In this document: positions 1 through 34,926 of the stretch, piece after piece
Position numbering within the stretch: position 1 is the stretch's first letter
Layout: each line of letters opens with the position of its first letter
Source: Agrococcus sp. HG114
GTDB lineage: Bacteria > Actinomycetota > Actinomycetes > Actinomycetales > Microbacteriaceae
DNA: 34,926 nucleotides
Direction of reading: 5' to 3'
Assembly (NCBI RefSeq): GCF_024723325.1
Contig: NZ_JANQCH010000010.1
Coordinates: forward strand, 1 to 34,926
Made by a program: the position numbers and the translations under genes
The notes under the pieces: model-generated
What the model was told of the DNA's origin: nothing
What the model saw: only the letters and a program-made list of their open reading frames with translations
Databases searched by the model: none

Positions 1-52
1 GCCCTGGCCCCCGCCCGGCCTCCGGCCCCGCCCCTGGCCCTGGCCCCGGCCC
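1..52. repeat. C/G-only low-complexity tract
   Basis: The first 52 bases contain no adenine and are made of overlapping CCCTGGCCC / GGCCCCGG-like units, with the plus strand strongly C-rich. It is not a regular tandem array and encodes nothing I recognise. It may be the end of a proline/glycine-rich reading frame or an intergenic repeat that continues beyond the window edge. Confidence 0.5.
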
Positions 53-118
53 ACCGTCATCCACACCCCCTTGCACCGCTCGCCCGCGCAGCAGCCGCGG
101 CCGCGCACACTCCCCGCC

Positions 119-994
119 ATGCGCGACCTCCTGCTCGACGTCGACGCGGCTGGAGGCGCCAGCACGCGGGCGGCGCTGCGGCGGCTGGGGCACAGCTACC
201 ACGCGCTCCGCGGTGCGGTCGCCACCGGAGGGCTGACCGCGATCGGCCGTTCGTGGCTGCTCCTTCCTACGGCGGACCCGGCGGTGCGCAGCGCGCTCTC
301 CGCGGGAGGCATCCTCGGCGGGGCGTCTGCCCTCCGGTCCTACGGGGTGTGGGTCACGCATCCCACCCCCGTGCAGGTCGCGCTCACCCCGAACTCGGAT
401 CGGGGCGCGACCGCCGGCACCGAGCGGCTGTGGACGGCCTTCGAGCCCGACGCCCGGCCGTGGCGCGTGAGCATCGTGGACGCGCTCGCCCAGCATGCTC
501 GCCGCGTCGAGCGCGACGATGCGATCGCGTCGATCGACAGCGCGCTGCACCGCGGGCTGCTCGACGAGGCAGGGCTCGACCGGCTGTTCGAGCTGCTGCC
601 GCAGCGCTGCCGGCCGTGGCGGCGGCAGGTCGACCCGAGCGCCGAGTCGGGGCTCGAGTCGCTGCTGCGCGTGCCGTGCCGCGACCGCGGCTGGCGCGTC
701 GAGACGCAGGTGCCCGCACCCGGCGGCGGCCGGAGCGACCTGCTCGTCGACGGATGGCTGTGGGTCGAGGCCGATGGCGCCGCGTGGCACGACGACGAGC
801 GGCAGGCCATGAAGGACCGCCGCCGCAACAGCGCGATCACGGCGAACGGCGATCGCTGGCTGCGCTTCGGCTACGCCGACGTCGTGCACGAGCGCGCGCG
901 CACGATGGCGCTCATCGCGCTCGTGCTCGCGCAGGGCCGGCCGGGTCCGCCCCACATCGCGCAGGTCCGCCCGACCGCGGCCCGAGAGCGCTGA
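119..994 (+). CDS. DUF559 / AbiEi-like wHTH plus endonuclease-fold protein
   Basis: This is a single-domain-pair protein typical of Actinobacteria. The N-terminal 60 residues resemble the AbiEi-type winged helix, with the pattern 'aaLRrLGHSYHALRgaVatGGLtaigrswLLLP'. The C-terminus matches the DUF559 (Vsr-like, PD-(D/E)XK-related) fold: RSDLLVDGWLWVEADGAAWH, then a basic helix KDRRRNSAITANGDRWLRFGYADV. The Asp of RSDL and the Glu of VEADG are the likely metal-binding acids. I start at the ATG at 119; an in-frame TTG at 71 would add 16 low-complexity residues, and neither start has a clear Shine-Dalgarno. Related proteins are often called type IV toxin-antitoxin antitoxin-like or hypothetical. 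The role is unproven, and no toxin partner is adjacent. Confidence 0.75.
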   Translation: MRDLLLDVDAAGGASTRAALRRLGHSYHALRGAVATGGLTAIGRSWLLLPTADPAVRSALSAGGILGGASALRSYGVWVTHPTPVQVALTPNSDRGATAGTERLWTAFEPDARPWRVSIVDALAQHARRVERDDAIASIDSALHRGLLDEAGLDRLFELLPQRCRPWRRQVDPSAESGLESLLRVPCRDRGWRVETQVPAPGGGRSDLLVDGWLWVEADGAAWHDDERQAMKDRRRNSAITANGDRWLRFGYADVVHERARTMALIALVLAQGRPGPPHIAQVRPTAARER

Positions 995-1062
995 CGGGGG
1001 CCTCCGCAGGGTGCTGCCGGATGCCGGGCTGGCGGCCCACCCGATTCGGACGCCCGGCGCCT

Positions 1063-1105
1063 GGGCAAGGACGGCCACCGATCGATGGCCATCCCGTCCT
1101 TGCCC
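1063..1105. terminator. Long stem-loop, probable terminator
   Basis: The arms GGGCAAGGACGG (1063-1074) and CCGTCCTTGCCC (1094-1105) are perfectly complementary over 12 bp. The 19-nt loop contains a second near-palindrome (CCACCGATCGATGG). It lies 70 bp after the DUF559 stop and before the next promoter, so termination is the simplest role. There is no T-run. Confidence 0.5.
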
Positions 1106-1184
1106 GTGCGTGTGCGGGCATCGCTCCTTGCTGAGGTGGGACGGCGGGCGCTGCCTGCAGCCCCGGAGCCAGCAGGGCGCGCGG

Positions 1185-1213
1185 TTGCTCCCGGTCGGCA
1201 TCGCCCGTACGCT
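1185..1213 (+). promoter_or_regulatory. Predicted sigma70-type promoter of the FAD monooxygenase
   Basis: TTGCTC (1185-1190) is separated by 17 bp from TACGCT (1208-1213), a usual actinobacterial -10 form. Transcription would begin near 1220, giving a 5' UTR of about 80 nt that contains the operator at 1225-1256. Predicted by eye. Confidence 0.45.
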
Positions 1214-1224
1214 GTGTATCAATA

Positions 1225-1256
1225 ATCGAAGCACGTGTTCACATATCGAACACGTG
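1225..1256. promoter_or_regulatory. Compound operator, inverted and direct repeats
   Basis: A perfect 9-bp inverted repeat CACGTGTTC (1232-1240) / GAACACGTG (1248-1256) surrounds a 7-bp spacer. The same segment also holds a direct repeat, ATCGAAgCACGTG (1225-1237) and ATCGAACACGTG (1245-1256), offset by 20 bp, about two helical turns. It lies just downstream of the predicted -10, where a bound protein would block transcription. IclR-family aromatic regulators use compound sites with ATCG/GTTCGAT-like half-sites, so the IclR protein at 5218 is one candidate; this pairing is inferred. Confidence 0.6.
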
Positions 1257-1300
1257 ACGACGACATCGATCGTCCCCACATAGGAGTGAGGAAAGCACCC

Positions 1301-3193
1301 GTGCAGTTCCACCACCACGGCTACGTGTCCACCGACCCGCGGGTGCAGCCCGCCGCCGGCATCGGGCTCGACCGGCCCGCAGACCTGCCCGACGAGGTCG
1401 ACGTGCTCATCGTCGGCAGCGGCCCGGCCGGCATGATCGCCGCCGCGCAGCTCGCGCAGTTCCCCGACGTGGCGGTGCGCATCATCGAGCGTCGCCCCGA
1501 GCGGCTCGCGATCGGTCAGGCCGACGGCATCCAGGCGCGCAGCGTCGAGACGTTCCAGGCGTTCGGCTTCGCGGAGTCGATCACGGCGGAGGCGTACCGC
1601 ATCACCGAGATGGCGTTCTGGACCCCCGACCCCGAGAACCCCACGCACATCGTCAAGACGTCGAGCCCGCCCGACGACCCTTCCGGCATCTCCGAGTTCC
1701 CGCACCTCATCGTGAACCAGGCGCGCGTGCTCGACTACTTCGCGGCCGCGGCCGCGAACGCGCCGGGCCGCGTGACGCCCGACTACGGCTACGAGTTCAA
1801 GAGCCTCGAGGTGACCGGCGAGGGCGACTACCCCGTTCGCGTCACGGTGGCCCACACGGCCGGCACGCGGAAGGAGGAGGAGCGGATCATCCGCGCGAAG
1901 TACGTCATCGGCGCCGACGGCGCCCGCAGCGCCGTGCGCTCCGCGATCGGCTGCACGCTCGCCGGCCAGTCGGCCAACCACGCGTGGGGCGTCATGGACG
2001 TGCTCGCGGTCACCGACTTCCCCGACATCCGCACGAAGTGCGCGATCCAGTCGAGCGCCGGCAGCATCCTGCTCATCCCACGGGAGGGCGGCTACCTGTT
2101 CCGCATGTACGTCGACCTCGGCGAGGTGCCGGAGGACGACCACGGCAAGGTGCGCCAGACCCCGCTCGAGGAGGTCATCGCACGGGCGAACGCGATCATC
2201 TCGCCGTACACGCTCGAGGTGAAGAACGTCGCCTGGAACAGCATCTACGAGGTCGGTCACCGCATCACCGACCGCTTCGACGACGTGCTCGCCGAGGAGC
2301 GCGGCACCCGCACCCCGCGCGTGTTCATCACGGGCGACGCCTGCCACACGCACAGCGCGAAGGCCGGCCAGGGCATGAACGTCTCGATGCAGGACGGCTG
2401 GAACATCGCCTGGAAGCTGGGCCACGTGCTCGACGGCCGCGCGCCCGAGAGCCTGCTCGACACCTACTCGCTCGAGCGCCAGGTCGTCGCGCAGAACCTC
2501 ATCGACTTCGACAAGGAGTGGTCGACGCTCATGGCGAAGCCCGCGAGCGAGCTCGGCAGCCCGGAGGAGGTCGCCGAGTTCTACACCCGCACCATGGAGT
2601 TCCCCGCCGGGTTCATGACCGAGTACCAGCGCTCGCAGATCGTCGCGGGCACCGAGCACCAGCAGCTCGCGACCGGCTTCCCCGTCGGCAAGCGCTTCAA
2701 GTCCGCTCGCGTCGTGAAGGTGTGCGACACCAACCCGGTGCACCTCGGCCACTTCCACACCGCCGACGGCCGCTACCGCGTCTACGTGTTCGCCGATCGG
2801 GCGACGCCCGCCGAGGCATCCGCGACCCGCGAGCTCGCCGAGTGGCTCGAGCGCTCCCCCGAGTCGCCGATCGCGGTGCACACGCCCGCGGGCCGCGACT
2901 CGAGCGCCCTCATCGACGTCAAGGTGGTCTACCAGCAGGGCCACCACGACGTGCTCATGAACGAGGTGCCGGATGCGTTCAAGCCGGTCGTCGGGCCGTT
3001 CGAGCTCGTGAACCTCGAGAACGTCTTCGGCGTCGCGCCCGACAGCGACATCTTCGAGGAGCGCGGGATCTCGCGCGACGGCGCGATCGTCGTCGTGCGC
3101 CCGGACCAGTACGTCGGGGCGGTGCTGCCGCTCACGGCGACGGACGAGCTCGCGGCGTACTTCCGCGGCGCGCTGCTGCCCGCCGCGGCGTAG
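1301..3193 (+). CDS. FAD-dependent aromatic monooxygenase, phenol hydroxylase / MobA family
   Basis: This 630-residue protein is a class A flavoprotein monooxygenase (FAD_binding_3 plus C-terminal thioredoxin-like phenol hydroxylase dimerisation domain). The FAD GxGxxG is VGSGPAG at residues 38-44, followed by the ERRPERL beta-2 acidic end and QADGIQARSVE. The second FAD motif is VFITGDACHTHSAKAGQG, with GD at 345-346. The C-terminal part (about 440-630) contains the phenol-hydroxylase-type thioredoxin fold. Length and layout match 3-hydroxybenzoate 4-monooxygenase and fungal phenol 2-monooxygenase. The start is the GTG at 1301, preceded by a purine-rich AGGAGTGAGG at 1282-1291; the frame is open further upstream but crosses the operator. 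It would hydroxylate a phenolic acid with NAD(P)H and O2. The substrate is unknown: no protocatechuate genes are nearby, but a homoprotocatechuate pathway lies 10 kb away. Confidence 0.88.
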   Translation: MQFHHHGYVSTDPRVQPAAGIGLDRPADLPDEVDVLIVGSGPAGMIAAAQLAQFPDVAVRIIERRPERLAIGQADGIQARSVETFQAFGFAESITAEAYRITEMAFWTPDPENPTHIVKTSSPPDDPSGISEFPHLIVNQARVLDYFAAAAANAPGRVTPDYGYEFKSLEVTGEGDYPVRVTVAHTAGTRKEEERIIRAKYVIGADGARSAVRSAIGCTLAGQSANHAWGVMDVLAVTDFPDIRTKCAIQSSAGSILLIPREGGYLFRMYVDLGEVPEDDHGKVRQTPLEEVIARANAIISPYTLEVKNVAWNSIYEVGHRITDRFDDVLAEERGTRTPRVFITGDACHTHSAKAGQGMNVSMQDGWNIAWKLGHVLDGRAPESLLDTYSLERQVVAQNLIDFDKEWSTLMAKPASELGSPEEVAEFYTRTMEFPAGFMTEYQRSQIVAGTEHQQLATGFPVGKRFKSARVVKVCDTNPVHLGHFHTADGRYRVYVFADRATPAEASATRELAEWLERSPESPIAVHTPAGRDSSALIDVKVVYQQGHHDVLMNEVPDAFKPVVGPFELVNLENVFGVAPDSDIFEERGISRDGAIVVVRPDQYVGAVLPLTATDELAAYFRGALLPAAA

Positions 3194-3201
3194 TCGACGA
3201 A

Positions 3202-3236
3202 GAGAGGGCCCGATCGCAACGCGGTCGGGCCCTCTC
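3202..3236 (+). terminator. Rho-independent-type terminator after the monooxygenase
   Basis: A perfect 12-bp stem, GAGAGGGCCCGA (3202-3213) with TCGGGCCCTCTC (3225-3236), and an 11-nt loop begins 9 bp after the stop codon. It is strongly GC-paired with no T-run, as is usual in this type of genome. Confidence 0.8.
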
Positions 3237-3305
3237 GCGGTGCGCCGGATGGGCGCGGATGCGCGTGCGGCACTCCGCGCGCGTCCCGGACGCGCCGAAC
3301 GGCGA

Positions 3306-3335
3306 AGCGCCCCCGGCCGTGAGACCGGGGGCGCT
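3306..3335 (-). terminator. Terminator of tRNA-Glu
   Basis: AGCGCCCCCGG (3306-3316) pairs perfectly with CCGGGGGCGCT (3325-3335) around an 8-nt loop, 7 bp beyond the tRNA 3' end on the minus strand. On that strand it is followed by TTCGCC. Confidence 0.7.
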
Positions 3336-3342
3336 CCTGGTG

Positions 3343-3415
3343 TGACCCCAGCGGGATTCGAACCCGCGTTACCGCCGTGAGAGGGCGGCGTACTAGGCCG
3401 CTATACGATGGGGCC
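3343..3415 (-). tRNA. tRNA-Glu (anticodon CTC)
   Basis: The 73-nt minus-strand cloverleaf starts GGCCCCATCGTATAGCGG and ends CCCGCTGGGGTCA. The acceptor stem pairs GGCCCCA with TGGGGTC (one G-U), the anticodon stem is CCGCC/GGCGG around CTCTCAC, and the T-loop is GGTTCGAATCC. The anticodon CTC reads GAG. The discriminator base is A and no 3' CCA is encoded. Confidence 0.95.
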
Positions 3416-3498
3416 GTGCTGCTCTCGCTCGCGAAAGCAACCTGGATAGTGTGCCACACGATTCCGGCGCTCGCCAAATCGAGGCGGCACGCGGCCGC

Positions 3499-4389
3499 TC
3501 ACGGCGCGCGCAGCACCTGCAGCGCGCCGCGCATGGTCGTGCAGCGCACCGGCAGCCGCCCGACGATCTCGCCATCGGCGCACACGACCACCGTCTCGTC
3601 GCTCTCGATCTCGGCGGTCTCGCACTCGATCGAGTGCACGCGGGGATCCGTCGTGTGCGCACCGCGGAGCACCTTCGCGAGCAGCACGAGGAACCGCGGG
3701 TAGGAGAGCTCGTCGGCGAGCACGGCGAGCAGGCGGCCGTCGCGCATCGAGGCGGCCGGTGCGATCGGGATGCCGCCGCCGAAGGTGCGGTTGTTCGCGA
3801 TCGCGGCGATGAGCGTGCGCCACGAGCGCTGCTCCCCGCCGTCGAGCCGCACCCGGAACGCGCGGTGCCGCGGCCGCAGCAGCGTCGCCGCGATCGCCGC
3901 GTGGTAGCGCAGTCGGCTCGGCACGCGCGTGAGCGTGAACGAGCGCACGTTGACGTCGGCGTCGAAGCCGACCGACACGACGCCGGCCGCGAGCGCCACC
4001 CCGTCGGGGTGCTCGATCCGCACGAGGTCGAAGCGCTCCGGCTCGGCCGCGAGCACCTCCTCGAGCCGGTCGAGCACATCCTCGGCGCGGCGGACGCCGA
4101 GCGCGGCGGCGAAGTCGTTGCCGCTCCCCGCGGGCACGACGACGAGCCGCTTCGAGGTGCCGCCCACGATGTTGACCCCGAGGTGCACCATGCCGTCCCC
4201 GCCGACCACCACGAGCGCATCCGCCGTGGTCATCGCGAAGCGCGTCTGCTCGAGCTGACCGCGCGAGTCCGCCGCGACGACGTGCTGCACCTCGTGGCCC
4301 AGATCGGCGATGCGCGCGGCGACGAGCTGGCCGACCGCACCGGCGCGGCCGAAGCGGGCGGCGGGGTTCGAGGCGACGACGATGCGCAC
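3499..4389 (-). CDS. Diacylglycerol kinase-family lipid kinase (DagK/YegS-like)
   Basis: At 296 residues it has the normal length for the DagK/YegS/LCB5 family, which phosphorylates diacylglycerol or another lipid hydroxyl at the membrane face. The N-terminus MRIVVASNPAARFGRAG is the family's nucleotide-binding start. The glycine-rich loop is VVVGGDGMVHLGVN (GGDGM instead of the commoner GGDGT), followed by VPAGSGNDFAAALG (the GTGND motif). The C-terminal half has the beta-sandwich with the usual ANNRTFGGG and ADGE motifs. The start is a GTG (4387-4389), 59 bp from the divergent hydrolase start. The substrate cannot be told from sequence. Confidence 0.87.
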   Translation of the reverse strand: MRIVVASNPAARFGRAGAVGQLVAARIADLGHEVQHVVAADSRGQLEQTRFAMTTADALVVVGGDGMVHLGVNIVGGTSKRLVVVPAGSGNDFAAALGVRRAEDVLDRLEEVLAAEPERFDLVRIEHPDGVALAAGVVSVGFDADVNVRSFTLTRVPSRLRYHAAIAATLLRPRHRAFRVRLDGGEQRSWRTLIAAIANNRTFGGGIPIAPAASMRDGRLLAVLADELSYPRFLVLLAKVLRGAHTTDPRVHSIECETAEIESDETVVVCADGEIVGRLPVRCTTMRGALQVLRAP

Positions 4390-4448
4390 GCTTGGAGCCT
4401 AGGCGAGCGCACTGGGGCGCCCCCGCCGCACCGCCTATCGTGGGTGCC

Positions 4449-5090
4449 ATGCGAGTGACCAAGCGAGAGCACGCGTGCATGATCCTCGACGAGGAGGGGC
4501 GCCAGCTCGTCATCGACCCCGGCAACCAGACGGGCCCCGTCTCGGCACCCGGCCTCGTGGCGATCGTCATCACGCACGAGCACGCCGACCACTGGGACGA
4601 GCCGCACCTGCGCGACCTGCTCGCCGCGCACCCCGGCACCCCGATCTACGCGCCCGCGGGCGTCGCCCAGGCGGCGAGCGGCTTCGACATCACGGTCGTC
4701 GAGGCGGGCGAGCGCGTGACCGCCGGCCCGTTCCGGCTGCGCTTCTTCGGCGGCCGGCACGCCGAGATCCACCGCTCGATCCCGATCGTCGACAACCTCG
4801 GCGTGCTCGTCAACGAGCGCTTCTACTACCCGGGCGACTCGTTCGCGGCGCCCGACGTGCGCGTCGAGGTGCTCGCGACGCCCGCCGGCGCGCCCTGGCT
4901 CAAGATCAGCGAGGTGATGGACTTCGTCATGGCGGTCGCCCCGCGCGCGACGTTCGCCGTGCACGACGCGCCGCTCTCGCCGATGGGGCTCGAGCTCGCG
5001 CACGCGCGCATCGAGGGTGCCGCGAAGGAGCACGGCGGCGTGCACCACCGCCTGCAGCCGGGCGACTCCCTCCCCGTCGGCGAGCACTGA
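4449..5090 (+). CDS. Metallo-beta-lactamase-fold hydrolase, UlaG-like
   Basis: The 213-residue cytosolic MBL-fold protein keeps a full set of likely metal ligands: THEHADHW (HxHxDH), a histidine in GGRHAEIHRS, the Asp in YYPGDSF, and a histidine in AVHDAPLSP near the end. The arrangement and short length resemble the UlaG / L-ascorbate-6-phosphate lactonase-like branch rather than glyoxalase II or RNase J. The start is the ATG at 4449; the frame is open upstream but overlaps the divergent kinase promoter. No pathway partner is adjacent, so the substrate is unknown. Confidence 0.82.
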   Translation: MRVTKREHACMILDEEGRQLVIDPGNQTGPVSAPGLVAIVITHEHADHWDEPHLRDLLAAHPGTPIYAPAGVAQAASGFDITVVEAGERVTAGPFRLRFFGGRHAEIHRSIPIVDNLGVLVNERFYYPGDSFAAPDVRVEVLATPAGAPWLKISEVMDFVMAVAPRATFAVHDAPLSPMGLELAHARIEGAAKEHGGVHHRLQPGDSLPVGEH

Positions 5091-5153
5091 CGCCCGCGCG
5101 CCCGGCGCGCGCTGTCCATCGGGGCGCCGCCCGCCGCGCGCGTGCCGCTATCT

Positions 5154-5178
5154 GAACTGGCCGTTCTATCCTTGGAAC
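5154..5178. promoter_or_regulatory. Possible operator upstream of the IclR gene
   Basis: Three GAAC/GTTC half-sites alternate: GAAC (5154-5157), GTTC (5163-5166) and GAAC (5175-5178). The last two form GTTC-N8-GAAC. They lie 40-64 bp before the IclR ATG, a plausible autoregulation site, and share the GTTC...GAAC core with the operator at 1232-1256. Short half-sites make this weak. Confidence 0.3.
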
Positions 5179-5217
5179 AGTGCGTCCGGGTGGGCGCCGC
5201 GACGAGAGCGAGCGACG

Positions 5218-5931
5218 ATGCCGACGACCACCGCAGGGCGAGCCGAGACGACCGGGTCGCAGACCCTGTCGCGGGGGCTCAGGGCGCTCTCGCTGCTCGC
5301 CGACCACGGCACCCAGACGATCCAGTCGCTCGCCGACCTCCTCGGCGTGCACCGCTCGGTCGCCTACCGGCTCGTGCGCACCCTCGAGGAGCACCGCCTC
5401 GTCGTGCGCGACGCGGGCGGCCTCCTCTCCCTCGGCCCCCAGCTCGTCGTGCTCGCGCGCGACGTCGAGCACGACCTCCAGTCGGCCTCGCTCCCCCACC
5501 TGCAGCAGCTCGCCGACGAGCTGGGCGCCACCGCGTTCCTCGCCGTGCGCGACGGCGACGACGCCGTCACGCTCGTGACGGCCGTGCCCCGCGGCGTCAA
5601 CGCATCCGTCGCCCAGCACCCGGGCCACCGGCACCCCATCGCGCTCGGCGCCCCGGGCATCGCCCTGCAGTCGCTCCTCGACGAGGCGACGTGGCGCGCG
5701 CTCGGCCACGACGGCCCCATGCACCCCGAGGTCGCGTCGGTCCGCGAGCGCGGCTACGCGGTGAGCGCGAACGAGGTGATCCAGGGCATCACCTCGGTCG
5801 GCGCGCCGATCGCGTCGCGCGGCACGACGGATGCGTCGGTCGCGGTCGTCACGGTCGGCGAGCCGGACACGGGGGCGCTGGGCGCCGCCGTGCAGCGCAC
5901 CGCTCGCGCCATCGAGCGCGACCTCCGCTAG
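5218..5931 (+). CDS. IclR-family transcriptional regulator
   Basis: The 237-residue protein has the N-terminal IclR winged helix (TLSRGLRALSLLADHG, then TIQSLADLLGVHRSVAYRLVRTLEEHRLV) and the C-terminal effector-binding GAF-like domain (LPHLQQLADELGATAFLAVRDGDDAVTLV to GITSVGAPI). I start at the ATG at 5218 because the residues encoded upstream do not resemble the family. The stop lies 4 bp before the TauE/SafE permease, so the two are probably cotranscribed, and the regulator may sense the permease substrate. It is also the nearest regulator to the operator at 1225-1256. The effector is unknown. Confidence 0.88.
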   Translation: MPTTTAGRAETTGSQTLSRGLRALSLLADHGTQTIQSLADLLGVHRSVAYRLVRTLEEHRLVVRDAGGLLSLGPQLVVLARDVEHDLQSASLPHLQQLADELGATAFLAVRDGDDAVTLVTAVPRGVNASVAQHPGHRHPIALGAPGIALQSLLDEATWRALGHDGPMHPEVASVRERGYAVSANEVIQGITSVGAPIASRGTTDASVAVVTVGEPDTGALGAAVQRTARAIERDLR

Positions 5932-5935
5932 CGGC

Positions 5936-6688
5936 ATGGACCTGCTCTCGTTCGTCGTCGCGCTCGTCGCCGTCTGCATCGGCGCCGCGGGCCAGCGGAT
6001 GATCGGCATGGGCTGGGGGCTCGTCGTCACCCCCGCGATCGCGCTCGTCGGCGGGCCGCTCGCGGCCGTGCTCGTCGTGAACCTCTACGGCGCGATCGCG
6101 TGCATCATCATCCTGCCCAAGGTGTGGCGCGACATCGACTGGCGGCGGCTGCTGTGGATCGCGATCCCCGCGCTCGCGCTCATGGTGCCGGGGCTGCTGC
6201 TGGCGCGGGGCCTCGACACCGACCTGCTGCGCATCGCCGTGGGAGCGATCGCCATCGCCGGCGTCGTCGTGAGCGTCGCGTTCACGAGCGCTGCCCGCGC
6301 GCACGACGGGCCGGGGCTGCGCATCGCCGCCGGCACGGCGATCGGGCTGCTCAACGCGAGCGTGGGGATGGGGGCGCCCGCGGTGGGCGCCTACTCGCTG
6401 CTGTCGGGCTGGCAGGACCGGACGTTCGTCGCCACGATGCAGCCGTTCTGGGTGCTCATCAGCGGCGCGATCGTGGTCGTGAGGCCGTTCGTGGCGCCCG
6501 AGGGGTCGCCCGACTGGCCGCTGTGGGCATGGTTCGTGCTCGCGCTGCCGGTGCTCGCCGGCGTGCTGCTCGGCAACCGGCTCGCGCACCTCGTGAGCGC
6601 GCGCGTCGTGCGCTCGGCGATCATCGTCCTGTCGGTGCTGGGCGGAGCCGCCCTGATCGTCACGGGTGCGACGGGGCTGCTGGGCTGA
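5936..6688 (+). CDS. TSUP-family permease (TauE/SafE-like)
   Basis: The 250-residue integral membrane protein has about eight hydrophobic segments and the two half-repeats characteristic of TSUP transporters. An N-terminal GAAGQRMIGMGWGLVVTPAIALVGGP is echoed in the second half by AIGLLNASVGMGAPAVGAY. TSUP members move sulfite, sulfoacetate, other organosulfur compounds or organic acids across the cytoplasmic membrane. It begins 4 bp after the IclR stop (same operon) and converges on the DUF1772 gene with a 1-bp gap and no visible terminator. The substrate cannot be inferred. Confidence 0.85.
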   Translation: MDLLSFVVALVAVCIGAAGQRMIGMGWGLVVTPAIALVGGPLAAVLVVNLYGAIACIIILPKVWRDIDWRRLLWIAIPALALMVPGLLLARGLDTDLLRIAVGAIAIAGVVVSVAFTSAARAHDGPGLRIAAGTAIGLLNASVGMGAPAVGAYSLLSGWQDRTFVATMQPFWVLISGAIVVVRPFVAPEGSPDWPLWAWFVLALPVLAGVLLGNRLAHLVSARVVRSAIIVLSVLGGAALIVTGATGLLG

Positions 6689-6689
6689 C

Positions 6690-7166
6690 TCAGCTCGCGA
6701 GCGCCACGGCGAGGCACGCGGCGGTCGCGGCGGAGAGCACCGCGCGCACGTGGTTCCAGCGCGACCAGCGCGCCTCGTCGAACGCGGCGCGCGCCTCGGC
6801 GGCATCGGTGCGGGCGGCGTCGCCGGCGGCGCGCAGCGCGTCGTTGCGCGGCACGTTGACGGTGCCCGTGATGGCGATGACGGCCAGCTGCAGCGCGCCG
6901 GCCGCGAGGATCCAGGCGAGCGCCGCGTCGCCGAGGTGGAGCAGCGCGGCCGCGATCGCGAGCGCGAGCGGGCCGAGGAAGACGCCGCCGAGGTAGAGCG
7001 GGTTCAGGATGGCTCCGTCCACCGCGGTGAAGGCCGCGACGAACGCGCGGTCGTCGACGCGCCGGAGCCCCGGCATGACGGCGTTCGAGAAGCTGAGGAA
7101 CACGCCGGCGCCGACACCGGCGGCGACCGTCGCGATGAGCAGCACGACCGTGCCCGCGGAGTCCAT
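6690..7166 (-). CDS. DUF1772 (anthrone oxygenase-like) membrane protein
   Basis: The 158-residue protein has four hydrophobic helices and the DUF1772 signature: an early GAGVFLSFSNAVMPGL and a late TGTVNVPRNDAL, followed by WSRWNHVRAVLS. The family includes fungal anthrone oxygenases, but most bacterial members have no assigned function. It is transcribed on its own on the minus strand from an ATG at 7164-7166. The 126-bp space upstream contains GGACCGGTCC (7228-7237), a perfect palindrome of unknown meaning. Confidence 0.82.
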   Translation of the reverse strand: MDSAGTVVLLIATVAAGVGAGVFLSFSNAVMPGLRRVDDRAFVAAFTAVDGAILNPLYLGGVFLGPLALAIAAALLHLGDAALAWILAAGALQLAVIAITGTVNVPRNDALRAAGDAARTDAAEARAAFDEARWSRWNHVRAVLSAATAACLAVALAS

Positions 7167-7252
7167 GAGCGGATCGTACGGTGCGCGAGTGACGAGCGAG
7201 GGGCGGATGCGTCGGACCCGACCTGCGGGACCGGTCCGTTGCGATCCCCGAG

Positions 7253-7298
7253 GGGCCGATCGCTCAGGCGTCGAGCGCTCCGGGCCGACCGCTCAGGC
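7253..7298. repeat. 17-bp direct repeat at the 3' end of the M14 gene
   Basis: GGGCCGATCGCTCAGGC (7253-7269) recurs as GGGCCGACCGCTCAGGC (7282-7298), one mismatch, 29 bp apart. The second copy contains the stop codon of the minus-strand M14 gene. It looks like a small local duplication of the gene's tail. Confidence 0.55.
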
Positions 7299-8249
7299 CG
7301 AGCCCTCGGGCGCGGCGATGTGGGCCACCGCGTCGCCCGCGTGGACGATCGGCGCGCGGGTCAGCCCGATGACGATGCCGTCGCGGTCGGCGCGCACGAT
7401 GCGCCCGCCCGTGCCGAAGGCGTCGGCGACGCGCCCGAGCCGCGCACCCGCGTCCACCCGGTCGCCGAGCTCGACCTCGAGGTGGAGGATGCCCGAGCCG
7501 CGCGCCCGCACCCAGCCGCTCGCGCGGCACTCGACCGGCTCCGCCTCCGGCTCCGGCTGCTCCTCGAGCATGCCGAGCGCGGCGAGCACGCGGAGCACGC
7601 CCGCGACGCCCGCGGCGACCGGCTGCTCCTCGAGCCGCAGCGCCTCGCCCGCCTCGTACAGCAGCGCGATCGAGCCCGCCTCCCGCGCCGCCTGGCGCAG
7701 CGAGCCGTCGCGGAGGCGCGCGTGCAGCATGACCGGCGCGCCGAACGCCGCCGCGAGCCGGCGCGTCTCGGGGTCGTCGAGGTCGGCGCGGACCTGCGGC
7801 AGGTTGTCGCGGCGGTCGGAGCCGGTGTGGAGGTCGATGCCCACGTCGCAGCGCGCGACGACCTCGGTCATCAGGAGGTGCGCGATGCGGCTCGCGAGCG
7901 AGCCGCGCGCGGCGCCGGGGAACGAGCGGTTGAGGTCGCGCCGGTCGGGCAGGTAGCGGTCGCCGGTCATGAAGCCGAGCACGTTGACGACCGGCACGGC
8001 CACGAGCGTGCCCCGCAGCGTCCTCGGCGACACCGCCGCGAGCACCCGGCGGATGACCTCGACGCCCACGACCTCGTCGCCGTGCACCGCCGCATCCAGC
8101 CACACCGCGGGGCCGGGCTCGCGGCCGTGCACGACGCGCACGGGCAGCGACACGTCGCCGCCCGTCACGAGGCGCGCGATCGGCAGGTCGACGCTCTTCG
8201 CCTGCCCTGCGCGCACGCGCACGGCGCCGATCGCGAACGACTCACGCAC
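7293..8249 (-). CDS. Succinylglutamate desuccinylase/aspartoacylase-type M14 metalloenzyme
   Basis: The 318-residue zinc hydrolase is of the AstE/AspA branch of the M14 carboxypeptidase fold. The zinc motif is AAVHGDEVVG (HxxE), the third ligand sits in GIDLHTGSD, and the likely catalytic Glu is in LLYEAGE. The last 80 residues form a biotinyl/lipoyl-like beta barrel (GWVRARGSGILHLEVELGDRV... IVHAGDAVAHIA), as in other AstE-like proteins. The GTG start (8247-8249) overlaps the end of the retropepsin-like gene by 8 bp, so the two are translationally coupled. With the divergent RimK ligase next door, the likely job is removing or trimming amino-acid or acyl tags; that role is inferred. It probably does not belong to the arginine AST pathway, as no other ast gene is here. 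Confidence 0.85.
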   Translation of the reverse strand: MRESFAIGAVRVRAGQAKSVDLPIARLVTGGDVSLPVRVVHGREPGPAVWLDAAVHGDEVVGVEVIRRVLAAVSPRTLRGTLVAVPVVNVLGFMTGDRYLPDRRDLNRSFPGAARGSLASRIAHLLMTEVVARCDVGIDLHTGSDRRDNLPQVRADLDDPETRRLAAAFGAPVMLHARLRDGSLRQAAREAGSIALLYEAGEALRLEEQPVAAGVAGVLRVLAALGMLEEQPEPEAEPVECRASGWVRARGSGILHLEVELGDRVDAGARLGRVADAFGTGGRIVRADRDGIVIGLTRAPIVHAGDAVAHIAAPEGSA

Positions 8250-8730
8250 CGGCGCGCCCCCGGTTGCGCAGCCGCACGGCGCGCGGGGGACGCCCGCCGA
8301 GGTAGGAGCGCGCGGCGTCGACGGCGAAGCCCTGGCGCAGGGCCTCGCGCCCGACGAGGAGCCGGAAGCCCATCTCGTCGCGGCGCGCGAGGGTCACCTC
8401 GGTGGTGACCGAGCGCCCCAGCAGCTCGATCGCCGTGCGGATCACGATCCGCTCCTGCGCGTGGCCGGTCGACGAGCGCACGAGCCGGCGGTCGTGCACG
8501 GGGTGCTCGACGAGCACGGCGTCGGCGTCGGAGCGCTGCCACGGGTGCACGCTGAACCGCACCCAGTCCCGACCGTCGCGCGTGAGCTCCTCGAGGTCGA
8601 ACGCATGCAGCGCGCTCGAGCGCGCGCCGGTGTCGAGCTTCGCCTTCACGTGCGGCACGCCCAGCCCGGGCATGCCGACCCACTCGCGCCATCCGGCGAG
8701 CGCCGGCCTGCCAGGATGGTCGTCTGCCAT
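8242..8730 (-). CDS. Retropepsin-like 'ATP-dependent zinc protease' (PF05618, RimB-like)
   Basis: The 162-residue protein carries the aspartyl-protease signature AKLDTGARSSALHA (D33-T34-G35) and the conserved tail GFRLLVGREALRQGFAVDAARSYL. This is the family annotated as putative ATP-dependent zinc protease, although the fold is retropepsin-like. Family members are frequent neighbours of rimK; in Pseudomonas the RimB protein of this family acts with RimK. I start at the ATG at 8728-8730. The frame runs further upstream but would cross the divergent rimK start 34 bp away. No good Shine-Dalgarno precedes it, so the message may be leaderless. It is the first gene of a two-gene operon with the M14 enzyme. 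Confidence 0.84.
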   Translation of the reverse strand: MADDHPGRPALAGWREWVGMPGLGVPHVKAKLDTGARSSALHAFDLEELTRDGRDWVRFSVHPWQRSDADAVLVEHPVHDRRLVRSSTGHAQERIVIRTAIELLGRSVTTEVTLARRDEMGFRLLVGREALRQGFAVDAARSYLGGRPPRAVRLRNRGRAGA

Positions 8731-8764
8731 GCGCCCATCCAACAGGAAGGCAGGTGCGCCACCC

Positions 8765-9955
8765 ATGAGGCTCGCCATCCTCTCGCGCGCGCCGCGCTCG
8801 TACAGCACCCGCCGGCTGCGGGCCGCGGCCGCCGACCGCGGGCACGACGTCAAGGTGCTCAACACCCTCCGGTTCGCGATCGACCTGTCGGGCGACGCGC
8901 CCGACCTGCAGTTCCGCGGCCGCCAGCTCACCGACTACGACGCGATCCTGCCGCGCATCGGCAACTCGATCACCTACTTCGGCACCGCCGTCGTGCGGCA
9001 GTTCGAGCAGATGGACGTGTACACGCCCAACACCGCCAACGGCATCGCCAACTCGCGCGACAAGCTCCGGGCGACCCAGATCCTCGCGCGCCACGACATC
9101 GGCATGCCGCCGACGACCTTCGTGCGCGACCGCGCCGACGTGATCCCCGCGATCGAGCGCGTCGGCGGCGCGCCGGTCGTGCTCAAGCTCCTCGAGGGCA
9201 CGCAGGGCATCGGGGTCATCCTCGCGCCGACCATCAAGGTCGCCGAGGCGATCATCGAGACGCTGCAGAGCACCCGCCAGCAGGTGCTCATCCAGCGCTT
9301 CGTCACCGAGAGCAAGGGCCGCGACATCCGCGCGCTCGTGGTCGGCGACCGCGTCGTCGCAGCGATGCGGCGCACCGCCCAGGGCGACGAGTTCCGCTCC
9401 AACGTGCACCGCGGCGGCAGCGTCGAGGCCGTCACCCTCGACGCCGACTCCGAGCGCGTCGCGGTGCGCGCCGCGCAGATCATGGGCCTCAAGGTCGCGG
9501 GGGTCGACATGCTCGAGGGCAACGACGGGCCGCTCGTGATGGAGGTGAACTCGTCCCCCGGGCTCGAGGGCATCGAGACGGCCACGAGGCTCGACGTCGC
9601 CGGCGCGATCATCGACTACATCGACGACCAGGTCGCGTTCCCGCAGATCGACGTGCGCGAGCGGCTGAGCGTCTCGACCGGCTACGGCGTGGCGGAGCTC
9701 GTCGTGCACGGCGACGCCGACCTCGTCGGCAAGTCGCTGAGCGAGTCGGGGCTGCGGGAGCGCGACATCACCGTCCTCACCCTCCACCGCGGCACCACGG
9801 TCATCCCCAACCCGAAAGGACGCGAGACGCTGCACGCCGAGGACCGGCTGCTGTGCTTCGGCCGGCTCGAGGAGATGCGCTCCATGATCCCCGCGCGGCC
9901 CAAGCGCCGAGCGCGCGTCAAGAGGCTGCCGAAGGAGCCGCTGCCCGAGGAGTGA
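8765..9955 (+). CDS. rimK: RimK-type ATP-grasp glutamate ligase with C-terminal RCK_C domain
   Basis: The first 300 of 396 residues are a normal RimK: MRLAILSRAPRSYSTRRL, TPNTANGIANSRDK, the ATP-binding VVLKLLEGTQGIGVIL, and the Mg-binding MEVNSSPGLEG near residue 260. RimK ligates glutamate to protein or peptide carboxyl ends using ATP. E. coli RimK ends near residue 300; here a further domain (about 305-375) reads GYGVAELVVHGDADLVGKSL, then RERDITVLTLHRG and EDRLLCFGRLEEM. That is the pattern of TrkA-C/RCK_C, a small ligand-binding regulatory domain known from K+ channels and transporters. A basic tail PKRRARVKRLPKE follows. An AGGAAGGCAGG sequence at 8744-8754 serves as ribosome site. The gene is divergent from the protease/M14 pair. 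Confidence 0.86.
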   Translation: MRLAILSRAPRSYSTRRLRAAAADRGHDVKVLNTLRFAIDLSGDAPDLQFRGRQLTDYDAILPRIGNSITYFGTAVVRQFEQMDVYTPNTANGIANSRDKLRATQILARHDIGMPPTTFVRDRADVIPAIERVGGAPVVLKLLEGTQGIGVILAPTIKVAEAIIETLQSTRQQVLIQRFVTESKGRDIRALVVGDRVVAAMRRTAQGDEFRSNVHRGGSVEAVTLDADSERVAVRAAQIMGLKVAGVDMLEGNDGPLVMEVNSSPGLEGIETATRLDVAGAIIDYIDDQVAFPQIDVRERLSVSTGYGVAELVVHGDADLVGKSLSESGLRERDITVLTLHRGTTVIPNPKGRETLHAEDRLLCFGRLEEMRSMIPARPKRRARVKRLPKEPLPEE

Positions 9956-9985
9956 TGCATCGGATGCGCCGCCGCGCACGCGACA

Positions 9986-10011
9986 GGGGGCCGGCCTCGC
10001 GGCCGGCCCCC
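9986..10011. terminator. Bidirectional terminator between rimK and the MHS transporter
   Basis: GGGGGCCGGCC (9986-9996), a TCGC loop, and GGCCGGCCCCC (10001-10011) form a perfect 11-bp stem between two convergent genes, followed by TTCG on the plus strand. Confidence 0.85.
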
Positions 10012-10021
10012 TTCGCGTGCG

Positions 10022-11422
10022 TCAGCGCGTCGCGCGCGACTCGACGGCGGTGGGGTCGGGGTCGCCCTGCTTCCAGGTGCCGAACTGGCCCGAGTGCTCG
10101 AACTCGATCGACAGCGGCACGTCGTTGCGCTGCTTGAGCAGCAGCGTGCCGATGACCGAGATCGCGATCGTCCCGAGCAGGTACACGACGATCGACCACG
10201 TCGAGCCGGTCGCCTGCAGCAGCGCCTGGGCGATCGTGGGCGCGAAGGCGCCGCCGATGACCGCGCCGATCGCGTAGGCGATCGAGACGCCCGAGTAGCG
10301 CACCGAGGCCGGGAACGACTCGGCGTACCAGGCCGCCTGCGCCCCGTAGGTGAGGCCGAGGCCGACGCCGAGCAGCGTCGTCGCGATCGCGACGCCCGCG
10401 ACGCCGGTCGCGGTCAGCGCGAACAGCGGCAGGACGCCCGCGGCGAGCACGACCCAGCCGATGAGGTAGAGCTTCTTGCGTCCGATGCGGTCGGAGGCCC
10501 AACCGGCGACGAAGGTGAACACGAGCCACGAGACCGCGCCCGCGAGGTTCGCGAGCTGCACGCCCACCGGGTCGAAGCCGTAGCCGCCCGCGTCGACGGG
10601 CCGCGAGGCGAGCCCCTGGATGTAGCCGCCGGTCGTCATGTAGCCGACCGCGTTGTTGCCCATGAAGACCATCGCGCAGAAGAGCACGATCAGGCCGTAC
10701 TTGCGGAACACCTGGATGATCGGCGCCGACTCCTGCTGCGCGGTCTGCTTGATCTCCTCGAAGACCGGCGACTCCTCGACCGCGCGGCGGACGACGTAGC
10801 CGACGATGACGAGCAGGATCGAGATGAAGAACGGGATGCGCCAGCCGACCTCGAGGAACGCGTCACCGGGGAAGAGCGCGCGCACGAGCGCGAGGATGCC
10901 GGTCGCGAGCAGCATGCCGAGCGGCACGCCCGACTGCACGAACGAGCCGTACAGGCCGCGGCGGCCCTTCGGCGCGTGCTCGATGGCCATGAGCACGGCG
11001 CCGCCCCACTCGCCGCCGGCCGAGAGGCCCTGCAGGACGCGGAGGAGCATGAGCAGGATCGGCGCGAGGATCCCGATCTGCTCGTAGGTCGGGAGTGCGC
11101 CGACGAGCGTCGTGGCCGCGCCCATGAGGAGGAGCGTGAGCACGAGCATCGGGCGACGCCCGAGCTTGTCGCCGAAGTGGCCCGCGAGGAACGCGCCGAG
11201 CGGGCGGAACAGGAACGAGATGCCGATCGTCACGAGCGCGATGATCTGGCCGAGGCCCGGGCCCGCCGGCTCGAAGAAGAGCTGCGCGAAGACCAGGTTC
11301 GCCATGAAGGCGTAGATGAAGAAGTCGTACCACTCGATCGTGGTGCCGACGACGACCGCGGCGAGCACGCGGTTGCGCTCGCTCTTCGAGGTCGCGAGGT
11401 GAGGCGTCGTGCTGTGAGACAC
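10022..11422 (-). CDS. MHS-family MFS transporter, likely aromatic acid uptake
   Basis: The 466-residue, 12-helix MFS protein is of the metabolite:H+ symporter group (ShiA/ProP/KgtP-like). The family hallmark TTIEWYDFFIYAF lies at residues 28-40, the loop 2-3 motif GHFGDKLGRRP at 81-91, and GLSAGGEWGGA follows. The start is the GTG at 11420-11422, fixed by an AAAGGAG (11428-11434) 5 nt upstream; the longer open frame has no such support. It is divergent from the homoprotocatechuate operon, and both promoters carry TATACGAT boxes. It therefore most likely imports the pathway substrate (a hydroxyphenylacetate or related acid) and is controlled by the same GntR protein; this is inferred from context. 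Confidence 0.88.
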   Translation of the reverse strand: MSHSTTPHLATSKSERNRVLAAVVVGTTIEWYDFFIYAFMANLVFAQLFFEPAGPGLGQIIALVTIGISFLFRPLGAFLAGHFGDKLGRRPMLVLTLLLMGAATTLVGALPTYEQIGILAPILLMLLRVLQGLSAGGEWGGAVLMAIEHAPKGRRGLYGSFVQSGVPLGMLLATGILALVRALFPGDAFLEVGWRIPFFISILLVIVGYVVRRAVEESPVFEEIKQTAQQESAPIIQVFRKYGLIVLFCAMVFMGNNAVGYMTTGGYIQGLASRPVDAGGYGFDPVGVQLANLAGAVSWLVFTFVAGWASDRIGRKKLYLIGWVVLAAGVLPLFALTATGVAGVAIATTLLGVGLGLTYGAQAAWYAESFPASVRYSGVSIAYAIGAVIGGAFAPTIAQALLQATGSTWSIVVYLLGTIAISVIGTLLLKQRNDVPLSIEFEHSGQFGTWKQGDPDPTAVESRATR

Positions 11423-11478
11423 GCTGACTCCTTTGTCAGATGGGGGCTCCGAGGGCTCGGTGCCGAGGGACTGGATGG

Positions 11479-11490
11479 AAGATATACGAT
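11479..11490. promoter_or_regulatory. GntR operator box, transporter side
   Basis: AAGATATACGAT matches 9 of 12 positions of the perfect palindrome at 11576-11587, including eight contiguous bases (TATACGAT). Its centre is 97 bp from the other. It overlaps a predicted minus-strand -10. Confidence 0.6.
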
Positions 11491-11507
11491 TTCGTGCACG
11501 ACGGCAA
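11481..11507 (-). promoter_or_regulatory. Predicted promoter of the MHS transporter
   Basis: On the minus strand TTGCCG (11502-11507) is 15 bp from TATATC (11481-11486). The spacing is slightly short. The -10 lies within the operator box, which fits repression. Confidence 0.4.
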
Positions 11508-11557
11508 GCACTTCCGACGAGCGCTCGTCGGCGCCGTGCCGGCCCGATCTCCAAGCC

Positions 11558-11585
11558 TTGCGGAACGAATCTGGAATCGTATACG
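11558..11585 (+). promoter_or_regulatory. Predicted promoter of the homoprotocatechuate operon
   Basis: TTGCGG (11558-11563), a 16-bp spacer and TATACG (11580-11585) precede the ATG at 11595 by 9 bp. Transcription would begin within a few bases of the start codon, so the mRNA is probably leaderless. The operator palindrome covers the -10. Confidence 0.5.
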
Positions 11586-11587
11586 AT
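11576..11587. promoter_or_regulatory. Perfect 12-bp GntR/FCD operator ATCGTATACGAT
   Basis: ATCGTATACGAT is its own reverse complement. It contains GTA-TAC, matching the GTM-N(0-1)-KAC core described for FadR-subfamily GntR regulators, and the second gene of the operon encodes such a protein. It overlaps the predicted -10 of the operon. Confidence 0.7.
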
Positions 11588-11594
11588 GCCGCGC

Positions 11595-13109
11595 ATGCAT
11601 GCATCGACGCAGCCCGCCACCGACGCCGTCCCCGCCGCTGCCGCGGCCTGGAGCCTGCTCGGCGCCCGGCCCAACAAGGTCTTCGCGATGCACATCGGCT
11701 ACCGCGCCCGCGCCGCCCAGAAGGGCCGCACGCCCGAGGCGCCCGGCTACTTCATGAAGCCCGCGACCTCGCTCTCGACCGGCGGCGAGGTCGTCGTGCC
11801 GGCCGGCACCGAGATCTTCGGCTTCGAGGGCGAGATCGCGATCGTCATCGGCTCCCACGCGCGCGCCGTGGGCGAGGCGGATGCGTGGGCTCACGTCGCG
11901 TCGATCACGGCGGCGAACGACCTGGGCGTCTTCGACCTCCGATGGGTCGACAAGGGCTCGAACATCCGCTCGAAGGGCGGCGACGGCATGACGCCGATCG
12001 GGCCCGCGCTCCTCGACGCCCGCCGCCTCGACCCGCGCGCGATCGAGGTGCGCACCTGGCTCGACGGCGAGCTCGTGCAGCACGACTCCACGTCGACGCT
12101 CATCTTCTCGCTGCCGCAGATCGTGAGCGATCTCTCGCAGCTCGTCACGCTCGAGCCGGGCGACGTCATCCTCACCGGCACCCCCGCGGACGCATCGACC
12201 TTCTCCCCCGGGCAGACCGTCGAGGTCGAGGTGTCGGCGATGACGATCGACGGCGAGCGGGTCTCGACGGGGCGGCTCGCCTCCACGGTGCGGGTCGGCG
12301 AGCAGGTGCTCCCGCCGTACTCCGCGCAGCCGAAGCCGACGCCCGAGCAGTGGGCCGACGCGTCCGGACGGCCGATCGACGAGTTCCAGGCGCCCGCCGA
12401 GCCCGTGCTCGACGACGAGCTGCGCGGGCAGCTCTCCCGCGTCGCGCTCGCGACGCTCTCGTCGGCCCTCCGCAAGCGCGGGCTGAACAACGTCTCGATC
12501 GACGGCCTGCGCTCGACCCAGCCCGGCAAGCGGCTCGTCGGCGTCGCGCGCACGCTGCGGTACGTGCCCAACCGCGAGGACCTCTTCGCGAGCCACGGCG
12601 GCGGCTACAACGCCCAGAAGCGCCTGTTCGACTCGCTCCGGCCGGGCGAGGTCGTCGTGATCGAGGCGCGCGGCGACAACCGCTCGGGCACGCTCGGCGA
12701 CATCCTCGCTCTCCGAGCGCGCCACCTCGGCGCGGCGGGCATCGTCACGGACGGCGGCGTGCGCGACCTCGACGTCGTGACCGAGATCGGCGTGCCGACC
12801 TACCACGCGGGTGGCCACCCCGCGGTGCTCGGCCGGCTCCACGTGCCGTGGTCCTTCGACGAGACGATCGCGTGCGGCGGCGCGACCGTGCAGCCCGGCG
12901 ACATCATCGTCGGCGACGGCGACGGCGTGCTCGTGATCCCGCCCGCGCTCGTGCGCGAGCTCGTCGAGGAGTGCCTCCGCACCGAGGCGGAGGAGGAGTG
13001 GATCGCCCGGCAGGTCGAGGCCGGGCACCCGGTCGACGGGCTCTTCCCGATGGACGCCGAGTGGCGCGCGCGATTCGAGGCCGAGACCACCGGCCGGGAG
13101 GGGTCGTGA
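11595..13109 (+). CDS. hpaG: FAH-family decarboxylase/isomerase fused to an RraA-like aldolase domain (HpaG-type)
   Basis: The 504-residue protein joins two domains. Residues about 15-240 are a fumarylacetoacetate hydrolase-family domain: metal ligands E78 and E80 (FGFEGEIA) and D109 (AANDLG), then KGSNIRSKGGDGMTPIGP and GDVILTGTPAD, close to HpaG. Residues about 280-480 are an RraA/HMG-aldolase-like domain with GVARTLRYVPNREDL and TDGGVRD (R390-D391), the RD pair needed for aldolase or decarboxylase activity in that family. Ordinary HpaG has two FAH repeats that decarboxylate OPET and isomerise the product; here the second half is RraA-like. It heads the operon. I use the ATG at 11595 (leaderless); ATG 11586 lies inside the operator. 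It acts in the lower homoprotocatechuate pathway; the division of steps between domains is unproven. Confidence 0.82.
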   Translation: MHASTQPATDAVPAAAAAWSLLGARPNKVFAMHIGYRARAAQKGRTPEAPGYFMKPATSLSTGGEVVVPAGTEIFGFEGEIAIVIGSHARAVGEADAWAHVASITAANDLGVFDLRWVDKGSNIRSKGGDGMTPIGPALLDARRLDPRAIEVRTWLDGELVQHDSTSTLIFSLPQIVSDLSQLVTLEPGDVILTGTPADASTFSPGQTVEVEVSAMTIDGERVSTGRLASTVRVGEQVLPPYSAQPKPTPEQWADASGRPIDEFQAPAEPVLDDELRGQLSRVALATLSSALRKRGLNNVSIDGLRSTQPGKRLVGVARTLRYVPNREDLFASHGGGYNAQKRLFDSLRPGEVVVIEARGDNRSGTLGDILALRARHLGAAGIVTDGGVRDLDVVTEIGVPTYHAGGHPAVLGRLHVPWSFDETIACGGATVQPGDIIVGDGDGVLVIPPALVRELVEECLRTEAEEEWIARQVEAGHPVDGLFPMDAEWRARFEAETTGREGS

Positions 13110-13804
13110 GCCCGCGGCGCCGGGAGGCGGCGCTCGCCGACTCCGGCGGCGCCGTCGCGCCCTCGAAGTCGCAGCGCGCCTACCGGCTGCTCCACGACCG
13201 CATCGTCGACGGCACCTACTCCCCCGGCTACCGGCTCGTGCTCGACGCGATCGGCCGGGAGCTCGACATGAGCGTCGTGCCGGTGCGCGAAGCGATCCGC
13301 CGCCTCGAGGCCGAGGGCCTCGTGACGTTCGAGCGCAACATCGGCGCGCGGGTCGCCGAGATCGACGAGCTCGAGTACCACGACACGATGGAGACGCTCT
13401 CCTACGTCGAGGGCGCCGCGATCTCGCTCGCGGCCGGCCTCTACTCCGCCGCCGACGTCGCCGACGCCCGCGCGATCAACGAGCAGATGCGGCAGTCGCT
13501 CGCCGACTTCGACCCCGTGCAGTTCACGGCCCTCAACGAGGCCTTCCACCGCCGGCTCACCGACGTGTGCGCGAACGAGGTGCTCGGCGACGTCATCGAC
13601 ACGTGCTGGAAGCGGCTCGCGCGGCTGCGCCAGTCGACGTTCTCGTTCGTGCCGAGCCGCGCCGTCCCCTCCGTCGACGAGCACGAGGCGATCCTCGGGC
13701 TCATCGAGATGGGCGCCGACCCGCGCCGCATCGAGCTCGCCGTGCGCGCGCACCGCCTCGCGACGCCCGACGCCTACCTGCACCGCACCCACCCCAAGCC
13801 CTGA
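13106..13804 (+). CDS. GntR-family regulator, FadR/FCD subfamily
   Basis: The 232-residue protein has an N-terminal winged helix (SKSQRAYRLLHDRIVDGTYSPGYRLVLDAIGRELDMSVVPVREAIRRLEAEGLV) and an all-helical FCD effector domain with LNEAFHRRL and a late DEHEAILGLI, whose conserved Asp/His residues usually bind a metal and a carboxylate ligand. The GTG start overlaps the stop of the preceding fusion gene (GTGA), ensuring coupled translation. A regulator inside the operon, plus two TATACGAT boxes over the divergent promoters, suggests an autoregulated repressor released by a pathway acid such as 3,4-dihydroxyphenylacetate or a ring-cleavage product. The ligand identity is inferred. Confidence 0.88.
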   Translation: MSPRRREAALADSGGAVAPSKSQRAYRLLHDRIVDGTYSPGYRLVLDAIGRELDMSVVPVREAIRRLEAEGLVTFERNIGARVAEIDELEYHDTMETLSYVEGAAISLAAGLYSAADVADARAINEQMRQSLADFDPVQFTALNEAFHRRLTDVCANEVLGDVIDTCWKRLARLRQSTFSFVPSRAVPSVDEHEAILGLIEMGADPRRIELAVRAHRLATPDAYLHRTHPKP

Positions 13805-13856
13805 CGCGCCGCGACGAGCGACGTCCACCACCGATCGACCGAGAGAAGGAGCCACC

Positions 13857-15350
13857 ATGGCCGAGCAGCCCGCAGGCATCCCCGACCTGATCCCCCACTA
13901 CATCGACGGCGAGCGCGTCCCGTCGGTCGACGGCGACACGTTCGGCGTGCTCAACCCCGTCACGAACGAGGACTACACCGTCGCCGCCTCCGGCAAGCAG
14001 GCCGACATCGACCTCGCCGTCGCCGCCGCCACGCGCGCGTTCCACGAGGGTCCGTGGCCGCGCATGAAGAACCGCGAGCGCGCGCGCATCCTCTCCCGCA
14101 TCGCCGACATCGTCGAGTCGCGCGACCAGGAGCTCGCGCAGTTCGAGTCGTGGGACTCCGGGCTGCCGATCACGCAGGCGCGAGGGCAGGCGCAGCGCGC
14201 GGCCGAGAACTTCCGCTTCTTCGCCGACCTCATCGTCGCCGGCCGCGACGACACCTACAAGGTGCCGGGCAGCCAGGTGAACTACGTCAACCGGAAGCCC
14301 AAGGGCGTCGCCGGTCTCATCACGCCGTGGAACACCCCGTTCATGCTCGAGTCGTGGAAGCTCGGCCCCGCGCTCGCCTCCGGCTGCACGGTCGTGCTCA
14401 AGCCCGCCGAGTTCACGCCGCTGTCGGCGTCGCTGTGGGCCGGCATCTTCGAGGAGGCCGACCTGCCCAAGGGCGTGTTCAACCTCGTGAACGGCTTCGG
14501 CGAGACCGCCGGCGACGCGCTCGTCAAGCACCCCGACGTGCCGCTCATCTCGTTCACCGGCGAGTCGAGCACCGGCAAGCTCATCTTCGGCAACGCCGCC
14601 CCGCACCTCAAGGCGCTCTCGATGGAGCTCGGCGGCAAGAGCCCCGCGGTCGTCTTCGCCGACGCCGACCTCGATGCCGCCATCGACTCGACCCTCTTCG
14701 GCGTCTTCTCGCTCAACGGCGAGCGCTGCACGGCCGGCAGCCGCATCCTCGTCGAGCGCTCCGTGTACGACGAGTTCGTCGAGCGCTACGCCGAGCGCGC
14801 GAAGCGCATCGTCGTCGGCGACCCGGCCGACCCGAAGACGGAGGTCGGCGCGCTCGTGCACCCCGAGCACTTCGACAAGGTCATGTCGTACGTCGAGATC
14901 GGCAAGGACGAGGGCCGGCTCGTCGCCGGCGGCGGCCGCCCCGAGGCCTTCCCCGAGGGCAACTTCGTCGCACCCACCGTGTTCGCCGACGTCCAGCCCG
15001 ACGCGCGCATCTTCCAGGAGGAGATCTTCGGCCCCGTCGTCGCGATCACGCCGTTCGACTCCGACGCGGAGGCGCTCGAGCTCGCCAACGACACGAAGTA
15101 CGGCCTCGCCGCCTACATCTGGACCAACGACCTCAAGCGGGCGCACCTGTTCGCGCAGGACGTCGAGGCCGGCATGGTGTGGCTCAACAGCCACAACGTG
15201 CGCGACCTGCGCAGCCCCTTCGGCGGCGTGAAGGCCTCCGGCCTCGGCCACGAGGGCGGCTACCGCTCGCTCGACTTCTACAGCGACCAGCAGGCGGTGC
15301 ACATCACCCTCGGCGACGTCCACACCACCCGCTTCGGCGCATCCGCCTGA
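13857..15350 (+). CDS. hpaE: 5-carboxymethyl-2-hydroxymuconate-semialdehyde dehydrogenase
   Basis: The 497-residue aldehyde dehydrogenase has GVAGLITPWNTPFML, FTGESSTGK, the catalytic Glu257 in MELGGKSP and the nucleophile Cys291 in NGERCTAGSR. The late EEIFGPVVAITPF and the C-terminal SPFGGVKASGLGHEGG are also typical. Length and motifs match HpaE, which oxidises the HpaD ring-cleavage product CHMS to CHM with NAD+. AAGGAG at 13846-13851 sits 5 nt before the ATG. It follows the GntR gene by 52 bp without a terminator and precedes hpaD by 37 bp. Position between the regulator and hpaD makes this assignment firmer than motifs alone. Confidence 0.93.
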   Translation: MAEQPAGIPDLIPHYIDGERVPSVDGDTFGVLNPVTNEDYTVAASGKQADIDLAVAAATRAFHEGPWPRMKNRERARILSRIADIVESRDQELAQFESWDSGLPITQARGQAQRAAENFRFFADLIVAGRDDTYKVPGSQVNYVNRKPKGVAGLITPWNTPFMLESWKLGPALASGCTVVLKPAEFTPLSASLWAGIFEEADLPKGVFNLVNGFGETAGDALVKHPDVPLISFTGESSTGKLIFGNAAPHLKALSMELGGKSPAVVFADADLDAAIDSTLFGVFSLNGERCTAGSRILVERSVYDEFVERYAERAKRIVVGDPADPKTEVGALVHPEHFDKVMSYVEIGKDEGRLVAGGGRPEAFPEGNFVAPTVFADVQPDARIFQEEIFGPVVAITPFDSDAEALELANDTKYGLAAYIWTNDLKRAHLFAQDVEAGMVWLNSHNVRDLRSPFGGVKASGLGHEGGYRSLDFYSDQQAVHITLGDVHTTRFGASA

Positions 15351-15387
15351 CCGCCGCAGCCGACCCACCCTTCGAAGGAGAAGCACC

Positions 15388-16482
15388 ATGAACGAGATCC
15401 CCAAGCCGAGCGTGCCCGCGCCCGACATCATCCGCTGCGCCGCGATGGACCTGGTCGTCACCGACCTCGCCGCGAGCCGCGCGTTCTACGTCGACGTGCT
15501 CGGCCTGCACGTGACGGAGGAGGACGACGAGGCGATCTACCTGCGCTCGTTCGAGGAGTTCATCCACCACAACCTCGTGCTGCGCAAGGGCCCGGTCGCG
15601 GCCGTCGCCGCCTTCGCGTACCGCGTGCGCACCCCCGAGGACGTCGATCGCGCCGAGGCCTACTACAAGGAGCTCGGCTGCCGCACCGAGCGACGTGCGG
15701 ACGGCTTCCAGAAGGGCTTCGGCGACAGCGTGCGCGTCGAGGACCCGCTGGGCTTCCCGTACGAGTTCTTCTACGCGACCGAGCACGCCGAGCGGCTGCA
15801 CCAGCGCTACGACCTCATCTCGGCGGGCGAGCTCGTGCGCCTCGACCACTTCAACCAGGTGACCCCCGACGTGCCGCGCGGCCGCAAGTACCTCGAGGAC
15901 CTCGGCTTCCGCGTCACCGAGGACATCCAGGACGACCAGGGCGTGACCTACGCCGCGTGGATGCACCGCAAGGGCACGGTGCACGACACCGCGCTCACCG
16001 GCGGCAACGGCCCCCGCATGCACCACATCGCGTTCTCGACGCACGAGAAGCACAACATCATCCAGATCTGCGACAAGCTCGGCGCGCTGCGGATGTCGGA
16101 CCACATCGAGCGGGGACCGGGCCGTCACGGCGTCTCGAACGCGTTCTACCTCTACATCACCGACCCCGACGGCCACCGCGTCGAGATCTACACGCAGGAC
16201 TACTGGACCGGCGACCCCGACAACCCCGTCATCACCTGGGACGTGCACGACAACCAGCGCCGCGACTGGTGGGGCAACCCGGTCGTGCCCTCGTGGTACA
16301 CCGAGGCATCCCCCGTGCTCGACCTCGACGGCAACGTCGTCGAGATCGTCGAGCGCACCGACTCGAGCGAGATGGAGGTGACGATCGGGGCCGACGGCTT
16401 CTCGTACACGCGCGCCGGGGACGAGGACGGCACCTACCGCGGCGAGGCGTCGAAGGGCTTCAAGATCGGCAACCAGCTGTGA
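15388..16482 (+). CDS. hpaD: Homoprotocatechuate 2,3-dioxygenase (extradiol, type I)
   Basis: The 364-residue VOC-fold extradiol dioxygenase is very like the Brevibacterium fuscum Fe(II) enzyme and Arthrobacter Mn(II) MndD, as recalled. The metal ligands are H154 (RLDHFNQ), H213 (MHHIAF) and E266 (HRVEIYTQ), with the second-sphere acid/base H199 (GTVHDT); each is one residue below the Brevibacterium numbering. The characteristic ending SKGFKIGNQL, which lids the active site, is kept. It opens the ring of 3,4-dihydroxyphenylacetate with O2 to give CHMS. AAGGAG (15375-15380) precedes the ATG. Metal preference (Fe or Mn) cannot be read from the sequence. Confidence 0.96.
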   Translation: MNEIPKPSVPAPDIIRCAAMDLVVTDLAASRAFYVDVLGLHVTEEDDEAIYLRSFEEFIHHNLVLRKGPVAAVAAFAYRVRTPEDVDRAEAYYKELGCRTERRADGFQKGFGDSVRVEDPLGFPYEFFYATEHAERLHQRYDLISAGELVRLDHFNQVTPDVPRGRKYLEDLGFRVTEDIQDDQGVTYAAWMHRKGTVHDTALTGGNGPRMHHIAFSTHEKHNIIQICDKLGALRMSDHIERGPGRHGVSNAFYLYITDPDGHRVEIYTQDYWTGDPDNPVITWDVHDNQRRDWWGNPVVPSWYTEASPVLDLDGNVVEIVERTDSSEMEVTIGADGFSYTRAGDEDGTYRGEASKGFKIGNQL

Positions 16483-17294
16483 CGACCCCTCACCTGCGGC
16501 CGGGGCGCGGCCTCGACGACGCGACGGTGACGAGCATCGCCGACGAGCTCGCCGAGGCCACGCGCGCGCGCGGCACGATCGAGCGGATCTCGACCCGGTT
16601 CCCGCAGGCGACGATCGAGGACTCCTACGCGGTGCAGCGCATCTGGCGCACGCGCCGCGAGGAGGCCGGCGCGCGGCTCGTCGGCCGGAAGATCGGGCTC
16701 ACGAGCAAGGCGATGCAGGAGGCGACCGGCATCACCGAGCCCGACTACGGCGTGATCTTCGCCGATCAGGCGTACCGCTCGGGCGACACGGTCGAGCACG
16801 CGCAGTGGTCGAACGTGCGCGTCGAGGTCGAGCTCGCGTTCGTGCTGCGCTCCCCGCTCGAGGGCGAGGGGCTCACGATCGACCAGGTGCTCGACGCGAC
16901 GGAGGTGGTCGTCCCCGCGCTCGAGATCCTCGACTCGCACATCGAGCTGCAGGGCCGCACGATCGTCGACACGATCAGCGACAACGCCGCGCTCGGCGCG
17001 GTCGTCGTCGGCGAGACCGAGATCGGCCCGCGCGACCGGAACCTCGCGTGGATCGGGGCCCAGTGCTTCGTGAACGACGAGGTGATCGAGACGGGCGTCT
17101 CGGGCGGCGTGCTCGGCCACCCGGCGCTCGGCGTCGCGTGGCTCGCGGGCAAGCTCGCGAGCCACGGCGACCGGCTCGAGGCGGGCGAGCTCATCCTCGC
17201 CGGCTCGTTCACGCGACCCGTGTGGGTGCACCCCGGCGACCGCGTGCGCGTCGAGTTCCAGGACGCCGGGCTCGTCGAGGTGGCCTTCCGATGA
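16479..17294 (+). CDS. hpaH: 2-oxohept-4-ene-1,7-dioate hydratase
   Basis: The 271-residue protein belongs to the HpcG/MhpD hydratase family, which shares the FAH fold. GRKIGLTSKAMQ and the metal ligands E116 and E118 (RVEVELAFVL) and E149 (VPALEILDSHIEL) are present, with the usual spacing of the E. coli-type enzyme. GGVLGHPALGVAWLAGKLA and the terminal HPGDRVRVEF complete the pattern. It adds water to 2-oxohept-4-enedioate to give 4-hydroxy-2-oxoheptanedioate. The GTG start overlaps the hpaD stop (GTGA), and the stop overlaps the next ATG (ATGA), so hpaD-hpaH-hpaI are translationally coupled. Confidence 0.92.
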   Translation: MTTPHLRPGRGLDDATVTSIADELAEATRARGTIERISTRFPQATIEDSYAVQRIWRTRREEAGARLVGRKIGLTSKAMQEATGITEPDYGVIFADQAYRSGDTVEHAQWSNVRVEVELAFVLRSPLEGEGLTIDQVLDATEVVVPALEILDSHIELQGRTIVDTISDNAALGAVVVGETEIGPRDRNLAWIGAQCFVNDEVIETGVSGGVLGHPALGVAWLAGKLASHGDRLEAGELILAGSFTRPVWVHPGDRVRVEFQDAGLVEVAFR

Positions 17295-18088
17295 CGACGT
17301 TCCGCGACGCCCTCGCCGCCGCCGACGCTCCCCTCGTCGGCCTCTGGAACGCATCTGGCAGTGCCCTCGCGGCCGAGATCATGGCCGGCTCGGGCGCCGA
17401 CCTCCTGCTCGTCGACGGCGAGCACGGGCCGATCACCGTCTCGGAGCTGCTGCCGATCCTGCAGGCGGCCGCCGCCTACCCGGTCACGACGCTCGTACGG
17501 GTGCCGTGGAACGACCCGGTGATCATCAAGCAGGTGCTCGACCTCGGTGCGCAGAACCTGCTCGTGCCGATGGTCTCCACCGCTGACGACGCGCGCGCCG
17601 CCGTGCGCGCGGCGCGCTACCCCGGCGGCGCCGGCGAGCGCGAGGGCGCGCGCGGCATCGGCTCGGCGCTCGCCCGCTCCTCCCGCTGGGGCCGGCTCGC
17701 CGGCTACGTGCAGCGGGCGGATGCGCACGTGTCGGTGACCGTGCAGATCGAGACCGCCGATGCGGTGGCGAACGCCGCCGAGATCGCGGCGGTCGACGGC
17801 GTCGACGCGCTGTTCATCGGCCCGGCCGACCTCGCCGGCTCGATGGGCTACCCCGGGCGCCCCTCGGAGCCGGCCGTCGTCGCCGCGGTCGACGCGACGA
17901 TCGACGCCGTGCGCGCCGTGGGCAAGCCCGTGGGCGTCAACGCGTTCGCGGAGGCCGACGCCGACCGGTGCATCGCGCGCGGCGCCGCGTTCGTGTTCGT
18001 CGCGGCCGACGTGACGCTCATGGCCCGCGGCTCGGAGGCCGCCGTCGCGCGACTCAAGCGCCCGGCGGGCGAGGCCGACTCCTACTAG
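17291..18088 (+). CDS. hpaI: 4-hydroxy-2-oxoheptane-1,7-dioate aldolase
   Basis: The 265-residue class II pyruvate aldolase has the HpcH/HpaI TIM-barrel residues: H45 (DGEHGP), R70 (LVRVPWNDP), E154 (QIETADA) and D180 (IGPADLAGSMGY). The first two match E. coli HpaI numbering exactly, and the last two are shifted by a five-residue insertion (RYPGGAGEREGARGIGSA). It cleaves 4-hydroxy-2-oxoheptanedioate to pyruvate and succinic semialdehyde, the final step of the pathway. No succinate-semialdehyde dehydrogenase follows in the window. Only a weak GACGG/CCGTC hairpin lies after the stop. Confidence 0.93.
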   Translation: MTTFRDALAAADAPLVGLWNASGSALAAEIMAGSGADLLLVDGEHGPITVSELLPILQAAAAYPVTTLVRVPWNDPVIIKQVLDLGAQNLLVPMVSTADDARAAVRAARYPGGAGEREGARGIGSALARSSRWGRLAGYVQRADAHVSVTVQIETADAVANAAEIAAVDGVDALFIGPADLAGSMGYPGRPSEPAVVAAVDATIDAVRAVGKPVGVNAFAEADADRCIARGAAFVFVAADVTLMARGSEAAVARLKRPAGEADSY

Positions 18089-18101
18089 CGGCGACGGGCG
18101 G

Positions 18102-18227
18102 TCAGCCGTCCTCGCGCTCCGGGTTGTCGAGCCGGAAGAAGTTGGACTGCGACCCGTCGGAGCGCGTCTCCGACCGAGCGGGCGCGTGCACCACTGCTCC
18201 GCGCCGAGCCGCCGTCGTTGACGCCAT
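18102..18227 (-). CDS. Possible 41-residue small ORF, unassigned
   Basis: A minus-strand frame from an ATG at 18225-18227 reads MASTTAARRGAVVHAPARSE and ends in SNFFRLDNPEREDG. From about residue 13 onward nearly every codon ends in G or C, as in real genes here, and the composition (two Phe, several Asp/Glu/Asn) is unlike the Arg/Ala/Pro-rich shadow frames. I recognise no family. It could be a genuine small protein, or the remnant 3' end of a lost gene between hpaI and the hydrolase. Its start overlaps the neighbouring promoter, which argues for a remnant or a shorter real start. Confidence 0.3.
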   Translation of the reverse strand: MASTTAARRGAVVHAPARSETRSDGSQSNFFRLDNPEREDG

Positions 18228-18246
18228 TGGCTAATGCAATTAGCCT
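18218..18246 (+). promoter_or_regulatory. Promoter and TetR-type operator of the hydrolase operon
   Basis: TTGACG (18218-18223), 17 bp, TAGCCT (18241-18246). The perfect inverted repeat GGCTAAT-gca-ATTAGCC (18229-18245) fills the spacer and overlaps the -10, an ideal repressor position. The ATG at 18253 lies 6 bp after the -10, so the transcript is probably leaderless. The TetR protein encoded second in the operon is the likely ligand of this site. Confidence 0.65.
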
Positions 18247-18252
18247 GATGGC

Positions 18253-19095
18253 ATGACCTCGCGCACCGCGTCCGCCCGCCTGCCCTTCGAAGGCGTCGAC
18301 CTCGCCTACGACGTCACCGGGGAGGGCCCCCTGATCGTGTGCCTCCCGGGCATGGGCGACCTCCGCAGCGCATACCGCCACCTCGCCCCGCTGCTCGTCG
18401 AGCGCGGTCTGCGCGTCGCGGCGCTCGACCTGCCCGGCCATGGCGACTCGGACGCGCCCGCCGAGCCGATCGTGAGCCAGCGGGCCATCGCGCGGGCGGG
18501 GGTCGCGCTCGTCGAGCGGCTCGGCGGGCCCGCGATCGTCGTCGGCCACTCGTACACCCCCGACAGCGCGCTGCTCGCGACGCAGCTCGCCCCCGACGCT
18601 GTCGTGGGAGCGGTGGCACTCGCTCCGTGGGCGAGCGCCCCGGCCGCCTCGCCCGCGATGCGCGCCGCGACGCGCCTCGTCACGCGCACCCCGTGGGCGT
18701 GGTCCCTCTTCTACCGCTCGCTGCACGAGTCGGCGCCGGCCGACCTCGCGGCGCACCGCCGGCGCATCGTCGCCTCGCTCCGCCGGCCGCACGGCACCGC
18801 TGCGCTCGCCGCGATGGGCGCCGGCACGGCGAAGGACGCCCTCGACGTCCGCGGTCGGCAGAGCGCGCCCGTGACGGTCGTGATGGGCGAGCGCGACCCG
18901 GACTTCCGCGACCCCGTGGCCGAGGCGCGCGCGTACGCCTCGGCGATGCCCGCGGGCGTCGCCGAGGTGCGCATGGTGCCGGGCGCCGGCCACTACCCGC
19001 ACGCAGAGCGACCGGGGCAGACGGCGGATGCGGTGGTGGCGCTCGCGCACGGGCTCGGCCTCGTCGACGGCCCGGCCAGGGCGCCGCGTGCCTAG
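18253..19095 (+). CDS. Alpha/beta-fold hydrolase
   Basis: The 280-residue hydrolase has the oxyanion region LPGMGD, the strand-turn LDLPGHGDSD, a nucleophile elbow VVGHSYTPDS (S100), the acid D215 (GERDPDF) and H247 (GAGHYPHAERP). The elbow is GHSYT rather than GxSxG; the loss of the last glycine is unusual but occurs in some members. No secretion signal is visible. It shares an operon and an 8-bp overlap with a TetR regulator, so it is probably induced by its own substrate or a related compound. An esterase or lactonase acting on a xenobiotic or signal is plausible; no specific substrate can be named. Confidence 0.85.
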   Translation: MTSRTASARLPFEGVDLAYDVTGEGPLIVCLPGMGDLRSAYRHLAPLLVERGLRVAALDLPGHGDSDAPAEPIVSQRAIARAGVALVERLGGPAIVVGHSYTPDSALLATQLAPDAVVGAVALAPWASAPAASPAMRAATRLVTRTPWAWSLFYRSLHESAPADLAAHRRRIVASLRRPHGTAALAAMGAGTAKDALDVRGRQSAPVTVVMGERDPDFRDPVAEARAYASAMPAGVAEVRMVPGAGHYPHAERPGQTADAVVALAHGLGLVDGPARAPRA

Positions 19096-19624
19096 GGCGG
19101 GCCTCTCCCGCGAGGCGCTCGTCGAGCTCGCGCTCGCCGAGCTCGACGCCACGGGCGGCGCGCCCCTCTCGATCGGCGCGATCGCCGCTCGAGCGGGCGT
19201 GCGACCGCCGTCCATCTACAAGCACGTCGACGGGCTCGCGGAGCTCGAGGCGCTCACCGCCGCCCGCACCTACGACGACCTCGCCGACGCGCTCGCCACC
19301 GCCACCGCCGACCACGGCGCCGACGACGCCGCTCGCGCCTTCCTCCACGCCTACCGCGCGTTCGCGGTGCGCTACCCGGCCCGCTACCGGGCGCTGCCCG
19401 TGCAGCCGTCCGGTCACCCGGCGCTCGAGGCGGCGGCCGCGCGCGTGCTCGACCTCGCGGGCCGTGCTGTCGCGGGGCTCTCGGGCGACGACGCGATCCA
19501 CGCGCTGCGAGGCCTTCGTGCCGCGGCGCACGGCTTCGCGACCCTCGAGGCGGCCGGCGGCTTCGGCCTCGGCACCGACGTCGACGCATCCTTCGACCGC
19601 CTCGTCGAGCGCCTCGTGGGCTGA
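19088..19624 (+). CDS. TetR-family regulator with WHG-type C-terminal domain
   Basis: The 178-residue protein has the N-terminal TetR helix-turn-helix LSIGAIAARAGVRPPSIYKHVDGLAELEAL. Its C-terminal region (AFLHAYRAFAVRYPARYRALPV, then ALRGLRAAAHGFATLEAAGGFGL) resembles the WHG ligand-binding domain. The GTG start at 19088 overlaps the hydrolase stop by 8 bp. It probably represses the operon through the palindrome at 18229-18245. Confidence 0.88.
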   Translation: MPRAGLSREALVELALAELDATGGAPLSIGAIAARAGVRPPSIYKHVDGLAELEALTAARTYDDLADALATATADHGADDAARAFLHAYRAFAVRYPARYRALPVQPSGHPALEAAAARVLDLAGRAVAGLSGDDAIHALRGLRAAAHGFATLEAAGGFGLGTDVDASFDRLVERLVG

Positions 19625-19673
19625 GCGGAGCCGCGCGGAGCGTCCCAGCCCCCGTCCGGTCGGCCGGGGTACA

Positions 19674-19690
19674 GTCCTGTGCCTCAGGAC
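19674..19690. promoter_or_regulatory. Inverted repeat upstream of the YihY gene
   Basis: GTCCTG-tgcct-CAGGAC is a perfect 6-bp inverted repeat between a possible -10 (TACAGT, 19670-19675) and the ribosome site GGGAGG (19699-19704). It could be an operator or a 5' UTR hairpin. Confidence 0.4.
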
Positions 19691-19710
19691 GAGCCACCGG
19701 GAGGACGGCC

Positions 19711-20979
19711 ATGCAGAGCAGCGACCCGATCGACGCCACCCTGGATGCGGCCGACGCACCCGATCCCGACCACGGAGCCAAGCCGGACTCGCCGCCGAAG
19801 CTCGAGGGCCAGAGCTGGAAGTACGCGCTCAAGCGCGCGCTGAAGGAGTTCGGCAGCGACGGGGGCACCGATCTCGCGGCGATGCTCACGTACTACACGG
19901 TGCTCTCGCTCGCGCCGGGGCTGCTCGCCGTCTTCTCGATCGTCTCGCTCGTGCTCGCGAACAACGCGAGCATCGTCACCCAGCTCGTCGACCAGGTCGT
20001 CGAGCGCTACGTGCCGGCCGATTACCGCGCACTCGTCGTCGACCTCGTCGAGACCCTCTCCGACTCCGCGACCGGCGGCGTCATCGCGCTCATCATCGGC
20101 ATCGCGACGGCCGTCTGGGCCGCATCCGCCTATGTCAAGGCGTTCTCGCGCAGCATGAACATCATCTACGGCATCGAGGAGGGTCGCGGCCTCATCCGGC
20201 AGACGGCGACGATGCTCCTCATCACGCTCGCGCTGCTCGTCGGGGTCTTCCTCGTGCTGGTCTCCCTCGCGCTGAACGAGGCGCTCGTCGGCGGCCTGCT
20301 CGCTCCGCTCGCCGAGCCGCTGGGCCTCGGGGGCTTCGTCTCGTTCATGACCGGGGCGTTCCTCCCCGTATGGGCATGGCTGAAGTGGCCGGTGATCCTC
20401 GCGCTCGTCATCGCGATGATCGCGCTGCTCTACTACCTCGCGCCCAACCTGCAGCAGCCGAAGTTCACGTGGGTGAGCATCGGCTCGGTCATCGCGATCG
20501 TCGGCATCGCGATCGCCGCGGTGGCGCTGTGGGTCTACTTCTCCTTCTTCGCGGGCTACAGCTCGTACGGCACGATCGGCACCGTCATGGCGCTGCTGTT
20601 CGCGCTCTGGATCTTCAACATCGTGCTGCTGCTCGGCGCCGAGGTCGACGCCGAGGTCGAGCGCGCGCGCGAGCTGCAGGCGGGCATCGAGGCGGAGTCG
20701 GCGATCCAGCTGCCGCCCCGCTCCACGAAGAAGGTCGAGAAGAAGGCCGCGGCGCGCGACAAGCTCGAGGCCGAGGGCCGCGAGCTGCGCGAGGAGCTGG
20801 GCGACGACCCGGCCGTCGCCGGCGGGCGCGACGGCTCGGCCAGGGGCGACGACGGTCGCGACCGCACCGACAGGGGCGTCCGCGAGGCGGGCCGCGACCC
20901 CGATGCGGCCGCAGACCACCCCGAGCGCCGGAGCCGGGTCAAGCGCAAGTTCCTCGGCATCTTCCCCCGCAAGGATTGA
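19711..20979 (+). CDS. YihY/BrkB-family inner-membrane protein
   Basis: The 422-residue protein has about six membrane helices in the YihY/virulence factor BrkB arrangement: MLTYYTVLSLAPGLLAVFSI, AVWAASAYVKAFSRSMNIIYGIEEGR, LLYYLAPNLQQPKFTWVSIGSV and the final FALWIFNIVLLLGAEVDAEVER. A 38-residue acidic, Pro-rich N-terminus precedes it. After the last helix (about residue 310) there is a highly charged tail of about 100 residues, rich in Lys/Arg/Asp/Glu with coiled-coil-like KKVEKKAAARDKLEAEGREL, predicted to be cytosolic. The old RNase BN annotation of this family is wrong; its biochemical role is uncertain. GGGAGG lies 6 bp before the ATG. It is monocistronic. Confidence 0.87.
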   Translation: MQSSDPIDATLDAADAPDPDHGAKPDSPPKLEGQSWKYALKRALKEFGSDGGTDLAAMLTYYTVLSLAPGLLAVFSIVSLVLANNASIVTQLVDQVVERYVPADYRALVVDLVETLSDSATGGVIALIIGIATAVWAASAYVKAFSRSMNIIYGIEEGRGLIRQTATMLLITLALLVGVFLVLVSLALNEALVGGLLAPLAEPLGLGGFVSFMTGAFLPVWAWLKWPVILALVIAMIALLYYLAPNLQQPKFTWVSIGSVIAIVGIAIAAVALWVYFSFFAGYSSYGTIGTVMALLFALWIFNIVLLLGAEVDAEVERARELQAGIEAESAIQLPPRSTKKVEKKAAARDKLEAEGRELREELGDDPAVAGGRDGSARGDDGRDRTDRGVREAGRDPDAAADHPERRSRVKRKFLGIFPRKD

Positions 20980-21048
20980 CCGAGGGGCCGGGGGCCCGGG
21001 CGCGCCAGTCCCGGCCGTGCATCGGCCCTGCGCCGTTCAAGAACACTG

Positions 21049-21077
21049 TTGTCCAGCCCTGCACTCCGGCGTAGCAT
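21049..21077 (+). promoter_or_regulatory. Predicted promoter of the LVIVD protein gene
   Basis: TTGTCC (21049-21054), 17 bp, TAGCAT (21072-21077), giving a 5' UTR of roughly 110 nt before the ATG at 21194. The short palindrome AACACTGTT (21042-21050) overlaps the -35. No other feature is visible in the 214-bp space. Confidence 0.45.
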
Positions 21078-21193
21078 CCCCCGCGTACAGCGGTGGACGG
21101 CCCGGGCGCATGCGGATCGGTGCGTCGCGCGCCGCTCCATCGCGCGCAGTTCCTCGAGGGATGTCAACGGCGACATCCGGAAGGAGATCGGAC

Positions 21194-23056
21194 ATGAGGA
21201 GTTCGCGCTTCGTCGTCGCAGGCGCTGCGGCGGCGGTCGTGATAGCGCTGTCCGCGCCCGCGGCGAACGCGGGGCCGGGACAGCACGGGCCGGACGACGG
21301 GCACCTGCTCGGCACCGGCGAATGGGGCAAGATCGCGCTCGTCGGCCAGGTCACGGTGCACGACGCCGAGGAGGGGCTCATCGCCGATGTGGCCGTCGAC
21401 CCGGACGGCGACTACGCCTACCTCGCCCGCTGGGGCGGGTCGGATTGCGCGGGGCCCGAGACCGGCGGTCAGGGCTCGCCCGATGGCGGCGTGTACGTCA
21501 TCGACATCTCCGACCTGGAGAGCCCCGTGGAGGTGGGCTTCATCCCCACCCACCAGGACACGCTCATCGGCGAGGGCATGCAGGTCGTCCGCTTCGAGAC
21601 GGAGCAGTTCTCGGGCGACGTGCTGGTGGTCAACCACGAGCAGTGCGGCAAGAACGGGAAGGCCGGCATCTCACTGTGGGACGTGACCGACCCCCTCAAG
21701 CCCAAGAAGCTCAGCGAGCACTTCGGCGACATCACCATCGACGGAGCGCGCGCGACGCCCGACGTCAACCAGACGCACAGCGCGTTCCTGTGGCAGGCCG
21801 ACGGGCGGGCGTACCTCGTCGCGACCGATGACGAGGAGGCGTCCGACGTCGACATCTTCGACGTGACGAACCCGAAGAAGCCGATGCTCATCGGCGAGTT
21901 CGACCTCAACGAGTTCGGCGTCTCCCAGCCGGCACTCGGTCTGACGGACTCGTTCCTGCACGACATGGTCGTGAAGGAGATCGACGGCACGTTCTACATG
22001 CTGCTCTCCTACTGGGACGGCGGCTACGTGATCCTCGACGTCGACGACCCCGCCAACCCGGTGTACGTCGCCGACAGCGACTTCGCCCCTGTCGACCCGG
22101 AGGTGCTCGCGGCCCTCGGCTACGAGCTCATCCCCGAGGGGAACGCGCACCAGGCCGAGTTCACGTCGGACGACCGCTTCGTCATCGGCACCGATGAGGA
22201 CTTCGACGCGTACCGCCTCGTCGTCACGACGGACGACGGCGATGTCGCGAACGCGCGGGCCGGCGAGCTCACGACCATCGAGGAGGCGGAGGCGATCACG
22301 GGTACCGCGGTCTTCCTCGGCAAGGCGTGCCCGGGCGACGCAGTGCTCGCAGCCCCGTCGGAGGACGGCTACATCGCGGTCGTCGAGCGCGGCGAGTGCT
22401 TCTTCGAGGAGAAGGTCCAGACGGTGCTGGCCGCCGGTGGGTACGACGCGATGCTCATCATGAACCGCGAGGGTGCCGACGCGTGCAACGCGACGACCGT
22501 GCCCTCGTACACCACGGATGAGATCCCGGTCATCTTCATCGGCCGGGAAGCGGGGTACGACCTGTTCGACACCGCGGGCTTCGACATCGACGCGTGCCTG
22601 GAGGGCGATGAGACGGTCGACGCGCCGATCGCGGTCGGCACCGTGGGCGATGTGGTCACGGATGTCGGAGCCGTCTTCGACGGCTGGGGCTACGTGCACC
22701 TCTTCGCGGTGGGCGACGACATGAGCCTCACGGACGTGGACACGTTCGTGATCCCCGAGGCGATGGACCCGGACTTCGCGGAGGGCTTCGGCGACCTGTC
22801 GGTGCACGAGGTGGCCACAGACCCGCTCGACCCGTCGCTGGCCTACCTGTCGTACTACAGCGGCGGGCTGCGGGCGGTGCAGATCCAGTGCGCCTCCGAG
22901 GCCGACCCGACGACGTGCGAGCTCGTGGAGGTCGGCGGCTACCTCGACCCCGAGGGGAACAACTTCTGGGGCGTCGAGACGTTCGTCCGCGACGGCCAGA
23001 CGTACATCCTGGCGAGCGACCGCGACTCCGGCCTCTGGATCTTCGTCGATCCGTGA
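21194..23056 (+). CDS. Secreted LVIVD-repeat beta-propeller-like protein with PA domain insert
   Basis: The 620-residue exported protein has a signal peptide of about 26 residues (RSSRF, a hydrophobic Ala/Val core, ANA|GPG). The body contains LVIVD-type repeats, seen as GVYVIDISDLESPVEVG, GISLWDVTDPLKPKKL, VDIFDVTNPKKPMLIGE and GYVILDVDDPANPVYV, continuing at the C-terminus with GGLRAVQIQC and SGLWIFVDP. Between about residues 366 and 462 lies a protease-associated (PA) domain: ACPGDAVLAAP, IAVVERGECFFEEKVQ, AMLIMNREG, IPVIFIGREAG. There are at least eight Cys, probably disulfides, and no LPXTG or protease active site. AAGGAG (21181-21186) supports the ATG. It likely binds a ligand or peptide outside the cell. 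Confidence 0.84.
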   Translation: MRSSRFVVAGAAAAVVIALSAPAANAGPGQHGPDDGHLLGTGEWGKIALVGQVTVHDAEEGLIADVAVDPDGDYAYLARWGGSDCAGPETGGQGSPDGGVYVIDISDLESPVEVGFIPTHQDTLIGEGMQVVRFETEQFSGDVLVVNHEQCGKNGKAGISLWDVTDPLKPKKLSEHFGDITIDGARATPDVNQTHSAFLWQADGRAYLVATDDEEASDVDIFDVTNPKKPMLIGEFDLNEFGVSQPALGLTDSFLHDMVVKEIDGTFYMLLSYWDGGYVILDVDDPANPVYVADSDFAPVDPEVLAALGYELIPEGNAHQAEFTSDDRFVIGTDEDFDAYRLVVTTDDGDVANARAGELTTIEEAEAITGTAVFLGKACPGDAVLAAPSEDGYIAVVERGECFFEEKVQTVLAAGGYDAMLIMNREGADACNATTVPSYTTDEIPVIFIGREAGYDLFDTAGFDIDACLEGDETVDAPIAVGTVGDVVTDVGAVFDGWGYVHLFAVGDDMSLTDVDTFVIPEAMDPDFAEGFGDLSVHEVATDPLDPSLAYLSYYSGGLRAVQIQCASEADPTTCELVEVGGYLDPEGNNFWGVETFVRDGQTYILASDRDSGLWIFVDP

Positions 23057-23072
23057 GCCCGGGCTGCGGGAG

Positions 23073-23111
23073 CGCCCGGAGGGGTCGGCATCGTGCCGGC
23101 CCCTCCGGGCG
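23073..23111 (+). terminator. Terminator after the LVIVD protein
   Basis: CGCCCGGAGGGG (23073-23084) pairs with CCCCTCCGGGCG (23100-23111). Five more pairs continue inward (TCGGC with GCCGG, one G-T), leaving a 5-nt loop: a 17-bp stem starting 17 bp after the stop. Confidence 0.85.
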
Positions 23112-23187
23112 TTCCGGGCGTCCTCCCGCGCCGCGACTCGCTCGGCGGGAAGCGCGGTACGGTCGGAGGCAGGCGGAAAGGCGGATC

Positions 23188-24066
23188 GTGACCGGTCACC
23201 CCGAGAGCGCGGGCGCGGGCGCGCTCAGCGACCTCGTGCGCGGCGCGCTCGACACGCTCAGCGACGGCGAGCGGAAGGTGGCGAGGGCACTGCTCGCGCA
23301 CTACCCGATCGCGGGTCTCGAGACCGTCGCCGAGCTCGCCCGGCGCGCGAGCGTCAGCCCGCCGACGGTCGTGCGCTTCGTCACTCGGCTCGGCTTCGGC
23401 GGCTACCCCGAGTTCCAGCGACGGCTGATGCGGGAGGTGCACGAGCGCCTCGGCTCACCGCTCGAGCAGTACGGCCGCCCGGAGCTGCACGTCGCCGACG
23501 ACGGCCTCGCGCGCGCGGCGCGCATCCTCTCCGCCGGCGTCACCGGCACGATCGACGCGCTCCCGCAGCGCGAGTTCGACGTCGCGGTCGAGCTGCTGTC
23601 CGATCCGCGCCGCCCCGTCTCGCTCGTCGGCGGTCGCTTCAGCCGGATGCTCGCGCAGTACCTCGGGTCGCACCTCGCGCTGCTGCGCCCGCACACGGCC
23701 GTGCTCGAGGAGGGCGAGCTCGGGCGGCTGACGGCGGTCTCGGACCTGGAGCGGCGCAGTGTGCTCGTGGTGTTCGACTACCGGAGGTACGACCCCGAGG
23801 TCGTGCGGCTCGCGCGCGTCGCGAGCGAGCGGGGCGCCGCCGTCGTGCTGTTCACGGACCGCTGGCTCTCCCCTGCGGCCGAGGTCGCGACTGCGGTCCT
23901 GCCCTCGGACGTCCACGCGCCGTCGCCGTTCGACTCGCTCGTGCCCGCGCTCGCGCTCGTCGAGGCCGTGATCGCCGGCGTGACGGCGCGGCGAGGCGAG
24001 GCGGGCAGGGAGCGCATCGAGCAGGTCGAGGCGCTGCGGGGCGCAGCAGCGGCGCGCGGCCGCTGA
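23188..24066 (+). CDS. RpiR/MurR-family regulator (HTH_6 plus SIS)
   Basis: The 292-residue protein has the N-terminal RpiR helix-turn-helix (LSDGERKVARALLAHYP, ETVAELARRASVSPPTVVRFVTRLGFGGYPEFQRRL) and a C-terminal SIS sugar-isomerase-like domain (VSLVGGRFSRMLAQYLGSHL, SVLVVFDYRRYDPEVVRLARVASERGAAVVLFTD). Many RpiR proteins of this kind next to amino-compound operons sense amino acids or acids rather than sugar phosphates. The GTG start at 23188 is preceded by a purine-rich GGAAAGG. The gene converges on the five-gene minus-strand operon with a 4-bp gap. It is therefore the leading candidate for binding the repeat at 30662-30681, though the distance is 6.6 kb. Confidence 0.87.
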   Translation: MTGHPESAGAGALSDLVRGALDTLSDGERKVARALLAHYPIAGLETVAELARRASVSPPTVVRFVTRLGFGGYPEFQRRLMREVHERLGSPLEQYGRPELHVADDGLARAARILSAGVTGTIDALPQREFDVAVELLSDPRRPVSLVGGRFSRMLAQYLGSHLALLRPHTAVLEEGELGRLTAVSDLERRSVLVVFDYRRYDPEVVRLARVASERGAAVVLFTDRWLSPAAEVATAVLPSDVHAPSPFDSLVPALALVEAVIAGVTARRGEAGRERIEQVEALRGAAAARGR

Positions 24067-24070
24067 CGGC

Positions 24071-25429
24071 TCACCAGCCCTGGAACGGCGCGAGCTGCTC
24101 GTCCGAGACGAGCCCCGCGACAGCGTCGTCGATCGCCTGCGCCACGATCGACGCAGCCTGCTGGGTCTCGCGCTCCGAGATGGTCAGCGGCGGCGTCAGC
24201 TCCAGCACGTTGCCGCGCACCGGGTACGCGACGGCGCCGAGCTCCCAGCACCGGTACGCGACGCGCGCCGTGAGCGCGGTCGCCGGCGCAGCGCCTTCGC
24301 GGCCCTCCACGAGCTCGACGCCGAGGGAGAGCCCGCGCCCGCGGACGTGGCCGACGTGCGCCGCGCCGGGTCGGCCGCTCGAGGCGTAGTCCTCGAGCAG
24401 GCGGCGCAGCTGCGCGCCGCGACGGCGCGCGTTCCGCGTCGCCTCCCCGTCCCGCACGAGCCGCAGCACCGCGCGCCCCGCCGCGCATGAGATCGGGTTG
24501 CCGATCGTCGTCATCAGGGCCGACGCGACCGGCTCGTCGAGCACCTCCGCGGGCCCGACCGCGGCCGAGAGAGGCAGGCCGCCGCCGAGCGCCTTGCCGA
24601 GCGTGAGCACGTCCGGCAGCACCGCCTCGTGCTCGAAGGCGTGCGTGCGACCGGTGCGTCCGAGGCCCACCTTGACCTCGTCGAGCACGAGGTACGCGCC
24701 GTGCGCGTCGCAGAGCCCGCGGAGGCCCTCGAGGAAGCCCACGGCCGGCACGATGACCCCGCCGTCGGACTGGATCGGCTCGACGATCACCGCCGCGATC
24801 GTTCCGCGCTCGAGCGCGCGCGCCGAGCGGGCGAGGACGTCGGCGACAGCGGTCGCACTGTCGCCGGTGTGCGGGCGGAACGGATCGGGATACGGCAGGA
24901 GCTCGACGAAGGGATCGGCAGGAGCGCCGGCGGCGACGTGCACGCCCGAGACGCCCTGCGCGACGCCGAAGCCGCCGTGGTAGCCCTGCTCGAACGCGAG
25001 GATGCCCGGGCGTCCCGTCGCGTGCCGGCAGCCCCGCAGCGCCACATCGTTCGCATCCGTCCCGGCATGGCCGAGGTACACGCGCCGAGCGGTGGCGGGC
25101 GACCGCGCGGGCACGAGCGCGAGGAGCTCCTCGGCGAGGGCGACGGCGTCGGGATGCGTGCCCGAGAGGATCGACGCGCCGGCCGGGGCCGCGGCCGCGT
25201 CGGCGATCGCGCGGGCGATCGTCGGCTCGCCGTAGCCGAAGCCCGCGGCGGTCCAGCTCGCGCTGAGGTCGAGCAGCTCGCGACCGCCTGGTTCGACGAG
25301 CGTCGACCCCTGGCCCCGCACGGCGGCGAGGGGGAAGAAGCGCAGCCGCTCGACCCCCGCGATGGCCTTCGCGTCGCGAGCGGTCAGGTCCTCGACCTCC
25401 GCGCGGGAGCGCCCGGCCGGAGCGATCAT
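24071..25429 (-). CDS. Class III PLP-dependent aminotransferase
   Basis: The 452-residue fold-type I enzyme of the GABA/ornithine/glutamate-semialdehyde group has the PLP lysine K279 in LTLGKALGGGLPLSAA, D250 in LVLDEVKVGLGRTG, the phosphate-binding GHAGTDAND, and VEPIQSDGG. The ending ELTPPLTISE is usual for omega-aminotransferases. It is the last gene of the permease/GS-like/amidohydrolase/M20 operon; its ATG overlaps the M20 stop (ATGA). It probably transaminates an omega-amino product released by the upstream enzymes. No aldehyde dehydrogenase is adjacent. The specific donor is unknown. Confidence 0.88.
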   Translation of the reverse strand: MIAPAGRSRAEVEDLTARDAKAIAGVERLRFFPLAAVRGQGSTLVEPGGRELLDLSASWTAAGFGYGEPTIARAIADAAAAPAGASILSGTHPDAVALAEELLALVPARSPATARRVYLGHAGTDANDVALRGCRHATGRPGILAFEQGYHGGFGVAQGVSGVHVAAGAPADPFVELLPYPDPFRPHTGDSATAVADVLARSARALERGTIAAVIVEPIQSDGGVIVPAVGFLEGLRGLCDAHGAYLVLDEVKVGLGRTGRTHAFEHEAVLPDVLTLGKALGGGLPLSAAVGPAEVLDEPVASALMTTIGNPISCAAGRAVLRLVRDGEATRNARRRGAQLRRLLEDYASSGRPGAAHVGHVRGRGLSLGVELVEGREGAAPATALTARVAYRCWELGAVAYPVRGNVLELTPPLTISERETQQAASIVAQAIDDAVAGLVSDEQLAPFQGW

Positions 25430-26670
25430 CCGGCGGCCGCGGCCTCAGCCACCGCGCTCCGGTGGTGCTCGAGGCCGAGCACTCGCTCGGCCGCCGCGAG
25501 ATAGCCGGCGAGCAGCGCGCGGGCGACATCGCCGACCGACTCGTCTCCGGGGAGGAAGCGGGAATCGTGCAGCGCCGGCTGCGGATGCTGCCCTGCGGTC
25601 TCGACGCCGACGAAGAGCATGAGCGAGGGCACCGCCTCGCTGAAGTACGAGAAGTCGTCGGCGCCGAGCGAGCGGAGCGGCTCGGCGGCGTCGACCCCGA
25701 GCCGCGCCAGCCAGTCATCCGCCCCGAGCGCGAGCGCCGAGTCGTTCATCAGCACCGGCTCGCCCTCGATGCGCACCGCCTCGGCGCGCGTCCCGAACGC
25801 CTCGGCGGTCCTCGCGGCCATCGCCTGCACCGCGTCGAACAGCCGCCGGCGATCCCCCGGGTCGGTCGTGCGCATCGTGGCCCGGAGTCGGGCCTCAGCC
25901 GGCAGGACGTTCGCCGCACCCTCCCCCGCGGTGAGGGTGCCGACGCTGATCAGCGCGGGGTGCAGCGGCGAGACGGTGCGTCGCACCACCTCTGGCAGCG
26001 CGATCGCGACGTGGGCGATCGCGGCGACCACATCGGCGCCCTCGTGCGGGTAGCCGCCGTGCCCGCCGCGGCCCTCGATGCGGATCTCGAGCTCGTCGGC
26101 TGCGGCATTGATGAAGCCGCTGCCGGTGGCGACCGCGCCGGTCGGCACGCCGGGGTGCACGTGCGCGGCGATGACGTGGGCGACGTCGAGCCGCTCGAGC
26201 GCCCCCTCGCGGAGGATGTCGAGCGCTCCGGACGGGTAGCTCTCCTCGCGCGGCTGCAGGACCGCGACGAGGCCGACGGGCAGGTCGAGGCCGGCGGATG
26301 CGCGCACGAGCGCCGCAAGGGCGGCCTGGTGCACGTCGTGCCCGCACGCATGCATCGCTGCGCCCTCAGCGGCGAAGGCCGCCCCCGTGCGCTCGGCGAT
26401 CGGCAGCGCGTCGAGCTCCGCGCGGATGGCCACGGTGGGCCCGGCGGCGGGTCCGAGCCGTGCGATGCCGCCCGTGCCGGCGACCTCGTCGAAGCGCACG
26501 AGGTCCGTGAGATGGGCGGTGACGCGCTCCGTGGCGGCTCCCTCCTCGCCGGAGAGGCACGGCATCGCGTGCAGGTCGTGCCGCAGCCCCACCGCCGCGG
26601 GGAGCTCCCGCTCGAGCGCTGCGCTCCAGCGGGCGGCGAGCTCGACGAGCCGAGCGGGGTCCGCGCTCAC
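25426..26670 (-). CDS. M20-family amidohydrolase/peptidase (M20D-like)
   Basis: The 414-residue protein has the binuclear metal site of the IAA-amino-acid hydrolase/aminoacylase (M20D) branch: HDLHAMPCLSGEE, MHACGHDVHQAAL (C109, H111), QPREES (E142-E143), HVHPGVPTGAVATG, and the dimerisation region GRGGHGGYPHEGADVV. ADDFSYFSEAVPSLMLFVG near the end is typical. These enzymes cleave N-acyl or amide bonds of amino acids. The GTG start overlaps the amidohydrolase stop (GTGA). Operon position suggests hydrolysis of an amide-linked intermediate made by the GS-like ligase. Confidence 0.88.
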   Translation of the reverse strand: MSADPARLVELAARWSAALERELPAAVGLRHDLHAMPCLSGEEGAATERVTAHLTDLVRFDEVAGTGGIARLGPAAGPTVAIRAELDALPIAERTGAAFAAEGAAMHACGHDVHQAALAALVRASAGLDLPVGLVAVLQPREESYPSGALDILREGALERLDVAHVIAAHVHPGVPTGAVATGSGFINAAADELEIRIEGRGGHGGYPHEGADVVAAIAHVAIALPEVVRRTVSPLHPALISVGTLTAGEGAANVLPAEARLRATMRTTDPGDRRRLFDAVQAMAARTAEAFGTRAEAVRIEGEPVLMNDSALALGADDWLARLGVDAAEPLRSLGADDFSYFSEAVPSLMLFVGVETAGQHPQPALHDSRFLPGDESVGDVARALLAGYLAAAERVLGLEHHRSAVAEAAAAG

Positions 26671-27836
26671 GCCTCGTCCGTCCGCGCGGCATCGAGCCGG
26701 TAGACGCGCCGGGCGTTGCGCCACGCGACCAGCTCGGCGACGCGCCGCTGCTCCGCGAGGGGCCAGCCGTCGCGCGCGGCGAAGGCGTCGAGCGCGTGCC
26801 CGAGGCCGCGGCGGAACAGCAGAGCCCCGAGGTGGTAGAGCTCGGCGACGCCGAAGGCGTCCGACGAGAACAGGATCTTGTGGAACGGCGCGAGCTCGAG
26901 GGTCTCGGCGATCACCTCCACCGAACGCGCCCCGGTGTAGTTGATCGCGAGCCCGACGTCGAAGTAGACGTGCGGGAAGACCTGGGCGAGGTAGCCCGCC
27001 TCGCGCTGGAACGGGTAGCAGTGCAGGAGCAGGATGCGCGCCCCCGAGTCGCGGGTCGCGCGCAGGAAGCCGGTGAGCAGCAGCGGGCTGCACCGGTGGA
27101 GGTCGACGTCGGCGTCGCCGTAGCCCACGTGGAACTGGATCGCGCGCTCGCGGTCCACCGCCGTCCACAGCAGGTGGCGGATGATGACCTCATCCTCGAG
27201 GCGCGCGGCCCCCGTGCCGAGGCGACCTGCCCACGCCTCGACCGCGGCGTCGACCTCCGCGTCGGCGGGCCGAGCGGCATCGAAGTCGAGGCCGATCCGG
27301 TACGCGGCGATCGACTTGACGCCGACAGCGCGCTCGAGCCGCTCGTCGAGGCGGCGCGCGAAGGCCGTGCGGAACGCGCGCGGCTCGCACCCTTCCTCCA
27401 GCAGCTCCTCGGCGAGCCGCTCGAGGCGCACGACCTCGTGCGTGCTCGCGGCGGAGGCCGCCGCCATGCCCGCGGGGTCGAGGATCTCGTCGCCCCGATG
27501 GCCGGTCTCGATCAGGTACTCGCTGATGCCGGCGGCGCGCAGCAGGCGCTCGCTCGCCTCGGCGCCGAGCTCGCGGCGGCGCTCGAGGTAGTCGTCGGGG
27601 CTCGCGAAGGCCGGCAGCCCGAGCACGGGCGCGCAGTAGCGGCGGATGGCGAAGCCGACCTGGGTGTCGAAGTGCGACGTGCCCTCCGGCGCCGCCCAGT
27701 CGGACTCCGTGATGAGGTCCTCGAAGGCCGCTCGCTCGAGCGGCGCCACCATGACGCCGTGGCAGTGGTGGTCGATCAGCGGGATGCCGTCCAGCGCTTC
27801 GTGCATCGGGCCATCCGCTCGCAGGTCAGTAGACAC
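26667..27836 (-). CDS. FluG-type amidohydrolase (nodulin-6/NodGS N-terminal homologue)
   Basis: The 389-residue TIM-barrel amidohydrolase has the first metal motif IDHHCHG (H24, H26), QFHVGYGDADVDL, LLHCYPFQREAGYLA, FDVGLAINYTG and the late Asp in ILFSSDAFG. These are features of the amidohydrolase-2 half of fungal FluG and plant NodGS, which is naturally fused to a glutamine-synthetase half. Here the GS-like gene lies immediately upstream, with an 11-bp overlap. I use the GTG at 27834-27836, inside the GS gene's end; an ATG 30 bp in is an alternative. It likely hydrolyses a gamma-glutamyl or related amide; the substrate is unproven. Confidence 0.86.
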   Translation of the reverse strand: MSTDLRADGPMHEALDGIPLIDHHCHGVMVAPLERAAFEDLITESDWAAPEGTSHFDTQVGFAIRRYCAPVLGLPAFASPDDYLERRRELGAEASERLLRAAGISEYLIETGHRGDEILDPAGMAAASAASTHEVVRLERLAEELLEEGCEPRAFRTAFARRLDERLERAVGVKSIAAYRIGLDFDAARPADAEVDAAVEAWAGRLGTGAARLEDEVIIRHLLWTAVDRERAIQFHVGYGDADVDLHRCSPLLLTGFLRATRDSGARILLLHCYPFQREAGYLAQVFPHVYFDVGLAINYTGARSVEVIAETLELAPFHKILFSSDAFGVAELYHLGALLFRRGLGHALDAFAARDGWPLAEQRRVAELVAWRNARRVYRLDAARTDEA

Positions 27837-29151
27837 CCGTGTACACCTCGCACTGCTCGGCGAGCGAGCGCGCCTGCACGGAGGCGAACTCGTCGCGCTT
27901 GATCGCCTCGAACGTGGCGAGGAACGCGGGCGAGAACCAGCCGGAGACCACCTTGTCGCGACGGAGCATCGTGAGCGCCTCCTCGAGGTCGCGCGGGAGC
28001 CGGGCGAGGCCGGCGTGGCGACCGTCGAGGTCGAGCTCGCCCTCGACGATCTCGGGGGTCTCGAGCCCCTCGCGGATGCCCTGCATGCCGGCCCGCAGGA
28101 TCATGCCGAGCAGGATCCACGGGTTGGCGCCGATGTCGCCGCCCCGGAACTCGAAGTGCAGCTGACGGCTCGGGTCGCGGCCGTCGATCTCGTTCGTGGG
28201 GCAGATGCGCAGCAGCGCCTCGCGGTTCTGCAGGCCGAGGAACGCGCGCGCCGTCGACCAGTTGTGCGGCGCGAGCCGCAGGTAGCTCGTGGCGAGCGGC
28301 GCGAAGAGCGCCGCCATCGCCGGGCCATGGCGCACGATGCCCGCGGCGAAGCTGCCGGCCAGCTCGGACAGACGGCCCGGGCGCGCAGGGTCGAACACGA
28401 GCGTGCGCCCCTCGGCGTCGTCGAGCCCGAAGTGCACGTGCACTCCGTTCCCGGTCTCGCCGGGTGCCACCACGGGTGCGAACGACGCCTCGCGGCCGTG
28501 CGCGTCGAAGATGTCGTAGACGATGTCGCGCACGAGGATGGCCCGGTCGGCGGCCGCGAGCGGATCCGTCGGGGCGACCGTGATCTCGTACTGGTGCCGG
28601 CCGTACTCCGGGAGCCAAGTCTCGGGCTCGAGGCCCGCGCGGTGGAGCACGCTCATGAGCGCGGAGCCGATGGGCTCTGCGTTCCGGAACGCCTGCAGCG
28701 AGAAGGGATGGTGGTCGCCCTTCGCGCTCACGTCGACGAACTCGTGCTCGAACGCGCACCGCGTCGTGATGCCGAACTCCTCGCGCAGCTGCGCCACGGC
28801 GTCGCGGAGGAACGTGCGGGGGCAGCTCTCCCAGGGCGAGCCGTCGGTGTCGACGAGGTCGGCGAAGACGATGTTGAGCGGCGGGCGGCCGGGGATGCCG
28901 TCGACCCGGGTGAGCGAGCCGTGGTCGGGCTTCAGGCGCAGATCGCCCGTCGAGCCGTAGGGGATGTCGTCGACGATGTGGCCGAGTGAGCCGATGCCGA
29001 GGTTGGCAGGGACCCAGCCGAGCGACGTGTCGGGCCCGAAGTCGGCGAGGCGCATCGATCGCCCCTTCGTCCGCGCCGCGATGTCGGTCGTCGCGATGAA
29101 GATGAGCTCGTCGAGCTCGGGTGCGCTCTCGCGCGGTGCGCCGGCGTGCAT
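27826..29151 (-). CDS. Glutamine synthetase-like gamma-glutamyl ligase (GlnA/PuuA/FluG-C family)
   Basis: The 441-residue GS-fold enzyme has the N-terminal grasp (LIFIATTDIAARTKGRSM). The catalytic domain includes FEHEFVD, YEITVAPTDPLAAADRAI, NGVHVHFGL (the His that binds glutamate/ATP), LRLAPHNWSTARAF and HFEFRGGDIGANPWILLGM. The canonical GlnA adenylylation loop and the KRLVPGYEAP block are altered to RLAPHNWS, so it is more likely a gamma-glutamyl-amine ligase such as PuuA/GlnT-type or the FluG C-terminal half than the housekeeping enzyme. The ATG at 29149-29151 starts 2 bp after the permease stop. It would use ATP to couple glutamate to the amine imported by the permease. Confidence 0.88.
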   Translation of the reverse strand: MHAGAPRESAPELDELIFIATTDIAARTKGRSMRLADFGPDTSLGWVPANLGIGSLGHIVDDIPYGSTGDLRLKPDHGSLTRVDGIPGRPPLNIVFADLVDTDGSPWESCPRTFLRDAVAQLREEFGITTRCAFEHEFVDVSAKGDHHPFSLQAFRNAEPIGSALMSVLHRAGLEPETWLPEYGRHQYEITVAPTDPLAAADRAILVRDIVYDIFDAHGREASFAPVVAPGETGNGVHVHFGLDDAEGRTLVFDPARPGRLSELAGSFAAGIVRHGPAMAALFAPLATSYLRLAPHNWSTARAFLGLQNREALLRICPTNEIDGRDPSRQLHFEFRGGDIGANPWILLGMILRAGMQGIREGLETPEIVEGELDLDGRHAGLARLPRDLEEALTMLRRDKVVSGWFSPAFLATFEAIKRDEFASVQARSLAEQCEVYTGVY

Positions 29152-29153
29152 GA

Positions 29154-30593
29154 TCAGGCGAGGTCCTCTGCGGTCAGTCGCGACCCGATGCGGTCGGCGA
29201 GGGCGGGCTTGGCGAGCACGATGACGAGGCCGATGAGGCACCACGCCCCCGCGATCCAGGGGAAGTACGTGTACGGCGCGACCTGCCCGGCGATCTGGAT
29301 GACGTAGACGTACACCAGGAACGCGATGCCGAGGACCGGGATGACGGCCTCCCACTTGGGGATTCGCGAGCCGCGCGCGAAGGTGTGGCGGATGACGCCG
29401 ACCGAGCACATGGCGTAGGCGACGACCATGCACAGGGTGGCGATCGTGGCGTACCAGTAGTAGGCGTCGACGCTCGTGGCCCCGAACAGGCCGAGGGCGA
29501 CGGCGAGCACGACGGTGAGCACGACGACGAAGACGGTGCTCGCGACGGGCACGCCCGTCCTCGGGCTGAGCCGGGCGAACCGCTCGGGGCCGAAGCCGTC
29601 ACGGGCGAGCGCGAAGAGCAGCCGGGATGCCGCGGCGGTGGAGCTCAGCAGCGACGCGAACGCGACGAGGAACGCGAGCACCGAGATCAGCACCGCGAAC
29701 CACGGCCCGATGTAGGTGGAGGCGAGCGTCGTGAGCGTGGAGGACGCGGTGCTGAAGGCTTCGACGCCGGCCGCGTCGGTGCCGAAGCCGATGGTCTGCG
29801 CGAACATCACGAGCACGTAGATGGCACCGGCGAGCACGACGGCGAGCAGGAGCGCGATGGGGACGACGCGCTTCGGGTTCCGGGTCTCCTCGCCGAGCGA
29901 GGTGCCCGACTCGAAGCCGGCCCAGGAGAGGAAGCCGAACACCGCCGCGGTCATGATGGCGCTCACGGGAGCATCGCCGGGAAGCAGCACCGACAGGTCG
30001 ACGCCGGTGGAGACGGGCGCAGCGCCCACGGCCACGCGCACGATGATGACGACCGACAGCACGACCATCGCGGCGATGCCCACGAAGCCGATGCCCAGCA
30101 GCGTGCGCGCCGTGACCGTGGACTCCCGCACGTTGAGCAGCAGCGCGAGCACCGCGACGACGACCGGCACGAGCATCCACGACCACCCCGGCAGCGCGAT
30201 CCCGAGCTCGGCGACCATCGCCTCGAAGAAGACGGCGCACGCACCCGCGATGCATGCGGCGAAGAACAGGTAGGTGCCCAGCAGCGCGAAGCCGCCGAAG
30301 AACCCGGCGCGCGGACCGAGCGTCGCGCCGGCGAGCGCGTAGACGGAGCCGGCGTGCGTGATCGTGCGCGTGAGCCTGATGAAGGCGTACGCGACGAGCA
30401 TCGTGCCGACGAACGAGACGAGGAACGTGAACGGCACCGCGGATCCGACGAGGCCCGCGACGCCGATCCCGTTGAGGGACATCGCCATCACCGGTCCCAT
30501 GAAGCCCACCGAGATCGCGACGACCTCCCAGAGGCGCAACGACCTGCGGGGGGTCGCGGTCGTGCGGTCCTGCGCGTTCACCGTCGAAGCCAT
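29154..30593 (-). CDS. APC-family amino acid/amine permease
   Basis: The 479-residue, 12-helix protein opens with LRLWEVVAISVGFMGPVMAMSLNG, continues with THAGSVYALAGATLGPRAGFF, and has GFLSWAGFESGTSLGEETRNPKRVVP, the signature of the APC superfamily (amino acid-polyamine-organocation). It is the first gene of the operon; GAGGGAAGGG lies 8 bp upstream of its ATG. It presumably imports the amine or amino compound that the downstream ligase, hydrolases and aminotransferase degrade. Confidence 0.9.
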   Translation of the reverse strand: MASTVNAQDRTTATPRRSLRLWEVVAISVGFMGPVMAMSLNGIGVAGLVGSAVPFTFLVSFVGTMLVAYAFIRLTRTITHAGSVYALAGATLGPRAGFFGGFALLGTYLFFAACIAGACAVFFEAMVAELGIALPGWSWMLVPVVVAVLALLLNVRESTVTARTLLGIGFVGIAAMVVLSVVIIVRVAVGAAPVSTGVDLSVLLPGDAPVSAIMTAAVFGFLSWAGFESGTSLGEETRNPKRVVPIALLLAVVLAGAIYVLVMFAQTIGFGTDAAGVEAFSTASSTLTTLASTYIGPWFAVLISVLAFLVAFASLLSSTAAASRLLFALARDGFGPERFARLSPRTGVPVASTVFVVVLTVVLAVALGLFGATSVDAYYWYATIATLCMVVAYAMCSVGVIRHTFARGSRIPKWEAVIPVLGIAFLVYVYVIQIAGQVAPYTYFPWIAGAWCLIGLVIVLAKPALADRIGSRLTAEDLA

Positions 30594-30661
30594 GGATCTG
30601 AACCCTTCCCTCGAACGTCGTCGTTGACGTTCATCAGACGGCGAGCCGCCATTCGGAGCAA

Positions 30662-30681
30662 TGTGTAACAGACATTACACA
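30662..30681. promoter_or_regulatory. Operator of the GS-like operon, TGTGTAA-N6-TTACACA
   Basis: A perfect 7-bp inverted repeat, TGTGTAA (30662-30668) and TTACACA (30675-30681), lies 69-88 bp before the permease ATG. It directly abuts a possible minus-strand -35 TTGCTC (30656-30661) with a weak -10 TCTGAT 17 bp on. The TGTAA...TTACA core resembles sites of RpiR-family proteins such as HexR (TGTAAT...ATTACA), although the spacing differs by one. The RpiR protein at 23188 is the obvious candidate. Confidence 0.6.
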
Positions 30682-30727
30682 CGCTCCGGGGCTCGGCGCG
30701 CATGCCGACGACGGTCGCGCCGCGTCC

Positions 30728-31129
30728 TCATCCGGCGGTCTGCCCGAGCGCGACGAGTGCCGTGACGACCGCGACCGCGGGGAAGGCGCCCTGCACGACC
30801 GCGGCTCGCGCCTTCGTGCGATCGCTCGTGACGAGGAACAGCGCAGCCGCGAGCATGATGCCGGTCGCCGTGAGCAGCACGGCGAGCCCCGCGCCGCGCG
30901 CGCCGGCGAGCAGCATGACGATGCCGGCGAGCGCCGCGACCCCGAGCAGCAGGTTGTACACGCCCTGGTTCGCGGCGAGCTGGCGCGACTGCGCCGCCTG
31001 CTCGGGCGTCGTGCCGAACACCCGCCGCGTGCCCGGCTCCTCCCACCGCAGCGTCTCGAGCACGAAGATGTAGCCGTGGACCGCCGCAGCGAGGGCGCCG
31101 GCGACCGCGGCGATGACGGCGAGGTCCAT
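30728..31129 (-). CDS. DUF1304 membrane protein
   Basis: The 133-residue protein has four hydrophobic helices and the DUF1304 pattern AAVHGYIFVLETLRWEEPGTRRVFG, AANQGVYNLLLGVAAL and VVQGAFPAVAVVTAL. The start is the ATG at 31127-31129; the upstream extension would run into the tRNA terminator. The function of the family is unknown. The gene is monocistronic on the minus strand. Confidence 0.83.
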   Translation of the reverse strand: MDLAVIAAVAGALAAAVHGYIFVLETLRWEEPGTRRVFGTTPEQAAQSRQLAANQGVYNLLLGVAALAGIVMLLAGARGAGLAVLLTATGIMLAAALFLVTSDRTKARAAVVQGAFPAVAVVTALVALGQTAG

Positions 31130-31179
31130 GCGGGGCAGTCTAGGCGCCGTCATCCCCGCCGCAGCACCCGAGCATGCAA

Positions 31180-31203
31180 GAAGCCCCGCTCTCGCGGGGC
31201 TTC
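31180..31203 (-). terminator. Terminator of tRNA-Gln
   Basis: GAAGCCCCGC (31180-31189) and GCGGGGCTTC (31194-31203) form a perfect 10-bp stem with a 4-nt loop, 6 bp beyond the tRNA 3' end. On the minus strand it continues TTGCATGC. Confidence 0.85.
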
Positions 31204-31209
31204 GCAGTG

Positions 31210-31281
31210 CTGGGGTACCTGGACTCGAACCAAGAACAACTGAACCAGAATCAGCCGTGTTGCCAATTACACCATACCCCA
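31210..31281 (-). tRNA. tRNA-Gln (anticodon CTG)
   Basis: The 72-nt minus-strand cloverleaf begins TGGGGTATGGTGTAATTGGC. The acceptor arm TGGGGTA pairs with TACCCCA, giving U1-A72, with discriminator G73: all tRNA-Gln identity features. The anticodon stem GCTGA/TCAGT carries loop TTCTGGT, anticodon CTG. The T-arm is TTGGTTCGAGTCCAG. No 3' CCA is encoded. A TATGCT at 31317-31322 (minus strand) is a possible -10. Confidence 0.95.
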
Positions 31282-31337
31282 ATGGCCGCATGCCTCAGCG
31301 AGCGAGCCAAGAGACGAGCATACCGGAACCGCAACCC

Positions 31338-31354
31338 GGGCGCGAATCGCGCCC
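31338..31354 (-). terminator. Short palindromic hairpin after the membrane-anchored protein
   Basis: GGGCGCGAATCGCGCCC forms a 7-bp stem with a 3-nt loop, 30 bp after the minus-strand stop at 31384. Short, but entirely G-C paired. Confidence 0.5.
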
Positions 31355-31383
31355 ACCGCATCCGCCGCCCGCGCGGCGCGCGC

Positions 31384-32130
31384 TCAGCGCCCGACGGCCT
31401 GACCCGAGACGTCGACGGAGTAGCTCAGCGTGCACAGCCCCTCGCCCGTGCAGTCGACGGAGCCGCTCACCGGCACCCCCATGAGACCGGTCGCCCGGAT
31501 CTGCCACGAGCTGGGCTCGCCGCGCCGCACGGCCTCGGCCGTCGCCGTCGCGAACGCGTCGATGTCGGCCTGGTCGACGTCCCACCCGAACGCAGCCGAC
31601 CCGGTCTGCACGGCGCGCATGGCCGACGGGAACTCCGCCCATCCGACGGGCGCGCGCTGCATGTCGAACCGCTGCACGACCCCGCGCTCCGTCGTCGCCG
31701 TGACCGACGACATCATCTCGGAGAAGTAGCCCTCGCCGTTCAGGCCGCCGCCCTCGCCCACGTACATCGTCGTGTCGAGGAAGCCGTATCCCGGCGCGAT
31801 GACCGCTTGCGCGTCATCGGCCATCGAGAGGTCGGAGGCCGGGATGGGGCGCTCGCTGAGGTTGAGCGTCACGACCTGGTACTGGACCGCGTACGAGGTG
31901 CCGGCCTCGCCGAACTGCGTCGTGTTGTTCGCCGACACCTCCTCGGGCAGCGCCTCGCGGGGCTGCCCGAGGCCGCCGGCGAGGATCTGCTGCGTGAGCA
32001 GGAAGATGCCCGCGATGAGGGCGATGCCGATCGCCGGCATCAGCCACGAGAGGAACCGCTTGCGACGGGCCTTGCGCTCGGGCGGCGTGAGCACTGCCGA
32101 CTGGGCCGGGCGATCGTCGATGAGCGTCAT
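31384..32130 (-). CDS. Membrane-anchored protein of unknown function
   Basis: The 248-residue protein has a basic cytosolic N-terminus (ERKARRKRFLSW), one membrane helix at about residues 29-50 (LMPAIGIALIAGIFLLTQQIL), and a 195-residue extracytoplasmic domain. The latter has alternating beta-type segments (TSYAVQYQVVTLNLSER; RGVVQRFDMQRAPVGW) and two late cysteines (VDCTGEGLCTLSY) probably forming a disulfide. I recognise no named family. AGGAGG (32137-32142), 6 nt upstream, fixes the start. It sits alone between tRNA-Gln and the flavoprotein gene. Confidence 0.75.
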   Translation of the reverse strand: MTLIDDRPAQSAVLTPPERKARRKRFLSWLMPAIGIALIAGIFLLTQQILAGGLGQPREALPEEVSANNTTQFGEAGTSYAVQYQVVTLNLSERPIPASDLSMADDAQAVIAPGYGFLDTTMYVGEGGGLNGEGYFSEMMSSVTATTERGVVQRFDMQRAPVGWAEFPSAMRAVQTGSAAFGWDVDQADIDAFATATAEAVRRGEPSSWQIRATGLMGVPVSGSVDCTGEGLCTLSYSVDVSGQAVGR

Positions 32131-32140
32131 GGGGTGCCTC

Positions 32141-32162
32141 CTGCACGATGCAGCGCGTGCAG
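32141..32162. promoter_or_regulatory. Inverted repeat over the ribosome site region
   Basis: CTGCACG-N8-CGTGCAG, a perfect 7-bp inverted repeat. Its end overlaps the last two bases of the AGGAGG of the minus-strand gene starting at 32130, so it could be an operator or a hairpin that limits translation. Confidence 0.35.
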
Positions 32163-32228
32163 ATCAGGGTACATCCGCGCGCGGCCCTCCGGTCCTGCTG
32201 GATGCGGCCGCGCGACCGCGAGCTGCCG

Positions 32229-33140
32229 TCAGCGACTCCGGGCGATGAGGTCCCGGTTGATGACCGACGCGGCGATCGTGCCCTCGCCCGCCGCCACGGC
32301 GAGCTGCCGGAAGCCCGGCGTGATGTCGCCCGCGGCGTAGACGCCGCCGACGGATGCGCGTTGCGCGCGGTCGACGAGCACGAGGCCGTCGGCGTCGCGG
32401 TCGAGGCCGAGCGGCTCGGCGAACTCGAGCTGCGGGTGCCACCACGGCCGCACGAAGCCGCCGGTGCGCTCGCTCCGACGGCCGTCCTCGAGCACGACCG
32501 CGCGCATCCCGTCCCGGTCGCCCTCGATCGCGGCGATCGGCGTGCGCTCGAGCGCGACCCCGTGCTCCGCGAGCCGGGCCTCGCCCGCCTCGTCCACCGC
32601 ATCCGACCCGTTGGTGAAGACGGCGAGGTCGTCGGTGTGCCGGCGGATGACCATGGCGCGGTCGACGAGGTCAGGGGTCTCGCCGATCAGGGCGAGCGCC
32701 TGGCCCCGCTTGTCGTAGCCGTCGCAGTCCATGCACGAGTGGAGGCTCGTGCCGTACCAGGGCCGCACGTGGTGCGAGGCGGGGAGCGTCTCGGACAGGC
32801 CCGTGGCGATGAGGACGGCCGACGCCCGGGTCTCGCTCTCGGCGCTCGCGCCGCGCTGCTCGGCCTGCACCGCGAAGCCGCCGTCGATCGCGACGACCTG
32901 GCGCACGGTCGTGCGCTCGAACGAGACCGTCGGGTAGCCCAGCACCTCCTCGCGGCCGAGGGAGCGCAGCTCGAGCGGCGAGATGCCGTCGCGCGTGATG
33001 AACCCGTGCGACTGCAGCGTCGCCGCGTGCCGCGGGCGGTTCGAGTCGAGCAGCCTCACGGTGCGCTGCGCTCGCGCGAGGTTGAGCGAGGCGGCGAGCC
33101 CCGCCGGGCCGGCGCCGATGACGACGACGTCGACGTCCAT
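32229..33140 (-). CDS. Thioredoxin reductase-like FAD oxidoreductase with CMDC motif
   Basis: The 303-residue flavoprotein is of the low-molecular-weight thioredoxin reductase fold. The FAD motif is GAGPAG (9-14), the redox dicysteine is CMDC (C136, C139; CMDCDGYD in place of CATCDG), and the C-terminal FAD motif is GGVYAAGDITPGFRQLAVAAGEG. The second dinucleotide site is degenerate: LALIGETPDLVDRA replaces GGGDSA, so NADPH binding is doubtful. It may be a ferredoxin-linked or oxidase-type relative like the GliT/HlmI group. The ATG overlaps the gltX stop (TGATG), so it is cotranscribed with gltX. Confidence 0.85.
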   Translation of the reverse strand: MDVDVVVIGAGPAGLAASLNLARAQRTVRLLDSNRPRHAATLQSHGFITRDGISPLELRSLGREEVLGYPTVSFERTTVRQVVAIDGGFAVQAEQRGASAESETRASAVLIATGLSETLPASHHVRPWYGTSLHSCMDCDGYDKRGQALALIGETPDLVDRAMVIRRHTDDLAVFTNGSDAVDEAGEARLAEHGVALERTPIAAIEGDRDGMRAVVLEDGRRSERTGGFVRPWWHPQLEFAEPLGLDRDADGLVLVDRAQRASVGGVYAAGDITPGFRQLAVAAGEGTIAASVINRDLIARSR

Positions 33141-34630
33141 CAGACGCTCGCGGCCAGCCGCTCGATGCGGGCGAGCACCGACTCGCGGCCGAGCAGCTCG
33201 AGCGACTCGAACAGCGGCGGCGAGACGCGGCGGCCCGTGACGGCGACGCGCAGCGGCGTGAAGGCGAAGCGCGGCTTGATGCCGAGGCCGTCGATGAGCA
33301 CCTCGCGCAGCACGGCCTCGATCGAGGCCGTGTCGAACGACTCGAGCTCGGCGAGCGCGCGGCGCGACGCCTCGAGCACCGCGTGCGCGTCGTCGCCGAG
33401 GCTCGCGACCGCATCCTGGTCGTGGTGGATGTCGGCGTCGTCGAGGAAGAGGAAGCCCAGCATGTCCTCGGCCTGGCCGATGAGCTGCATCCGCTCCTGC
33501 ACGAGCGGCGCCGCCTGCTGCAGCAGCGCGCGCTCCTCGTCGCTCGGGGCGCCGTCGAAGATGCGGCCGAGGTAGGGCTCGAGGCGCGCGGCGAAGTCGT
33601 CGGGCGCGAGCATGCGCACGTGGTCGCCGTTGATCGACTCGGCCTTCTTCGGGTCGAAGCGCGAGGGGTTGGGGTTGACGTCGGCGACGTCGAACGCCGC
33701 GATGAGCTCGTCGCGCGTGAACACGTCGCGGTCGGGGGCGATCGACCAGCCCAGCAGCGCGAGGTAGTTGAGCAGGCCCTCGGGGATGAATCCGGCCTCG
33801 CGCAGGAGGAAGAGGTTCGACTGCGGGTCGCGCTTCGAGAGCTTCTTGTTGCCCTCCCCCATGACGTAGGGCAGGTGCCCGAACCGCGGGATGGCGGTCG
33901 CGACGCCGATGTCGGCGAGCGCGCGGTACAGCGCGATCTGGCGCGGCGTCGACGACAGCAGGTCCTCGCCGCGCAGCACGTGGGTGACGCCCATGAGCGC
34001 GTCGTCCACGGGGTTCACGAACGTGTACAGCGGGGCGCCGTTCGGCCGCACGACCACGAAGTCGGAGAACGAGCCGGCCGGGAAGGTGATCTCGCCGCGC
34101 ACGAGGTCGTCGAACGAGAGGTCCTCGTCCGGCACCCGCAGCCGCAGGCTCGGCTGGCGCCCCTCGGCTCGGAGCGCCTCGCGCTCGGCGTCGCTCAGGT
34201 CGCGCTCGAAGTTGTCGTACCCCTGACGGGGGTCGCGGCCGCGCTCGATGTTGCGCGCCTCGATCTCCTCGGCGGTCGCGAACGACTCGTAGAGGTGGCC
34301 CGCCTCGCGCAGCCGCTCGATCACGCCCGCGTAGATCTCGCCGCGCTGCGACTGCCGGTACGGCGCGTGCGGGCCGCCCGTCTCGACGCCCTCGTCCCAG
34401 TCGATGCCGAGCCACCGCATCGCCTCGAGCAGCTGCTCGTACGACTCCTGGCTGTCGCGAGCCGCGTCGGTGTCCTCGATGCGGAACACCATCCTGCCGC
34501 CGTGGTGGCGCGCGTACGCCCAGTTGAACAGGGCGGTGCGGATGAGACCGACGTGCGGCGTGCCCGTGGGCGAGGGGCAGAAGCGGACGACGACATCGCC
34601 GCCCGTGGCGGTCGAGAAGGGGACGCTCAT
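33140..34630 (-). CDS. gltX: Glutamyl-tRNA synthetase
   Basis: The class I synthetase has the HIGH-equivalent [20 protein letters not shown] and the KMSKS-equivalent KKLSKRD, with [11 protein letters not shown] and the anticodon-binding C-terminal half ([13 protein letters not shown]). I use the ATG at 34628-34630 (496 residues), which has GGGAG 6 nt upstream; another in-frame ATG 12 bp earlier lacks spacing. It charges tRNA-Glu. In actinobacteria, which generally lack GlnRS, it is also expected to misacylate tRNA-Gln for the GatCAB route. tRNA-Gln and tRNA-Glu are both in this window. Confidence 0.97.
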
Positions 34631-34665
34631 GATGGCTCCCATCCTAGGCGTGGGAGGATCGAGGG

Positions 34666-34926
34666 GTGCCGCGCGACCCCCAGCACCGCGAGGCGGACGA
34701 CCCGGTCACCGTGCTCGTCGGCCGGCTCGAGCGCGCCGTCGTCGCCTCGAGACGGCAGCGCCGCGAGCTCGCGCGCGAGCTCGAGGGCGACCTGCGCGAG
34801 GCGGTCTCCGCTCGCGTCGAGGCCGGCGAGCCCGAGCACGCCGCCGCAGCTGCCGCCGTCGCGGAGTTCGGCGACCCGGCCGCGATCGCCCGCGAGCTCT
34901 CGGCCGCGATGCTCGCCGACCACGGC
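34666..34926 (+). CDS. HAAS/permease-prefix-type protein, N-terminal part (cut by window end)
   Basis: The 87 codons visible start at a GTG (34666) after GGGAGGATCGAGGG. They encode [20 protein letters not shown], a basic helix [26 protein letters not shown] and [20 protein letters not shown]. This is the pattern of the HAAS/permease-prefix-1 domain, which usually precedes several membrane helices and is often paired with PadR-type regulators. The gene is divergent from gltX with 35 bp between starts. The C-terminal part lies outside the window, so the full architecture is unknown. Confidence 0.65.

Follow-up and report, generated by a model that had tools for sequence, protein, structure and literature searches.

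A RimK-RCK_C ligase, a RimB-type protease and a linked M14-type hydrolase: a candidate poly-alpha-glutamate cycle

Introduction

RimK and RimB have so far been studied as a ribosome-modification switch. In Pseudomonas, the portions of the literature cited here describe a RimABK, or RimB-RimK, system in which a RimK glutamate ligase is adjoined by a RimB retropepsin-like protease (PMC11957791, PMC7343187, PMC10092738). The cited portion of the work on the rlo operon of Pseudomonas aeruginosa likewise places a retropepsin-like protease together with an ATP-grasp protein, as at the locus analysed here, whereas the RloA proteases carry signal peptides and a transglutaminase-like membrane protein, RloB, is inactive, unlike the proteins of our locus (PMC12239564). 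The window (the whole stretch of 34,926 nucleotides from Agrococcus sp. HG114, family Microbacteriaceae, that was analysed) holds a pair of this kind that departs from Pseudomonas RimABK in three respects: its RimK bears an RCK_C domain, its rimB is divergent, and a gene for an M14-type hydrolase follows rimB. No rimA phosphodiesterase gene lies beside rimB and rimK in the window, where the next genes are a PF08592 gene and an MFS gene. What, then, does the hydrolase do next to a ligase and a protease that are already known as a pair, and how general is its presence there?

A search of the literature, leaning towards open access, gave among the papers listed no mention of an M14/AstE gene beside rimK or rimB, or of a TrkA_C domain on RimK. 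Within the main texts of the rim and rlo papers, the terms M14, desuccinylase, aspartoacylase and carboxypeptidase, each in those papers where it was sought, gave no match (PMC11957791, PMC7343187, PMC10092738, PMC12239564); TrkA or RCK is not mentioned in the main text of two of them, including PMC11957791, nor are M14 and aspartoacylase in that of the rlo paper (PMC12239564). To the known RimK and RimB our analysis adds an M14-type partner and a fusion to RCK_C, neither of which turned up in the literature searched.

Organization of the locus

The original prediction described three genes with 34 bp between divergent starts and an 8-bp overlap, all of which are present (Table 1), and its RimK ligase, RimB protease and AstE/AspA-type zinc hydrolase do constitute a linked module. 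The rimK and rimB reading frames extend further upstream, and the starts used are those in best agreement with relatives. Chance reading frames can be excluded because all three proteins are conserved in other genomes. The overlap likely couples translation of the hydrolase to that of rimB.

Table 1. Features of the rimK-rimB-hydrolase locus and its flanks, in window coordinates
Feature	Position	Strand	Details
rimK-RCK_C, ATP-grasp alpha-L-glutamate ligase	8765-9955	+	396 aa; PF18030, PF08443 and PF02080 above cut-offs
RCK_C (TrkA_C) domain of RimK	9689-9880	+	residues 309-372; PF02080
rimB, retropepsin-like aspartic endopeptidase	8242-8730	-	162 aa; PF05618 above cut-off
AstE/AspA-fold M14-type zinc hydrolase, proposed glutamyl-oligopeptide hydrolase	7293-8249	-	318 aa; PF24827
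Overlap of rimB end and hydrolase gene start	8242-8249	-	8 bp, from coordinates
Spacer separating the divergent rimB and rimK starts	8731-8764	.	34 bp; ribosome-site-like core
Flanking PF08592 gene	6690-7166		
Flanking MFS gene	10022-11695		

Across 51 rows with divergent rimB and rimK, in which the window locus is entered three times, the spacer has a median of 26 bp and a range of 18-143. Many of these spacers share a CATC..CAGG core, which we read as back-to-back ribosome sites; if so, the promoters would lie inside the opposite gene and the divergent rimB and rimK transcripts would overlap. Elsewhere in the window, a single frame (11433-13109, plus strand) fuses a fumarylacetoacetate hydrolase (PF01557) with an RraA-like domain (PF03737).

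The RimK ligase and its RCK_C domain

RimK scores 198.5 bits against PF08443 and 35 bits against PF02080 (TrkA_C, cut-off 27), exceeds the PF18030 cut-off and passes that of TIGR00768; against NF007764 (S6--L-glutamate ligase) it reaches 328 bits for a cut-off of 331, the scored frame having included the upstream extension. Its profile matches the solved chains 7qyr, 7qys, 5zct and 4iwx, which we take to be Pseudomonas and E. coli RimK, over at most residues 1-289, with 7qyr and 4iwx aligning over residues 1-288. Judged from its sequence, the protein is predicted to be an alpha-L-glutamate ligase with PreATP-grasp and ATP-grasp domains, and S6 modification or poly-alpha-glutamate to be its product.

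The extra domain that had been noticed on RimK at the outset is confirmed and characterizes a RimK clade of its own. It is distantly similar to the RCK_C domains of KtrA, KtrC and KhtT (best E 8.5e-4), and it is less conserved than the ATP-grasp domain while still well kept (mean consensus 0.79 versus 0.88, 22 rows). RCK_C-bearing loci number 28 among the best 80 of at least 581 hydrolase relatives, with 26 labelled Actinomycetota and 2 Pseudomonadota, the query itself being from Actinomycetota. One locus, L155 (5001-9268), whose contig bears the label Pseudomonadales, has the hydrolase gene, rimB and an RCK_C-fused rimK and forms a long branch on the RimK tree; by this example, RCK_C-fused RimK may extend beyond Actinomycetota.

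RCK_C is a known receptor domain for c-di-AMP. The residues of KtrA that contact this nucleotide include R169 and N175, according to the cited portion of the source (PMC7288161). In a profile alignment of RCK_C domains, from which we read the correspondence between KtrA and RimK, the equivalent of R169 is R331, an Arg in the window itself but in only 34 of 71 RimK rows (69 distinct), and that of N175 is T336, a position occupied by Thr or Ser in 62 of the 71 rows (69 distinct), with Asn outside the five commonest residues. The diadenylate cyclase (DAC) domain PF02457 was matched neither in the window's own genome nor in any of 19 further genomes of the family that were tested, whereas all 10 RimK-RCK_C genomes tested from other Actinomycetota have it, a difference by which Microbacteriaceae may be without c-di-AMP. 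On these two grounds, the missing DAC in 20 family genomes and the poor conservation of the R169 and N175 positions, we rejected c-di-AMP as the RCK_C ligand in the window's host, where it is unlikely; in hosts outside the family, of which all 10 tested carry DAC, it may apply. The RCK_C fusion sets this RimK clade apart and probably provides it with a ligand input, one that in the window's host is unlikely to be c-di-AMP.

The RimB-type protease and the M14-type hydrolase

RimB scores 113.5 bits against PF05618 (cut-off 27), a family that also covers RloA-type proteases, and carries a DTG motif at D33, of which D33 and G35 are kept in 93 of 93 rows and T34 in 91 of 93 (91 distinct, the window being counted three times). 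Against the RimB equivalog model NF052261 it scores 110.1 bits, under the cut-off of 200 although at the top of the four retropepsin models listed, and we therefore file it as RimB-type and not as an equivalog.

The hydrolase scores 141.5 bits against PF24827 (cut-off 25) and belongs to the AstE/AspA fold by its domain, its zinc ligands and its catalytic Glu. Among the matches listed, its closest named relative comes from Agrococcus pavilionensis, with 86% identity in the best segment. Fold, zinc and catalytic residues are held in common with the DoeB, AstE and AspA deacylases; the nearest NCBIfam model is DoeB TIGR02994 (102.2 bits), and among solved structures 3cdx and DoeB 6twl come closest, DoeB, an N-acetyl-amino-acid deacetylase, being the nearest with a named substrate. 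These affinities would suit an amino-acid deacylase of the AstE, AspA or DoeB type that supplies RimK with glutamate or some related amino acid and takes no part in tag removal, a reading that we consider decidedly improbable in view of a score far under the DoeB cut-off of 402.7, the clade-specific residues R147, N149 and R154, and a linkage to rimB and rimK that extends across phyla, versus none of 13 weaker paralogs near rim genes. The three clade-specific residues are kept also in the 9 aligned hydrolase members without rim neighbours, and the 13 paralogs include one that shares R185 and two that share R205. R103 and R104 were dropped as clade-specific residues, their alignment to 3cdx and DoeB being ambiguous by one residue.

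Distribution in the family and the phylum

Full-length RimK-RCK_C is found in 45 of 150 family genomes, the window included, at 78-100% identity, and 4 further genomes have weak partial matches only. RimB occurs in these same genomes, apart from a weak partial match in G069, and in all 45 it is encoded with rimK, divergently, with 29-119 bp between matches: rimB-rimK is an already known pair, and divergent pairing is the rule among the RimK-RCK_C genomes of the family. A close homolog of the hydrolase is present in 2 of the 150, one being the genome of the window and the other, G049, a member of its genus, and distant paralogs (32-35% identity) in 4 others, while in G119, another member of the genus, none of the three genes was found. 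The hydrolase as a family-wide partner is accordingly rejected.

The phylum survey covered 396 genomes, with strong RimK taken as E below 1e-50 and strong hydrolase as E below 1e-70, and yielded strong RimK in 37, RCK_C-fused in 22 of these (G445 on a cut contig), RimB in 35 and a strong hydrolase in 27. RimB and RimK accompany the strong hydrolase homolog in all 27 genomes; the genes for RimB and the hydrolase share a strand and lie within 2 kb of each other in 25, and within 150 bp in 19 of those 25, G311 and G405 being the sole exceptions in which the two are not neighbours. The 22 genomes with an RCK_C-fused RimK include 22 with RimB and 17 with the hydrolase. The concentration of the hydrolase within RimB genomes has a hypergeometric value of 5e-35, which assumes independent genomes and hence overstates the association. 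Absences in the genome surveys are less sure than presences, only a few first-look candidates having been scored per genome. Since 43 of the 45 family genomes and 8 of the 35 phylum genomes with RimB are without it, the hydrolase is not essential to the RimK-RimB pair. In G224, G472, G516 and others, rimB and the hydrolase gene form a two-gene unit on a different contig from rimK, and linkage between these two genes may be closer than their linkage to rimK.

Linkage across phyla

A wider scan of genome contigs with the hydrolase alignment gave at least 581 confirmed relatives, of which the best 80 were kept; being the top matches to an Actinomycetota-based query, these are an uneven sample. 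By record title, the best 80 of at least 581 belong to Actinomycetota, Cyanobacteria, Gamma- and Alphaproteobacteria, Planctomycetota, Gemmatimonadota, Chloroflexi and others. In neighbourhoods of about 5 kb, shorter where a contig ends, RimB is found at 56 of these 80 loci, RimK at 63, both at 55 and neither at 16, so that one or both stand near 64. The commonest orders in the same set are rimB-rimK-hydrolase (25) and the window's own, rimK(RCK_C)<>rimB-hydrolase (20), and the genes overlap or abut in 22 of its 24 directly adjacent same-strand rimB-hydrolase pairs, with starts chosen by script. For the 16 loci without rim neighbours, 14 genomes were searchable, of which 12 have a PF05618 gene elsewhere and 2 have none (the search took in 17 genomes altogether, 14 positive).

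We therefore rejected the hydrolase as a peculiarity of the window locus, as its homologs lie beside rim genes in many phyla. The original prediction regarded the M14 partner as distinctive of this version, which is not supported, the enzyme being widespread, and held that failure of the trio to stay together in relatives would tell against it: across Microbacteriaceae, where it proposed to look, the trio is indeed not conserved (2 of 45 RimK-RCK_C genomes), whereas outside the family it is (25 of 27 phylum genomes; 64 of the best 80 loci).

As a control, 24 weaker-matching hydrolase places were taken from the family and phylum surveys and 13 of them, at ten fetched stretches, were examined; neither RimB nor RimK was found within about 5 kb of these 13, one stretch ending at a contig end. 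As 11 of the 13 sit in genomes without any RimB match, they represent joint absence and not broken linkage. The sole test of linkage is G326, in which two weaker paralogs lie away from rim genes and a strong homolog lies beside rimK and rimB.

In a tree built from 71 RimK rows, the window clade groups with Nocardioides, Smaragdicoccus and the family genomes G053 and G123, and a separate 23-row family clade consists of members without a hydrolase match in the family and phylum surveys; support is low at some forks, among them that of the 23-row clade (86/34). The tree requires 6 changes of the label 'hydrolase beside rimK', which refers to the fetched neighbourhood only, some unlabelled rows having the hydrolase elsewhere. 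With weak forks of this kind, the pattern does no more than suggest separate acquisition and loss of the hydrolase.

S6 as a target

S6 tails were sought in 30 chosen genomes and parsed for 19 with RimK-RCK_C and 10 without RimK, G246 (RimK-RCK_C) being left out. A terminal Glu is present in 4 of the 19 and in 4 of the 10, and the tails vary widely within the RimK-RCK_C clade. With no association between terminal Glu and RimK-RCK_C in the genomes parsed, S6 is rejected as a conserved target, and its role as the evident target, as first supposed, is unsupported.

Two alternative readings of the hydrolase bear on this result. RimK-RCK_C and RimB might be a Pseudomonas-type S6 modification switch with the hydrolase as an incidental neighbour, as could be expected from the many family genomes that pair RimB and RimK without it and from the S6 of the window's own host, which ends in Glu; given that linkage to the hydrolase recurs in several phyla, with genes overlapping or abutting, and that terminal Glu is so infrequent among RimK-RCK_C genomes, we give this very little credence. 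Alternatively, the hydrolase might erase the last protein-linked glutamates and restore the unmodified C-terminus, as CCP carboxypeptidases do on tubulin. Eukaryotic TTLL/CCP glutamylation does combine, as here, an ATP-grasp writer, TTLL, with an M14-fold eraser of glutamate chains. This second alternative appears unlikely, because the nearest whole-chain fold matches of the hydrolase include the small-molecule deacetylase DoeB and the dipeptide hydrolase CphZ, and because a conserved protein target was not found, S6 tails differing as they do.

A proposed glutamate cycle

From the identities of the three genes, their intact catalytic motifs, their linkage and their co-occurrence, all of which are observed, we infer the substrate of the hydrolase and a cycle as a whole; the chemistry of RimK and RimB is taken from published work on Pseudomonas and E. 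coli. It is somewhat probable, in our judgement, that the trio runs a poly-alpha-glutamate cycle in which RimK builds, RimB cuts and the M14-type hydrolase finishes short peptides, with the following steps:

(i) RimK-RCK_C, using ATP, would add glutamates to a protein C-terminus and/or make free poly-alpha-L-glutamate.

(ii) RimB, as a dimeric retropepsin-like endopeptidase, would cut runs of about 5 or more Glu and, as in Pseudomonas, may stimulate RimK.

(iii) The M14/AstE-type hydrolase would split the short alpha-glutamyl peptides that RimB cannot use, or trim the stub, to yield free glutamate.

The Pseudomonas work, in its cited portion, reports that RimB needs about 5-6 contiguous Glu to cleave and that it stimulates synthesis of poly-alpha-glutamate, as free polymer, by RimK (PMC11957791). 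Given such a length requirement, RimB would leave short glutamyl chains behind, for whose further breakdown the hydrolase, coupled as it probably is to rimB, is a natural candidate. Counting against the proposed cycle are the many RimK-RimB genomes without the hydrolase, its separation from RimB in G311 and G405, the 16 loci without rim neighbours, the clade-specific residues kept also in members of that kind, and a deacetylase, DoeB, as the nearest solved relative with a named substrate. As a reversible module that adds, removes and processes, the original prediction survives in its linkage, for which it is the most economical reading; it does not survive in the family-wide trio, the S6 target or the claim to distinctiveness.

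Cyanophycin turnover by CphA, CphB and CphZ offers, by analogy and from a partial view of the source, the nearest known logic for the hydrolase step. CphB is a peptidase of a different kind from RimB. In cyanophycin breakdown, as the cited portion has it, CphB releases beta-Asp-Arg and CphZ splits beta-Asp-Arg (PMC12661447). The cyanophycin polymer consists of Asp-Arg, as against the Glu proposed here, and CphZ, though of the same fold, is only 16-17% identical in sequence to the hydrolase.

More tentatively, and with doubt prevailing, many phyla might share an undescribed cyanophycin-like poly-alpha-glutamate cycle, with RimK as polymerase, RimB as depolymerase and the M14-type hydrolase returning glutamate; the Actinomycetota polymerase would have gained RCK_C, through which a signal, ionic or osmotic and distinct from c-di-AMP, would control how much glutamate, the K+ counter-ion, is stored as polymer. 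A widely linked third enzyme makes the fate of short glutamate chains directly testable and points to polymer turnover as perhaps the ancestral function, with S6 as one outlet.

Near the hydrolase cluster, among the best 80 of at least 581 relatives, gene frames for a CorA-type Mg2+ transporter appear at 8 of 80 loci and for an MscS-type channel at 5 of 80 (for example, L165 2433-3581 and L162 2480-3382), one member of each having been named by Pfam. Most other recurrent neighbours in this set are, judged by position, frames that lie opposite rim genes or overlap with them, and the rest are weak. The recurring CorA and MscS neighbours hint, if only weakly, at an ionic or osmotic function.
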